Shown one piece after another: positions 1-64,000 of a DNA stretch of 64,000 nt. How positions within the stretch are numbered: the first letter of the stretch is position 1; each line of letters opens with the position of its first letter. Position numbers and translations under genes: made by a program. The DNA is taken from contig CAIJFT010000331.1 in NCBI GenBank assembly GCA_903820035.1, positions 1 through 64,000 of the forward strand. The letters are read 5' to 3'. The DNA is from an uncultured Opitutia bacterium (GTDB lineage: Bacteria > Verrucomicrobiota > Verrucomicrobiia > Opitutales > Opitutaceae). The notes beneath the pieces were generated by a model. It was not told the origin of the DNA. It searched no databases and saw only the letters and a program-made list of their open reading frames with translations.

Positions 1-786
1 AGTTACTTCACGCACCCCGATCCGCTGGTTGCCAATTACGGCGTGGTTTTTCACCCGGTGACGGATGTCTCGCTCTATTACGGCCACACCGAGAACGCCG
101 CCCAGATTGTCCAGCCGCGCCAGTCCGGTCGGAACAATGAACTGCAGGACGGTCGTCAGGATGAGGTCGGGCTGCGGTACCGTTTCCTCGGTTCCAAGGC
201 GGTCGCGACGGTCGCTTATTACGACTCCGCACAGTCCAATAACTCGATCCTGAATCCGGCCCTGTTCTCGGTGCCGCCGCCGGTGGTGCAATCGCCGCCG
301 CTGTTCATGGACCGCGTGGCCCGCGGCTGGGAGTACGAGCTCAATATGGCGGTGTCCTCGAGCCTGTCCCTGATCGCCAACTACACGAACTTCCGCAACC
401 GCAGTCCGTACGGCACGCCGATCCGCGGCGCCTCCGAGAACTCCGGGGCCGCCTGGGTGAACTACAAGTTCGTCGATGGTGTCGCCAAGGGCCTGTCTTT
501 CGGCGTGGGTTATGTGCGCGCCGGCAAGCGTCCGGGCGACACGGGTAGCGGCTACACTGCGGCCAGCTCGGACAACAACCTGATCCGGGTGCAGCCGACG
601 TTCTATCTGCCGGTGACTTCCCTGTTGAATGTGTCGGCGGCCTACCGGTTCAGCCCGAACCTCCTGGGCCGGGCGTTCATCGACAACGTGGCTGACGCGA
701 CGTATTACCGTGGCGCGATCAACCGCAACGGCGTGTATCCGGGAATCCCGCGCAACTACCGCGTGGCGATGGAATACTCGTTCTAG
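1..786 (+). CDS. TonB-dependent receptor, C-terminal part (5' truncated by window edge)
   Basis: Frame open from nt 1; beta-barrel-like C-terminus ending ...NYRVAMEYSF with terminal Phe; followed by a terminator. Confidence 0.8.
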   Translation, partial: SYFTHPDPLVANYGVVFHPVTDVSLYYGHTENAAQIVQPRQSGRNNELQDGRQDEVGLRYRFLGSKAVATVAYYDSAQSNNSILNPALFSVPPPVVQSPPLFMDRVARGWEYELNMAVSSSLSLIANYTNFRNRSPYGTPIRGASENSGAAWVNYKFVDGVAKGLSFGVGYVRAGKRPGDTGSGYTAASSDNNLIRVQPTFYLPVTSLLNVSAAYRFSPNLLGRAFIDNVADATYYRGAINRNGVYPGIPRNYRVAMEYSF

Positions 787-811
787 TCGTCGTTTATTGG
801 CCCACCTCGCC

Positions 812-837
812 AAGCCCCGAGCAATCGGGGCTTTTTT
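812..837 (+). terminator. Rho-independent terminator of the TonB receptor gene
   Basis: AAGCCCCGA-gcaa-TCGGGGCTTTTTT, perfect stem plus T-run. Confidence 0.9.
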
Positions 838-859
838 CGTACCCAGTGAGTTGGGCATG

Positions 860-888
860 AAAAAGGCGGGGTGAGTTTCACCCCGCCC
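860..888 (-). terminator. Rho-independent terminator downstream of sucD
   Basis: Minus strand GGCGGGGTGAAACTCACCCCGCCTTTTT. Confidence 0.85.
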
Positions 889-911
889 GAATTCGGGAGC
901 GCCCCTGCGGC

Positions 912-1835
912 TTACTTCAGGACCACACCCTTGGCCTGCGCGGAGCGGAGGAGGGCGTCGGCCATGTCGCTCGGGGTCGCGGCGACCTCAATGCCACATT
1001 CCTTGAACACGGCGATTTTGGCGGCTGCAGTGTCCTCGGCGCCGCCGACGATCGCGCCGGCGTGGCCCATGCGACGGCCCGCGGGGGCGGTCGCGCCGGC
1101 GATGAAACCGGCGACGGGCTTCTGGCAGTTGGCCTTGATCCAGCGGGCCGCCTCGACCTCGGCGTTGCCGCCGATTTCACCGATGAGGATGATGCCGTGC
1201 GTCTCAGGATCCGCGTTGAAGAGCTTGATCACATCGAGGTGCGAGGTGCCGTTGACGGGGTCGCCGCCGATGCCGACGCAGGTCGTTTGGCCGATGTTCT
1301 TCGAGGTGAGCTGGAAGACCGCCTCGTAGGTGAGGGTGCCGGAGCGCGAGACGACGCCGACGTGGCCCTGCTTGTGGATGTAACCGGGGGCGATGCCGAT
1401 GCGACAGCCGCCTTTGGAGTCTTCCCCGGCGCCCGGCGAAACGAGGCCGGGGCAGTTCGGACCGATGAGGCGGGTAGCCTTGCCCTGCATGGCGCGCTTC
1501 ACGCGGACCATGTCGCGGATCGGAATGCCCTCGGTGATGGCGACGACGAGATCGAGCCCGGCGTCCACGCCTTCGAGAATCGCGTCGGCCGCGAACGGTG
1601 GCGGCACGAAGACGGCGGAGACGGTGGCGCCGGTGGCCTTGGCGGCATCGGCGACGGAGTTGAAGATCGGGACCTTGTGTCCGGCGTGTTCGAAAAACTG
1701 GCCGCCCTTGCCGGGCGTGACGCCGGCGACGACTTTGGTGCCGTAGTCGAGGGAGAGCTTGGTGTGGCGCGCGCCGAATTCGCCGGTGATACCCTGAATG
1801 AGGATCTTGGTTTCGGGAGTGATGAGAATGGCCAT
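912..1835 (-). CDS. sucD: Succinyl-CoA ligase subunit alpha
   Basis: [45 protein letters not shown]; CoA-binding/ligase family; adjacent to sucC. Confidence 0.96.
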
Positions 1836-1845
1836 TGCGAGAGAA

Positions 1846-1925
1846 GTTGAGGGTTGAGAGTTGAGGGTTGAGAGTTTTTCGAGCGGGTCGGGAGGTTTGG
1901 ATCTCCCAACGCTCAGCTCTCAACC
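1846..1925. repeat. Heptanucleotide array (GTTGAGG/GTTGAGA)n with an inverted partner copy, sucC-sucD spacer
   Basis: gttgagggttgagagttgagggttgagag (1846-1875) and ccaacgctcagctctcaacc (1906-1925) can pair as an imperfect stem (about 17/19). Confidence 0.8.
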
Positions 1926-1932
1926 GGCCGGG

Positions 1933-3114
1933 TTAGGCCACCAGCTTGACGATCTTCTGCGCCGCGTCGGCCATGGTGTCGCCGGAGACCAGCTTGAGGC
2001 CGGAGGCATTGAGGGTGGCCTTGCCGGCGGCCACGTTGTTGCCCTCGAGGCGGACGACGAGGGGGAGCTTGAGGCCGACTTCCTTCACGGCCTCGACGAT
2101 GCCCTGGGCGATCACATTGCAGTCCATGATACCGCCAAAGATGTTTACCAAGATGCCCTTCACATTCGGGTCACCGAGGATGATCTTGAACGCCGCGATC
2201 ACCTGATCCTTCGAGGCGCCGCCGCCGACGTCGAGGAAGTTGGCCGGGGTGCCGCCGAAGTGCTTGATGATGTCCATCGTGCTCATCGCGAGGCCGGCGC
2301 CGTTGACGAGGCAGGCGATGTTGCCGTCGAGCGCGATGTAGCTGAGCGAGTACTTCGAGGCCTCGATTTCCTTGGAGTCCTCCTCGTTCAGGTCGCGCAG
2401 GGCGACGATCTCGGGGTGGCGGAAGAGCGCGTTGTCATCGAACGAGACCTTGGCGTCGAGGGCGAGGACCTCGCCCGTGGGGGTCGTGATGAGCGGGTTA
2501 ACCTCGACCATCGCGGCGTCGGTTTCCCAGTAGCAGGTGTAGAGGTTGCGGATGAGCTTGCCGGCGTTCTTCGCCTCGTTGCCCGTGAGGCCCAGCTGGG
2601 TGATCAGCTCGCGCACCTGGAAATCGGCGAGGCCGTACGCCGGATCGACGAAGATCTTGTGGATCTTCTCGGGCGTCTCGTGGGCCACCTTCTCAATTTC
2701 GACGCCGCCCTCCGTGGACGCGACGATCACCGGTTTGGAGGTCGCGCGGTCGAGGAGAATGGCGAGGTAGTACTCCTTCTTGATGTCGCTCGCGACGGTG
2801 AAGTACACGGTCTGCACCTTGCGGCCGGCCGGGCCGGTCTGGATGGTGACAAGGGTGTGGCCGAGCATATTGCCCGCCATCGCGAGGGCGTCGGACTTGG
2901 TCTTGCAGAACTTCACCCCGCCTTTGAAGCCGTTGGTAAACGTGCCCTTGCCGCGTCCGCCGGCGTGGATTTGGGACTTTACCATGGTCGCCCCCTCGGG
3001 GAGCAGCGCCAAGGCGGTCACAAACTCCTCGGGAGTCTTGGCCGCCGCGCCCTTGGGCACCGGCACGCCGTATTTTTCGAAGAGAGCCTTGGCCTGATAT
3101 TCGTGGATATTCAT
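1933..3114 (-). CDS. sucC: Succinyl-CoA ligase subunit beta
   Basis: Start at [22 protein letters not shown] (ATG at 3114); ATP-grasp; the ORF extends upstream artificially. Confidence 0.96.
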
Positions 3115-3312
3115 GCGCGAAAAAGAAAGGATCAGTAAGCCAGACGCGTGGCCGGTTAGGCACGCAAAAAAAACGCGGGTTTTCCGAGGGCGGTGTAGGG
3201 GCCGTATCCTGCGGGCCTCGGGAGGGGAGGCGAGGCCACCCGGACGCCTCCGCCACGACCGGCGCGTATCCGTGGGATTGAGTTTCCCCGGGGCCGCCGA
3301 CAACGTCAGCGC

Positions 3313-3777
3313 ATGCAATCCCACGAGGTGATGAAAGAGGTCCTGAAGCAGACCAGCGCCAAGCAGATCGCCGCGGGAATGGGGCTATCCCTGTCGTTGA
3401 TTTACAAGTGGGCCGAGCCCCCCGTGGACGATAGCGGCAGCGGCACGGGGAGCCCGCTCGACCGGATCGGTCAACTCATCCGCATCACCGGCGACGCGCG
3501 GCCGGCGCAGTGGGTGTGCGAGCAGGCGGACGGCTTCTATATTCGCAACCCGCTGAACACGCCGCCGACGGCAGTAATTTTGGCGACCAACGACATCGTG
3601 CAGGAGTTTGCCGACATGCTCGCCACCATCGCAAAGGCGTCGGCGGACAATACCATCACGAAGGACGAAGCCCGCATCATCCGCCGGCGCTGGGAGGAGT
3701 TGAAGAGCGTCACCGAGGGCTTCGTCAAGGCAGCGGAAGGTGGAAATTTCGGCGCGCCTCCGGCCCTCAAGGCTTAG
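3313..3777 (+). CDS. Small HTH-type protein, possibly phage-CII-like regulator family; function unknown
   Basis: [31 protein letters not shown] looks like a helix-turn-helix. Confidence 0.6.
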
Positions 3778-3861
3778 GCGTGGGCGGCGGCGAGGTCGGG
3801 CGTCCGAAGCGGTTTCCGCCCCACGCACTTTTTTTCTCCGCGGACGGCCCGTGCGCCGGGA

Positions 3862-3884
3862 GGAAGCCCGGCCTACCGGTCGGG
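3862..3884. repeat. Short palindromic element (GGAAGCCCGGCCTACCGGTCGGG)
   Basis: CCCGGCC/GGTCGGG stem with one wobble, in the intergenic gap before the uvrA 3' end. Confidence 0.45.
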
Positions 3885-3954
3885 AAGAAGGCCAATCCAC
3901 GGAAGGAGAAGCCGAGGTGGGAATCGGGCTTCGTCTTGAAGTGAATCGTCCCGG

Positions 3955-6900
3955 TCAGGAACGGAATTTGGCGCGCAGGTAGGGAGCGGTGGGACTGGCC
4001 TTGGTTTTGAGCAGACCGGCGAGCGGACCTTGGTACATCAGCGCGCCGCCGTCGGGGCCGCCCACCGGGCCGAGCTCGACCACGTAATCGGCTTCGGCGA
4101 TCAGGTCGAGGTGGTGCTCGATGACGACGACCGTGTGGCCCTGGTCGACCAGGGCGTGAAGTACGCGGATGAGTTTTTCGCAGTCACTCAGGTGTAGTCC
4201 GATCGTCGGCTCCTCCAAAAGATAGAGGTTGCGCGGCAGCTCGCCGCGGCTGCGCTCGCGGTAGGACGCGAGCCCCGCGGAGAGTTCGGTGACGAGCTTG
4301 AGGCGCTGCGCCTCGCCGCCCGAAAGGGTCGGCGAACTTTGACCAAGCGTGAGATAGCCGAGGCCGCAATCGACCATCAGTTGGCAGACCTGCGAGAGGT
4401 GCGAGTGGAAGTCGAAGAACTGCGCGGCCTCCTCAAACGTCAGCTGCAGCACCTGGCCAATGGTTTTGGCCTTCCAAGTGATGTCGTTGAGTTCGGCGCT
4501 GTACCGTGCGCCGCGGCAGTCGTCGCATGGCAGGTAGGTATCGGGCATGAACGCCATCTCGAGCTTGATCCGGCCCGCGCCCTCGCAGGCGGGACAACGT
4601 CCGCCGGTCGTGTTGAACGAGAAGCGAGAGGCGGTGTAGCCGCGGATTTTCGCTTCGGGCAGCGAAGCGAAGAATTGGCGGATGAGATCAAAGATTCCGA
4701 GGTAGGTTGCCGGAGTGGAGCGCGGCGTTTTGCCGATCGGGGCCTGATCGACCTCGATGACGGACTTGAAACCGTTCGCGCCGCTCAGCGACGCGAACGG
4801 CGGTTGAGCGTTGAGGGTTGAGCGTTGGGCGTCGGAGGTGAAGCCGGTGGCCTTGACGAAGTCGCGGCCGGTGAGGTTTTTTTTCTTGGCTTTGATGGCG
4901 TGGCTGACGGCGGGGTGCAGCACGTCGCGGAAGAGCGTCGATTTCCCGGCGCCGCTCGGGCCGGCGACCATCGTGAGCCGGCCGAGCGGCACGCGGAGGT
5001 CGAAGCCCTTGAGGTTGCGGAAGGTGGCGTTGCGGAGTTCGAGCCACTCGAGGTGGAGCCCGCGGTCGCCGGCGGGCTTGGACTGCTTTTTCGGGCGGTT
5101 TTGACGGCCCGATGGGGACGTCGGTCCCGACCCAACCGCGCGGTATTCGCCGCGCAGCGGGTGCGCGATGCCCTTGGCGAGGAAGATGCCCGTGAGCGAT
5201 TGGGCGCTCGCCGCGATTTCGGCGGGGGTGCCGTGCGCCAGCAATTCGCCGCCGTGGATGCCGGCCCCGGGGCCGAGGTCGATGATGGTGTCGGCGCGGC
5301 GCATCAACTCGTCGTCGTGCTCGACGACGAGGAGCGTGTTGCCCTTCGCGCGGAGCGCTTCGAGCGTGTCGATGAGGCGGTCGTTGTCGCGCGCGTGGAG
5401 GCCGATGCTCGGTTCGTCGAGGACGTAGAGTACGCCGGAAAGGTTGGAACCGAGTTGGGCGGCCAGACGGATACGCTGGGCTTCGCCTCCGGAGAGCGTC
5501 TCGGTCGGGCGGTCGAGCGAGAGGTAGCCGAGGCCGACGTGGTCGAGGAACTTGAGCCGCTCCTCGATCTGCGGGACGATGTCGCGCACGATCAGTTGGC
5601 CGCGTGCGTCGAGGTCGAGGTTGCGGAGATTGGCGAGCAGGCGCGACGGCGTGTCGGCGAGCAGGACCGGCAACGAGAGTGGCGGCTGCGAGCGTTTCCG
5701 GTGGAGTTTCACGGCACGGCCGATGCGGTTGAGGCGGGCGCCGTGGCATTCCGGGCACGGCTGGCCCTGGTCCGAAACATCCTCCGCGGAATCGATGCCG
5801 AACTCGCGCAGCCGCGCGGCGGGATCGTCTTCATCTTCATCGACGGGGGCGAGCATCCAGGGAAACACCCGGCCGTGCCCGCGACACGCCGGGCACCAGC
5901 CGCGCGGCGAGTTGAAGGAGAAATTCTTCGGGTCCAACTCGGGAAACGACTCGCCCGTCGCGATGTCGGTGCGCGTGGTGGAGAACCACGACAGGATTTC
6001 GCCCTGCGGCGTGAGCAGGAAGCAGGCGCCCTTGCCGAGGTGGAGGGCTTCCTGAAGTTGAGCGTTGAGGGTTGAGGGTTGAGAGCCGGAGCTTTGTCCA
6101 GAGGTCAGAGCGGACTTCGAAGTTTTGGGGTTAGGCCTGACGGCTGATTTCTGGCTGCTGCCATCGGTTGCTTTCAGGTCGGCGACGACGACCTCGATGT
6201 CGTGTTCCTTGTAGCGGTCGAGGCGCTGAAAACCTTCGACCGGCGTCAGGCGGCCGTCGGCGCGCATCAACGTGTAGCCTTGGCTGGCGATCCACGTGGC
6301 GATCGGCTGGTGGTGGCCCTTGCGCCCGCGGATCAGCGGAGCGCAGAGGTAGAGGTGCTTGGCTTTTTTGGCCTTGGGCGTGGCGAGGACGCGGGTGAGC
6401 AGCGCCTTCAACTGGCCGGCCGAGAGCGGAGTGACGGGCAGGTCGCTGTCGGGGTGGTGCTGCGTGCCGAGCCGCGCGTACAAGAGACGCAGATACTGGG
6501 CGACCTCGGTGATCGTCGCGACGGTCGACTTGCGCGAGCCGCGGGTGACGCGCTGCTCGATGGCGACGGTCGGCGGAATGCCGGTGAGCCGGTCGATGGC
6601 GGGCCGTGGGAGCTGTTCGACGAACTGCCGCGCATAGGGCGACATCGACTCCATGAACCGCCGTTGGCCCTCGGCGAAGATGATGTCGAACGCGAGGGTC
6701 GACTTGCCCGAGCCCGAGACGCCGGTGACGACGTTCAACTGCCGGTGCGGGATCGAGAGCGTGAGGTTCTTGAGATTGTTTTCGCGGGCACCCTCGAGCC
6801 GCAAACACTGCGGACTGCTGGCGTAGGGGGCCGCGTCCTCGGCGGCGAGGGCCAGGGCTTCCACTCCGCGGTCAGCACCCTGCAATTCGCGATCCTGCAG

Positions 6901-9846
6901 GGCGGCGCGAAGGAAGGGGGAGGTGGCGGTGTCGGCGCGGGCGACCAACTCGGGCGGGCCTGCGGCGATGATTTGGCCGCCGCGGGCGCCGGCGTCGGGG
7001 CCGACCTCGATCAGCCAGTCGGCGGATTTCAGGACGTCGAGATTGTGTTCGATGACGACGACGCTGTGGCCGCGATCGACGAGGGCCTGCAGGACACCGA
7101 GCAGGCGTTTCACATCGTGGCGGTGGAGGCCCGTGGTGGGTTCGTCGAGGAGGAGCAGGGCGCCGGCGGTGGCGGCGCCCGGTTGAGCGTTGAGGGGGGA
7201 GAGTTGAGGGTTGAGCGTTGAGAGCTGAGAGTTCGGAACTTGTTCTGCCGTGTAGGCACCGAGGTAGCGGACGAGTTTGAGGCGTTGGGATTCGCCGCCG
7301 CTGAGGGTGTTGAGCGGTTGGCCGAGCGTGAGGTAGCCGAGACCGACGGCGTCGAGGCTGGCGAGGCGGGTTTGGATGGCGGCGTGCGCGACGAAGAGCG
7401 GCAGGGTGTCGGTTACGCTGGTCGCGAGCAGATCCGCGACCGAGCGGCCGTTCCACTGGATGGCGAGGACTTCGGGTTTGAAGCGGCGTGATTCGCAGAC
7501 GGGGCAGGGGACAAAGACGTCGGAGAGAAACTGCATCTCGACGCGTTCGTAGCCGAGGCCGAGGCAGTGATCGCAGCGGCCCTCGCCGCTGTTGAACGAA
7601 AAGCTCGAGGCGTTGAACCCGGCGGCGCGGGCCGCGGGGGTCGCGGCATAGAGTTCGCGGATCAGTTCCCACGCCTCGGTGTAAAGCGCGGGGTTTGAGC
7701 GCGGCGTGCGGGAGAGCGGCGATTGGTCGACGAGGACAATTTCACCGATGACGAGGTCGCTCTGGATCGACTCGATGACGGCGGGATCCTCGGCGAGGAT
7801 GTGCCGCTCGGTGAGCAGGCCCTGGTGGATGACGTGGTCGAGCAACGTCGATTTGCCGGAGCCCGAGACGCCGCTCAGGCAGACGAGGCGTTGCAGGGGA
7901 AGGCGCAATGAGACGCGGTCGAGGTTGTGCTTGGTCGCATGCGTGAAGCGGAGCGACGGGTGCGCGGCGGGCACGGGGCGGCGGGAGGCGGGTGGGGCGA
8001 TGGTTTCGACGCCCGAAAAGTAACGGCCCGTGATGCTTTGCGGCGCGCGCAGCAGGCCCGGGATGTCGCCTTGAAACACGATGTGACCGCCGCGGCTGCC
8101 GGGTTCGGGCCCGACCTCGATGACGTGATCGGCGGCGCGGATCATCGCCTCGTCGTGTTCGACGACGACGACCGTGTTGCCGGCGTTGGTCAGGGTGCGG
8201 ATGATCGCGATCAGCCGGTCGATATCGCGCGGGTGCAGGCCGACGCTCGGTTCATCGAGGACGAACAAGGTGTCGATCAGCGAGGTGCCGAGGCAGCTCG
8301 TGAGATTTACGCGTTGCACCTCGCCGCCGGAGAGGGTCTTCGACGAGCGGTCGAGCGTGAGGTAACCGAGTCCGACCTCTTGCAGATAACGCAGGCGGCT
8401 AAGGATCGAGTCGCGGGCGAGGGTGGCGGAGCGAACCTCGCCAAGCGTGGACTTGGAGGCGGATTCGGTGACGAGGTGGACGAGGTCGTCGACGGGAAGT
8501 TGGTAGAGTTCCGGCAGGGTGCGCCCCTGCCATTTCCAGCAGCGGGCCTCGGGTTGGAGCCGGGATCCGCCGCAGTCCGGGCAAGGGTTGTAGGCGCGGT
8601 AGCGCGAGAGGAAGACGCGCACATGCATCTTGTACGTCGATTTCTCGAGCCAGCGGAAAAAGCCCTTCAGGCCGTACCAATACTGCGGCCACAGCTTGTG
8701 GTTCTCTTCGCCGTAGTCCGGCTCGCCGTCGACGATGTAGCGCTGCTGCTCGGGCGGGAGCGAGGCGAACGGGAGGTTGGTCGGAATCTTTTTCTTTTTA
8801 GCGAAGACGAGCAGGTCCTGCTTCGAGTCGCCGTAGACTTCGCTTTCCCAGCATTTGATGGCGCCGCCGTCGATCGACCGCGAATGGTCCGGCATCGCGA
8901 GGCGGTAATCGATCTCGATGATGCGGCCGAATCCGCGGCACTTTGGGCAGGCCCCAAGGGGGGAGTTGAACGAAAATAATGCGGGGGAAGCGGCGCGGAA
9001 GGTCCGGTTGGAACCCGGCGAGTGCAGGCCGCGCGAGTAGTGGCCAAGCGGGGCGAAGCTGTCGGCGGCGAAGAGCCGCATTTCGCCCTGTCCGAAGTGA
9101 AGCGCGGTCTCGACGGCCTCGAGGCAACGCGCCTGTTGGTCGGCTTCCAGGGTCAGCCGGTCCTGCGCGACGTGCAGCGAGGGGGAGGCCGAAAGCCGGG
9201 CATCGAGCTCGGCACGGTCCAATCCGATTAGATCGTCGATGCGGTGGGCGGTGAGCGGGCCGTGGGCGGCGGGGATCAGGACGCGGACGTAGGACTGGCC
9301 CTTGAGATTGGAGAGGATCTCGGGCCACGTGAGTTTCTCGGGTTTGGTGACGGCAAAGGTTACAATCACTGTGCGCCCCGGATGGGCGGCGCGCACCTTG
9401 GTCCAGATCGTCTGCGGGTTGTCGTCCTCCACTTTTTCGCCGGTCGCGGGATCGAAGCAGGCGGCGACGTGGCTGAACCAGACTTTGAAAAAGTCGGTGA
9501 GCTCCGTCATCGTGCCGACGGTGGAGCGCGAGGTTTTGACGGTGTTGGTCTGCTCGATTGCGATCGATGGCCGGATGTTTTCGATCGAGTCGACGCGCGG
9601 CTTGTCGAGCAGGTCGAGGAACTGGCGCGTGTAGGCGCTGAACGTTTCGACGTAGCGCCGCTGGCCTTCGGCATGCAGCGTATCAAAGACCAGCGAAGAT
9701 TTCCCGGCGCCGCTCAGACCGGTGACGGCGATGTAGCGGCCGAGCGGAACGTCGAGGTCGAAGCCCTTGAGATTGTTCTGCCGCACGCCGCGCAGGCGGA
9801 TGCATTCGGGCGGGGTGGCGGCGGGCGCGGTGACGGAGGGAGGCAC
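3955..9846 (-). CDS. uvrA: Tandem (double-length) excinuclease ABC subunit UvrA, 1963 aa with four ABC ATPase domains
   Basis: Four Walker A motifs (GLSGAGKSS, GVSGSGKST, GVSGSGKST, GPSGAGKST), four LSGGE signatures, multiple CxxC zinc motifs; two UvrA-like halves. Confidence 0.93.
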   Translation of the reverse strand: MPPSVTAPAATPPECIRLRGVRQNNLKGFDLDVPLGRYIAVTGLSGAGKSSLVFDTLHAEGQRRYVETFSAYTRQFLDLLDKPRVDSIENIRPSIAIEQTNTVKTSRSTVGTMTELTDFFKVWFSHVAACFDPATGEKVEDDNPQTIWTKVRAAHPGRTVIVTFAVTKPEKLTWPEILSNLKGQSYVRVLIPAAHGPLTAHRIDDLIGLDRAELDARLSASPSLHVAQDRLTLEADQQARCLEAVETALHFGQGEMRLFAADSFAPLGHYSRGLHSPGSNRTFRAASPALFSFNSPLGACPKCRGFGRIIEIDYRLAMPDHSRSIDGGAIKCWESEVYGDSKQDLLVFAKKKKIPTNLPFASLPPEQQRYIVDGEPDYGEENHKLWPQYWYGLKGFFRWLEKSTYKMHVRVFLSRYRAYNPCPDCGGSRLQPEARCWKWQGRTLPELYQLPVDDLVHLVTESASKSTLGEVRSATLARDSILSRLRYLQEVGLGYLTLDRSSKTLSGGEVQRVNLTSCLGTSLIDTLFVLDEPSVGLHPRDIDRLIAIIRTLTNAGNTVVVVEHDEAMIRAADHVIEVGPEPGSRGGHIVFQGDIPGLLRAPQSITGRYFSGVETIAPPASRRPVPAAHPSLRFTHATKHNLDRVSLRLPLQRLVCLSGVSGSGKSTLLDHVIHQGLLTERHILAEDPAVIESIQSDLVIGEIVLVDQSPLSRTPRSNPALYTEAWELIRELYAATPAARAAGFNASSFSFNSGEGRCDHCLGLGYERVEMQFLSDVFVPCPVCESRRFKPEVLAIQWNGRSVADLLATSVTDTLPLFVAHAAIQTRLASLDAVGLGYLTLGQPLNTLSGGESQRLKLVRYLGAYTAEQVPNSQLSTLNPQLSPLNAQPGAATAGALLLLDEPTTGLHRHDVKRLLGVLQALVDRGHSVVVIEHNLDVLKSADWLIEVGPDAGARGGQIIAAGPPELVARADTATSPFLRAALQDRELQGADRGVEALALAAEDAAPYASSPQCLRLEGARENNLKNLTLSIPHRQLNVVTGVSGSGKSTLAFDIIFAEGQRRFMESMSPYARQFVEQLPRPAIDRLTGIPPTVAIEQRVTRGSRKSTVATITEVAQYLRLLYARLGTQHHPDSDLPVTPLSAGQLKALLTRVLATPKAKKAKHLYLCAPLIRGRKGHHQPIATWIASQGYTLMRADGRLTPVEGFQRLDRYKEHDIEVVVADLKATDGSSQKSAVRPNPKTSKSALTSGQSSGSQPSTLNAQLQEALHLGKGACFLLTPQGEILSWFSTTRTDIATGESFPELDPKNFSFNSPRGWCPACRGHGRVFPWMLAPVDEDEDDPAARLREFGIDSAEDVSDQGQPCPECHGARLNRIGRAVKLHRKRSQPPLSLPVLLADTPSRLLANLRNLDLDARGQLIVRDIVPQIEERLKFLDHVGLGYLSLDRPTETLSGGEAQRIRLAAQLGSNLSGVLYVLDEPSIGLHARDNDRLIDTLEALRAKGNTLLVVEHDDELMRRADTIIDLGPGAGIHGGELLAHGTPAEIAASAQSLTGIFLAKGIAHPLRGEYRAVGSGPTSPSGRQNRPKKQSKPAGDRGLHLEWLELRNATFRNLKGFDLRVPLGRLTMVAGPSGAGKSTLFRDVLHPAVSHAIKAKKKNLTGRDFVKATGFTSDAQRSTLNAQPPFASLSGANGFKSVIEVDQAPIGKTPRSTPATYLGIFDLIRQFFASLPEAKIRGYTASRFSFNTTGGRCPACEGAGRIKLEMAFMPDTYLPCDDCRGARYSAELNDITWKAKTIGQVLQLTFEEAAQFFDFHSHLSQVCQLMVDCGLGYLTLGQSSPTLSGGEAQRLKLVTELSAGLASYRERSRGELPRNLYLLEEPTIGLHLSDCEKLIRVLHALVDQGHTVVVIEHHLDLIAEADYVVELGPVGGPDGGALMYQGPLAGLLKTKASPTAPYLRAKFRS
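4803..4829 (-). repeat. In-frame heptamer array inside uvrA (encodes QRSTLNAQP)
   Basis: Coding strand CAACGCTCAACCCTCAACGCTCAACCG. Confidence 0.85.
6056..6085 (-). repeat. In-frame heptamer array inside uvrA (encodes SQPSTLNAQL)
   Basis: Coding strand CTCTCAACCCTCAACCCTCAACGCTCAACTT-type array. Confidence 0.85.
7181..7233 (-). repeat. In-frame heptamer array inside uvrA (encodes NSQLSTLNPQLSPLNAQP)
   Basis: Longest of the three arrays; lies between the ABC signature and Walker B of NBD2. Confidence 0.87.
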
Positions 9847-9927
9847 GCTTCCACGAAGTGAAGCGTCGGAAGAAATGCAACCCGCAGCGGCAATACCCGG
9901 CGGGGGCGGCGGGAGATCCCGCGGGGC

Positions 9928-10695
9928 TCAGCGGCCGGCGAGGGTGAGCTGCGCGCCGGCCGCGGCGATGGCGCGTTCGACGGCGGGGGACGGCCGCGTG
10001 TCGGTCATGATCGTCATGCGCGGGCCAAAGGGGGCGGTGAGGCTGAGGGCCTTGCGACCGAATTTAGACGCGTCGAGGGCGAAGATGACGCGTTCGGAGG
10101 CGGCGATCATTTTCCGCTGAGCGGCGATCACGAGCGGGGTCTGGTTCCACACGCCGTTTTCGGTGATGCCGCTGCCGCCGAGGATGGCGATATCGGCGTG
10201 GACCTGTTCGAGCGAGGCCTCGCATTGCGGGCCGACGAGGATGCCGGTGCGGCCGAGGATGCTGCCGCCGGTGACGATCGTCTCGGCGTTGCCCACTTCG
10301 CCGAAGAGGCTGGCGACGGGCAGGGAGTTGGTGATCACGCGCACGCGCTTGTCGGCCAGGAGCCGGGCGACGCCGTAGGTCGTGGTGCCGCCGTCGAGGA
10401 TGACGGTGGTGCCGGGCTGGACGCGTTCCGCGACGAGGCTGGCGATGGCGAATTTGCGGTCGGCCTGGCGCTGCAACTGGGCGACGAAGTCGTTTTCCTG
10501 GCCGATCAGGTCGGTCTCGATCAGCGACGCGCCGCCGTGATGCCGGCGGACGATACCCCGGTTTTCAAGCGAATCGAGGGCGCGCCGTACGGTGGAGAGC
10601 GAGCCGCCGAAGTGCTCTGCGAGTGAATGCAGGTCAGCGTATTTGTGATCGCGGATGTGCTGCTCGATGAGATCGGTGCGCTGCTTGTTGGTCAT
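9928..10695 (-). CDS. DeoR/GlpR-family transcriptional regulator
   Basis: MTNKQRTDLIEQHIRDHKYADLHSLAEHFGGSLSTVRRALDSLENRGIVRRHHGGA; HTH plus sugar-phosphate sensor domain (DGGTTTYGVARLL). Confidence 0.92.
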   Translation of the reverse strand: MTNKQRTDLIEQHIRDHKYADLHSLAEHFGGSLSTVRRALDSLENRGIVRRHHGGASLIETDLIGQENDFVAQLQRQADRKFAIASLVAERVQPGTTVILDGGTTTYGVARLLADKRVRVITNSLPVASLFGEVGNAETIVTGGSILGRTGILVGPQCEASLEQVHADIAILGGSGITENGVWNQTPLVIAAQRKMIAASERVIFALDASKFGRKALSLTAPFGPRMTIMTDTRPSPAVERAIAAAGAQLTLAGR

Positions 10696-11786
10696 GGCGC
10701 AAAGCGGGCGATGAGCTCGCGGAAGAGTTCGAGGTAGGCCTCGACCTGGCGGCGGGGGTCGAAGGTTTCCCGGGCGAAGGTCCGGGCCGCCGCGGCCCGA
10801 TCGGCGCGGGCTTGCGGGGTGGCGGTGACGAGATTTTGCAGGGCGGTGCGGAAGCCGGCGCGGTCGTCGCGGGCGATGGCCCAGCCGGTTTGGCCCGGAA
10901 CAAAGCACTCGGTGATGCCCTGGGCGGCGTAGGCAACGGCGGGCAGGCCGTGGGCCTGGGCTTCGATGAGGAAATTGGACAGCGCTTCACTCCGCGACGC
11001 ATGGACGGCGAGATCGGCCGCGACGTAGAACGACGACGGATCGCGATGGAAGCCGAGGAACTTCACGCGGTCCGCGCAACCCAGCGCGCGGGCGGTGCGG
11101 GCGCAGTCGGCCCGGGCGGGACCGTCGCCGGCGAGCCAGAGTTGCCAGTCGAGCGCGGGATCAAGTCCGGCGGCGATCTCGATCAGTTCGCGCTGGTTCT
11201 TTTCCGGACGAAACATCGCGACGCACAGCAGGACGGTGGTGGCGGGCGTGGCGCCGAGCTGGGCGCGCAGTTCGGTGCCGCGGGCGGGCGCCGCCGCGGC
11301 GGGGAAGACGAGGGAGTTATGGATGACGCGGACCTTTTCCCAGACGATGCGGTAGTGGTCTACGAGCGTGGTGCGCGCCTCGCGGCTGTTGGCGACGATG
11401 CGCGGAACGAGTGCGAGGGAGCGACGGAAGCGGTACGGCAGCGTCTTGCCGGTGCGCATCGTTGCGACGACCGGAGTGCGGGGAAACGCGCGTTGGAGAT
11501 CGCCGGCGGCACAGTTGGCCATCCGGCCCATACAAAGGATGACGTCGGGTTTTTCCGCGGCGACGGTGGCGTGGAGTCGCGGGGCGAACCAGTCGAGGCC
11601 GAGGTCGAAGGGCTGCAAGGCGCGACGGTTTACGCCGGCGGCGACGGTGGCGGCGAGCGGGCCGCCGGGGCGGAAGGTGAGCAGCGTGGTCGGATGGCCG
11701 GCGGCAGTGCAGGCATTGGCCAGCAGGACGGATTGGCGCTCCGTGCCCCCGCTGCGGAGGTGGTCTTGCAGGATCAGGATTTTCAT
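10692..11786 (-). CDS. Glycosyltransferase family 4 (GT-B fold)
   Basis: MKILILQDHLRSGGTERQSVLLANA ... PEKNQRELIEIAAGL ... SRSEALSNFLIEAQAHGLPAVAY; 4-nt ATGA overlap with the DeoR gene. Confidence 0.9.
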   Translation of the reverse strand: MKILILQDHLRSGGTERQSVLLANACTAAGHPTTLLTFRPGGPLAATVAAGVNRRALQPFDLGLDWFAPRLHATVAAEKPDVILCMGRMANCAAGDLQRAFPRTPVVATMRTGKTLPYRFRRSLALVPRIVANSREARTTLVDHYRIVWEKVRVIHNSLVFPAAAAPARGTELRAQLGATPATTVLLCVAMFRPEKNQRELIEIAAGLDPALDWQLWLAGDGPARADCARTARALGCADRVKFLGFHRDPSSFYVAADLAVHASRSEALSNFLIEAQAHGLPAVAYAAQGITECFVPGQTGWAIARDDRAGFRTALQNLVTATPQARADRAAAARTFARETFDPRRQVEAYLELFRELIARFAP

Positions 11787-11827
11787 TGCCCGGCGGCGGG
11801 GCGGGCCGAAGGTTGGCCCGTCACGGT

Positions 11828-12283
11828 ATGAACTCTCCCTTGCTGCAATTGCTCGTGCGCTGGCTGGTGCTGGCGCTGGGTGTGATGCTCGCCACGAAGA
11901 TCGTCCCCGGCATCACGTGTGCCGACGGATCCACGTTATTCGCGGTGGTGGTGGTGCTGAGCTTCCTCAACCTGATCCTGAAGCCGCTGTTGTTGTTGTT
12001 CACACTGCCGTTCATTATTCTGACGATGGGGCTCGGGGTGCTTGTGATCAACGCTTTGCTCTTTCTCTTTGTGGGAGAGGTGGTGCGGGGGTTTCAGGTG
12101 GGTGGGTTTTGGTCTGCCGTGGGAGGGTCGCTCGTGGTGAGTGTCACGAGTTTGCTGGTGAATGCTTTTCTGCGGCGGGGCGGTCCGCCGCGCGGGGGTT
12201 CGCCTCGACCGGGACCATCCCCGGTCTCAAGTCCTGTCGCGCGGGCACCTCGGCCGAAGCCGGACGATGTGATTGATATTTGA
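11828..12283 (+). CDS. Small four-TM membrane protein, phage-holin-family-4 (superfamily IV) type
   Basis: MNSPLLQLLVRWLVLALGVMLATKIVPGITCADGSTLFAVVVVLSFLNLILKPLLLLFTLPF. Confidence 0.85.
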   Translation: MNSPLLQLLVRWLVLALGVMLATKIVPGITCADGSTLFAVVVVLSFLNLILKPLLLLFTLPFIILTMGLGVLVINALLFLFVGEVVRGFQVGGFWSAVGGSLVVSVTSLLVNAFLRRGGPPRGGSPRPGPSPVSSPVARAPRPKPDDVIDI

Positions 12284-12440
12284 CCGGAGATGGTCGGACG
12301 GGATCGGGCTTGGCGGGAAGGACGGGCGTTGCAGCGTCGGGGCGAGATATCCACGGGCCGGCGGGAACGGCAAAGCGAGTTGGTTTAGCCCGAACCAGAT
12401 TCCGTTTGACGGTGGTTTCGGGCGTCCTGACGTTCTGGGC

Positions 12441-13847
12441 ATGGCTGAAGCTACGGAATATGATCTCATTGTCATTGGTGGTGGCCCGGCGGGCTACGCG
12501 GGTGCCATTCGCGCCGGACAACTCGGCAAGAAGGTCGCCTGCATCGAACTCGAGCGGGCGGGTGGCACCTGTCTGAACTGGGGCTGTATCCCGACCAAGG
12601 CGCTCCTGAAAAGCGCGGAGTTGTTCCGCTCGCTGCAGAAGGTCGAAGCTTTCGGGCTCAGCGTGAAGGAAGCCGGCTTTGACTTCGGCAAGGTGATGGA
12701 CCGCTCCCGCGGGGTGGCGGGTCAGATGGCCAAGGGCGTGGAGTTCCTTTTCCGCAAGAACAAGGTCGATTACTTTGTTGGTCGTGCGCAGGTCACCGTA
12801 CCGGGCATGGTCGAAATCGTCGACGGCGAGCATAAGGGAAAATTTTTCAAGACCAAGAATGTGCTGCTCGCGACGGGCTGCAAACCGCGCCGCCTGCCGG
12901 ACATTCCAGTCGACGGGCAACGCGTGTTGACGTCGCGCGAGGCCTTGGAGCCGCGCCAGACGCCGCCGAAGTCGATTGTGATCATTGGCGCGGGTGCGAT
13001 CGGGGTGGAGTTCGCGTATTTTTACAATGCCTTCGGCTCGAAGGTGACGCTGGTGGAGATGCTGCCGCAGATCGTGCCGGTGGAGGACGAGGATGTGGCG
13101 CGGACGCTGCAGCGCTCGTTTGAGAAGCAGGGGATCGCGGTCCACACGGCCACGAAGGTGGAGAACGTGCGCGTTAGTAAGGACAAGGTCGGGATGTCGC
13201 TGCTGAAGGCCGGCGAGGCGGTCCCGACGGAGATCGAGGCGGAGTCCCTGCTCATCGCGATCGGCGTGGTGCCGAACCTTGAGGGCACGCTGTCGGCGAA
13301 GCTGAAACTCGAGCTCGACCGCGGCTACGTGAAGGTGAACGACAATTTCGAGAGCAGTGTGAAGGGCATCTACGCGGCGGGCGATATCATCGGACCGCCG
13401 TGGCTCGCGCACGTGGCGACCTACGAGGCGGTCAATGCGGTGGCGGCGATGTTCGGCCATCACCACGGCGGGCGCGTGAAGATTTTCCCGGGCTGCACCT
13501 ACTGCCAGCCCCAGATTGCGAGCGTCGGTCTCACCGAAAAGGCGGCGAAGGAAAAAGGGCTCAGTTACAAGGTCGGCAAGTTTCCTTTCTCGGCGTCGGG
13601 CAAGGCGGTCGCCGCGGGTGATTCGGAGGGCTTTGTGAAGGTGATCACGGACGCGAAGACCGGGGAGATCCACGGGGTGCATATTCTCGGCAACGAGGCG
13701 CCGGAGTTGATCGCCGAATACGTGCTGGCGATGAACATGGAGGGTACGGTCGACGAAGTGCACCGCTCGATCCATGCGCATCCGACGTTGAGCGAGGCGT
13801 TGATGGAGGCCGCGGCGGCGACCGCCGGCGAGGCGATTCATATCTGA
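12441..13847 (+). CDS. lpdA: Dihydrolipoyl dehydrogenase
   Basis: MAEATEYDLIVIGGGPAGYAGAIRAGQLGKKVACIELERAGGTCLNWGCIPTKALL; redox CxxxxC motif. Confidence 0.96.
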   Translation: MAEATEYDLIVIGGGPAGYAGAIRAGQLGKKVACIELERAGGTCLNWGCIPTKALLKSAELFRSLQKVEAFGLSVKEAGFDFGKVMDRSRGVAGQMAKGVEFLFRKNKVDYFVGRAQVTVPGMVEIVDGEHKGKFFKTKNVLLATGCKPRRLPDIPVDGQRVLTSREALEPRQTPPKSIVIIGAGAIGVEFAYFYNAFGSKVTLVEMLPQIVPVEDEDVARTLQRSFEKQGIAVHTATKVENVRVSKDKVGMSLLKAGEAVPTEIEAESLLIAIGVVPNLEGTLSAKLKLELDRGYVKVNDNFESSVKGIYAAGDIIGPPWLAHVATYEAVNAVAAMFGHHHGGRVKIFPGCTYCQPQIASVGLTEKAAKEKGLSYKVGKFPFSASGKAVAAGDSEGFVKVITDAKTGEIHGVHILGNEAPELIAEYVLAMNMEGTVDEVHRSIHAHPTLSEALMEAAAATAGEAIHI

Positions 13848-13918
13848 AGATTTCGCGTTCGGGCGCAACCCGCCGCGTGAGCGCTGGAGGCTTCCGAACG
13901 GAAATTATATCGGTTTGT

Positions 13919-14011
13919 CCCGCCGCTCGCACGGCGGGCTGGAACGAGGCGGAGGAGACCGGAACCGATTCCAACAGGCCCCACCGCGGCGGGTTGCCGC
14001 GGTGCGACTAC
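13919..14011. repeat. REP-like palindrome pair in convergent lpdA/ppaC spacer
   Basis: CCCGCCG/CGGCGGG hairpin (13919-13938) and CACCGCGGC-gggtt-GCCGCGGTG (13982-14004), the latter preceded on the minus strand by GTAG that includes the TAG stop of the downstream gene. Confidence 0.6.
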
Positions 14012-15756
14012 GTCCGCTTCTTCCGGAATGGCGCGCCGCTTTTGCCGGAGGGTAGGGCCCCGTCGGAGGCGAGTTCCTTGATTAGACTCGTGAGGTACGG
14101 AATCAGTTGCTTTTTGCGGCTCACGATACCGGGCATGTCGAAGATTTCGTCACGCTCCACGTGCGGATAGCGGATCCGCTGAATGAAGACCGCGTCTCCT
14201 TTTACGAGCAGGAGGGAGTTTTGCGTGTTGATGTCTGTCACCAGCAGCGCGGCGAACGCCAGTTTTTCCTCTTCCCTCAGTTCGCGGACTGCGTTGGCGA
14301 TGGGCTTGGCGTGCTGCCAGAAATTGCCGAAGCCGAGTTCCTCGACTTGAGAGACCGCGAAGCGCAGGCCTTCCTCCTCGTAGATCTTGAAGTCGGAGCG
14401 CACCACCTTCTCCGGCGGATTCGCAAGAATGACGGAACCGGAGTTGAAGATTTCGTCGGCGAGTTGCTTGGAGTTCACGCCGGAGACCTCGGAAAGCCAG
14501 GCGAGCAGGATCGCGTCCTTGCCGGTGGTCGTCGGGCCGTTGAGGTGCAGCGTGTCCGAAATGAGACCCGCCATCATGATCCCGGCGACCTCAGGCGATG
14601 GTAAAAGGCTTTCGCGCCGGAAGAGGTCGGCGACGATCGTGCAGGTCGAACCGACGGGCTCGTTGATGAAGAGAATCGGCTGGGCGGTATTGACCGCCCC
14701 GAGGCGGTGGTGATCGATGATCTCCGTGATGGTGACCTCGTCGGCACCGGGCACGGCTTGGCTGAGTTCGTTGTGATCGACGAGGGCGAGGCGGGTGCGG
14801 ACCGGCTTGAAGATATCGCTCTTGGTCAGGATACCGACGAGGGCGCCGGCGTCATTGGTCACAAAGACCGCATGGTTGGTCACCGAGAATTTCTTTCGGA
14901 CATCGGCAATGCGGGTGGCGGGGTCGACCGAGTCGACCTCGCGGTCGATGATGCGCTCGATGCTTGAGGCGGTCCGGACGACCCACGCGGTGGTGGCCGA
15001 GTCGTGCGGGCTCATAATGATGCTGACCCCGTTGGTCCTGGCCAACGCGATCGTCTCTTCGTCCATCTCGAGATTGCTCGTGATCACCAAGGCGCGGATG
15101 CCGAGCTCAATCGAGCGGCGCTGCACGTCGCTCCGGTCGCCGACGATGATGATGGATTGGGAGGCGGGTATGTTCTCCTTTAAGGAGATGCTCCAGAAAG
15201 AGCGGATGTCCATGGTGCCGAGCCGGACGAAGAGGTCCTCGACCTTTTCGCCGTCGACCACGTGGACGACCCGGCCCTTCAAGGCGCGGGCGATGGCTTC
15301 GAGCGAGGTGTGGACCTGGCGCATTAGCCGCGGTTCGTTGACCCGCGGAATGAAGAACCCGCCCAAGTGCGTCATTGAAATGGCGCCGACGGGGCGGTTC
15401 CGCGGGCCTGTGACCGGCAGTACGCGGATGTGGTGGCGGTCGATCAATTCGAGAGCCTCGGCGCAGGTCGCGTGTTCGTCGACGGAGATGACGTTCGAGG
15501 TCATCAGGTCGTGGACGCGCGGAGAGACATCGCTCAGGTAGTGCGGCAGCGGGTGCTTGAAGCGGGCGAGAATGGTGTCGATCCGGGCGTTGGAATTGCC
15601 GCAACGGGCGGCGATGTAGCCGCGGTCGCCGCGGGCTTCCTTGAAGGCGGCGTAGGCGATCGCAGAGCAGATGGCGTCAGCGTCGGGATTCCGGTGCCCT
15701 ACCACATAGGTTGGGGTCTGGGGGTCGGAATTAGGCGAGGGGGCAAACGACGTCAT
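14008..15756 (-). CDS. Putative manganese-dependent inorganic pyrophosphatase (DHH/DHHA2) with CBS and DRTGG domains
   Basis: VVGHRNPDADAICSAIAYA ... DHNELSQAVPGADEVTITEIIDHHRLG; CBS-like repeats. Confidence 0.9.
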   Translation of the reverse strand: MTSFAPSPNSDPQTPTYVVGHRNPDADAICSAIAYAAFKEARGDRGYIAARCGNSNARIDTILARFKHPLPHYLSDVSPRVHDLMTSNVISVDEHATCAEALELIDRHHIRVLPVTGPRNRPVGAISMTHLGGFFIPRVNEPRLMRQVHTSLEAIARALKGRVVHVVDGEKVEDLFVRLGTMDIRSFWSISLKENIPASQSIIIVGDRSDVQRRSIELGIRALVITSNLEMDEETIALARTNGVSIIMSPHDSATTAWVVRTASSIERIIDREVDSVDPATRIADVRKKFSVTNHAVFVTNDAGALVGILTKSDIFKPVRTRLALVDHNELSQAVPGADEVTITEIIDHHRLGAVNTAQPILFINEPVGSTCTIVADLFRRESLLPSPEVAGIMMAGLISDTLHLNGPTTTGKDAILLAWLSEVSGVNSKQLADEIFNSGSVILANPPEKVVRSDFKIYEEEGLRFAVSQVEELGFGNFWQHAKPIANAVRELREEEKLAFAALLVTDINTQNSLLLVKGDAVFIQRIRYPHVERDEIFDMPGIVSRKKQLIPYLTSLIKELASDGALPSGKSGAPFRKKRT

Positions 15757-15800
15757 GGTTCCGGGTACGATGGAGGTTAGGATGGGGCGGGGGAAGCGGG

Positions 15801-15832
15801 AAAAAAAAGGCCCGGTGCGGAAGCACCGGGCC
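15801..15832 (-). terminator. Rho-independent terminator downstream of the pseudopilin gene
   Basis: Minus strand GGCCCGGTGC-TTCC-GCACCGGGCC followed by TTTTTTTT. Confidence 0.92.
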
Positions 15833-15861
15833 GAGAGGGAAGCGACGTGGAGGGGAGCCGA

Positions 15862-16686
15862 TCAGGGCCCGCGGGTAGCGAGGGCTCCGCCGGCGGAGCC
15901 CAGCATGCCACCCGCGCCGGCCGGAGGCGGGATGCCGTAGATCCGGGCGCTCTGGGCGGTGTTGCTCGTATTGAAGGGGATGGCCTGACGGATGTCCTGG
16001 GGCTTGGTCTGGCTGGTGCTCGTGGGATTATTAGAGAAGAACGGTGAGGTGGCCGACTGCACGTTGGAGTAGAACGAGACATTGCCGCCCAAGAAAGCGA
16101 TGAAGCCGCCGGTGTCTTTGTAGACGCCGCTGGTGGTGTTCCAGAGGCCAGTCGAGGTCAGGCCGCGGGTGTAGATTACGGGCGTCGTGGCCGCGTCGCT
16201 CATCTTGACGCCACCGACGAACTCCCAGGAGGGCGAACGCGTGGTGGTAAAGGTCGTGTGCAGGGTATTGCGGGCGGCGGTCGGCTGGATGATGAACTGG
16301 GGATAGGTGCCGTTGAAGGCGGCGTCATTCTTACAGAAGTAGAAAGACGGGTCGGTGAGGATGTTGTTTTTGGCCAGAATGCCGGGCCACTTCCACGCCG
16401 GTTGCGGGGCGTTGAGGGTAGTGTTCGGAATGTTCTGGGGATCGGGCAGGCGGTCTTGGTTGTCGCCGGCGTAGATTTGCGCGGCTTTCAGGATTTCGCG
16501 CACGCTGTTGCCGTCGACAGAGCGCTGGGCTTTCTCGCGGACGGTGCCGACGGTCGGGATCACAATGGCGGCCAAGATGCCGATGATCGCGATAACCGTC
16601 AGAAGTTCGATGAGGGTGAAGGCGGCGGAGCGGGAGTTCAGCCGGGACACACGACCGGTGTCGTGACAACGAGGTGCAATGCGCAT
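15862..16686 (-). CDS. Type II secretion/type IV pilin-like protein with N-terminal methylation motif
   Basis: AAFTLIELLTVIAIIGILAAIVIPTVGTVREKA prepilin motif. Confidence 0.9.
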   Translation of the reverse strand: MRIAPRCHDTGRVSRLNSRSAAFTLIELLTVIAIIGILAAIVIPTVGTVREKAQRSVDGNSVREILKAAQIYAGDNQDRLPDPQNIPNTTLNAPQPAWKWPGILAKNNILTDPSFYFCKNDAAFNGTYPQFIIQPTAARNTLHTTFTTTRSPSWEFVGGVKMSDAATTPVIYTRGLTSTGLWNTTSGVYKDTGGFIAFLGGNVSFYSNVQSATSPFFSNNPTSTSQTKPQDIRQAIPFNTSNTAQSARIYGIPPPAGAGGMLGSAGGALATRGP

Positions 16687-16821
16687 GGTTTAAAAGAGAG
16701 GAGGGGTGAGGGGAAAGACGCGACTTAGCGGCGACAGTTTCGCTGAAAAACAATGGGTACAAGCAGAAATTCCCCGCGCGGGGCTGGACAAAACTTTTTT
16801 CGGGCCGCTACGCTGGACGGA

Positions 16822-17688
16822 ATGAAGATCTATCTCGATGGCAAGTTTGTGGACAGTGAGGAGGCCAAGGTATCCGTGTTTGATCACGGCCTGCTCTATG
16901 GCGACGGTGTTTTCGAGGGGATCCGGCTCTACGGCGGCAATATTTTCCGCCTCGACGAGCATCTGGAGCGTTTGGAGTACTCGGCCAAGGCGATCATGTT
17001 GGATCTTCCGCTGACCCGGGCTGAACTCAGCGAGGTGACCTGTGAGACCTGCCGTCAAAACGGCCTGACCGACGCCTATATCCGGCTCGTGGTCACGCGG
17101 GGAGTGGGCGACCTCGGGCTGGCCCCTTGGCTCTGCCCGAAGCCTTCGCTCTTCATCATTGCCAGCAAGATCTCGCTTTACCCGCAGGAACACTACGAAA
17201 ACGGCCTCGCGATCGTCACGGTGCCGACGCGTCGCATTAATCCGGCCGCGCTGCCGCCAACGATCAAGTCGTTGAATTATATGAACAATATCCTGGGCAA
17301 GATCGAGGCCAGGCAGTTCGGGGCCCTTGAAGCGATCATGCTCAACGACCAGGGTTACGTTGCTGAATGCACGGCGGACAATGTGTTCATCGTGCACAAG
17401 GGCGAAATTATTACCCCTGCCGCCTCGCAGGGCGCGCTCAAGGGGGTGACGCGCTCCTCTATCCTCGATATTGCAAAGGACCTCGGCATCCCGATCCGCG
17501 AGTGCGATATGACCCGGTATGATATCTGGGTGGCGGACGAGTGCTTTTTAACCGGCTCCGGCGCTGAAGTCATCCCGGCGGTCAAGCTCGACGGCCGCGT
17601 GATCGGTACGGGCAAACCCGGTCCGGTCACCCGGCGGGTGCTGGCGGCCTTTCGGCAGCGGGTTTTGGTTGAAGGCACGCGCATTTGA
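16822..17688 (+). CDS. ilvE: Branched-chain amino acid aminotransferase (class IV)
   Basis: MKIYLDGKFVDSEEAKVSVFDHGLLYGDGVFEGIRLYGG. Confidence 0.93.
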   Translation: MKIYLDGKFVDSEEAKVSVFDHGLLYGDGVFEGIRLYGGNIFRLDEHLERLEYSAKAIMLDLPLTRAELSEVTCETCRQNGLTDAYIRLVVTRGVGDLGLAPWLCPKPSLFIIASKISLYPQEHYENGLAIVTVPTRRINPAALPPTIKSLNYMNNILGKIEARQFGALEAIMLNDQGYVAECTADNVFIVHKGEIITPAASQGALKGVTRSSILDIAKDLGIPIRECDMTRYDIWVADECFLTGSGAEVIPAVKLDGRVIGTGKPGPVTRRVLAAFRQRVLVEGTRI

Positions 17689-17832
17689 AACGTCGCATCC
17701 TTACCCGGCTTCACCTGTTGTCGGGGCGGATTGTGCCGATAACTCCTTCGCATGACGCAATGGGTGTCGTGCGCGCACTTGCCAGCGTGGGCGAGTGTGG
17801 CATGTTTTCTGTAGAACTCTGAATACCAATCC

Positions 17833-18342
17833 ATGGCGAACCCGCTAAAGTGTGATCTTTGCTCCAAGCCCGCGACGGTCCATCTGACGCAGATCGTGAA
17901 CAATAAAGTTCACAAGGTGGACCTCTGCGAGGCGTGTGCGCAGGCGAAGGGCGTGACGGATCCGAGCGGTTTTTCGCTGGCCGATCTCCTCCTCAAGGCG
18001 TCACTTAATCCGGAGCCTGCGACTCCGGCGGGGGTGAAGTGCGAACGCTGCGGTTGCACCCAAAACGACTTCAAGAAACATGGGCGCTTCGGTTGCCCGA
18101 CCTGCTATGACACCTTCCGGGGCGTGATCGAGCCGATGCTCGAGAGCATGCACCATGGCACGGCGCACGCGGGCAAGGTTCCGACCCGGGCCTTGGAGCG
18201 CAAATCACTCCACGACCGCCTGACCAAGCTCGAGCTCGACCTGACCGAGGCGGTCAAGACCGAACGTTACGAGGACGCCGCCCGCACCCGCGATGAAATC
18301 AACCAAGTCAAACAAGCCGTCAACCACCCCGGGTCGAGCTAA
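17833..18342 (+). CDS. mcsA: McsA-like protein (CxxC zinc motifs plus UvrB/UvrC motif)
   Basis: CDLCSKPATVHLTQIVNNKVHKVDLCEACA ... CERCGC ... C-terminal UVR-type helix; upstream of mcsB/clpC. Confidence 0.9.
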   Translation: MANPLKCDLCSKPATVHLTQIVNNKVHKVDLCEACAQAKGVTDPSGFSLADLLLKASLNPEPATPAGVKCERCGCTQNDFKKHGRFGCPTCYDTFRGVIEPMLESMHHGTAHAGKVPTRALERKSLHDRLTKLELDLTEAVKTERYEDAARTRDEINQVKQAVNHPGSS

Positions 18343-18346
18343 GGCC

Positions 18347-19438
18347 ATGACGATTTCCTCGCTCATCGCGACGCCTTCGGAGCTGACCGATTCTTCGAGC
18401 AGCAAGACGGCCATCGTCCTGATGACGCGCATCCGACTCGCGCGGAATATCACCGGACACTCCTTTCCCGGCTGGGCCAAACCGGCTCAGCGCGAGGCGG
18501 TCTTCCAGATGTGTAGCGCCGCCGTGGGGGCAACCCCGCAAATGAAGCGCTCCCTGACGGTGGCCGTCGCCGATCTTTCCGAGCTGGAGCGGCAAATCCT
18601 GGTAGAGCGCCACCTGATCAGTCGCGAACTCAGCGGGGCCAAGGCCGGCGCAGGCGTGGTGATCAGCCGCGAGCAGGCGTTTTCCGTGATGCTGAACGAG
18701 GAGGACCACCTCCGGGTCCAGGTACTCCGTTCGGGCTTCAGTTTAAAGAAAGCCTGGAACGCAATCAACGAGCTGGATTCGGCACTGGAGGACCGACTCG
18801 ACTTTGCCTTCTCGCCCACCCTCGGCTACCTCACCGCCTGCCCGACCAACGTCGGCACCGCGATGCGCGCCTCGGCGATGATGCACCTGCCCGCCCTCGT
18901 TATCTCGAACCAGATGGAGAAAATAGTCCGGGCCGTGAACCAACTGGGCATGGTCGTGCGCGGGCTGTTCGGCGAAGGATCCGACGCGAGCGGCAGCATC
19001 TTTCAGATATCCAATCAGACGACGCTCGGCGAGTCCGAGGAAGACATCATCAAGCGCCTCGGCTCGGTCCTGCAGTCGATCGTGGAACACGAGCTTAACG
19101 CGCGGGCCAAGCTGATCGAGGCCGACGCCGGCAAGCTCTTCGACAAGATTGGCCGTGCCTTTGGTATTCTGCAGAATAGCCATCTGCTGAGCTCCAGCGA
19201 GGCGATGAATCTTTTGTCCCTGATCCGGCTCGGCGTCGATCTCGGCGCGTTTCCCGACGCTAACCGCGCGATCACCGACCGGTTGTTGATCGAGGCTCAG
19301 CCCGGTCACCTCCAGCACGCGCAGAAGGGCGAGTTCGACCCCGCTCAGCGCGACGTCCTGCGCGCCACCCGACTGCGCTCCGAGTTTGCCAATTTCACGC
19401 GCCCCGATTTTACTGTGCACCAGCCGGAAAAAAATTAA
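18347..19438 (+). CDS. mcsB: Protein-arginine kinase McsB (guanido kinase family)
   Basis: VLMTRIRLARNITGHSFPGWAK ... LGYLTACPTNVGTAMRASAMMHLPAL guanido-kinase signature (CPTNVGT). Confidence 0.94.
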   Translation: MTISSLIATPSELTDSSSSKTAIVLMTRIRLARNITGHSFPGWAKPAQREAVFQMCSAAVGATPQMKRSLTVAVADLSELERQILVERHLISRELSGAKAGAGVVISREQAFSVMLNEEDHLRVQVLRSGFSLKKAWNAINELDSALEDRLDFAFSPTLGYLTACPTNVGTAMRASAMMHLPALVISNQMEKIVRAVNQLGMVVRGLFGEGSDASGSIFQISNQTTLGESEEDIIKRLGSVLQSIVEHELNARAKLIEADAGKLFDKIGRAFGILQNSHLLSSSEAMNLLSLIRLGVDLGAFPDANRAITDRLLIEAQPGHLQHAQKGEFDPAQRDVLRATRLRSEFANFTRPDFTVHQPEKN

Positions 19439-19462
19439 CGCCCTCAGACCTCTTTACACGAC

Positions 19463-21988
19463 ATGTCCCAGGAACCGATGAACAACTTCACGCCGCGGGC
19501 CCAACAAGTGTTGGCACTCGCCCGCAAGGAGGCAGACCGCTTCCACCACAACTACGTCGGCACCGAGCATATCTTGCTCGGCTTGATCAAGCTGGGGCAG
19601 GGCGTGGCCGTGAGCGTCCTGCAAAAAATGGGGCTCGACCTCGAGACTGTCCGCGCCGCCGTCGAGAAGCAGGTGGGGACCGGCCAGGAGACAAAGACGC
19701 AAAATAGCATCCCTTATACGCCGCGCGTCAAAAAGGTGCTGGCGCTAGCCGGCAAGGAAGCCAAGACGCTGAACCACTCTTACGTCGGCACTGAGCACAT
19801 TCTCCTCGGCCTCCTCCGCGAGGGCGAGGGCGTCGCGGCCCGGGTTTTGAAGTCGCTCGAAATTGACATCGAGCGGACGCGCAACGAAATCCTCCGCGAG
19901 CTGGATCCCCAGTTCTCCGGTAGCCAGACGAACGAGCCCGGTGACGAAGCCGCCGCGGGCGCCGCGCAGCGCCCGGCCGGCCAGCCCGACGATAAAAAGG
20001 AGGCCAAAACCCCTGCGTTGAAGGCTTTCGGTCGCGATCTCACCGAGCTCGCGCGCAAGGGCGAAATGGATCCGGTGGTGGGGCGCAAGAACGAGATCCG
20101 TCGCGTCATTCAGATCCTCTGCCGCCGGACCAAGAACAACCCGGTCCTGATCGGCGAGGCCGGCGTGGGAAAGACCGCGATCGTCGAAGGCCTCGCCCAA
20201 GAGATCGCCTCGGGCAACGTGCCGGAGATCCTCTTTGACAAGAAGGTCATCACGCTCGACCTCGCCCTGATGGTCGCCGGCACCAAGTACCGCGGTCAGT
20301 TCGAAGAGCGGATCAAGGCCGTGATGGACGAGGTCAAGCGCGCCAAAAATATCATCATCTTCATCGACGAACTCCACACCATCGTGGGGGCCGGCGCCGC
20401 GGAAGGTGCCATGGACGCGTCCAACATCTTCAAGCCCGCCCTCTCGCGCGGCGAATTGCAGTGCGTCGGCGCGACGACCCTTAATGAGTACCGCAAGTAC
20501 ATCGAAAAGGACTCCGCCCTCGACCGCCGCTTCCAGTCCGTGAAGGTCGAGGCGCCGTCCGTCGACGACACCATTCTCATCCTGAAGGGCATCCGCTCGA
20601 AGTACGAGGATCACCACAAGGCGACGTTCACCGACAAGTCGCTCGAGACTGCCGCGAAGCTCTCCGACCGTTACATCACGGGTCGTTTTCTCCCCGACAA
20701 GGCCATCGATGTTATGGACGAGGCCGGCTCACGCGCCCGCATCGGCGCCCTGTGCCGTCCGCCGGATATTGAGAGCCTGACCAAGGAGATCGAGGCCGTC
20801 TGCGCCCAGAAGGAAAAGGCGATCAGCGAGCAGCACTTTGAAGAGGCCGCGAAGTTTCGCGATCAGGAGAAGCAGCTTCGCCTGAAACAGGAACAGGTCA
20901 CCGAGCAGTGGAAAAAACAACGTGATGAGAAGCGCGTGTTGATCGACGAGGACATGATGATGCAGGTCGTCGCCGACTGGACCGGCATTCCGCTGAACCG
21001 GATGGAGAAGAAGGACAGCGAAAAGTTGCTCGCCCTCGAAGGTGAGTTGCAGAAAGCGGTCATTGGTCAGGATGTCGCCTCGTCGGCGATCGCCCGGGCG
21101 CTCCGCCGCTCGCGCGCGGACCTCAAGGATCCGCGTCGTCCGATCGGCTCTTTCCTCTTCGTCGGCCCCACGGGCGTCGGCAAGACGATGCTCGCGAAAC
21201 AACTCGCCGCCCAGATGTTCGGCAATCAGGACGCGATCATCCAGATCGACATGTCCGAACACATGGAGAAGTTCGCCGTCTCCCGGCTGGTCGGCTCGCC
21301 CCCGGGCTACGTCGGCTACGAGGAAGGCGGCCAGCTCACGGAGGCCGTGCGGCGCAAGTCGTACGCGGTGGTCCTGTTCGACGAGGTTGAGAAGGCGCAC
21401 CCGGACGTAATCCAGCTGCTCCTGCAGATTTTGGAAGACGGGCGGCTGACCGACTCGCTCGGCCGCACGGTGGATTTCCGGAATACGATCATCATCATGA
21501 CTTCGAACGTCGGCGCGCAGCTTCTGCAGCGCCAGACCTCGATGGGCTTCGCCGCGGCGACCTCAAACTTCAACGACGCCGAGAAAATGCGCGAGAAGGT
21601 GCTCGAGGAGGCCAAGCGTGTTTTCAAGCCGGAGTTCCTCAATCGTATCTCCGATATCGTGTTCTTCCGGCCGCTCGATAAGAATGACCTGATCAAGATC
21701 GTTGAACTTGAGACGGCGAACTTTGCCAAGCGACTCAGCGAGCGCAAAATCACCCTGGAGTTTTCGCAGGAAGCCAAGGATCTGCTCATTGAGAAGGGCT
21801 ACGACGAAAAGTACGGCGCGCGCCCGTTGCGCCGGGCCGTCGAGCATTACGTGGAAGATCCGCTGGCGGAAGCTTTGCTCCGCGGCGAGGTCAAGGATGG
21901 CGAGCCGGTGCTGGTTGTGCGCGACGGCGAGAAACTGATTTTCAAGCAGAAGGCGCCGCCTGCGCCCGCCAGCGGTGTGACGCCCTGA
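19463..21988 (+). CDS. clpC: ATP-dependent Clp protease ATP-binding subunit ClpC
   Basis: Double Clp-N repeat, two AAA+ domains ([18 protein letters not shown]), UVR motif region. Confidence 0.96.
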
Positions 21989-22011
21989 ACAAAACGACCA
22001 ACCGTCGTTTC

Positions 22012-23853
22012 ATGAAACCCCGCCCCCCTAGATCAAAGGGAGCGGGGTTTTCATTTCTTGCCGCCGGCACCCGGCTCGTGCTCGGCCTTTTCCTCGTGGC
22101 TGCGGCCCGGGCGCAAACTCCCGGCATCCCCGAGGCGGAAACCGCTTTCGCGCCGACGCCCGCCCGCCTGTCGGTGGTGCACGCGGCGGCGCTACGGGAT
22201 GGGTGGGCGCCCCAGCGCGCCGGACTGCGGGCGGCGGCGCTGCGGGCGTACGAGCGGGAGAAGTTCGCCGCCGCCGAAGCCTGGCTGAATCTCTACCGCT
22301 GGAGCGCGCTGTTCGGAGAGCCGCAGTCGGAGTTCGTCGCCCGCTGGTTGGAGGCCGTGCAGACCGCGCAGGTGGGGCACGCCAACATGGCCCCCACCTA
22401 TGAGGCGACAGCGGCTCCGCTTGGGGCGGGCGTGTCCCGCGAATTGCAGGCGTGGCTGATCGGCAACGCGAAATTCTCCGCGGAGTTTTTCGGGGTCGTC
22501 TCGCCGGTGGATTATCTCCCGAAAACGCTGGAGATTCTAAACGACCTTTTCCGGCGCGAGCCGCTGCGCTTCAAAACCTACGCGAGTCTAGCCCTGGCCC
22601 TCGCGGTGGTGTACGACGTGCCTCCGCCTCCGTTTTTCCCCCACGGACAGGTCACCGCTGAGGCTTTGCCACGGGTATTCCCGCCGGCGGCTTCGGCGTT
22701 CTCTTGGTGGCTCAAGCAGGAAGAAACGGGACGGACCTATCAGCACCTCTCCCGGCTCGGGGCGGAGGAGTTGAAGTTCGTGATCGATGTGAGCGCACCC
22801 TTGGCGGAACTCGAATGGTCGCAGGGCGGCGTCAATCTGCCGCTCAGCCAGTTGGCGCGGGCGTACAACCTCGTCCGGTACCGTCGTGACCGTGTGGCGA
22901 ACGACCGGCCGATCTGGCCAGGCAGCGCCTACCAACTACCGGAAATCCTGAAGCAGGGCGGTATCTGTTCCGATCAGGCGTACTTCGCCACGCAAGTCGG
23001 CAAGGCGCGTGGCGTGCCGACGATCCTGATCTACGGTGCCGGCAACGACGGCCGGCACGCCTGGTTCGGCTACCTCGACGGCAATCAAGCGTGGCAACTC
23101 GATGCCGGCCGTTACGCCGAGCAGCGCTTCGTGACCGGCTATGCGCGGGATCCGCAGACATGGGCGCAATTTACCGACCATGATCTGCAATTTCTCTCCG
23201 AGCGGTTCCGGATGCTGCCGTCGTACCGGCAATCCGTCGTGCACCAGCTTTTCGCCGCCGAGTATCTCGCCGGGGGGAATGCCGCCGCCGCCGGCGTCGC
23301 GGCGCGCAAGTCGGTGAGTTTTGAACGTCGCAATGAAAAAGCGTGGGAGTCATTGCTCGCCGCGGCCCGGCGGGAAGGGCGCGATGCCCGCACGATCGAG
23401 AGCCTTTTGCGGGAGGCGGCGCTGGCCTTTCAACGCTATCCGGATCTTGAGGCCCGCTACGCGAAACGCGTGGCCGAAAGCCTCCGGGCTCGGGGCGAAA
23501 CCAGCGCCGCGGCTGCCGAATTGCGTCGGATCAGCCTCAAGCACAAGGGCGAGCGTGGGGATATCGGGGTCGAACAGGCCCGCGAACTCCTGACGCGGGC
23601 CATCGCGACCCAGCCGTTGGCCGGGCAGATCCAGACGTACAACTCCGCGGTCGATTTTCATGGTCCGGGGGCGGGGATGGGCTTCTTTGATCAGATCGTG
23701 GCCCCGTTCGTCGAACACCTGCTCGGCCTCAATCAGAAGGCGGAGGCCCTGCGGGCGGTCGCGCGGGCAAAACGTACGCTGCAGGCCCCGCCCAACACCC
23801 AACTCGCAACAGAACTCGATGGTCTCACGGCCAAGGTACACGGCGCGCGGTAG
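22012..23853 (+). CDS. Secreted protein with transglutaminase-like domain (start uncertain)
   Basis: Signal peptide GTRLVLGLFLVAAARAQ; GGICSDQAYFATQVGKARGVPTILIYGAGNDGRHAWFGYLDGNQAWQLDAGR gives Cys-His-Asp arrangement. Confidence 0.8.
   Translation: MKPRPPRSKGAGFSFLAAGTRLVLGLFLVAAARAQTPGIPEAETAFAPTPARLSVVHAAALRDGWAPQRAGLRAAALRAYEREKFAAAEAWLNLYRWSALFGEPQSEFVARWLEAVQTAQVGHANMAPTYEATAAPLGAGVSRELQAWLIGNAKFSAEFFGVVSPVDYLPKTLEILNDLFRREPLRFKTYASLALALAVVYDVPPPPFFPHGQVTAEALPRVFPPAASAFSWWLKQEETGRTYQHLSRLGAEELKFVIDVSAPLAELEWSQGGVNLPLSQLARAYNLVRYRRDRVANDRPIWPGSAYQLPEILKQGGICSDQAYFATQVGKARGVPTILIYGAGNDGRHAWFGYLDGNQAWQLDAGRYAEQRFVTGYARDPQTWAQFTDHDLQFLSERFRMLPSYRQSVVHQLFAAEYLAGGNAAAAGVAARKSVSFERRNEKAWESLLAAARREGRDARTIESLLREAALAFQRYPDLEARYAKRVAESLRARGETSAAAAELRRISLKHKGERGDIGVEQARELLTRAIATQPLAGQIQTYNSAVDFHGPGAGMGFFDQIVAPFVEHLLGLNQKAEALRAVARAKRTLQAPPNTQLATELDGLTAKVHGAR
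22015..22051 (+). terminator. Terminator-like hairpin of clpC, overlapping the proposed start of the next ORF
   Basis: AAACCCCGC ... GCGGGGTTTT, 9-bp perfect stem followed by a T-rich tract. Confidence 0.7.
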
Positions 23854-23916
23854 GGGCGCTGTTTGCGACTTACACGGTACCTGCACCCGTTTTCCCCGGG
23901 CCTAAATCCGACCGCG

Positions 23917-24831
23917 CTACTTGCCTGCGGGTAACGCCCCGGCGGCGGTGAGAAACGCCGCCAGCGCCGGCTCGGGCGTCGCGTCCTGCCGCCATCCGAG
24001 AACGAGGCGGCTTTCCGGCGCCGGTCCGGTGAGGCGGAGGAACGTGATTTCCGGGGGAAGGTATTTTGCCTCGGACGGCGTCATGAACGTCGCGCCGAGT
24101 CCGGCTCGGACCAGCCCGACGCCGTTCGCGCGCGGCCAGACTTCCTCGGCAATACGCGGCGTCACGCCCGCCGCAGTGAACGCGGCGAGGATGCGATCGT
24201 AGAAGCCCGGGTTGTGGGTGCGGGGAAAGAGCACGAAGGGCGTCGCCGCGAGATCCTGCAGGCGGACGCTCCTTCGTGGTGCGAGCCGGTGGGAGGAGGG
24301 GAGGAGTACGCCGTTGCGTTCGCGCAGGAGCACATGGGTACGAAGCCCCGGCGTCGCCGTTTCCGGGTGGAAAAAACCGCACGCGAGGTCGCCGGCCTTC
24401 AGCGCAGTGAGCTGGGTCGACGTCGGCGACTCGACGAGTTCAAGCCGGATACCCGGGTGCCGCCGGTGAAACTCCCGCAAAATCGGGGGCAGGACGGTGG
24501 CCATCGCGAGGCCGGTGAAGGCCACCCGCACGTGGCCAACCTGACCTTCCGCCAACGCCTGCAAGTCGGACGGGAGGGCGGCGAGCGCGCGCAATAGCGG
24601 CTCCATCCGCTCCAGTAAAAGCCGGCCGGCCGGTGTGACCTCGACGCCGCGGCGCGTGCGGTTGAGCAGGTCTGCGTGCAAAGCGGCTTCCAGCTGTGCC
24701 ACCGCCCGGCTCAGCGCCGGCTGGGCCACCGCCAGCGTCTCGGCCGCCTTCCGGAAATGCAGCTGCTGCGCGACCTCGCGGAAGTAAACGAGGTGGCGCA
24801 GTTCAAACGGGTAGTGATACTTGCCCGGCAT
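23917..24831 (-). CDS. LysR-family transcriptional regulator, divergent from leuCD
   Basis: FELRHLVYFREVAQQLHFRKAAETLAVAQPALSRAVAQLEAALHADLLNRTRRGVEVTPAG. Confidence 0.93.
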   Translation of the reverse strand: MPGKYHYPFELRHLVYFREVAQQLHFRKAAETLAVAQPALSRAVAQLEAALHADLLNRTRRGVEVTPAGRLLLERMEPLLRALAALPSDLQALAEGQVGHVRVAFTGLAMATVLPPILREFHRRHPGIRLELVESPTSTQLTALKAGDLACGFFHPETATPGLRTHVLLRERNGVLLPSSHRLAPRRSVRLQDLAATPFVLFPRTHNPGFYDRILAAFTAAGVTPRIAEEVWPRANGVGLVRAGLGATFMTPSEAKYLPPEITFLRLTGPAPESRLVLGWRQDATPEPALAAFLTAAGALPAGK

Positions 24832-24955
24832 CACAGACACGCAAATAAGTATTTCCCTGGCATGGCAAGGGAATGGTACTGTGGCGGGGTTCAATTGTTC
24901 CGGGGTCAGCATCCCCTGACGCCCTTTCCCCTCTCACCCTCACTCCTTTTCACTC

Positions 24956-26371
24956 ATGCCCAAATCCCTCTTTGAAAAAGTTTGGGACGCCCACAGCGTC
25001 CGCACCCTGGCCAACGGTCAGACCCAGCTGCTCATCGGTACGCACTTGATCCACGAGGTCACGAGTCCGCAGGCGTTCGGCATGGTCCGCGATCTCGGCC
25101 TCAAGGTTGCGATGCCGCACCGGACCTTCGCGACGGTCGACCACATCGTGCCCACCGACCAGTTCGCCGAGCCTTATCGTGATGAGCTGGCGCAGGCCAT
25201 GATGAATGAGCTGCGCAAGAACTGCGCCGAGTTCGGCATCACGTTCTTCGACCGCGCGTCGGGCAAGCAGGGCATCGTGCATATCGTCGGACCGGAACAG
25301 GGCATCACTCAGCCCGGTACCACGATTGCCTGCGGTGACTCGCATACGAGCACCCACGGCGCGTTTGGCGCGATCGCGTTCGGTATCGGGACCACGCAGA
25401 TCCGTGATGTCCTCGCCACCCAGTCGATGGCGCTCGGTAAACTGAAGGTCCGGCGTATCAATGTCACCGGCCACTTGCGCCCCGGCGTTTACGCGAAAGA
25501 TGTCATTCTCCACCTTATCCGCATCCTCGGCGTCAATGGCGGCACCGGTTTCGCCTACGAATACGGTGGCGACGTCTTCGACCGTTTCACGATGGAAGAG
25601 CGCATGACCGTCTGTAACATGTCGATCGAGGGCGGGGCTCGCGCCGGCTACGTCAATCCCGACGAGACCACCTTTGCCTACCTCAAGGGCCGCCCTTACT
25701 CGCCGCAGGGCGCGTCCTGGGATGCTGCGGTGACGCGTTGGAAGAGTTTCGCGAGTGATGCCGGTTGCCACTACGACGACGTCGTTAATATCAACGCCGC
25801 CGACATCGCGCCGACCGTGACTTGGGGCATCAATCCCGGTCAGGCCATCTCGATCCGCGAATCCATTCCCGATCCCACCAAGGTCACGGCGGTGGACGAG
25901 AAGGCTTCGATCGAAGAGGCGCTCGCGTACATGAAGCTGACGCCCGGCGCACCGATCAAGGGCACCAAGATCGACGTCGCGTTTCTCGGTTCCTGCACCA
26001 ACGGCCGCCTGAGCGATTTTCAGGAAGTCGCCAGGTTCATCAAAGGTCGCAAGGTGGCCGCGGGCGTGAAGGCCATCGCGGTCCCCGGCTCGCAGATCGT
26101 CGCGATCCAGTGTGAGAAACTCGGCCTCGACAAGATTCTCGCCGAGGCGGGCTTCGAGTGGCGCTCCGCTGGTTGCTCGATGTGTCTTGCGATGAACCCC
26201 GACAAGCTCATCGGCGACCAGCTCTGTGCGAGCTCGTCGAACCGCAACTTCAAGGGCCGCCAAGGCAGCACCACCGGTCGTACGATCCTCATGAGCCCGC
26301 TTATGGTGGCCGCGGCCGCCGTCACCGGATCCATCGCTGACGCCCGCGAGGTCTTCGCGCTTAACAACTAA
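24956..26371 (+). CDS. leuC: 3-isopropylmalate dehydratase large subunit
   Basis: [15 protein letters not shown] ... [22 protein letters not shown] ... GSCTNGR ... [10 protein letters not shown]. Confidence 0.97.
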
Positions 26372-26383
26372 ATTCCTCCTCCC

Positions 26384-26986
26384 ATGGCTCTCGCAAAAAT
26401 CACCCAGATCGCCGGTCGCGGCGTCTACGTTCCCGGCAATGACATCGATACCGACCGGATCATCCCGGCGCGATTTATGAAGTGCGTGACCTTTGACGGT
26501 CTCGGCGAATTTCTGTTCTACGACGTGCGCAAGAACGCGGACGGAACCGACCGGGCGCATCCGCTGAATGAGGCGCGTTTCAAGGGCGCGACCGTTCTTC
26601 TTTCCGGCGCCAATTTCGGTTGCGGCTCCTCCCGCGAGCACGCGCCGCAGGCGATCCAGAAGTACGGCTTCCGCGCTGTCGTGGCGGAAAACTTCGCCGA
26701 GATCTTCTTCGGCAATTGCACGACGCTCGGCATGCCGTGCGCCACGGCGAGCCGTGCGGACATCGCGAAGATCGCAGCGGCCATCGAAAAGAACCCGCAG
26801 ATCGAGGTCGTGGTCGACGTGGCGCAGCAGGAAATCCGCTTCGGGGACCAGTCGGTCAAGGCCGAAGTCCGCGCCGCGGCCCGTGACGCGCTGGTCAACG
26901 GGCGTTGGGACGCTATCGGCGAGTTGCTCGACGGCATGACCGCGATGAAGGCCAAGGCCCAAGGCCTGCCTTATCTCGCGGCCTGA
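26384..26986 (+). CDS. leuD: 3-isopropylmalate dehydratase small subunit
   Basis: GRGVYVPGNDIDTDRIIPARFMK ... GANFGCGSSREHAPQAI. Confidence 0.97.
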   Translation: MALAKITQIAGRGVYVPGNDIDTDRIIPARFMKCVTFDGLGEFLFYDVRKNADGTDRAHPLNEARFKGATVLLSGANFGCGSSREHAPQAIQKYGFRAVVAENFAEIFFGNCTTLGMPCATASRADIAKIAAAIEKNPQIEVVVDVAQQEIRFGDQSVKAEVRAAARDALVNGRWDAIGELLDGMTAMKAKAQGLPYLAA

Positions 26987-26999
26987 GCCGGCCGCGGAG

Positions 27000-27030
27000 A
27001 GTTGAAAGGTGAAAGTTGAAGGGTGAAAGT
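27000..27030. repeat. Degenerate heptamer array (AGTTGAA/AGGTGAA)n
   Basis: agttgaa-aggtgaa-agttgaa-gggtgaa-agt, 7-nt period. Confidence 0.7.
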
Positions 27031-27041
27031 GGGCTTGGCCC

Positions 27042-27065
27042 GTAGCCCTGCGCGTGAGCGCAGGG
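27042..27065 (+). repeat. REP-like element: GTAG followed by perfect 8-bp hairpin
   Basis: GTAG-CCCTGCGC-GTGA-GCGCAGGG. Confidence 0.7.
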
Positions 27066-27109
27066 TGCAGGGTCCGCCCCGCGAACCTTTGAACCCGGTG
27101 TGTGTGTGT

Positions 27110-27176
27110 CCCGATGTCCGGATAGGTCTGGATCGGAAAGTGACCTGACGGGAGGTGATCCGATGAAGACATCGGG
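27110..27176. other. Nested stem structure in leuD-exbB spacer (possible structured RNA or palindromic element)
   Basis: CCCGATGTC (27110-27118)/GACATCGGG (27168-27176), ATCGGA/TCCGAT (27132-27137/27159-27164), ACCT/AGGT (27143-27146/27153-27156). Confidence 0.5.
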
Positions 27177-27259
27177 TCCCTCAGGGTCGCTCTTCCAAAA
27201 TACTTCCGAACTTTTGCCTCGCCGCGACGTCTGACCGCAGCACGTTCTCTTCTTTCGCC

Positions 27260-27829
27260 ATGTTCTTCGCCGTTCTCGATGTTATTAAAGGTGCAGGTGT
27301 TCTCATCTGGCCCCTGTTGATCTGTTCCGTCGCCGCCGTATTTATCGTGTGCGAGCGGTCCTACTCCCTCCGGAAGGCGGCGATCATGCCGCAAGATCTC
27401 GTCGACGCCGTAGTGAATGGCCGGCCCTTGATGGGCGGCAAGCACACCGTGCTCGCCCGGATTGTGGATTTCGCCGAGCAACACAAGAACGACGAGGGGG
27501 CGGTCAAGGCCTTCGCCCGTCTCGAAGTGAACCGCATGGAGCGGGGGATTCCCTACTTGGACGTTATTTACGCCGCCGCCCCGCTCATTGGCCTCACCGG
27601 TACGGTCACCGGTTTGTTGCAGGTCTTCTCCCAAATTTCGCCGGACACCGGCCTGCCGGACCCCGTGGCCTTCACCAAGGGCGTCGCACTCGCGCTGTCC
27701 GCGACGGTCATCGGTCTTTGCATCGCCATTCCTTCGCTGGTCGGCAGCGGCTACCTGCAGCGGAAGATCGAGAACTACGCCGCGCAACTCGACGTATTGC
27801 TTGAGCGCATTCTCACCCGCACGCGCTGA
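27260..27829 (+). CDS. exbB: MotA/TolQ/ExbB proton channel family protein
   Basis: AAPLIGLTGTVTGLLQVFSQISPDTGLPDPVAFTKGVALALSATVIGLCIAIPSLVG. Confidence 0.92.
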   Translation: MFFAVLDVIKGAGVLIWPLLICSVAAVFIVCERSYSLRKAAIMPQDLVDAVVNGRPLMGGKHTVLARIVDFAEQHKNDEGAVKAFARLEVNRMERGIPYLDVIYAAAPLIGLTGTVTGLLQVFSQISPDTGLPDPVAFTKGVALALSATVIGLCIAIPSLVGSGYLQRKIENYAAQLDVLLERILTRTR

Positions 27830-27832
27830 GTT

Positions 27833-28231
27833 ATGAGCCTGCTCGCCCAGAAGCGCCGCAAGCGGCCCGAGATGAACCTCGTGCCCTTGATCGACGTGCT
27901 CGTGATGCTGATCTTCTTCGCGTTCGTCACGATGCAGTTCAAGTCTGCCGCCACGCTCAACATCACATTGCCCAAGGTGGAGACCGCCGGTAAGAATGAA
28001 TTTCGGGGCAGCGTCACCATCAGCATCGCGAAAGACGGCGGCATCAGCCTCAACGGCAAGGCCGTCACCGACGGCGAGCTGCCGGCGCTGCTCCAGCAGG
28101 TGAAGAACGTCGACAAGGACATTCCCGTGCTCATCCGGTCCGACGAAAAGGCGACACTCGATCGGCTCACGTTTGTCTGGGATGCCTGCCGCAAGGCTGG
28201 TCTGAATAAGCACAGCCTGCAGTCGCGCTAA
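27833..28231 (+). CDS. exbD: ExbD/TolR biopolymer transport protein
   Basis: MNLVPLIDVLVMLIFFAFVTMQFK; typical TolR size, directly after exbB. Confidence 0.92.
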   Translation: MSLLAQKRRKRPEMNLVPLIDVLVMLIFFAFVTMQFKSAATLNITLPKVETAGKNEFRGSVTISIAKDGGISLNGKAVTDGELPALLQQVKNVDKDIPVLIRSDEKATLDRLTFVWDACRKAGLNKHSLQSR

Positions 28232-28315
28232 TCCGCCGAGCACGTTCGCGGTTGGACGAGACCGGGACAGAAGCTGCGGGTTGCACGCCGCCGAGATATT
28301 TTCCACCGTGCGCGC

Positions 28316-29002
28316 ATGAAGATCGTGCTTACAGGTGTTACCCGCGGCCTCGGCCGCGCGCTGGCGGACGAGTTTATCCGGGGCGGTCATACCGTTCTGG
28401 GCTGTGGTCGCAGTGGTGACGCGATCTTCGACCTGCGGATGACTTACCAGGCGCCGCATGATTTTTCCGTCGTCGATGTCGGCCTCGATACCAAGGTCTC
28501 GATCTGGGCGGCGAAGATTTTGGAGAACGACAGTCCGCCGGACCTCCTGATCAATAACGCTGCCGTGATGAACCGTCTGGCGCCGCTTTGGGAGCAGGAC
28601 GACCGGGAGTTCACCAAATTGGTCGATGCGAACATCCGGGGCGTGCAGAATGTGATTCGCCACTTTGTTCCGGCGATGGTCGCGCAAAAAAAAGGCGTGA
28701 TCGTGAATTTTAGTTCCGGCTGGGGCCGGAGCGTGGCGCCGGACGTGGCATCGTATTGCATGTCCAAGTGGGCGATCGAAGGTCTGACCAAGGCGCTCGC
28801 GGCGGAGTTGCCTGCGGGTATGGCGGCGGTACCGCTGAATCCCGGGGTGATCGACACCGCGATGCTCCGCTCGTGTTGGGGCGAGGGCGCGGCATCGTGT
28901 CAAAAAGCCGAATCGTGGGCCAAGCTCGCCGCGCCTTTTATCCTGAAGTTATCGGCCAAGGATAACGGGCGCTCCGTCAGCGTGCCGGGATCGGAGGAGT
29001 GA
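28316..29002 (+). CDS. SDR family NAD(P)-dependent oxidoreductase
   Basis: MKIVLTGVTRGLGRALADEF ... LLINNAAVMN ... SSGWGRSVAPDVASYCMSKWAIEG. Confidence 0.92.
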   Translation: MKIVLTGVTRGLGRALADEFIRGGHTVLGCGRSGDAIFDLRMTYQAPHDFSVVDVGLDTKVSIWAAKILENDSPPDLLINNAAVMNRLAPLWEQDDREFTKLVDANIRGVQNVIRHFVPAMVAQKKGVIVNFSSGWGRSVAPDVASYCMSKWAIEGLTKALAAELPAGMAAVPLNPGVIDTAMLRSCWGEGAASCQKAESWAKLAAPFILKLSAKDNGRSVSVPGSEE

Positions 29003-29110
29003 CGGGTGGGAACGCGATCGCGCGTGTCGCGCCAAGGTTGATCGGCTCCATGCCGGTCATGACGCTACCCGGGTGTCTCGGCGGACGCCAGATAGCTGGG
29101 GCGCGGGCGC

Positions 29111-29142
29111 AAAAAAGCCGGACCGCATTTGCGTCCGGCTTT
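29111..29142 (-). terminator. Rho-independent terminator (stem symmetric; T-run on minus strand)
   Basis: AAAAAAGCCGGAC-cgcatttgc-GTCCGGCTTT. Confidence 0.85.
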
Positions 29143-29178
29143 GGGCTCGATGAGCAATCGGATTAAGGGAGCGCTCGC

Positions 29179-29379
29179 TTACCGCCGCGCGTCGCTGCTG
29201 GGGTAGATCTGCTGAACCCGGTGCGCCTCCTTGGTCACGGGGACAAGGAAAGAGAATTCCGCGGCACAGCGCCACGAGCGACTCTCAAAGGCTTGCAGAA
29301 ACCTGAGCATCCGTTGCTTCCGGCGCTCCCGGCTGAAGAGGTTGGCGGCACTGACTTGATTTGGGAATGGGGTCTGCAT
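29179..29379 (-). CDS. Candidate small protein, 66 aa, unknown function
   Basis: MQTPFPNQVSAANLFSRERRKQRMLRFLQAFESRSWRCAAEFSFLVPVTKEAHRVQQIYPSSDARR; followed on its own strand by a strong terminator. Confidence 0.5.
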   Translation of the reverse strand: MQTPFPNQVSAANLFSRERRKQRMLRFLQAFESRSWRCAAEFSFLVPVTKEAHRVQQIYPSSDARR

Positions 29380-29689
29380 GGTTGTACGGGGTGTTGCACG
29401 CGTTATGCCAAGCAGCAGAGGGTATTGTTAGTTGCCATGCAGCAACGGATAAGGTTACGGATCTGTAAAAGTATGGTCGTGGTTGGTCGGGAGAGTTTGC
29501 CCAGTTTGGGCATTGAGCTGCGGGAAATTCCCCAACACTGCGATGGGGGCCGAGCGCACGCGCGGGTTTTAGCCGGCGTAAGCCGACGGTGGCCGAACGA
29601 TATCCGAGGCCGGCTGGGGTTAGCTGAATCCACCGCCCGAAACGGGCGCGGCACGGCCATCGCCGAGTCTTCGGCGCGCGGTATTTCGC

Positions 29690-32600
29690 TCAACCGACCC
29701 ACGCTCGGGCGTTGCGGAAGACGCGCATCCAGGGGCTGTCCTCGGGCCAATCCTTCGGCGCCCAGCTCATGCACGAGCTCCGGAAGACGCGCTCGGGGTG
29801 CGGCATCATGATCGTGACGCGACCACTCGCGGTCGTCAGCGCGGTCATGCCGCGCGGCGAACCGTTCGGATTCAGCGGATACCGCTCGGTCGGCTGATGG
29901 TGGTTGTCGACAAACCGCGCGGTCACCAGGCCGGAGTTACTGCAGGCGAGCATCGCAGCCTCGTCCCTGAACTCGGTGAAGCCTTCGCCGTGGGCGACGG
30001 CGATTGGAATCACGGAGCCTTCCATGCCGGCGAACAGGACGCTCGGGCTGCGCTCGATCTTTACCGAGACGAAGCGCCCCTCATAGCGTTCGCTTTGGTT
30101 TTGCACGAAGCGCGGCCAGTGGTCGGAGCCGGGGATGATCGAGTGCAGGTTGCTCATCATCTGGCAGCCATTGCAGACGCCGAGGGCGAAGGTGTCGGGT
30201 CGCGCAAAGAACGCCGCGAACTCAGTCCGTGCGCGCTCGTTGAAGAGCACGCTCTTGGCCCAGCCTTCGCCAGCGCCCAGCACGTCGCCGTAGCTGAAGC
30301 CGCCGCAGGCGACGAGGCCGCGGAAGTCCGCGAGCGTGACGCGGCCAGCCAGGATGTCGGTCATGTGCACGTCGACCGCCTTGAAACCGGCCCGGGTGAA
30401 TGCCGCCGCCATCTCCACCTCTCCGTTCACTCCCTGCTCGCGCAGGATCGCCATCGGCGGGCGTTCGCGGAGGGTGATCGGGGCGGGGTTAAGGTCGAAG
30501 GTGATTTGCGGCGCGAGGCCGGGATCGGCGGTGTCCAGCTTGAGCTGATACTCGGACTCGGCGCAGGCGGGATTATCCCGGAGTGCGGCGATCTGCCGGG
30601 TGACGTCGGACCAGATGGCGCGTAGCGCCGTGAGCGGCTCGTTGAGCAGCGTCTCCGTGGTGCGGGTGACCCGGAGGGTGTGGTCGGAGTTGAGCCGGCC
30701 GATGCGCGTCGTGCAGGCCTTCAGCCGGTGTTGGCGGAGCACGAGCGAAACCTCGTCGAGGTCCTCGGCGCGCACCTGGATGACGGCGCCGAGCTCCTCG
30801 CTGAAGAGGGCGGAGAAGGCATTGTGGCCGGCGGGGATGTTGAGGTCGACGCCGGTGTGGCCGGCAAACGCCATCTCGACGACGGTGGCGAGCAGGCCGC
30901 CGTCGGAGCGGTCGTGATAAGCGAGGATGCGCTTTTCGCGGCCGAGTTGCTGAATGGCGTTCCAGAAGCCCTTGAGGTCGGCGGGATCGTCGACGTCCGG
31001 CGTGGCCTGGCCCATTTGGGAAACCACCTGGGCCAGGATCGAGCCGCCCAGGCGGTTTTGGCCGCGGCCGAGGTCGATCAGGAGCAGCAGCGAGTCGGCG
31101 ACGGGCTGCAGTTGCGGCGTGACGGAGAGGCGGATGTCGGCGACCGGTGCGAAGGCGGAGACGATGAGCGAGGTCGGCGCGGTGACGCGCTTTGTTTTGT
31201 CGCCGTCCTGCCAGACGGTGCTCATCGACATGGAGTCTTTGCCGACGGGAATCGTGATGCCGAGGGCGGGACAAAGTTCCATGCCGACGGCCCGGACTGC
31301 GGCGTAGAGGTCAGCCCCATCGCCGGGCAGGCCGGGGGCGGCCATCCAGTTGGCGGACAGGTTGACCTTGCCGATCGCCCCGATCTGGGCGGCGGCGAGG
31401 TTGGTCAACGCTTCGCCGACGGCGAGGCGGGCGGATGCGGCGGCATTGTTCACCGCGACGGGGGTGCGCTCACCCATGGCCATCGCCTCGCCGGTGTAGA
31501 CGTCAAAGGCCGCGGCGGTGACGGCGCAGTCCGCCACGGGAACCTGCCACGGGCCGACCATCTGGTCGCGCGCAACCAGGCCACCCAGCGTGCGGTCGCC
31601 GATGGAGATGAGGAAGGTCTTGTCGGCCACGGTGGGGTGGACGAGCACGCGGCGCACCGCCTCTTTCAGGGTGAGCGGGCCGAGTTGCAACGGCAGTTGC
31701 GGGCGCTGGTGCGACGTCTCCGAGCGGTGCATACGCGGCGGTTTTCCGAGCAATACGTCGAGCGGGAGGTCGATGGGCGTGTTCTTGAAATGGGGATCCT
31801 CGAGAACGAGGTGCTTCGCTTCGGTGGCTTCGCCGACGACGGCGAACGGGCAGCGTTCGCGGGCGCAGAGCTGCGTGAACAGTTCAAGTTTCGCCGCGGG
31901 CACGGCGAGCACGTAGCGCTCCTGGGACTCGTTGCACCAGATTTCGAGCGGCGACATGCCGGGTTCGTCGTTGGGAATTTTGCGCAGGTCGAAACGGCCG
32001 CCGCGGCCGCCGTCGTTGACCAGTTCGGGTAACGCGTTCGAGACGCCGCCGGCTCCCACGTCGTGGATAAACGCGATCGGGTTATCGGCACCGAGGGCCC
32101 AGCAACGGTCGATGACCTCCTGACAGCGACGTTGCATCTCGGCGTTGTCGCGCTGCACGCTGGCGAAATCGAGGTCCTCGTTGCCGTGGCCGCTAGCCAT
32201 CGAGCTCGCGGCGCCGCCGCCGAGTCCGATGTTCATCGCGGGCCCGCCGAGGACGATGAGTTGGTCGCCCGGCTGGATCTTTCCCTTCTGCACGTGCTCG
32301 GCTTTGATGTTGCCGAGGCCGCCGGCGAGCATGATCGGCTTGTGGTAGCCGCGTAGTTCGGTGGACGGGAGCTGGGCGTTGGGCGCGCCGCGCTGAGCCT
32401 CGGTCTTGGCGGCGGGAACTTCCTGCTCGAAGGTGCGAAAGTAGCCGTTGATGGCGGGGCGGCCGAATTCGTTGTTGAACGCGGCGCCGCCCAGCGGCCC
32501 CTCGATCATGATGTCGAGCGCGGAGACGATTCGGCCGGGTTTGCCGTGGTCCTTTTCCCAGGGTTGGATCGCGCCGGGAATCCGCAAATTGGAGACGGTG

Positions 32601-33613
32601 AAGCCGACGAGGCCGGCCTTGGGCTTCGAGCCGCAGCCGGTGGCACCCTCGTCGCGGATCTCGCCGCCGGAGCCGGTGGCGGCGCCGGGGAAGGGGGAGA
32701 TGGCGGTCGGGTGGTTGTGGGTTTCGACTTTGCAGAGGAGGTGGATGTCCTCGTCGTGGGCGGCGTACTCGTTGGTGCGCGGGTCGACGTAGAAGCGGCC
32801 GCCGCGGGTGCCGGCGAGGACGGCGGCGTTGTCCTTGTAGGCGGAGAGGATGCCGTCGGGGTGTAGTTCGTACGTGTTCTTGATCATCTGGAACAGCGAA
32901 CGGTCCTGCTTTTCGCCGTCGATGTCCCAGGTGGCGTTGAAAATCTTGTGCCGGCAGTGCTCCGAGTTGGCCTGCGCAAACATCATCAATTCGATGTCAT
33001 GCGGATCACGGCCGAGCGTCGTGAAGGCCGTGACGAGGTAGTCGATCTCGTCGTCGGCAAGGGCGAGGCCGAGCGTGCGGTTGGCGGTCACCAGGGCATC
33101 GCGCCCCTGGGTCAGCACCGGTACGCTGGTCATCGGGCGGGGTGGTTCGTGGCGGAAAAGGCCGGCGCAGGCGTCGAGGCTCTCCAGCACGACCTGCGTC
33201 ATGCGGTCGTGGAGTTTGCTGGCGAGCAGGCTGTGGCTTGCCGGAAGCTCAAGATTGGCTGGATCCTCCATATCGACGGTGTAGGCGACGACGCGTTCGA
33301 TGCGCCGGACGGCTTCGAGCCCGCAGATGTGGGCGATGTCGGTGGCTTTCGAAGACCAGGGTGAGAGGGTGCCCGGGCGGGGGGCGACGACGCGGAGCAC
33401 ACCGGTCACGGGCGCGGCGGCGCGGCGCGGGCCGTAGACGAGGAGTTTTTCGAGAACGGCCAGTTCGGTGGCGGTGAGTTCGCGAGAGAGTTCGGCGACG
33501 TGGACAAATTCGGCGGCGACGGCGCGGACCCTCAGCCCGCTGGCGACGAGGTCCTCTTGGAGCTTTTGCAGACGAAAAAGGGAGAGGGCAGGTGAACCGC
33601 GGAGAATCAGCAT
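29690..33613 (-). CDS. purL: Phosphoribosylformylglycinamidine synthase (large single-chain PurL with C-terminal glutaminase)
   Basis: Start [52 protein letters not shown]-terminal [12 protein letters not shown] ... PHPERVFR. Confidence 0.95.
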
Positions 33614-33808
33614 GGTCGAGTGGGGGAGGACGCTCGCGAACATCGCGGGTGCGGTCAAGGAGCGGGTGGGTGAGCGCCCCGCCGCTCGGCGTTTCCGCGC
33701 GGTTAAGACGCGGACCGCGGAGAAAGCCGTTGACCATTCCCAAGCGCTTCGCGGAGTCTGATTTTTTCCACGCCGGATGACGAACCACAACTTAGCGCGA
33801 TCGAAGGC

Positions 33809-35719
33809 ATGAGCGACCGGATCACCCACGAGTGCGGCGTTGCGATGGTGCGGCTGCTCAAGCCCCTGTCCTACTATCAGGAAAAGTACGGCTCGCCGCT
33901 CTGGGGCTTCACCAAGCTTTTCCTCCTGATGGAAAAGCAACACAACCGCGGCCAGGATGGCGCCGGAGTTGCCTGTGTGAAGCTGGATGTGCCGGCCGGC
34001 ACGCCGTTCATGTTCCGCGAGCGCAACATCAAGTCCAACCCCCTCGACCGCATCTTTCGCGGTCTGCTGAAGCAGTACAACGAGCAGGTCGACACCGGGG
34101 CGATCCATCCCGAGTTCACCGACACGGTGAAGAAGAACTTCGATTTTGGCGGCGAGCTTTTGATGGGCCATCTCCGCTACGGTACGAGCGGCGGTTACAG
34201 CCAGTCCTCCTGTCATCCGTTCTTCCGGCGCAGCCCGTGGCCGACGCGCAACCTGGCGCTCTGCGGTAATTTCAACCTCACCAATACCGAGGAGCTGAAC
34301 CGCTCGCTTATCGCCATGGGGCAGCACCCGATCTTCGCGACGGACACGCAGGCGATCCTGGAGAAAATCGGCTTCTTCCTCGATGAGGAGCACGAGGATA
34401 TCTACCGCTTCCTGCGCAAGCGCGACATCGGCGGCGCCGAGCTTTCGCAACGCATCAGCGAGGATCTGGATGTCACGCGGGTGATCACCCGTGCCGCGCA
34501 GAAATGGGACGGCGGTTACGTCCTCTGCGGCCTGATCGGCAATGGTGATGCCTTTGTCGTCCGCGACCCCTCGGGCATCCGGCCTTGTTTCTATTTTCAG
34601 AACGACGAGGTGGTCGCGTTTGCCTCCGAGCGGGCGCCCCTGATGACCGTGTTCGACCTGGCGGTGGAGCAGGTTCGGGAGGTCGAGCCCGGTCACGCCG
34701 TTGTGATCAAGAAGCGCGGCACCGTCACGTCCGCGCCGTTTACCGCGCCGCTGCCGCGGGCGTCGTGCTCCTTCGAGCGCATCTATTTCTCCCGCGGCAA
34801 CGACGTCGACATTTACCGCGAGCGGCAGGCCCTCGGGGGCCAACTCGCGCCACAGGTGCTAAAGTCGATCGGTCACGACTGGGGCAACACCGTTTTCAGC
34901 TTCATTCCGAATACTTCGGAGACCGCGTTCTACGGACTCATGCACGCGCTCCGCACGCTGCGGCGGGACGAGGTGAAGGCCGCGATCCTCGCCGCCAGCC
35001 GGGCCGGGACGCTCGACGAGGCCACCCTCGATAACCTGATTTTGCGCAACTGGCCCCGCGGTGAGAAAGTGGTGAGCAAGGACATCAAGATCCGCACCTT
35101 CATCGGGCAGGAAAATCTCCGCAACCAGCTCGCGAGCCACGTCTACGACATCACCTACGGCTCGGTCCGCTCCGGCGAGGACAACCTCGTCGTGGTCGAC
35201 GACTCGATCGTGCGCGGCACGACGCTCCGGCGTTCCATCCTGCGCATCCTGGCCCGTCTTAACCCGAAGAAGATCGTCATTCTTTCCACCGCGCCGCAGA
35301 TCCGCTACCCGGATTGCTACGGCATCGACATGTCGGAGCTGGGTAAATTTATCGCGTTCGAGGCGGCCGTGGCGCTTTTGCGTGAACGTGGTCAGGAAAG
35401 CTTGCTCGATGAAGTCTACGAACTCTGCCGCGAGGAGGCGGCCAAGGGCGGGCCGCATAACCACGTCCGCCGGATCTACGATTCATTCAAGCCTGAGGAG
35501 ATTTCCCAGAAGATCGTCGAGCTCGTGCGCCCGAAAAACCTGGAGTGGAAGGGCGAGTTTGAAATCATCTTCCAGACGATTGAGAACCTGCACGCCGCGG
35601 TGCCGCAGCACACGGGCGACTGGTATTTTACCGGCAAGTATCCCACCCCCGGCGGTTACCGGGTCGTGAATCAGGCTTACCTGAATTACTACGACAAGAA
35701 CGACGGCCGGAGCTACTGA
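33809..35719 (+). CDS. purF: Amidophosphoribosyltransferase
   Basis: [20 protein letters not shown] ... [12 protein letters not shown] ... [17 protein letters not shown]. Confidence 0.95.
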
Positions 35720-35950
35720 GCCGCGGTTCTGGGGAGGTAAGATTGGCCGTCCCCAGGCGGGGCCGATGTCGCCGTCGGGCTTGAACGCGGGCCGCCTGTG
35801 CTGGAGGGCCCCGCGCTCCGGCTGATTCCCTTATCATCTGGAGAGGTGGGCGGGTCCATTCTTGTGGCGGCGACTTCGTTCCGCGGGAAATGGTCACGGC
35901 GCTGAAGATGCGCTTCCCTCGCGCGGTCCGTTCGCTTTTGCTTTTCACGC

Positions 35951-37057
35951 ATGTCCCTGTCTTACGAAAGCTCCGGCGTCCGCTACGACCAACTTGATGC
36001 GTTCAAGCGCGCGTGCCAGCAGGCGGCGCGGACGACGTCCGGCTTGCTCACGGACCACGGCTACGCCGAGCCGGCGACGACCCGCGGTGAGAGCGCGTAC
36101 CTGATCGAGGCGGTGGATCATTTTCTCGCGCACGTCGAGGAGGGGCTCGGCACCAAGAACCTCGTGGCCGACGCCGTTTATGCCGCCTCGGGCAAATGTT
36201 TCTACCGCGAGATCGCCATCGATACCGTCGCGACGATCGTCAACGACCTCATCACGTGCGGTGCGCTGCCCATCTCGGTCGCGATGCACGCGGCGGTCGG
36301 CGATTCGGGCTGGTTTGCCGACGCGACGCGCACCAACGCGCTCGTGGCCGGCTTCGCCGAGGGCTGCCGCAGCGCCGGCGCCGTGTGGGGCGGCGGCGAG
36401 ACACCGACCCTGCGCGGGATCGTGCAACCCGAGGCGATCGTTCTGGCCGGCTCCGCGATCGGCAGAATTTCACCGAAAAATCTGCGCATTACCGGCGAGG
36501 TGCACGACGGCGACGGGATTATTTTCTTTGCGAGCTCGGGCGTGCAGACCAACGGGCTCTCGCTCTGCCGCCACATCGCCGCGCGGCTGCCGCAGCAATA
36601 TCAAACGCCGATCGGGCACGGCGATCCGCGTTCGTTCGGCGAGGCCTTGCTTGCGCCGTCGGTGATTTACGTGGCCTTCGTGCGCGAGTGCCAGCGCCGC
36701 GGGCTGAAACTGAATTACGTGGCGCACGTGACCGGCCACGGCTGGCGCAAACTGATGCGGCTCGAGGAGCCGTTTGTCTACGAGATCACCGCGCCGCGCC
36801 CGGCACCCGCACTGTTTCAATTCATGATGGAGGCCGGCCCGATTGAACTGCGGGAGGCTTACGCGACCTTCAACATGGGCATCGGTTTCGCCGCGTATGT
36901 CGCGCCGGAAAATATCGAGGCGGCCCTCGCGGTCGCCAAGGCCACCGGCTACGACGCGTGGCTCGCCGGCACCGTGAAGAAGGCGGGGGCCCGCAAGGCG
37001 GTTGTCGTGCCGAGCCTCGGCCTCACCTTCGAGGGCGACACGCTGCAGGTGCGGTGA
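35951..37057 (+). CDS. purM: Phosphoribosylformylglycinamidine cyclo-ligase (AIR synthase)
   Basis: MSLSYESSGVRYDQLDAFKRACQ ... GGGETPTLRGIV ... NMGIGFAAYV. Confidence 0.9.
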   Translation: MSLSYESSGVRYDQLDAFKRACQQAARTTSGLLTDHGYAEPATTRGESAYLIEAVDHFLAHVEEGLGTKNLVADAVYAASGKCFYREIAIDTVATIVNDLITCGALPISVAMHAAVGDSGWFADATRTNALVAGFAEGCRSAGAVWGGGETPTLRGIVQPEAIVLAGSAIGRISPKNLRITGEVHDGDGIIFFASSGVQTNGLSLCRHIAARLPQQYQTPIGHGDPRSFGEALLAPSVIYVAFVRECQRRGLKLNYVAHVTGHGWRKLMRLEEPFVYEITAPRPAPALFQFMMEAGPIELREAYATFNMGIGFAAYVAPENIEAALAVAKATGYDAWLAGTVKKAGARKAVVVPSLGLTFEGDTLQVR

Positions 37058-37065
37058 CCGCCGCT

Positions 37066-37141
37066 GTCGGCCAGCGCGCTTGCGCGCGCCCCGAGCGCAG
37101 CGGTATGCAACCGAGGCGCGCTCGCCAGCGAGCTGCCCTAC
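37066..37141. repeat. REPIN-like palindromic element, copy 1 of a two-copy family
   Basis: GTCGGCCAGCGCGCTTGCGCGCGCC...CGAGGCGCGCTCGCCAGCGAGCTGCCCTAC; minus strand begins GTAGGGCAGCTCGC-TG-GCGAGC. Confidence 0.75.
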
Positions 37142-37263
37142 AAAGCTGACGCCACTCCGGGCCAAATGCGGCGGTTGGAAACCGCCGCTCCGGTCGGTGT
37201 GGTCAAAAACGTTTTCACGCGTTGACGCCCGCGAAGCGGCCCTCGCATGCTCCCGATTTACCC

Positions 37264-37980
37264 ATGCGCCCCATTGTCCAAATCTCCCTGGACCTCACCG
37301 ATCGCGCCGAAGCACTGGCCACCGCCGAACTCGCCCGCCGGGCGGGCGTCGACTGGCTGGAGGCCGGCACGCCCTTTCTTCTCGCGGAGGGCCTCCACGG
37401 GGTGAAGGCCCTGCGTGAGCGTTTTCCCGGCGTGCCGATCGTCGCGGACCTGAAGACAATGGACGGTGGTTATCTCGAGGCGGAGATGATGGCCAAGGCC
37501 GGTGCGACGCACGTCGTCGTGATGGCCCGGGCCCACGAAGAGACGTTAAAGTGCGTGGTGAAGGCCGGCCGCGATTACGGCGTGAAGGTCATGGGCGACA
37601 ACCTCGGCTGCCCCGACATGGTGGCGGGCGCGAAATTCATCGAGGACCTCGGCTGCGATTTTGTCATCCACCATATCGGTTACGACGAGCGTCGCGGCAT
37701 CGCCGCCGCGGGCCGGCGCATGCCGAGCCCGCTCGACCAACTGCGCGAAATCGTCGCGGCGGTGAGCCTCCCCGTGCAGGCGGTCGGCGGACTCACGCTC
37801 GAGCAAGCCGTGCGGACGCCGGAGTTTGGTGCGCCGCTCGTCGTCATTGGCGCGCCGCTGGCGGTTGACGCCGATGCGTTCAAGACGGCGGACGGTAATC
37901 TTGAAGGCACGTTGCGGATCATCTGCGATCGCGCGCACGGTTACGGCGATGTGTTCGTCGGCAAACATTCCAAACGATGA
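37264..37980 (+). CDS. Orotidine 5'-phosphate decarboxylase / HUMPS (hexulose-6-phosphate synthase-like) family protein
   Basis: MRPIVQISLDLTDRAEALATAELARRAGVDWLEAGTPFLLAEGLHGVKALRERFPGVPIVADLKTMDGGYLEAEMMAKAGATHVVV; DxKTxD motif. Confidence 0.85.
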   Translation: MRPIVQISLDLTDRAEALATAELARRAGVDWLEAGTPFLLAEGLHGVKALRERFPGVPIVADLKTMDGGYLEAEMMAKAGATHVVVMARAHEETLKCVVKAGRDYGVKVMGDNLGCPDMVAGAKFIEDLGCDFVIHHIGYDERRGIAAAGRRMPSPLDQLREIVAAVSLPVQAVGGLTLEQAVRTPEFGAPLVVIGAPLAVDADAFKTADGNLEGTLRIICDRAHGYGDVFVGKHSKR

Positions 37981-39002
37981 AAAGCGCAGCCGTCGTCAAC
38001 TTCTCCTCCACGCCCCACAGCGTGGAGATCCGTGAATTCGCCCGTCCGGAACCCGGCCCGGACGATGTCATCCTCGCCGTCGAGGCGGTGGGGGTGTGCG
38101 GCAGCGACCTCCATCAGTGGACGGGCTCGCACAGCTGGAAGGTGAATTATCCCGTCGTGCTCGGCCACGAGTTCGGTGGCCGCATCGCGCAACTCGGGTC
38201 CGCCGTGCGCGGCTGGAGCGAGGGCGACCGGGTCGTCAGTGAGACGGCCGCGGTCATCGATCCGAACAGCCCGCTCTCCCGCGCCGGGCTCTATAATCTC
38301 GATCCGACGCGCCGTGGCTTTGGTTACGGCGTCGACGGGGCGATGACCCGTTTCGTGCGTGTCCCGTCCCGCTGCCTGCACCGCGTCCCGGACAAGCTGC
38401 CGATGGAGTTGGCGGCGCTGACCGAGCCGTGCTGTGTGGCGTACAACGCCGTGATCAACAACGCGCGCATCCAGCCCGGCGACCGCGTGATCGTCCTCGG
38501 CCCCGGCCCGATTGGTATTCTCTGTGCCGCGATGGCGCGGCTTGCCGGCGCGGAAGTGGCGCTGGTCGGTTTGGAGCGCGACCGCACGCGCCTCGAGGTG
38601 GCCAAAGTTTACGGTTGCGAGGTGATCGTCGGCGATGCGTCCGCGTGGGCGCTCGAGCGCGATGGGCTCGGCGTGGACGGCGTGATCGACGCCGCCGGCG
38701 CTTCCGCCGCGTTGAAGGTTGCGCTCGAGTTGGTGCGACCCAACGGCTGGATCAGCAAGGTGGGTTGGGGCCCGCAGCCGCTCGGCTTCTCGCTCGATCC
38801 GCTGGTGCAGAAGAATATTACGCTGCAGGGCAGTTTCAGCCACAACTGGCCGATCTGGGAGCGCGTCATCGCGATGCTCGCGTCGGGTCAGCTCAACATC
38901 CGTCCGATCCTCGGCGGCGTCTGGACCCTCGAGGCCTGGCACGAGGCCTTCGAGAAGATGCACGAAGGGCAGATCGTGAAAGCGGTTTTGAAGCCGGCCT
39001 GA
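37977..39002 (+). CDS. Zinc-dependent medium-chain alcohol dehydrogenase
   Basis: GVCGSDLHQWTGSHSWKVNYPVVLGHEFGGRI; 4-nt overlap with upstream gene. Confidence 0.92.
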   Translation: MKSAAVVNFSSTPHSVEIREFARPEPGPDDVILAVEAVGVCGSDLHQWTGSHSWKVNYPVVLGHEFGGRIAQLGSAVRGWSEGDRVVSETAAVIDPNSPLSRAGLYNLDPTRRGFGYGVDGAMTRFVRVPSRCLHRVPDKLPMELAALTEPCCVAYNAVINNARIQPGDRVIVLGPGPIGILCAAMARLAGAEVALVGLERDRTRLEVAKVYGCEVIVGDASAWALERDGLGVDGVIDAAGASAALKVALELVRPNGWISKVGWGPQPLGFSLDPLVQKNITLQGSFSHNWPIWERVIAMLASGQLNIRPILGGVWTLEAWHEAFEKMHEGQIVKAVLKPA

Positions 39003-39007
39003 GCCGG

Positions 39008-39160
39008 AAACTTCAAATTCCAAAGACCAAAATCCCCCAAGGCCAAAGCGGGGAAGTGCCAATGGCCAAGGGGCAAGTGACCGGGCCGGGACCCTGGCTT
39101 GATTCGAACCGAGAGGCGTTTGGTTTTTGGAGTTTGGGATTTTACTTCTGCGATTTTACC
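39008..39160. repeat. AT-richer low-complexity inverted repeat (CAAATTCCAAAGACCAAAATCCC / TTTGGTTTTTGGAGTTTGGGATTTT)
   Basis: Short permuted words on opposite strands flanking the ADH-SDR gap; composition differs from surroundings. Confidence 0.6.
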
Positions 39161-39162
39161 CC

Positions 39163-39942
39163 ATGCGACTTAAAGACAAAGTCATCATCGTCACTGGCGG
39201 CACGTCCGGCATCGGTCGCGCCATCGCCGAACGCATCGTGGCCGAGGGCGGCCGGGTGCTCGTGCACGGCATCGAACGGAAGGACGGCGAGGACGTCGTC
39301 GCGCAACTCGGCGCGAATGCCGCGCTGCACCTCGATGATCTCGCCGATATCGCCAGCCCGGCGCGGATCGCGGCGGCGGCCGGGCGGGCGTTCGGCCGGA
39401 TCGACGGCATCGTGAACAACGCCGCGATCGTCGCGCGCAGCACGCTCGAGTCGACCACGCCGGAATTCTTCGAGCGCATGATGGCGGTCAACCTGCGCGC
39501 TCCTTTGTTTCTGATTCAAGCGGCGCTGCCCGAGTTGAAAAAATCCGAAGGTTCCGTGCTGAACATCGGTTCGATCAACGCCCACAGTGGTCAGGCCAAC
39601 CTGCTCGACTACAGTTTGACCAAGGGCGGCATGCAGACGCTCTCCCGCAACCTCGCGAATGCGCACTGCTACGACCGCGTGCGCGTGAACCACCTCAATG
39701 TCGGCTGGGTCCTCACCGACCGGGAGTACCACCACCAGATTGACCATGGGATGCCGACCGACTGGCATCAGCACGTGCCCGAGCAATTCGCGCCGTCGGG
39801 CCGACTGATTAGTCCCGCGGAGATCGCCTCGGCCGCCGTCTACTGGCTTGGCGACGAGTCGCGTCCGGTGAGCGGCGCCGTCGTCGAGCTCGAGCAGTAC
39901 TCAATCATGGGCCGCAATCCGAACAAGGTCGCCTCGAAGTAA
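39163..39942 (+). CDS. SDR family oxidoreductase
   Basis: MRLKDKVIIVTGGTSGIGRAIAERIV ... GIVNNAAIV ... YSLTKGGMQTLSR. Confidence 0.93.
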   Translation: MRLKDKVIIVTGGTSGIGRAIAERIVAEGGRVLVHGIERKDGEDVVAQLGANAALHLDDLADIASPARIAAAAGRAFGRIDGIVNNAAIVARSTLESTTPEFFERMMAVNLRAPLFLIQAALPELKKSEGSVLNIGSINAHSGQANLLDYSLTKGGMQTLSRNLANAHCYDRVRVNHLNVGWVLTDREYHHQIDHGMPTDWHQHVPEQFAPSGRLISPAEIASAAVYWLGDESRPVSGAVVELEQYSIMGRNPNKVASK

Positions 39943-39965
39943 GCCGTCCCGCCGCCTTTCCTCCC

Positions 39966-40853
39966 ATGCCCCGCCTCGCCGCATTCCCCAAGGCCTTCAT
40001 GCAGGCCCTCTGCAAAGACGGTTCGATGACCCTCCGCGAGTGGGTTGATCTCGCCGCGCCGCTCGGGCTCGACGGACTTGAGTATTACAGCGGCATGTTG
40101 GAACTCGCCGACCCGCAGCGCTGGCCCGAGGCGCGGCGCACGGTGGAGAGCCGCGGCATGGTCATACCGATGCTGTGCTGTTCGCCGGATTTTTCGCAGC
40201 CGGATCCCGCCTTGCGGAAGCTCGAAATCGAGAAGGAGAAGAATTGGATCCGCATGGCCGCGACCCTTGGTGCCGGCTATTGCCGCGTGTTGTCGGGGCA
40301 GCGCCGCCCGCAGCTCACGAAGGACCAGGGCCTGCAGATTGTGCAGGAGAACATCGAGGCGTGCCTGCCCGAGGCGGAAAAGTGCGGTGTCACGCTGATC
40401 ATCGAGAACCACTACAAGGATGACTTTTGGGAGTATCCGGAGTTTGCGCAGAAAATGGACGTTTTTTGCGAGCTTGTGGACCGCATTCACCACCCGCGCT
40501 TCGGCGTGAACTACGACCCCAGCAACGCGTTTCTCGCCGGCGACGATCCGCTTGAGCTGTTGCGTCGGGTGAAGCATCGCGTGGTCACGATGCACGCGAG
40601 CGATCGTTATTTGCTCTCCGGCACGCTCGAGGATTTGCGCAAGGAAGAAGGCGGCGCGCTCGGCTATGCGAAGCGGCTCAGCCACGGCGAAATCGGCAAG
40701 GGGCTCAATGACTACGATGCGATTTTTAGCGAATTGCGCGGCGTCGGGTTCGATAGCTGGGTCAGTATCGAGGACGGCGTCGACGGCATGGAACAGCTCG
40801 CCGGCAGCGTGCGCTTCGTGCGCGGCAAGTTGAAGCAGCACTGGCCGGCGTGA
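39966..40853 (+). CDS. Sugar phosphate isomerase/epimerase (xylose isomerase-like TIM barrel)
   Basis: MTLREWVDLAAPLGLDGLEYYSGMLE ... IIENHYKDDFWEYPEFAQKMDVF ... GVNYDPSNAF. Confidence 0.88.
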   Translation: MPRLAAFPKAFMQALCKDGSMTLREWVDLAAPLGLDGLEYYSGMLELADPQRWPEARRTVESRGMVIPMLCCSPDFSQPDPALRKLEIEKEKNWIRMAATLGAGYCRVLSGQRRPQLTKDQGLQIVQENIEACLPEAEKCGVTLIIENHYKDDFWEYPEFAQKMDVFCELVDRIHHPRFGVNYDPSNAFLAGDDPLELLRRVKHRVVTMHASDRYLLSGTLEDLRKEEGGALGYAKRLSHGEIGKGLNDYDAIFSELRGVGFDSWVSIEDGVDGMEQLAGSVRFVRGKLKQHWPA

Positions 40854-40866
40854 GGTTTCACCACGG

Positions 40867-40938
40867 GTAGCCGCGCTTGCGCCGCGGGCGAAGGTGTGGT
40901 CGAGCCGAAAATACCGCGTGGTCGCTGTACTCCAACAC
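40867..40938. repeat. GTAG-led imperfect palindrome in convergent spacer
   Basis: GTAGCCGCGCTTGCGCCGCGGGCGAAGGTGTGG ... CCAACACGCCTTCGGGC. Confidence 0.45.
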
Positions 40939-40955
40939 GCCTTCGGGCGGGGCGC

Positions 40956-41396
40956 TTACTCGCCGATCGCGCGGGCGTAGTCGTACGCCTGCGACGCCCA
41001 GGACTCCACGTCGGTGCCCGGCCAGTTTTCCGGGCACCCGGAAAACGAGATCCAATCCTCACCGCATTCGTCGTAAGCGGTTGCGCCGGACGCGAGCGCG
41101 CGCGGGTGGAGTCGGAGATCGAGCCGGAAGGCGAGGGTGTTCGCGCCGATCGCGAAGGCGAAGATGATGTGCCGGGTGGACGCGGCCACATAACGGTACT
41201 TCGGCCAATTCGGACTGAAGAGGTCGACTTCGGGCAGCGATTGCACCGCTGCACGCAGCCGTTCGCTGAGATCGGTCGGGCTCGCCGCGCCGGCGGTCAG
41301 CGCCGGCGTCCGGCGATTGAGGTCGAGGGACGGCTTTTCGGGCGGGAGTGGTTTCGGATCCAGCATGCGGATGCCGTACCCGTGCCACCGAACCAA
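40956..41396 (-). CDS. Hypothetical protein
   Basis: 146 aa ORF in a gap, hydrophilic mixed composition (DLFSPNWPKYRYVAASTRHIIFAFAIGANTLAFRLDLRL). Confidence 0.6.
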   Translation of the reverse strand: MVRWHGYGIRMLDPKPLPPEKPSLDLNRRTPALTAGAASPTDLSERLRAAVQSLPEVDLFSPNWPKYRYVAASTRHIIFAFAIGANTLAFRLDLRLHPRALASGATAYDECGEDWISFSGCPENWPGTDVESWASQAYDYARAIGE

Positions 41397-41464
41397 ATCC
41401 CCCGCCAGCGTGCCGGAGCGTTAACTCCGGTTTTGAAAGTTACGTGACGAATCGCCGGCCCGCT

Positions 41465-42211
41465 TCAACCGGTCCAAGGCCGCGAGGGGCGCACCAAAAT
41501 CTCCTCGACGGTGGCGCGCGCGGGCAACGTGGCCGCGAACCAGACGCAGGCGGCGATGTCCTCGGGTTGCATCATGCGCGTCCGCGCTTCGGCGCTCGGC
41601 GGGACCGGCCGCTTGTTGAGCAGCGGGGTGTCGATGTCGCCCGGAAAAATACAGCACGCACGAATCCCGTTCGGCCGCTCCTCGGCGTTGATGGTCTGGG
41701 TCAGCCCGGTAATGCCGAACTTGGAGACCACGTAGGCTGCGCCGGCTTTGGCCGAGGCCTGTTTGCCGGCTTCGGAGCCGACATTGATGATCGTGCCGCC
41801 GTCTTGTTTCCGCATCGCGGGCAAGAACGCCTGCACCAGCTGCAGCACGCCGTTCACATTGGCGTCCATGACCGCGATGTAGTCGGCCCGCGACAATTCC
41901 CCGAGGGAGCGGCGCGGAATATTTTGGCCGGCGGCGTTCACGAGCACGTCGATGCGGCCGCAGCGCGTGAGGACCGCACGGGCCAGTCCCTTGACCGCGG
42001 TGACGTCGCCGAGGTCGCAGGGTTGCGCGTGCAACCGCGGGCGCTGCGCCTTGGGCGCGAGGGCGATTGTGGCGGCGAGGGTTTCGGCGCGCCGGCCGGT
42101 GAGGACGACGTTCCAGCCTTCGGCGGCGAATTTCAGGGCGGTGGCCCGGCCGACGCCGGAACCGGCGCCGGTGACAACAACGACAGGGGAGGAGGACTTC
42201 GGCTTTGGCAT
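41465..42211 (-). CDS. SDR family oxidoreductase
   Basis: Start MPKPKSSSPVVVVTGAGSGVGRATALKFAAEGWNVVLTGRR. Confidence 0.93.
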   Translation of the reverse strand: MPKPKSSSPVVVVTGAGSGVGRATALKFAAEGWNVVLTGRRAETLAATIALAPKAQRPRLHAQPCDLGDVTAVKGLARAVLTRCGRIDVLVNAAGQNIPRRSLGELSRADYIAVMDANVNGVLQLVQAFLPAMRKQDGGTIINVGSEAGKQASAKAGAAYVVSKFGITGLTQTINAEERPNGIRACCIFPGDIDTPLLNKRPVPPSAEARTRMMQPEDIAACVWFAATLPARATVEEILVRPSRPWTG

Positions 42212-42403
42212 GCGGAAAGGGTGGCGAGTCAGAGGCGGCGCGGCCTGGCAGGCGAGCTGCAATCGTGACCGGCCGGGCGGTGGCGGGCCGGCCGCGTTGG
42301 CGTCAATCCGGTGGAGGCGCCGGGCCGGAGCTACGCCGGTCCATAAACTTTTTCCGATGCTTGCGTCACCCGCCGCCGATTTTAACGTCTGTCCGCTATC
42401 CCC

Positions 42404-43258
42404 ATGCGTGCTCTAACCCTCCTCCGCTCCGCTCTCATCGCGGCTGCGCTGGTCGCCCTGCCCCTGACGCAGGCTTCCGCCGCAACCGCCAAGGCTTCCG
42501 AGGCCTCCGGCCCGAAGCTCGGCCTCCAGACTTGGACCTGCCGTAACATGGACTTCGACCAGGTCGTCGCCTTCGCGCTTAAGCACGGCGTCACGCAGCT
42601 CCAGTTTATCGCCAAGCACATGGATCCGAAGGCTCCCGCCGAGGAGACGCTGCGCAAGAAGGCGATCCTCGATAAGAACGGGCTCTCCGTCTATACGTTC
42701 GGGGTCAACGGCACCTCGATGAACAAGGAGGACAACCGCAAGCTCTTCGAATTCGCGAAGCTCGTCGGCATCAAGCTCATCATTGTCGAGCCAAAGAAAA
42801 TGGAAGAATGGGACAACCTCGAGCAGTTGGTGAAGGAATACGACATCAAGCTCGCCATCCACAACCACGGCACGGGCTCCGTCTACGGCGATCCCGCCAC
42901 CGTGAAAAAGGTGCTCGCCGCCCGTGACGCGCGCATCGGCGTGTGCCTCGACATCGGCTGGATCACGGCCGCCGGCTTTGACGCCGCCGAGATCTTCCGC
43001 GGCTATGGCAATCGCGTGTTCGACATGCATCTCAAGGACAAGACCACGAGCACCGACGACAAGGGCAAGGCCACCGCGGTCGATACCGAGATTGGCAAGG
43101 GCAAGGCGAACTACGCCGGCCTGTTCGCCGAGATCAAGAAGAGCAAGTGGTCCGGCGTGATGTCGATCGAGACCGACAGCAAAGCCTTCGCCGAAGACCC
43201 GAATCGTCTCGTCAGCGAGGCCAAGACCTTCTTCGCCGCGTCGCTGGCGAAGAAGTAA
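42404..43258 (+). CDS. Exported sugar phosphate isomerase/epimerase-like TIM barrel protein
   Basis: Signal peptide MRALTLLRSALIAAALVALPLTQASAATA; IHNHGTGS ... CLDIGWITAAGFD. Confidence 0.87.
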   Translation: MRALTLLRSALIAAALVALPLTQASAATAKASEASGPKLGLQTWTCRNMDFDQVVAFALKHGVTQLQFIAKHMDPKAPAEETLRKKAILDKNGLSVYTFGVNGTSMNKEDNRKLFEFAKLVGIKLIIVEPKKMEEWDNLEQLVKEYDIKLAIHNHGTGSVYGDPATVKKVLAARDARIGVCLDIGWITAAGFDAAEIFRGYGNRVFDMHLKDKTTSTDDKGKATAVDTEIGKGKANYAGLFAEIKKSKWSGVMSIETDSKAFAEDPNRLVSEAKTFFAASLAKK

Positions 43259-43270
43259 GACCCCCTCCCG

Positions 43271-43303
43271 GAGCGGCTTGAATTTCAAGCCGCTCTTTTT
43301 TTG
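43271..43303 (+). terminator. Rho-independent terminator
   Basis: GAGCGGCTTGAA-t-TTCAAGCCGCTC then TTTTTTT. Confidence 0.92.
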
Positions 43304-43360
43304 TCCCGATTGCCCCGCCCCCCAAGTCGGTCCGGCCCTTAAGCCCCGTCCTTTTTTGCT

Positions 43361-44923
43361 ATGAAATCCCTGCTCTCTACTTTGGTTCTACTCGGCGCGG
43401 CCGGCTTGGTCGCGGCCGCCCCGGCCCGCCAGCCGAACATCGTGTTCATCTTCTCCGACGACCACGCCTACCAAGCCATCAGCGCGTACGGCGATGCGCG
43501 AAAACTGCTCGAGACGCCGAATATCGACCGCATCGGCAAGGGTGGGGTGCGCTTCGACCGATGCCTCGTGACCAACTCGATCTGCGGTCCCGCCCGCGCG
43601 GTGATTCTCACCGGAAAATACAGCCACCTAAACGGCTTTCCGAACAACTCCAATTCCACGTTCGATGGCGCGCAACCGACCTTTCCCAAGTTGCTGAAAA
43701 AAGTCGGCTACCAGACCGCCATGGTGGGTAAGTGGCACCTCGGCTCCGACCCGACCGGCTTCGACTTCTGGCAGATCCTTCAGGGGCAGGGCATCTACTA
43801 CAACCCGCCGATGATCAAAAACGGCGAGCGGGTCCAAATGACGGGCTACGTCACTGACATCATCACCGATACGTCGCTCGAGTGGCTGCAAAAACGCGAC
43901 AAGTCCCGCCCTTTTCTCCTCATGTGCCAGCACAAGGCGCCGCACCGCGAGTGGGCCCCGGCCCTGCGCCATCTCAATGCGGACAACGATCGCGTCTACG
44001 CGGAGCCGCCGACGCTGTTCGACGACTACGCCGGCCGCGGGATCGCCGAGCACGACCAGGACATGACGATCGAGAAGACAATGAACGATCGCGATGTGAA
44101 GTTCCTGCCCCCGGCCGGCATCTCGCCCGCCGAACTCAAGGTCTGGAATGAATATTACGAGCCGCGCAACGCGAAGGTCCGCGCCGCCAATCTGCAGGGC
44201 AAGGATCTCGTCCGCTGGCGTTATCAGCGGTACATGCACGACTACCTCGCCACCGTTCGCTCCGTCGACGAAAGCGTCGGCCGCGTGCTCGACTACCTCG
44301 ACCAGGAGGGCCTCGCCGACAACACGATCGTGATCTACGCGAGCGACCAGGGCTTCTACCTTGGCGAGCACGGCTGGTTCGACAAACGCTGGATCTTCGA
44401 GGAATCGGTGCGCACGCCGTTCATGGTCCGCTGGCCCGGCCACACGAAGGCCGGCACCGTGAACAACGACCTGGTTTCGAATGTGGATTTTGCCGAAACG
44501 TTCCTTGAGGCCGCCGGCGTCCCCGTGCCGGCCGACATGCAGGGCCGCAGCCTCGTGGCGACCTTGAACGGCCAACGCCCCGCCGACTGGCGCACGGCGT
44601 TCTACTACCAGTACTTCGAATACCCGACGCCCCACCATGTGCGTCCGCACTACGGCGTCGTGACCGACCGCTACAAACTCGTGCGCTTCTACGGCACAGG
44701 CGAGGACTACTGGGAACTGTTCGATCGCGAAAAGGATCCGCTCGAGCTGAAGAGCGTGTATGCGGATCCGTCCTACGCCGCGACGAAGTCCGCCCTCGAA
44801 CGCGACCTCGCCCGCCTGCGGACTGAGTTGAAGGTCCCCGACGAAATTCCCCCGCGCTGGCTCGGCAACGGTGGCGCCGGCGGCGGTGGTAAGAAGAAGG
44901 CCAAGCAAGCGCAGAAAGAGTGA
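43361..44923 (+). CDS. Sulfatase (Cys-type, C-G-P-A-R), N-acetylglucosamine-6-sulfatase/DUF4976-like
   Basis: Signal peptide; [38 protein letters not shown]-terminal [30 protein letters not shown]. Confidence 0.9.
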
Positions 44924-44954
44924 CCCTCGAGACCAGCGCATGCTTTTTATCGGT

Positions 44955-45026
44955 TGGAGGCCCGCCCGTTGGGCGGGCGTCTGTACGAACCCCCGCTCCG
45001 CGGGCCTGGCCACCGGCCGGGCCTAC
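44955..45026. repeat. Palindromic element (TGGAGGCCCGCCC-gtt-GGGCGGGC ... GGCCtGGCC-acc-GGCCgGGCCTAC)
   Basis: Two adjacent hairpins between two sulfatase genes; first related to the 59161 element. Confidence 0.65.
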
Positions 45027-45056
45027 CCCCATCCCCAATCCCCCTTCGCCATCCCC

Positions 45057-46523
45057 ATGAATCTCCTTCGTTCCTCCCTGGCGCTCGCCGCGACCATGCT
45101 CGTCGCCGCCTCCCTGCACGCCGCCGCGGCGCGCAAACCGAACGTCCTCTTTATCGCCGTCGACGACATGAACTGCGACCTCGGCTGCTACGGCAGCAAG
45201 GTCGTGAAGTCGCCGAATCTCGACAAACTCGCCGCCCGCGGCGTGCGCTTCGACAAGACCTACTGTCAGTTTCCGCTCTGCAGCCCGACGCGCTCCTCGC
45301 TCATGACCGGCCTCCGGCCCGACACCACGCGGGTGTTCGACCTGCAGTATCACTTCCGTAAGGGGCTGCCGGACGTCGTCACGATCCCGCAGCTCTTCAT
45401 GCGCCACGGCTACTTCGCCGCGCGGGTCGGCAAGATCTATCACTACGGTAACCCCGGGGACATCGGTACAAGCGGTCTCGATGACCCGGCCTCGTGGAAC
45501 GAATTCTACAATCCCGCGGGCCGCGACAAGTCCACGCTCGAGTCTGACATCATCAATTACACCCCGCAGCGCGGGCTCGGTTCCGCGATGTCGTTCCTGT
45601 CCGACCAGAGCGGACGGGACGAAGATCACACGGATGGCAAAGTCGCAACGCAGGCGATTCAGCTGCTGGAGAAGCACAAGGACGAACCCTTCTTCCTCGC
45701 GGTCGGCTTCTACAAGCCGCACACGCCCTACGTCGCGCCCAAGAAATATTTCGATCTTTATCCCCTGGAGTCGATCCAAGTGCCGGTGGTTTCGCCTGAC
45801 TACGTGAAGACCGTGCCGGCGCCGGCCCTGATGTCGACCCGGCCTTGGCCCAACTTCGGTGTGACGCCCGAGCAGGCGCGCGAGGTGAAGCGCGGTTATT
45901 ATGCGGCGATCTCCTTCGTCGATGCGCAGATCGGCCGCGTGGTCGACGCCCTCGACCGGCTCGGGCTCGCCGACAACACCGTGATTATCTTCTGGAGCGA
46001 CCACGGTTACTCGCTTGGTACGCACGGACTCTGGATGAAGCAGAGCTGCTTCGAGGACTCGGCCCGGGTACCGATGATCATCGCCGCACCGGGCATGAAG
46101 GCGGGCGCCGTTTCACCGCGGCTCGTCGAGTTCATCGACATTTATCCGACGCTGGCCGACCTCGCCGGCCTGCCGCTGGCGGGCAAGGTGCACGGCGCGT
46201 CGCTGCGGCCTCTGCTCGCCAATCCGACGGCGGAGTGGAACCGCCCGGCGTTCACGCAGGTGCAGCGGGGCACTTTCCCCGGTCACAGCGTGCGCACGCC
46301 GCGCTGGCGTTACACCGAGTGGGACGACGGCAAGCAGGGAACTGAACTCTACGACCACGACGCCGATCCCGGGGAGATGCACAATCTCGCCGGTGACACG
46401 AAGTACGCCGCCGTGATCGCCGAGCACAAGGCGCTCGTGCAGCAGAACTGGCCCGTGCGCGTGACCGGCGGCACCGCCGACGGAAACGACAAGAAGGCCA
46501 AGCGGGCCAAGGCGAAGTCGTGA
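45057..46523 (+). CDS. Sulfatase (Cys-type), iduronate-2-sulfatase-like
   Basis: KPNVLFIAVDDMNCDLGCYGSKVVKSPNLDKLAARGVRFDKTYCQFPLCSPTRSSLMTGLRPDTTRVFDL. Confidence 0.9.
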   Translation: MNLLRSSLALAATMLVAASLHAAAARKPNVLFIAVDDMNCDLGCYGSKVVKSPNLDKLAARGVRFDKTYCQFPLCSPTRSSLMTGLRPDTTRVFDLQYHFRKGLPDVVTIPQLFMRHGYFAARVGKIYHYGNPGDIGTSGLDDPASWNEFYNPAGRDKSTLESDIINYTPQRGLGSAMSFLSDQSGRDEDHTDGKVATQAIQLLEKHKDEPFFLAVGFYKPHTPYVAPKKYFDLYPLESIQVPVVSPDYVKTVPAPALMSTRPWPNFGVTPEQAREVKRGYYAAISFVDAQIGRVVDALDRLGLADNTVIIFWSDHGYSLGTHGLWMKQSCFEDSARVPMIIAAPGMKAGAVSPRLVEFIDIYPTLADLAGLPLAGKVHGASLRPLLANPTAEWNRPAFTQVQRGTFPGHSVRTPRWRYTEWDDGKQGTELYDHDADPGEMHNLAGDTKYAAVIAEHKALVQQNWPVRVTGGTADGNDKKAKRAKAKS

Positions 46524-46535
46524 GATCAGCGTGCT

Positions 46536-46560
46536 GTAGCTGCGAGCGCCAGCAGGTGGC
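46536..46560 (+). repeat. GTAG-led REP-like sequence (weak stem)
   Basis: GTAGCTGCGAGCGCCAGCAGGTGGCG, CGCCA/TGGCG stem. Confidence 0.35.
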
Positions 46561-46587
46561 GGGTCGGCTTTTGGAATGGCAGGAGGT

Positions 46588-46669
46588 CTCACGCGGAGGG
46601 CGCGGAGGAGCGGAGCACATGGAGTAGGCGGCGCCTTCCTCTCCGCGTTCTCCGCGCCTCCGCGTGAAC
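46588..46669. repeat. Inverted repeat built of CGCGGAG units
   Basis: CTCACGCGGAGGGCGCGGAGGAGCGGAG ... CTCTCCGCGTTCTCCGCGCCTCCGCGTGAAC. Confidence 0.7.
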
Positions 46670-46705
46670 CTGTGTCGCGTTCCGAAGGCACCATCGCCAT
46701 CGATC

Positions 46706-47317
46706 ATGCCGATTCTCTTGCAATCTACCCGTCACCTCCGCCGCCGTCGGCCCCCCGCCGTCACGCTCGTCCTTCTGCTCGCGTTCACCGCCTGCCAGCC
46801 CCGCGACCCGCTCGCGCGAACCGTCTCCGCTTCGAGTCCGGTGTCCTTCGCGATGTGGCAGAACCGGTTGACCGGGGACTTTCCCGCGGACGAGCGCCGC
46901 CGTTTCGAGGAGGCGTTTCAGGAGATCCGGCTGAAGATCATGGGCGACCGTGAGGCGCGCGGCAGCGAGGCGATTGATGTAGCCTTTCTCGGCAAGATCA
47001 ACGGCCGGCCCCTGCGCGAGGCGTTGCAACTCGGCTGGGAAGCGAAACTCATCCGCCTGAAGGCCGAGGGCATCGCGCTCGAGGAGGTGCTGGCGAAAAA
47101 CGCGACGCTGCAGACCCGCGAGGGCGACAAGGCCTCGGAGCGTTACCTCGTGGAACTGCACCAGAAACAGTTTGGCCGTCTCGACAAGCTCAAGGCCGAT
47201 ATCGTCGAGACCGAACGGTTGCTGGCGCCGCTGGTAAAGATCACCGGCCGCCGCTTGATTCCGCCGGACGAACCCGCCGTGTTGTTGAAGCCGGCGCCGG
47301 TGAAGCCCAAGACCTGA
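46706..47317 (+). CDS. Hypothetical lipoprotein
   Basis: TVLVLLLAFTACQP-type lipobox near the N-terminus (VTLVLLLAFTACQP). Confidence 0.75.
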   Translation: MPILLQSTRHLRRRRPPAVTLVLLLAFTACQPRDPLARTVSASSPVSFAMWQNRLTGDFPADERRRFEEAFQEIRLKIMGDREARGSEAIDVAFLGKINGRPLREALQLGWEAKLIRLKAEGIALEEVLAKNATLQTREGDKASERYLVELHQKQFGRLDKLKADIVETERLLAPLVKITGRRLIPPDEPAVLLKPAPVKPKT

Positions 47318-47338
47318 TTATTGTCGGGTGGGGCCCAG

Positions 47339-47395
47339 TGTCCCCATCGGGCCGGGACGTAACGGCGGTCGTACGCAAACGACCCGATGGGGACA
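47339..47395. repeat. Perfect 13-bp inverted repeat TGTCCCCATCGGG / CCCGATGGGGACA
   Basis: Arms 47339-47351 and 47383-47395. Confidence 0.85.
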
Positions 47396-47415
47396 GCGGG
47401 TTCCGCCGGTAAAGT

Positions 47416-47490
47416 GTAGCCCGCGGCGTGCGCCGCGGGACGACAAGCGTTTCGAACCGAAGTGGTCCCTGCGCGCACGTGCAGGGCTAC
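47416..47490. repeat. REPIN-like doublet: two GTAGCCC hairpins in inverted orientation
   Basis: GTAG-CCCGCGGCGTGCGCCGCGGG ... 25 nt ... CCCTGCGCGCACGTGCAGGG-CTAC. Confidence 0.75.
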
Positions 47491-47600
47491 AGATCGGAAT
47501 GCGCGGCGTTGACCTCCACCGACCGGAGCGCAGCGTTGATTCATCCCCTCACGGCGTGCCTCGGCGCCGCGTTCTCCCCGTCCGTTTGCCCGCTTTCCCC

Positions 47601-48794
47601 ATGAGTGTCTCGTCGCCTCCGCTCCCGCCGCCGTCCGCGCGGCTCACTTCCCTCGACGCTTTCCGCGGCGCAATCATGCTCTACATGGCGTCGCACGGTC
47701 TCGGCCTGACTCAGGTCGCGCAAAAACTACCCGAGCAACCGTGGACCTCGCTCGCGTGGTGGTTCGACCACGTCACGTGGAGCGGCGGCTCGACGTGGGA
47801 CCTGATCCAGCCCGCGTTCATGTTCATGGTCGGGGTTGCGCTGCCGTTCTCTTACGCGCGGCGGCGCGACCAGGGGGATTCGTTTCAACGCATCCTCGGT
47901 CACGCCTTCGTCCGCGCGGCGATCCTCGTGTTGCTCGCCGTGTTTCTGGCCTCGCGGAGCGGCAAGGGTACGGTCTGGGAGTTTCCGAATGTCCTCGCGC
48001 AGATCGGATTCGGGTATCCGTTTCTCTTGTTCGTGCTGAACCGCCGGGTCGGCGTGCAGGCGGCGGTCGCCGGCGGCATCCTCGCGGCCTACTGGCTGTT
48101 CTTCGCCCTGCATCCGCTGGCCCCGGCGGGCTTTGACTACGCCAAGGTCGGCGTGAAGGCCGCGGAGGTCACGGGCGGCGCGGTGTTCGACGGCTTCTTC
48201 GGCCACTGGAGCAAGGGCACCAACGCCGCCGCGGCCTTCGACGGCTGGTTGCTCAACCTCTTCCCGCGCGCCACGCCGTTCGTGTTCAACGCCGGCGGGT
48301 ACGCGACGCTCAACTTCGTGCCGTCGTTCGCCACGATGCTGTTCGGCCTCATGGCCGGCGAATGCCTGCGCAGTGAACGGACGGCGTCGGCGAAGCTCCG
48401 CGCGCTGCTGCTCGGCGCACTTGCGCTCGTCCTCCTCGGGCTCGTGGCCGGCTCTACGATCTGCCCGATTGTGAAACGTATTTGGACGCCCTCGTGGGCG
48501 CTCGTCAGTGGCGGACTCGTGGTTGGGATGCTCGCCGGGTTCTACTGGGTGATCGACGTCCTCGGTTACCGGCATTGGGCAAAGTTCCTCGTCGTGGTCG
48601 GCATGAACTCGATTGCGATCTACCTGATGTCGCAACTCATGCGGCCGTTCCTCGCGGAGACGTTGCGCACGCACCTCGGCCCCGACCTGTTCCGCGGCAC
48701 CTTCGGGCCGGTGGTCAGCGCGTGCCTCACGCTCTTTATTTTCTGGCTCATCTGCTGGTGGATGCACCGGCGGAAGATTTTCCTGCGGATTTGA
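47601..48794 (+). CDS. Multi-TM acyltransferase, DUF5009 / heparan-alpha-glucosaminide N-acetyltransferase-like
   Basis: RLTSLDAFRGAIMLYMASHGLGL ... STWDLIQPAFMFMVGVALPFSYARRR. Confidence 0.88.
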   Translation: MSVSSPPLPPPSARLTSLDAFRGAIMLYMASHGLGLTQVAQKLPEQPWTSLAWWFDHVTWSGGSTWDLIQPAFMFMVGVALPFSYARRRDQGDSFQRILGHAFVRAAILVLLAVFLASRSGKGTVWEFPNVLAQIGFGYPFLLFVLNRRVGVQAAVAGGILAAYWLFFALHPLAPAGFDYAKVGVKAAEVTGGAVFDGFFGHWSKGTNAAAAFDGWLLNLFPRATPFVFNAGGYATLNFVPSFATMLFGLMAGECLRSERTASAKLRALLLGALALVLLGLVAGSTICPIVKRIWTPSWALVSGGLVVGMLAGFYWVIDVLGYRHWAKFLVVVGMNSIAIYLMSQLMRPFLAETLRTHLGPDLFRGTFGPVVSACLTLFIFWLICWWMHRRKIFLRI

Positions 48795-48814
48795 AACGAC
48801 TGCTTCCGGACCCC

Positions 48815-50023
48815 ATGGCTAAACCAAACCACGAGTGCACGCTGATTGAAAATGGCTCGGTGATTCTGCCCGATCGCATTGTGCCCGGCGCCCGCGTGGT
48901 GTGGCGCGACGGACGCATCGTCGAGGTCGGTCGGGCCGGCCGTCGGCGTCCCGTCGGGGCGCGGGTGATCGATGCGCGCGGCGGCTACATCGCGCCGGGC
49001 TTTGTGGATGTGCATGTCCACGGTGGCGGCGGCGCGGACTTCATGGACGGGACGCCGGAGGCGGTCCGCACGATCTGTGCGACGCACGCGCGGCACGGGA
49101 CCACGACGATCTTTCCGACCACGACCACCGGCTCGCCGGAGGAAATCCACGCGATGATAGACGCGTGCCGCCGCGTCCGAAACGAAGCGACGGTTGCCGG
49201 TGGCGCGCGGATAGAGGGCGTGCACCTGTACGGCCCGTTCTTTGCGCCGGATAAAGTCGGGTGTCACTCGGCGGCAGGCCGCCGCGACCCCACGCCGGCG
49301 GAGTTCTCGCGCTATTTTTCCACCGGGCTGATCCGTATCGCGACCTGTGCGGCGGAACTGCCCGGGGCGCTCCCGTTCTTCCGCGCCGCACGGCGGGCGC
49401 GTTGCTTCATCACGTGCGGACATTCGAACTCCTCGTGGACCGAGATGGATCGAGCTTTTCGCGCCGGTATGCGGCACGTGGATCACTTCTGGTGCGCGAT
49501 GAGCAGTGTGCCGTCGATTCGCGTGCGCCTCGGCACGCCGATGCAGGGCAGCATGGAGCAGTATGTGTTGCTCAACGAAGGCATGAGCACCGAGGTGATC
49601 GCCGACGGCCAGCACCTCGCGCCGGAGTTGCTGCAGTTCGCCTATCGCATGCTCGGTCCCCGGCGCCTGCTGTTGGTCACCGATGCGAGCCGCGCCGTCG
49701 ACATGAAGCCGGGGCGTTATCGTTTCGGTCCCGAGGAGTCCGGCACGGATTTCGATCACGACGGCAAAGTCGGCCGCGCGCCCCAGGGCGGGCTGGCGAG
49801 TTCGTCCGTCGGCATGGCCCACATGGTACGCACGATGCAGACCGCCGCCGGCGCGCCGCTGCACGACGTGGTGCGCATGGCGAGCCTGACCCCGGCGGAG
49901 CGCACGGGGATCGCGCGCGAGACTGGCAGCCTCGAGGTCGGCAAACGCGCTGACGTGCTTGTGCTCAGCCCGAGGCTGCGTGTGCGCGAGGTCTTCGTTG
50001 GCGGCGTGGCGCAACGCCGCTGA
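48815..50023 (+). CDS. nagA: N-acetylglucosamine-6-phosphate deacetylase
   Basis: GGYIAPGFVDVHVHGGGGADFMDGTPEAVRTICATHARHGTTTIFPTTTTGS ... CGHSN ... TDASRAV. Confidence 0.92.
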   Translation: MAKPNHECTLIENGSVILPDRIVPGARVVWRDGRIVEVGRAGRRRPVGARVIDARGGYIAPGFVDVHVHGGGGADFMDGTPEAVRTICATHARHGTTTIFPTTTTGSPEEIHAMIDACRRVRNEATVAGGARIEGVHLYGPFFAPDKVGCHSAAGRRDPTPAEFSRYFSTGLIRIATCAAELPGALPFFRAARRARCFITCGHSNSSWTEMDRAFRAGMRHVDHFWCAMSSVPSIRVRLGTPMQGSMEQYVLLNEGMSTEVIADGQHLAPELLQFAYRMLGPRRLLLVTDASRAVDMKPGRYRFGPEESGTDFDHDGKVGRAPQGGLASSSVGMAHMVRTMQTAAGAPLHDVVRMASLTPAERTGIARETGSLEVGKRADVLVLSPRLRVREVFVGGVAQRR

Positions 50024-50065
50024 GCGCCGCCGCCGGTCGTTGCCGCTCTCGTCTCATCCCCCTTC

Positions 50066-51415
50066 ATGAAACCACGCGTTGCCCTTGGCCTGTTCGGGTT
50101 GCTCGGAGTGATTTTCTCCGCCGCGGCGGCGGAGCAGGCGCCCGAACGGCCCGACATTATTTTCATCATCGCCGACGACCTAGGGTGGGCGGATGTGGCG
50201 TTTCACGGTGGCAACGCGCCGACGCCGCAGCTCGACCGGCTGGCGCGGGAGGGGCTGGAGCTCACCCAGCACTACGTGGCGCCGGTGTGCAGTCCGACGC
50301 GCACGGGGCTGATGACCGGACGTTGTTGGAGCCGTTTCGGCGTAACGACGCCGGGGAACGAGCGCGCGTTGCCGTGGGACACGGTGACCTTGCCGCGGGC
50401 GCTGAAGAGTGTCGGTTACGACACGTGCCTCACCGGCAAGTGGCACCTCGGATCGCGGCCCGACCAGGGGCCGAATCATTTCGGTTTCGATCATTCCTAC
50501 GGCTCGCTGGCCGGCGGGGTGAGCCCCTACGGCCACAAGTATAAGCAGGGGCCTTACGTGAACACCTGGCACCGCAACGAGACGCTCGTCGATGAGCCGG
50601 GGCATGTGACCGACCTGATCGCGAACGAGGCAGTGCGGTGGATTGAGGCGAGGGGGCCGGCGCCGTTCTTTCTCTATGTGCCGTTCACCGCGGTGCACCT
50701 GCCGGTGAAAGAGCCGGCCGAGTGGGTGGCGCGGGTGCCGGCGGCGGTTCAGGGTGACGTGGCGCGCCACTACGCGGCTTCGGTGATGCACCTCGACGAC
50801 GCGGTCGGCCGAATTCTCGCGGCGTTGGAGCGGGCCGGGCGGCGGCGGAATGCCCTGATCGTCTTCACCAGCGATAATGGCGGCAGCACCGTCGAGAACA
50901 ATGACCGTTCGTATCCCGACGACCAGTGTCCGTCGGGCAAGTTGCCGGGCAACAATGCGCCGTGGCGCGGACAAAAGGGCGACGTTTACGAGGGCGGCAC
51001 GCGGGTGCCGACACTGGTGTCCTGGCGTGGCGCAAAGCCTGGTCGGGTGACGACGCCGGTGCAGATTACGGACTGGTTGCCGACGTTGGCCGCGCTGACC
51101 GGCTATCGCGCGCCGGGCGACCTGAAGTGGGACGGGGCGGATATTTCCGCGGTCCTTGCCACGCATGCCGCGCTGCCGGCACGGCCGTTGTACACGGTCG
51201 GACCAAACTGGCGCGCCCGTTCGTTGCGGCTCGGCGATTGGAAATTGGTGGTGACCGGCAAGGACGCGAAGGCGAAGACGGAACTCTTCCAGCTTGCCGC
51301 GGATCCCGGGGAGACGACCAATCTCGCGACGCGGGAACCGGCGCGACTCCGCCTGATGGAGGAACGCCTCAACGCGATGGCGGCGCGGGACCGAGATGCG
51401 GTGGCGAGAGACTGA
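50066..51415 (+). CDS. Arylsulfatase-like sulfatase (Cys-type C-S-P-T-R)
   Basis: RPDIIFIIADDLGWADVAFHGGNAPTPQLDRLAREGLELTQHYVAPVCSPTRTGLMTGR. Confidence 0.92.
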   Translation: MKPRVALGLFGLLGVIFSAAAAEQAPERPDIIFIIADDLGWADVAFHGGNAPTPQLDRLAREGLELTQHYVAPVCSPTRTGLMTGRCWSRFGVTTPGNERALPWDTVTLPRALKSVGYDTCLTGKWHLGSRPDQGPNHFGFDHSYGSLAGGVSPYGHKYKQGPYVNTWHRNETLVDEPGHVTDLIANEAVRWIEARGPAPFFLYVPFTAVHLPVKEPAEWVARVPAAVQGDVARHYAASVMHLDDAVGRILAALERAGRRRNALIVFTSDNGGSTVENNDRSYPDDQCPSGKLPGNNAPWRGQKGDVYEGGTRVPTLVSWRGAKPGRVTTPVQITDWLPTLAALTGYRAPGDLKWDGADISAVLATHAALPARPLYTVGPNWRARSLRLGDWKLVVTGKDAKAKTELFQLAADPGETTNLATREPARLRLMEERLNAMAARDRDAVARD

Positions 51416-51520
51416 GTCACGTTCAGGGCCGGGTGACGCGGGTGGGACAATGCAGGGTGGGCTGGGTGCGTTTTGGGCTCCACTTCTGGTTCATGATTCA
51501 GCAGGAACAACTGAACCCCT

Positions 51521-54500
51521 ATGCGTCATTTGTTTTCATTCTCCCCGGGCTTTCGCTCGGGCATCCGTCTCGCGTGCTTCAGCGTTTTCCTCGCCGTGGG
51601 CCTCTGGGCCCAGGGCACCGGCGTCATTGAAGGGCGGATCACCAATCCCTCCACCGGCGGCGTGCTCGAACACGCCCGCATCGCGGTGGTCGGATCGAAC
51701 GTTGAGACGCTGAGCGACTCCGACGGGTTCTACCGGCTCAACGGCGTGACGCCCGGCATCGCCCAACTCCGCGTTTTCTTCAGCGGATTTCCGGCGGCCA
51801 CCGCCGCCGTCAACGTCGCCGCGGGGCAGACGGTGCAGCAGGACTTTCAACTCACCCCGCTGGCCTCGCGCGCGAGCGGCCGGCCCAACGCCGACGGTTC
51901 GGTCGTCAAGCTCGACGAGTTTGTGGTGGCCACGTCCCGTGAGATGAGCGGCGCCGCGCTGGCAATCAACGAGCAGCGGTTCGCGCCCAACATGAAGAAC
52001 GTCGTCGCGACCGACGAGTTTGGCGACATCGCCGAGGGCAACGTGGCGGAGTTCTTGAAGTTCATGCCCGGCGTGAACATCGACTACGCCGGCGGCAACG
52101 CCCGTGACATCTCGCTCAACGGCGTGCCGTCCGGCTATGTGCCCGTCACGCTTGACGGCTTCGGTCTGGCCAGCGCGGTCGGCGGCGGCTCGGGCGGCAC
52201 GGCGCGCGGCGTGGGCCTCGACCAGGTTTCAATTAACAACCTTTCGCGCATCGAGGTTTCGTTTTCCCCGACCCCGGATTCGCCCGGCAACGCGCTGGCC
52301 GGTTCTGTGAATCTCGTCCCGCGCAGCTCGTTCGAACGCACCCGGCCGTCGGGAAATTTCAGCGCGTACTTCATGCTGCGCGACGACATCAAGCATTGGG
52401 GCGAGACGCCTGCGCCGCGTCACCCGACGCGCAAGATTCATCCGGGTTTCGATCTTTCCTACCTGGCGCCGGTCAGCAAACGCTTCGGTTTCACGCTCTC
52501 GGCCGGCATGAACCGCCAGTACTCCGGGGAGCCGCAGATCCAAAACACCTGGCGCGGCGCCCAGGCCGCCACCAACGGCGGGACCTTCCCCGATACCACG
52601 CCCGACAAGCCCTACCTGACTTCGGTACTCATCCGCAACAGCGGCAAGGACACCAACCGCAGTTCGTTCGGCGTGACCACCGACTACAAGTTCACCGAGC
52701 GCGACCGCCTCGCGTTTTCGCTCACGTATTCGACGTTCAACGTCCACATCAACCACAACGCCCTCACGTTCGACGTGGGCCGCGTCAATCCCGGTGACTT
52801 CTCCCTCGACTACACCCGCGGGGCCGCCGGTCAGGGCACTCTTAACCTCGCCACCACCGGCGCCGACCGCTCGAACTGGACGTTTATGCCGTCGCTCGTG
52901 TGGCGGCACGACGGGCCGGTGTGGAAGATGGATGCCGGCTTCGCGTACTCGCGGGCAAGCAACCGCAACCGCTGCATCGAGCGCGGGTTCTTCGACACCA
53001 CGACCGCGCGCCGCACCGGCGTCACGGTGTCGTTCGCGGACATCTTCTACCTCCGCCCCAACACCATCACCGTCACCGACGGCGCCGGGGCGCCCGTCGA
53101 TCCGTATGCCCTGAAGAACTACGTCGTCACCGCCGCGACCAACAACACGCGGGCGACCGACGACATCAAGCGCACCGCCTACGGCAACCTGCGGCGCGAC
53201 TTCTTCGGCGAACTGCCGTTCTCGCTGCGCGCGGGCTTTGATCTCCGGCAGTCCGAACGCGACCAGCGTTTCAGCGTACCGAACTACACCTACGTCGGCC
53301 GCGACGGCGTCGCCAGCACGACGCTCACCGCCACGAGCGACGACCTGGCGCTGCCGTTCCTCGATCCGAGTTTCTCCGAACGCCCGCCGCATTACGGTTT
53401 CCCGAAATTCCAAGGCCTGAGCAGCGAGCAGCTCTTCAATCAGTATGCGGCCGTGCCTTCGACGTTTACGACCAACGCCAACACCACCTACCGCAACGAG
53501 GTCACCAACTCGAAATTTGCCGAGGAGATTATCTCGGCGGTCTACCTGCGCGGCGACTTGGGGCTCTTTTCGAACCGCTTGAAGATCGTGACCGGCCTGC
53601 GCGCCGAGCAGACCAATGTCAGCGCCGACGGACCGCTCACCGACCCCAATCGCAACATCCTGCGCGATGCCGCGGGGAAGCCGGTCCTCGGCGCCAACGG
53701 CCGGCCGCTCAACATTGTGCCGACGACCGACGCGCTCGGCGTTTCGCGGCTCACGTTCCTCGATCGCGCCGCCCACTCCAAGAAGGAGTACCTGAGCCTT
53801 TTCCCGAGCATCAACGTCAGCTACAACCTCCGTGAAGACCTCATCGCCCGCGCGGCCTTGTATACCTCGGTCGGCCGGCCCGACTACAACCAGTATGCCG
53901 GCGGCGTCACCCTGCCGGATCCCGATAATCCGTCGCCGAACGACCAGATCACCGTCAGCAATGTCGCGATCAAACCGTGGAGCGCGCGGACCTTCAACGT
54001 GCGCCTCGAATATTACCCGCAGGGCGTGGGTCAGGTCACGCTCGGGGCGTTCCGGCGCGACTTCCAGGATTTCTTCGGCAGCACCACGCTGCCCGCGTCG
54101 CCCGAGTTCCTTGATCTCTACAGCCTCGATCCGAATGTGTACGGCCGCTACCCGATCGTGACCCAGTACAACCTCGATTCCTCTGTGCGGATGGAGGGGC
54201 TCAACCTCGGCTACCGGCAGGCACTCACGTTTCTGCCGTCGTGGGCGCGCGGCGTGCAGGCGTTCGCCAATGCGGCCACGCAACGGCTCACGGGGGCCCA
54301 GGGTTCGGCCAACTTCCCCGGCTTTATTCCGCGCACGCTCAGTTGGGGCGCGAGTCTCAACCGCGAACGCTTCAGCCTCCGCGCGAATTGGAACTACCGC
54401 AGTCTCCAGCGCCGCGCCGCCATCGCCGCCGGCAACAGCATCGAGCCCGGCACCTACACGTGGTGGTCAAAGCGGCTCTATCTCGACCTCAATGCCGAGT

Positions 54501-54664
54501 ACACGCTCTACAAGCGCTTCGCGCTCTTCGCGGCGATCCGCAACCTCGGCGACGCTCCCGACGACATCAAAGTCTACGGCCCGAGCACGCCCGCCGTCGC
54601 GCGCTTCCGTGAACGCATCGAGTACGGCTCGCTGTGGAGTTTCGGCGTGAAGGGGACGTTCTGA
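51521..54664 (+). CDS. TonB-dependent receptor with N-terminal carboxypeptidase-regulatory-like domain
   Basis: GTGVIEGRITNPSTGGVLEHARIAVVGSNVETLSDSDGFYRLNGV ... FLKFMPGVNIDYAGGNARDISLNGVPSG ... terminal GVKGTF. Confidence 0.93.
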   Translation: MRHLFSFSPGFRSGIRLACFSVFLAVGLWAQGTGVIEGRITNPSTGGVLEHARIAVVGSNVETLSDSDGFYRLNGVTPGIAQLRVFFSGFPAATAAVNVAAGQTVQQDFQLTPLASRASGRPNADGSVVKLDEFVVATSREMSGAALAINEQRFAPNMKNVVATDEFGDIAEGNVAEFLKFMPGVNIDYAGGNARDISLNGVPSGYVPVTLDGFGLASAVGGGSGGTARGVGLDQVSINNLSRIEVSFSPTPDSPGNALAGSVNLVPRSSFERTRPSGNFSAYFMLRDDIKHWGETPAPRHPTRKIHPGFDLSYLAPVSKRFGFTLSAGMNRQYSGEPQIQNTWRGAQAATNGGTFPDTTPDKPYLTSVLIRNSGKDTNRSSFGVTTDYKFTERDRLAFSLTYSTFNVHINHNALTFDVGRVNPGDFSLDYTRGAAGQGTLNLATTGADRSNWTFMPSLVWRHDGPVWKMDAGFAYSRASNRNRCIERGFFDTTTARRTGVTVSFADIFYLRPNTITVTDGAGAPVDPYALKNYVVTAATNNTRATDDIKRTAYGNLRRDFFGELPFSLRAGFDLRQSERDQRFSVPNYTYVGRDGVASTTLTATSDDLALPFLDPSFSERPPHYGFPKFQGLSSEQLFNQYAAVPSTFTTNANTTYRNEVTNSKFAEEIISAVYLRGDLGLFSNRLKIVTGLRAEQTNVSADGPLTDPNRNILRDAAGKPVLGANGRPLNIVPTTDALGVSRLTFLDRAAHSKKEYLSLFPSINVSYNLREDLIARAALYTSVGRPDYNQYAGGVTLPDPDNPSPNDQITVSNVAIKPWSARTFNVRLEYYPQGVGQVTLGAFRRDFQDFFGSTTLPASPEFLDLYSLDPNVYGRYPIVTQYNLDSSVRMEGLNLGYRQALTFLPSWARGVQAFANAATQRLTGAQGSANFPGFIPRTLSWGASLNRERFSLRANWNYRSLQRRAAIAAGNSIEPGTYTWWSKRLYLDLNAEYTLYKRFALFAAIRNLGDAPDDIKVYGPSTPAVARFRERIEYGSLWSFGVKGTF

Positions 54665-54703
54665 GCGGCCGGATAATCTTCGGTTCGGTCGCAGCGGATC
54701 TCG

Positions 54704-54885
54704 TGTGGGAGCTGCTTTAGGCCGCGCCAGGCGTGAGGAGAACGGCGTTTTTGATGTCCTTGTAGCCGCGATGGAGCAGCGGCGACGCCGTGGTCCTCAT
54801 TCGTGACCACGTTTTCGCCCAAGGCTCAAACGCGGCTACGGGAAATGGGGAACCGCTTTCGTCGGGGCGTAAAGCCCCTCCCACA
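54704..54885. repeat. Triple-nested palindromic element (GTGG-type outer, GTAG-type inner)
   Basis: TGTGGGAG/CTCCCACA (54704-54711/54878-54885); GTAGCCGCG/CGCGGCTAC (54762-54770/54831-54839); CGTGGTC/GACCACG (54789-54795/54805-54811). Confidence 0.75.
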
Positions 54886-54907
54886 GCTCGAGCTTGAGGG
54901 AGCAGCG

Positions 54908-56020
54908 TTACACGCGCCGCACCGCACCCGGCGTCACCGGCTCACCGCGATCGGCGCTGGCCTGCGCGGCGAAACAGAGCGCGAGGCCCTCCAAGTTGCC
55001 GCGGGCGTGGTTCGCCGGCGCCCGTTTCTCCTCAATGGCGCACAATAACTCGCCCATCGCGCCCTGAAACCCGCTGGTGAACCAGGTTCCTTCGACCGGC
55101 ACGGTGGCGTCGCCCGCGGAGGTGTGCAGTCGCACGGACTGTTCGGAAAGGCTCGGGCCGAAGCTCCGCAAGGTGCCGCGCTCGCCGCAAATCACCGTGC
55201 GGTCCTCCTGGCCGTGCCGCACGTGGCCGTTGAAATTCAACCGCACCTGCGCGTCGGCATAGTCGATGATCACGTCGGCCAACATCGGCGGCTTCATGGC
55301 TTGAAACGACGTGCGCCGCACGCCGGCCCATACGCGTTCCGCACGCCGGCCCGCCATGAACGCGGTCGTGATGTCGAACCAGTGGATCCCAAAATCAAAA
55401 AGCACCAAATGCGAAATCTTCTCGAAGGCCGTGCCGGCCGTCCACGTGTGATCCCATTGCAGGGTGAAATCGATGCTCGCCACCGAGCCGATCACGCCGG
55501 CGCGCACCGCCGCGGCGAGGTAGGCGAAGTGCGGGGCCCAGCGGCCGTTCTGATTCACCGCCAATTGCACGCCTTGCGCCTCGGCGAGGGTCACGAGGCG
55601 TTCGCCAATGTCGAGGTCGAGGACGAAGGGCTTCTGGCTGAGGACGTGTTTGCGCGCGCGCAACGCGGCTTCGATTACCGCGACGCGCTCCGTTGGATGC
55701 AGCGCGAGGTCAACCACCTCGATGTCGGGATGGCGCAGCACGGCTTGAAAATCGGACGTGACCTTCGCCGCCGGATAAAACTCCTGGCGCCGCTTCTCCG
55801 CGCGGGCCGGATCGCGGTCGCAGAGCATGACCACGTCGAGGCCGAGCGCCTGATAGGCTCGGAGGTGGTACTCGGAAATCCCGCCGCAGCCGATCAGGCC
55901 AATCTTGGGCCGGTAGGCGCGGGGGCGCGGGGGGAGGTATGGCAGCACGGGCGCGGTCACCGCGGCGCCGGCTTTGGCGTTGCTTAGACCGTAGGTGCCG
56001 CCGGCGTCGGACGCGCTCAT
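54908..56020 (-). CDS. Gfo/Idh/MocA family oxidoreductase
   Basis: YRPKIGLIGCGGISEYHLRAYQALGLDVVMLCDRDPARAEKRRQEF ... QKPFVLDLD. Confidence 0.92.
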   Translation of the reverse strand: MSASDAGGTYGLSNAKAGAAVTAPVLPYLPPRPRAYRPKIGLIGCGGISEYHLRAYQALGLDVVMLCDRDPARAEKRRQEFYPAAKVTSDFQAVLRHPDIEVVDLALHPTERVAVIEAALRARKHVLSQKPFVLDLDIGERLVTLAEAQGVQLAVNQNGRWAPHFAYLAAAVRAGVIGSVASIDFTLQWDHTWTAGTAFEKISHLVLFDFGIHWFDITTAFMAGRRAERVWAGVRRTSFQAMKPPMLADVIIDYADAQVRLNFNGHVRHGQEDRTVICGERGTLRSFGPSLSEQSVRLHTSAGDATVPVEGTWFTSGFQGAMGELLCAIEEKRAPANHARGNLEGLALCFAAQASADRGEPVTPGAVRRV

Positions 56021-56022
56021 GG

Positions 56023-57093
<1,071 letters not shown>

Positions 57094-57116
57094 GGGGCTG
57101 ATAGTCAGAGAAGAAC

Positions 57117-57971
57117 CTAAAGGGCAGACGCAGTGGCTGCGGGCGCGAGGGTGAGACGTTCGCCGGCGCGGAGGATTGCGCCGCGTTGACGCAGGTGCGC
57201 GCACTCGGCGGCGAAGGGGATGGTCGACGCGGTATTGAACGTGAACATCTCGTAGTGGCACGGCACGACACACCGCGCGCCGATCGCGTGCGCGAGCCGC
57301 GCCGCCTCGGGTCCGTCGAGGTTGCCCGATACGCGGCGCTCCGGCGCGCGGCCGTTGATCGGCAGAAGCGCGAGGTCGACGTGGAAGGGACGCAGCCGTT
57401 CCTCGAGGCCGGGGTAAAGTACGGTGTCGCCGCTGTGGTAGATCCGGAAGCGGCCGACGCCCACGACGAAGCCGGCGAATTCCGGCGCGAGGTGTTCGTG
57501 GGCGGCGGGTACCGCGGTGAGGGTGAATGGACCGACGGTGATCGAGGTGCCGTCTGCGAGCGGCAGGAAGCGCGGTCGCGCGTCGGGGCCGAGGCGTTGC
57601 AGGGCAAAATCGACGTTGGCCGCGGGCAGGACGAAGCGCGCGGCCGGGGCGGCGGCGAAGAGCGGGTGGAGCGTCTCGGCGTCGAAATGGTCCGTGTGGT
57701 GGTGCGACGACGTCACGACCTCCACGAAGCCGAGCCGCGCGGGATCGATGACCCGATCGGTCATGCGGATGTGCGGCTTGTCGGTGGTCGCGTATTTTTT
57801 CGTGAGCGAATCGCTCAGGTAGGGATCGAAGAGCAGGCAGCGGCCGGCGTGGCTGACAAGAAATCCGCTCTGCCCGAGCCACCACACGTGCAGCCGGTCC
57901 GGTGTCGGGTCGGCGCGCCCGGCGGCGACGTCGGCGAGGAAGGCGTCGTCCTGGAGAAAGGGGCGGATCAT
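57117..57971 (-). CDS. MBL-fold metal-dependent hydrolase, UlaG-like
   Basis: VWWLGQSGFLVSHAGRCLLFDPYLSDSLTKKY ... TSSHHHTDHFDAETL ... YHSGDTVLYPGLEERL. Confidence 0.9.
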   Translation of the reverse strand: MIRPFLQDDAFLADVAAGRADPTPDRLHVWWLGQSGFLVSHAGRCLLFDPYLSDSLTKKYATTDKPHIRMTDRVIDPARLGFVEVVTSSHHHTDHFDAETLHPLFAAAPAARFVLPAANVDFALQRLGPDARPRFLPLADGTSITVGPFTLTAVPAAHEHLAPEFAGFVVGVGRFRIYHSGDTVLYPGLEERLRPFHVDLALLPINGRAPERRVSGNLDGPEAARLAHAIGARCVVPCHYEMFTFNTASTIPFAAECAHLRQRGAILRAGERLTLAPAATASAL

Positions 57972-57985
57972 GGGGGTGGTGCTTA

Positions 57986-58053
57986 GGTCAGTGCGCTTGC
58001 GCGCGCCTCGTTGCAGTTCAAAAAACCGAACCGCGCTCGCAAGCGAGCTGACC
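57986..58053. repeat. REPIN-like palindromic element, copy 2 of the two-copy family
   Basis: GGTCAGTGCGCTTGCGCGCGCC ... CCGCGCTCGCAAGCGAGCTGACC; terminal GGTCAG/CTGACC. Confidence 0.8.
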
Positions 58054-58073
58054 GACGGGGTGGGTGGTTGGTT

Positions 58074-59108
58074 TCACAGCCCGAGTTCCTTTTTTACCAG
58101 ACCGATGCCGGCGACCATGTTCTTCAATTTCGGTTGCGCGGCCCAGCGGGCGGTTTGGCTCAGGCCACAGTCGGGTGCGAACACCAAGCGGTCGGCGGGC
58201 GCGTGCTTCAGGCAGAGGCGCACGCGGTCGGCGATGTGCTCCGGCGTTTCGACGTAGTAGCTCTTCACGTCGACGATGCCGACGGCGGCGTCCATGCGGC
58301 GGGCGATCTGCGCGATCAGTTCGATTTCCGCGAACTCGCGGCTCGCCATTTCGACGTGCATCTCGTCGGCCTTGAAGTCGAGGAACGCGGGAAACATCGG
58401 TGCGACTTGGCGCGGCGCGATGGCTCGGCCCTTGTAGTTGCCGAAGCAGAGGTGAGTGCAAACGCGGGTCTTGCCGGCGATTGGTTCGACGGTGCGGTTG
58501 AAGATGTCGACGAAACGCCGCGGGTCCTCGCGGTAGGCGTAGCAACTCATCGACGGCTCATCGACGCTGACTTCGCGGCAGCCGGCGGCGACGAGGTTGA
58601 TCAATTCCTGGCGCACGAAGGGCAGCAGCGCCTCCGTGACGGCCCAGCGGTCGGCGTACTGCGCGTTGGGCAGAAGGCGTCCGCTCAAGGTGTACGGCCC
58701 CGGCACGCTCGCCTTGAGCGTGGGTCCGGCGGGCGCGAGCCGTTGCAGACGCTTGAACTCCTCGACGACGCCGAGTCCGCGCGGAGCCCGCAGTTCACCG
58801 GTGATCGCGTGTTTGCCGCGTTGGTCGTGCGCCGGCGGACCGAAGCGGCGTGGCGACGCGGCCTCGAGCGTGATGCCCTCAAGGTAGCCGTAGAACGAGA
58901 GATTGAAATCGAGCCGCGTCTGTTCGCCGTCGGTGATGACATCGAGACCCGCGCCAACCTGATCATGGATGGCGGCGATGACCGCGTCGTCCTGGATCTC
59001 GCTCACGTCGGAGCGCCCGAACTCGGCGAGGTGTTGGCTGGCGAATTCGAGCCAGCTCGGGAACGGGTAGCTGCCGATGACGGAGGTGCGAAGCGGGGAG
59101 GAGAGCAT
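58074..59108 (-). CDS. Cobalamin-independent methionine synthase-type (MetE C-terminal domain-like) protein
   Basis: MLSSPLRTSVIGSYPFPSWLEFA ... DVITDGEQTR ... VSVDEPSMSCY ... THLCFGNYKG. Confidence 0.88.
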   Translation of the reverse strand: MLSSPLRTSVIGSYPFPSWLEFASQHLAEFGRSDVSEIQDDAVIAAIHDQVGAGLDVITDGEQTRLDFNLSFYGYLEGITLEAASPRRFGPPAHDQRGKHAITGELRAPRGLGVVEEFKRLQRLAPAGPTLKASVPGPYTLSGRLLPNAQYADRWAVTEALLPFVRQELINLVAAGCREVSVDEPSMSCYAYREDPRRFVDIFNRTVEPIAGKTRVCTHLCFGNYKGRAIAPRQVAPMFPAFLDFKADEMHVEMASREFAEIELIAQIARRMDAAVGIVDVKSYYVETPEHIADRVRLCLKHAPADRLVFAPDCGLSQTARWAAQPKLKNMVAGIGLVKKELGL

Positions 59109-59160
59109 GGGACGAAGAGTGGAGGGAGTGAGGGAAAGGGGGTGAGGGGCGAAATTGAAA

Positions 59161-59209
59161 TGGAGGCCCGGCCGCTGGCCGGCTAGCCCGCCCCATGGGC
59201 GGGCTTCCA
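59161..59209. repeat. Compact palindromic element, two adjacent hairpins, TGGAGGC/GCTTCCA ends
   Basis: TGGAGGCCCGGCCGCTGGCCGGCTAGCCCGCCCCATGGGCGGGCTTCCA. Confidence 0.75.
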
Positions 59210-59217
59210 TCAATCCG

Positions 59218-60081
59218 TCAGACTTTTGCGGGGAAGATTGATCGCAGGTACTCTACATCATACCGCATACTCTGCTCCACCCCGAGCGGCGTCTTTACGC
59301 CTTCGATGCCGAGCCAGCCGCGGTAGCCGGCGGCGTCGAGGGCGGTGCGGACGTTGGGGAAGTTCATCGAGCCTTTGCCGTAGAGGTCGTCGTAGTCCTT
59401 GAGATGTACCTCACAGATCCGCTCGCGGCCGAGGCGGCGGATCGCGGTGCCGACGTCTTCGCCGACCTTCTGCATGTTGCCGACGTCGTAATACACGCGG
59501 ACCGCGGGCGACTTCACCGCGTCGAGGATGCGCTCAAGCACCGGGGCCTTCAGCCACGACTCGATACCGTACACCACGCCGGCCGCTTCGGCGCGCGGGG
59601 CGAGTGTTTTTAAGCGCCGGATCACTTCCGCGATGCCGGGCTCGTCGTCGACCAGATCGCCTTTCGAGAAAAACGCCAGCAGGCAGACGCGCGTCTTCAT
59701 CCGCTGCATGACCTTCACGCTGTCGAGGACCCACTGTGCGGTGGCGGCTTCGCTTTTGTATGCGACGGTGTTGAGCACGCCCAGCGCGAGCGAGGCGATG
59801 GCGACTTTATGTTCCGCCGCGGCGGCGAGAATCGCGTCCTGCTGCTTCTCGTCGAAGAGCGGGAGCGTGGTGACGCCCTCTTTCAGCCGGCCGAAGTCGA
59901 CCTGCACGCCGTCGAGGCCGATGCGGGCGGCGAGGGGAAAGGCGTCGGGATGACACGTCTTCTGCAGTGTCCAGTCGCAGGCGAAGAGCTTGAAACCGGC
60001 CCCGCTGTTTGCGGCCCGGAGGGCGGGCAGCAACGCGAGGCTGCCGAGGGAGCGTTGCAGGAAGTGACGGCGGGTGAGCAT
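59218..60081 (-). CDS. Exported sugar phosphate isomerase/epimerase-like TIM barrel (Tat-type leader)
   Basis: MLTRRHFLQRSLGSLALLPALRAANSGAG; LDGVQVDFGRLKEGVTTLPLF. Confidence 0.88.
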   Translation of the reverse strand: MLTRRHFLQRSLGSLALLPALRAANSGAGFKLFACDWTLQKTCHPDAFPLAARIGLDGVQVDFGRLKEGVTTLPLFDEKQQDAILAAAAEHKVAIASLALGVLNTVAYKSEAATAQWVLDSVKVMQRMKTRVCLLAFFSKGDLVDDEPGIAEVIRRLKTLAPRAEAAGVVYGIESWLKAPVLERILDAVKSPAVRVYYDVGNMQKVGEDVGTAIRRLGRERICEVHLKDYDDLYGKGSMNFPNVRTALDAAGYRGWLGIEGVKTPLGVEQSMRYDVEYLRSIFPAKV

Positions 60082-60107
60082 GGCGGGGCGTGGTCGCAGC
60101 CGGTGGG

Positions 60108-61325
60108 TTACGCCTGCAGGCCGGAGAGGTCGGCCTGGAGTTTCGTTTTGGAGGCGACGAGTTCGGTCCAGGTCACCGTGCGTTTCTCCTGCGCGGCCGT
60201 GCGGCCCATGATCGCGACCAGCGTGCTCGTGACGCTCGGCTCTACGGTAACATTGGCGGCGGCCTTGCGCAGCACCTGATCATGGAAAGCCGTGATGTTG
60301 GTGATGACGCCTTCCTTGTAGATCGCGCCGGTCATGCCGCCGCGGTAGAAGAGGTCGGCGGCGCCGCGGATCATCACCTGTCCGCCGTATTTGGTGGAGA
60401 GCACGCCCTTCGTCGTGAAGACGCGGTTGGTGATTCCGCCGGGTTCGCCGTGGGAGTCGAACTGGCGCGAGCTGAACGTCACGCCGACCTGGTTGGCGTA
60501 CTCATAGGTGAGCGCGTAGTGATCCCACGCATTGCCGACGTCGATGCGTACGCGGCGGCCGCCGGTGCCGGTGCAGCGGACGGGCGGGGTGTCCTTCATC
60601 GTCCAGCTCATGACGTCGAGCGTATGGATGTTCTGCTCGACGATGATGTCACCGGACAACGCCTGGTCGAAAACCCAGTTGTGCAGCCGTGCTTCCGGCG
60701 AGCCGGGCGGCGACTTGATGGGGAGGCGTTCGGCGTGGTAGGCGGCCTCGGCGAAGCAGATGTCACCCAGCGCCCCGGAGTGGAGCCGGCGCAGGGCCTC
60801 GATGTAGAACTCGTTCGCGCGGGTCTGGAAATCCACGAGGAAGACCTGGCCCTTGCGGCGGGCGGTTTGCCCCGACTCGGCGATCGAGTGGCAGCCGGGG
60901 ACGTCGACCGCGACCGGCTTCGCGAGGTAGACGTGCAGCCCCGCGGCGACGGCGGCCTGCGCCTGCTCGGGGTGGAAATACGGCGGGCTGATGATCGCGA
61001 TGGCGTCGAGTCCGCCCGCGGCGATCATCTTCTGCGCGCACTGCAGGCCGGTGTAGCTGCGGATGCCGGTCAGTTTGTTTTTGGTGAGGCTGGCGTCGAT
61101 ACGCGTCTGAAAATAGTCGGCGATCGCCACGATGTCGTAGCCCCCGTGGAGCTTGAACAGATCGGTGATCCATTGGCCGCGGCTGCCGCAACCGACGACC
61201 CCGAGCCGCAATCGGGAGTTCGCGGTGGAGCCCTGGGCGGTGGCGCGGCTAAGCGCAGAAGCGGCGGCAAGACCGACGCCGGCCTGAGCGATAAACTGGC
61301 GACGCGTGACATCCGGGGTGTTCAT
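60108..61325 (-). CDS. Exported Gfo/Idh/MocA family oxidoreductase (Tat-type leader)
   Basis: MNTPDVTRRQFIAQAGVGLAAASALSRATAQG; LRLGVVGCGSRGQWITDLFKLHGGYDIVAIADYF ... YLAKPVAVDVPGC. Confidence 0.92.
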   Translation of the reverse strand: MNTPDVTRRQFIAQAGVGLAAASALSRATAQGSTANSRLRLGVVGCGSRGQWITDLFKLHGGYDIVAIADYFQTRIDASLTKNKLTGIRSYTGLQCAQKMIAAGGLDAIAIISPPYFHPEQAQAAVAAGLHVYLAKPVAVDVPGCHSIAESGQTARRKGQVFLVDFQTRANEFYIEALRRLHSGALGDICFAEAAYHAERLPIKSPPGSPEARLHNWVFDQALSGDIIVEQNIHTLDVMSWTMKDTPPVRCTGTGGRRVRIDVGNAWDHYALTYEYANQVGVTFSSRQFDSHGEPGGITNRVFTTKGVLSTKYGGQVMIRGAADLFYRGGMTGAIYKEGVITNITAFHDQVLRKAAANVTVEPSVTSTLVAIMGRTAAQEKRTVTWTELVASKTKLQADLSGLQA

Positions 61326-61470
61326 GGCGATGAGTTGATTGAGGTTTAGGACGGACTAGACAGAGACGTGAAGCTGGGGGGGCGTTCGGGTAGGAGCGGG
61401 CTGGAGCGCACGAGAAGGTGGGTTCCGTTTTCCCCGACGGGCTGGATCAGGTGCCGAGGGAAAGCGGAAG

Positions 61471-61511
61471 GGAGGCCCGACAGGTCGGCAGCCCGCTGGG
61501 GAAAGCGGGCC
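61471..61511. repeat. Palindromic element (GGAGGCCCGACAGGTCGG + GCCCGCT...AGCGGGC)
   Basis: Two adjacent short hairpins beginning GGAGGCCCG like the 44955 and 59161 elements. Confidence 0.55.
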
Positions 61512-61556
61512 CCACCGATGCAGCGGGTTCATGGTGTGCGGCGGTCGGATCGGCGT

Positions 61557-62330
61557 TCATAGCTTCGCGTAGAGCGGGGCGAGGCGGTGGGCGTGTTCGT
61601 CGTACGCGGCCTCGAACAGCTCGGTGGCGCGCTGGTTGCCGACGATCACGCCGGCGCTGAGGACTTTCGGCGGACATCCGGCGGCGGTGAGGCGCGCGGC
61701 GACCTCGGCCTTGATCGTGTTTACGATGAGACAGCCGCCAACGGTGGAGCCTGGTGCGACGGGTGTATCGAGACCTTCGATCTTTACCATCGCATCGCCC
61801 ACGGGCGCGCCGGTGTCGAGGATGAGGTCGGCGAAGTCGGTGAGCTTTTTGCCGTCGGCGCGGCGCGAGGTGGACGCCTCCGCGTGCGCGCGGCTGACGA
61901 GCGCCACGACGCGGACGCCGCGTTGCTGGAACTGCTCGGCCATCTCGATCGGAACGATGTTGCAGCCGCTCGAGGACACGACGAGCGCGGTGTCGCGCGG
62001 GTCGAGGGCGTAGTTGCGCAAAATGCGTTCGGCGAGGCCGCTGACGTTTTCGAGAAACATCGCCTGCCGCTGGCCATTCGCGCCGACGACCAGGTTGTGG
62101 AACGAGAGCGAGAGTTCGACGATCGGGTTGAAGCCGGGAAACGAGCCGTAGCGCGGCCACATCTCCTCGACCATGATGCGCGAGTGGCCGGAGCCGAAGA
62201 GGTGGACCATGCGTCCGGCGCCGATGGTGCCGGCGAACCAGTCGGCGGCGGTGGCGATGACGGACGATTGGGCGGCGACGGCGTCAATGAGGCCGCGCGC
62301 CTTGGTCAGGTAGGTTTCAGTGGGAGTCAT
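61557..62330 (-). CDS. SIS domain protein (UPF0309/COG4821-like)
   Basis: MVHLFGSGHSRIMVEEMWPRYGSFPGF ... VVSSSGCNIVPIEMAEQFQQRG. Confidence 0.9.
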   Translation of the reverse strand: MTPTETYLTKARGLIDAVAAQSSVIATAADWFAGTIGAGRMVHLFGSGHSRIMVEEMWPRYGSFPGFNPIVELSLSFHNLVVGANGQRQAMFLENVSGLAERILRNYALDPRDTALVVSSSGCNIVPIEMAEQFQQRGVRVVALVSRAHAEASTSRRADGKKLTDFADLILDTGAPVGDAMVKIEGLDTPVAPGSTVGGCLIVNTIKAEVAARLTAAGCPPKVLSAGVIVGNQRATELFEAAYDEHAHRLAPLYAKL

Positions 62331-63226
62331 GCGGGAGAGGTGAGGGCATAGTGCGCGGCGCCGATCGCGCCGGCGCGGTCGCCGAGCGCGCCGGGCACGA
62401 CGGGCACGCGATGGCCGCCGGGGCGCCATTCGATGCGGGCGAGTTCGGTTGCGAGCGGGGCGAAGAGGGCGTCGCCGGCCTGGGCGATGCCGCCCCCGAG
62501 AACGATGACCGCGGGGTCGAACGCGTTGATGCACGACGCGAGCGTGGTTGCGAGGGCCTTGACCGAGCGCAGCCATACGGCTGAAGCCGCGGTGTCGCCG
62601 GCGCGGTGGGCGGCGACGAGAGCGGCGGTCGAGGTGAATTTCCCCAGCGTGCGCGCGGCGACCGTGCAATCGCCGATCAGCACCTCGATTGCGCCGGGCA
62701 TGCCGGTGATACTCACGGGTCCGTCGGGATCGAGCGACATGTGTCCGAGGTGGCCGGCGCGGCCGATGGCGCCGCGCAAGAGGTGTCCGTCGCAGATCAC
62801 CGCGCCGCCGACGCCGGTGCCGAGCGTCAGCATCACGACATGACGCTGGCCACGCGCCGCGCCGGACCAAGCCTCGCCGAGGACGGCCGCGTGCGCGTCG
62901 TTGAGCACGGGGACGAGGCCGGGGCGCCCGAGCTGGGTGGTCCAGTCAAGGCCGACCAGACCGGCAAGTTTGCCGGGGAGGTGGGCGATGCTGCGGGCGT
63001 CGGGGGCGGCGAGGCCGGGCGCGCAGACGCCGATCGCATCAGGTGTCGAGCCGAGTTCGCGGGCGAAATCGGCAAGCGTCGCCTGCACGGCGGCGATCCA
63101 ATCGGCGGCGCCGGCGGTACCGTCGCGCGTGGCGCGGGCGGCGTGGGCGAGCACGGTGCCGTCGGTCGAGACGGCGACGGCCTTGAGGTTGGTGCCCCCG
63201 ATGTCGATGCCCGCGGCCCAAGTCAT
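62327..63226 (-). CDS. ROK family sugar kinase/regulator
   Basis: MTWAAGIDIGGTNLKAVAVSTDGTV ... LTLGTGVGGAVICDGHLLRGAIGRAGHLGHMSLDPDG. Confidence 0.93.
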   Translation of the reverse strand: MTWAAGIDIGGTNLKAVAVSTDGTVLAHAARATRDGTAGAADWIAAVQATLADFARELGSTPDAIGVCAPGLAAPDARSIAHLPGKLAGLVGLDWTTQLGRPGLVPVLNDAHAAVLGEAWSGAARGQRHVVMLTLGTGVGGAVICDGHLLRGAIGRAGHLGHMSLDPDGPVSITGMPGAIEVLIGDCTVAARTLGKFTSTAALVAAHRAGDTAASAVWLRSVKALATTLASCINAFDPAVIVLGGGIAQAGDALFAPLATELARIEWRPGGHRVPVVPGALGDRAGAIGAAHYALTSPA

Positions 63227-64000
63227 TGGTAGAGGTGGGCCACGCTCTTGCGGTAGCCCTCGTAGTAGGCCTCGAGTTGTGCTTCGGCGGCGTGGGCGGT
63301 GGTCGTGCCGACAAACTGGTGGCTCGGCAGCATCACGGGCGTGTGCCCACGGCGCAGGAGCCGTTCGGCGGTTTCGCAGCGCAGCATGTTGATCAGCATG
63401 GCGCCGGTAACCGTGGAGGTCGGGCCCGTGCGCCAGGTCAGGCCGGGGACTTCGACGACGCAGTCGCCGGGCGGGCAGTGGTTGTCGAGGACGATGTCGG
63501 CGACATCGATGAGCTTCTTGCCCGAGGAGTGCGAAGGCTGCGACTGCGAGCAGTGGGCGACGGAGACGAGCCCGATGACGGGGAGTCCGCGGGCCTTGGC
63601 GCCGAGGGCCATCTCGACGATGAGCGGGCGGATGCCGGAGGTGGAAATGACGATGAAGGCGTCGTGCGGTCCGAACTTGAAACCCGCGAGCAGTTGTTCG
63701 GCGTAGCCCTCGATCTTTTCGAGGAAGAGCGGACCGCGCAGGCCGTTCATGCCGACGGTGGCGCAGTGTTGCGAGACGGCTTGTTCGGCCCAGGAGTAGA
63801 AACCGACGAAGCAACCCTGCCGCGGCGCCATCTCCTCGCACATCATGCGCGAGTGGCCGGCGCCGAACATGAAGATGAGCCCGCCCTTGGCGATGCGCTC
63901 CGCGCAGAGTTCGGCGGCGCGCTCGATCGCGGGCAGCTGCGTGGCGCGGAGGTTCGCGAGAAGTTGCTGGGTTTTGTCGAAGTAGTCGGTGGCGGAGGAC
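63223..64000 (-). CDS. SIS domain protein, paralogue of the 61557 gene (5' truncated by window edge)
   Basis: GGLIFMFGAGHSRMMCEEMAPRQGCFVGF ... VISTSGIRPLIVEMALGAKARG; frame open to the window end. Confidence 0.9.
   Translation of the reverse strand, partial: SSATDYFDKTQQLLANLRATQLPAIERAAELCAERIAKGGLIFMFGAGHSRMMCEEMAPRQGCFVGFYSWAEQAVSQHCATVGMNGLRGPLFLEKIEGYAEQLLAGFKFGPHDAFIVISTSGIRPLIVEMALGAKARGLPVIGLVSVAHCSQSQPSHSSGKKLIDVADIVLDNHCPPGDCVVEVPGLTWRTGPTSTVTGAMLINMLRCETAERLLRRGHTPVMLPSHQFVGTTTAHAAEAQLEAYYEGYRKSVAHLYQ

Follow-up and report, generated by a model that had tools for sequence, protein, structure and literature searches.

Known REP and REPIN systems

GTAG repeats have been placed in the PVC superphylum, and Opitutus terrae was found to be strongly enriched in these repeats, which there comprise several families and include HH dimers and REPtrons (Di Nocera 2013, PMC3733652). 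The initial annotation of the present locus proposed that a REPIN in a probable Verrucomicrobiota genome would extend the phenomenon to a new phylum; as the enrichment of O. terrae was published in 2013 (PMC3733652), this extension is not new. The assignment of the host itself was borne out, since it belongs to the Opitutaceae and to the same genus as MAG UppL3_bin-435 (RAYT matches). The doublet described here has much in common with the GTAG REP super-family, including GTAG-17, GTAG-19 and GTAG-20 of O. terrae: a GTAG/GTGG foot, a stem of 6-9 bp, a short loop, HH and TT dimers, an intergenic location and a link to RAYT genes. Both O. terrae and the host are Opitutaceae, the likeness being drawn from the published description rather than from a comparison of consensus sequences. 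In addition to what was reported earlier, the sequences tie the doublet family to its probable moving enzyme in close relatives.

The REPINs of Pseudomonas fluorescens (PMC3116915) and the REP/BIME elements of E. coli with TnpAREP likewise consist of inverted doublets with diverse spacers, and their RAYT is flanked by the same REPs. The present family differs from these in its REP sequence, in the X-Y pairing seen throughout its relatives (24/24), and in that its RAYT was not found in the host genome. The definition of a REPIN used here is that of PMC8049555, according to which E. coli strains without a RAYT keep fewer REPINs.

The doublet and its setting

The doublet at 47416-47490 lies in the window, that is, the whole stretch of 64,000 nt that was analysed (Table 1). 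Each of its units is a 24-nt hairpin composed of a GTAG tag, an 8-bp stem and a 4-nt loop, the loops of the family being GTGA or GTGC. The halves fold singly, or jointly as one long hairpin, and the fold of the single-stranded DNA is far more stable than that of dinucleotide shuffles (z = -4.9; 0/200 shuffles as stable). The two inverted GTAGCCC palindromes of the initial annotation can be read directly in the sequence and the stem pairing upholds the self-folding that it ascribed to each half, but the spacer that it gave as 25 nt is 27 nt long. The neighbouring genes are co-directional with the doublet in the intergenic space between them. The start of the downstream gene is supported by homologues in congeners, which align from residues 5-8. 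No T-run terminator was found at the doublet.

Table 1. Positions of the repeats, genes and related features in the window and at other loci.
Feature	Sequence	Position	Strand	Remarks
Upstream ORF, 217 aa	window	46664-47317	+	without Pfam match; doublets sit in its 3' intergenic space
Degenerate HH doublet, GTGG-NNCCCGATG-TCCC-CATCGGG	window	47328-47406		units 47328-47351 (+) and 47383-47406 (-)
REP unit, Y type	window	47416-47439	+	foot GTAG, stem CCCGCGGC/GCCGCGGG, loop GTGC; 8/8 stem pairs
Spacer between the REP units, 27 nt	window	47440-47466	.	only outermost bases kept across copies
REP unit, X type, inverted	window	47467-47490	-	foot GTAG, stem CCCTGCAC/GCGCAGGG, loop GTGC; 7/8 stem pairs
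Downstream membrane-protein ORF	window	47601-48794	+	start 47601
Single REP of the doublet's family, GTAG-CCCTGCGC-GTGA-GCGCAGGG	window	27042-27065	+	exact copy, intergenic, consensus GTGA loop
RAYT frame through 3' REP	L141	252-884		
RAYT frame through 3' REP	L142	1543-2166		
RAYT frame through 3' REP	L127	to 2972		
X-Y inverted doublets in relatives	L141, L142, L127, L355-L370			
Identical 57-nt TT doublet	L367	505-561		
Identical 57-nt TT doublet	L374	489-545		
RF01687 pair around IS200/IS605-type gene	L045	1318-1364, 1905-1951		
RF01687 pair around IS200/IS605-type gene	L391	1501-1545, 2087-2131		
RF01687 pair around IS200/IS605-type gene	L402	1501-1545, 2092-2136		
RF01687 pair around IS200/IS605-type gene	L049	1116-1160, 1713-1757		
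REP-containing array, unit ~241 bp	L018	1-460		host contig C143
REP-containing array, unit ~241 bp	L019	1-330		host contig C130
REP-containing array, unit ~241 bp	L021	1-295		host contig C93

A degenerate doublet of a second REP family stops 9 nt short of the GTAGCCC doublet. Exact cores of this family number 88 in the host genome, 116 in G003 and 21 in G011, and in the congener G003 a RAYT is accompanied by perfect HH doublets of the GTGG-NNCCCGATG family on both sides (L255). The GTGG and GTAG families also lie within 100 nt of one another on contig C152. As in P. fluorescens and E. coli, where REPINs inserting beside older ones form clusters (Bertels & Rainey 2011, PMC3116915), clusters are found here too.

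The repeat family in the host genome

Genome-wide enumeration, which the initial annotation had put forward as a check, returned 66 exact matches to GTAGCCCNNNGCGTGMGCNNNGGG in the host genome (6.05 Mb, 98% complete) and none to the reversed control pattern. With so many paralogous copies, its refuting case of a unique sequence with no paralogous copies does not apply. BLASTN with the doublet as query found 43 places, and 80 contigs sampled at regular steps (0.66 Mb) show a copy density that agrees with 66 copies per genome.

Adjacent units no more than 70 nt apart comprised 16 HH, 1 TT and 0 HT arrangements with spacers of 18-33 nt in 0.87 Mb of host sequence, where the loci had partly been chosen as doublets. 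Because of this choice, the unselected list of GTAGCCCNNNGCGTGMGCNNNGGG matches is the better guide to any orientation bias; its close pairs were three HH and no other kind, alongside many single units. A strict HH doublet pattern occurred at five host loci and in 0/387 other sampled Verrucomicrobiota genomes. Half of the HH doublets in the host (8/16, that at 47416-47490 included) pair an X with a Y hairpin, and the other 8/16 are X-X. Since the host spacers are near random in sequence except for their end bases, they give no support to copying of the 47416-47490 doublet as a unit.

Distribution in relatives

The GTAG REP family is patchy within the genus, with many copies in 4/27 congeners. 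Among 76 genomes searched, GTAGCCCNNNGCGTGMGCNNNGGG was abundant in the congeners G004 (164 copies), G005 (45) and G016 (59), and its count was 0-2 in most congeners. It was sparse in two other Opitutaceae genera (7 and 3 copies), while one further genome of the order held 16 copies of a different subtype. No copy was found in G029, which we take to be O. terrae PB90-1.

In the RAYT-bearing or REP-rich relatives, all inverted doublets (24/24) pair an X (CCC[TGC]G) with a Y (CCCGC) hairpin, a count given without a p-value because doublets that were copied together are not independent. The doublets of G016 fall into spacer-length classes with a common sequence (11-12-nt HH spacers close to ACNTCCNGCAAT, 9-nt TT spacers close to AACCAAGGC), as expected if the units were copied together. 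Neighbouring hairpins in the same direction in the RAYT-bearing or REP-rich relatives match like with like; the 47416-47490 doublet is a mixed X-Y pair. One tail-to-tail doublet of 57 nt is identical, down to its spacer, in G005 and G047, which belong to different genera, and is a case of recent transfer or contamination.

Homologues of the downstream gene (66-70% identity) in G016, G003, G024 and G023 are preceded by DNA unrelated to that at the doublet locus, so that these genomes offer no counterpart in which an empty site could be recognised. This comparison covered one genome per species, and synteny of the flanks is lacking in congeners.

A RAYT gene flanked by the repeats

Three relatives (G005, G027 and G004) carry a RAYT of ~200 aa with GTAG-CCC..GTGA hairpins on both sides, its 3' end running into a REP. 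As the frame reads through the 3' REP, the repeat encodes the last residues of the protein (PALTRRAT or a variant). Pfam barely detects this RAYT (13-15 bits), and the NCBIfam model NF047646 (REP-associated tyrosine transposase) matches it with E-values of 8e-10 and 3e-13, below the curated cut-off. A 13-sequence RAYT profile had a single match in the PDB, 4er8 (E. coli TnpAREP), with an E-value of 1e-8, and the MPDHxH (HUH) and Y-x3-NP motifs are invariant in 13/13 sequences. The gene of the relatives therefore shows the features that define TnpAREP/RAYT proteins, namely the HUH motif, a single catalytic Tyr with a downstream Asn, REP flanks and similarity to TnpAREP. A profile search of the 76 genomes recovered strong orthologs in the REP-bearing G004, G005 and G027, together with more paralogs in other genomes. 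Thus, the cognate RAYT sought by the initial annotation is present, flanked by REPs, in these three close relatives, but the same profile search did not recover it from the host assembly.

In a set of 80 named RAYT loci, drawn from Verrucomicrobiota and a few other phyla, the density of GT[AG]G hairpins next to the RAYT is 12.6 times that at distances of more than 1.2 kb, and 16 of these loci have such hairpins. Nearly all of the hairpins at those 16 loci have an 8-bp stem and a 4-nt loop, of which GTGA is the commonest. The more two RAYTs diverge, the more their REPs tend to differ, though the correlation is weak (Mantel r 0.33, p 0.012, n = 16). REPIN/RAYT systems are hereby confirmed as an ordinary component of Opitutaceae genomes, and a concrete RAYT-REP pair outside the Proteobacteria, natural variants included, would permit tests of hairpin recognition by a domesticated transposase.

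An ortholog of this RAYT was found neither in the host assembly (98% complete) nor in G016 (85%), both of which carry ~60 REPs. The profile search of the host genome returned distant RAYTs on contigs C141 and C126 alone, and that of G016 likewise distant ones. There are two Pfam Y1_Tnp matches in the host genome, neither of them flanked by an intact copy of the GTAGCCC REP. Three candidates for a cognate RAYT in the host were rejected: that on C126 has no REP nearby, that on C10 is cut by the contig end and has a degenerate GTAGCCC doublet ~1 kb off, past another gene, and that on C141 has a different hairpin pair (GTAG-GCCCGGCC) downstream. A cognate RAYT usually accompanies REPINs in the same genome but is no requirement; its absence is compatible with REPIN membership, since RAYT-less E. 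coli with REPINs have been reported (PMC8049555). A genus with both RAYT-bearing and RAYT-less species offers a comparison of REPIN decay.

Downstream of the host RAYT on C141, hairpins of a third type, GTAG-GCCCGGCCGGTGGCCGGGC, form an inverted pair (L125 1895-2340), which suggests that the host genome has a third REP family and a RAYT belonging to it.

Nature of the doublet

The doublet at 47416-47490 is very probably a REPIN, that is, a non-autonomous element mobilised in trans by a RAYT. This assignment is supported at the sequence level by its structure and by the RAYT linkage in relatives: a palindrome with a GTAG foot occurs in many copies, two such units form an HH pair with a short spacer and one joint hairpin, and the same repeats flank the RAYT of G004, G005 and G027. 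The REPIN architecture and the dispersed multi-copy family suggested by the initial annotation both hold on these grounds.

The element would be a non-autonomous miniature in which two GTAG-tagged hairpins stand in inverted orientation, and its copies would be spread in trans by a HUH/Y1 single-strand transposase of the TnpAREP type (RAYT). This enzyme would recognise the GTAG foot and hairpin, probably in single-stranded DNA during replication; that it acts on these REPs we infer from its homology to E. coli TnpAREP. The element was probably once mobile. The host population is probably old, with diverged spacers, many mixed or degenerate doublets and no matching RAYT in the assembly. Spacer divergence and the lack of an assembled cognate RAYT indicate a population that is probably decaying, as the simplest inference, or else a RAYT that falls in an assembly gap. 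The copy at 47416-47490 would most likely be inert, or a passive stem-loop 3' of the upstream gene.

Alternatively, the hairpins might be kept as regulatory structures in RNA or DNA, such as a 3' mRNA stabiliser, an attenuator or a gyrase/topology site, with mobility just their origin. A role in gyrase binding or topology has been proposed for enterobacterial REP/BIME. The intergenic position 3' of a gene with co-directional neighbours, the very stable stem-loop and the location of REPs mostly downstream of genes (PMC3733652) are what such a role would lead one to expect; however, a T-run terminator is absent, and neither the patchy occurrence among congeners nor the divergent and mixed doublets of the host suggest a conserved function, so that we consider regulation an unlikely explanation.

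It is considerably less probable that, instead of being REPINs mobilised by a RAYT, the units are the ends of an IS200/IS605-type element (a TIR-flanked TnpA) and its MITEs. Acido-Lenti-1 (RF01687) is the sole Rfam family matched in the window, with two matches, 22.6 bits at 47395-47439 and 27.1 bits at 27028-27065, both on GTAGCCC REPs and both under the 37-bit threshold, for which reason RF01687 was rejected as an RNA family for these repeats. Acido-Lenti-1 is nevertheless the best Rfam match, it brackets an IS200-type TnpA in other Verrucomicrobiota, and the architecture of hairpin and foot is common to both: its reverse-complemented consensus, TAG-CC(N6)-4-nt loop-(N6)GG, has the same foot and hairpin as the doublet. 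Unlike the doublet, it has an additional small hairpin, and it forms part of TIRs of ~65-130 nt that bracket the IS200-type TnpA. The doublet family is without these extra hairpins of the TIRs, its scores are sub-threshold, and between the hairpins of three relatives there is a RAYT of the TnpAREP type and no IS200-type gene. Finally, although GC-rich hairpins are favoured in a genome of 65% G+C, chance palindromes are refuted almost beyond doubt by the 66 copies against 0 reversed-pattern controls and by the conserved foot, loop and inverted pairing.

Acido-Lenti-1 as a probable transposon end

When first described, Acido-Lenti-1 was listed as a candidate RNA only (Weinberg 2010, PMC2864571). 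RF01687 scores above threshold in 42/241 Verrucomicrobiota genomes, often in tens of copies, in arrays and as inverted pairs. In G053 the sole Y1 gene encodes an IS200/IS605 transposase that scores above the curated cut-off. Two RF01687 matches of 48.8 bits bracket this gene, and gene-less pairs lie elsewhere. The same bracketing, 44-59 nt from both gene ends, was found in G237 and G138, and with sub-threshold matches in G025. An IS200/IS605-type gene lies within 1.5 kb in 5/30 RF01687 loci, the inverted flanks of 11/13 such genes beat 200 shuffles, and most RF01687 copies lack an adjacent gene, as expected for derivatives. RF01687 was found beside none of the REP-type RAYTs at the best 30 NF047646 loci of RF01687-rich genomes (0/30).

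On this evidence from Verrucomicrobiota genomes, it is probable that the GTAG hairpin belongs, as one branch, to a broader family of Y1-transposase ends in the PVC group and Acidobacteria. Acido-Lenti-1 would then not be an RNA gene but the DNA hairpin that terminates TIR-flanked IS200/IS605-type elements and their derivatives without a gene. If true, this reading would correct a database entry under which the ends of transposons are annotated as RNA genes in many genomes.

Repeats at contig ends

In favour of the alternative that the RAYT falls in an assembly gap, exact REPs no more than ~300 nt from a contig start numbered six copies on five contigs, where ~1.3 would be expected, among the ~54 matches listed. 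A tandem unit of ~241 bp, comprising one REP and a long inverted repeat, was observed at the ends of three host contigs (Table 1); REP arrays therefore probably break the host assembly.
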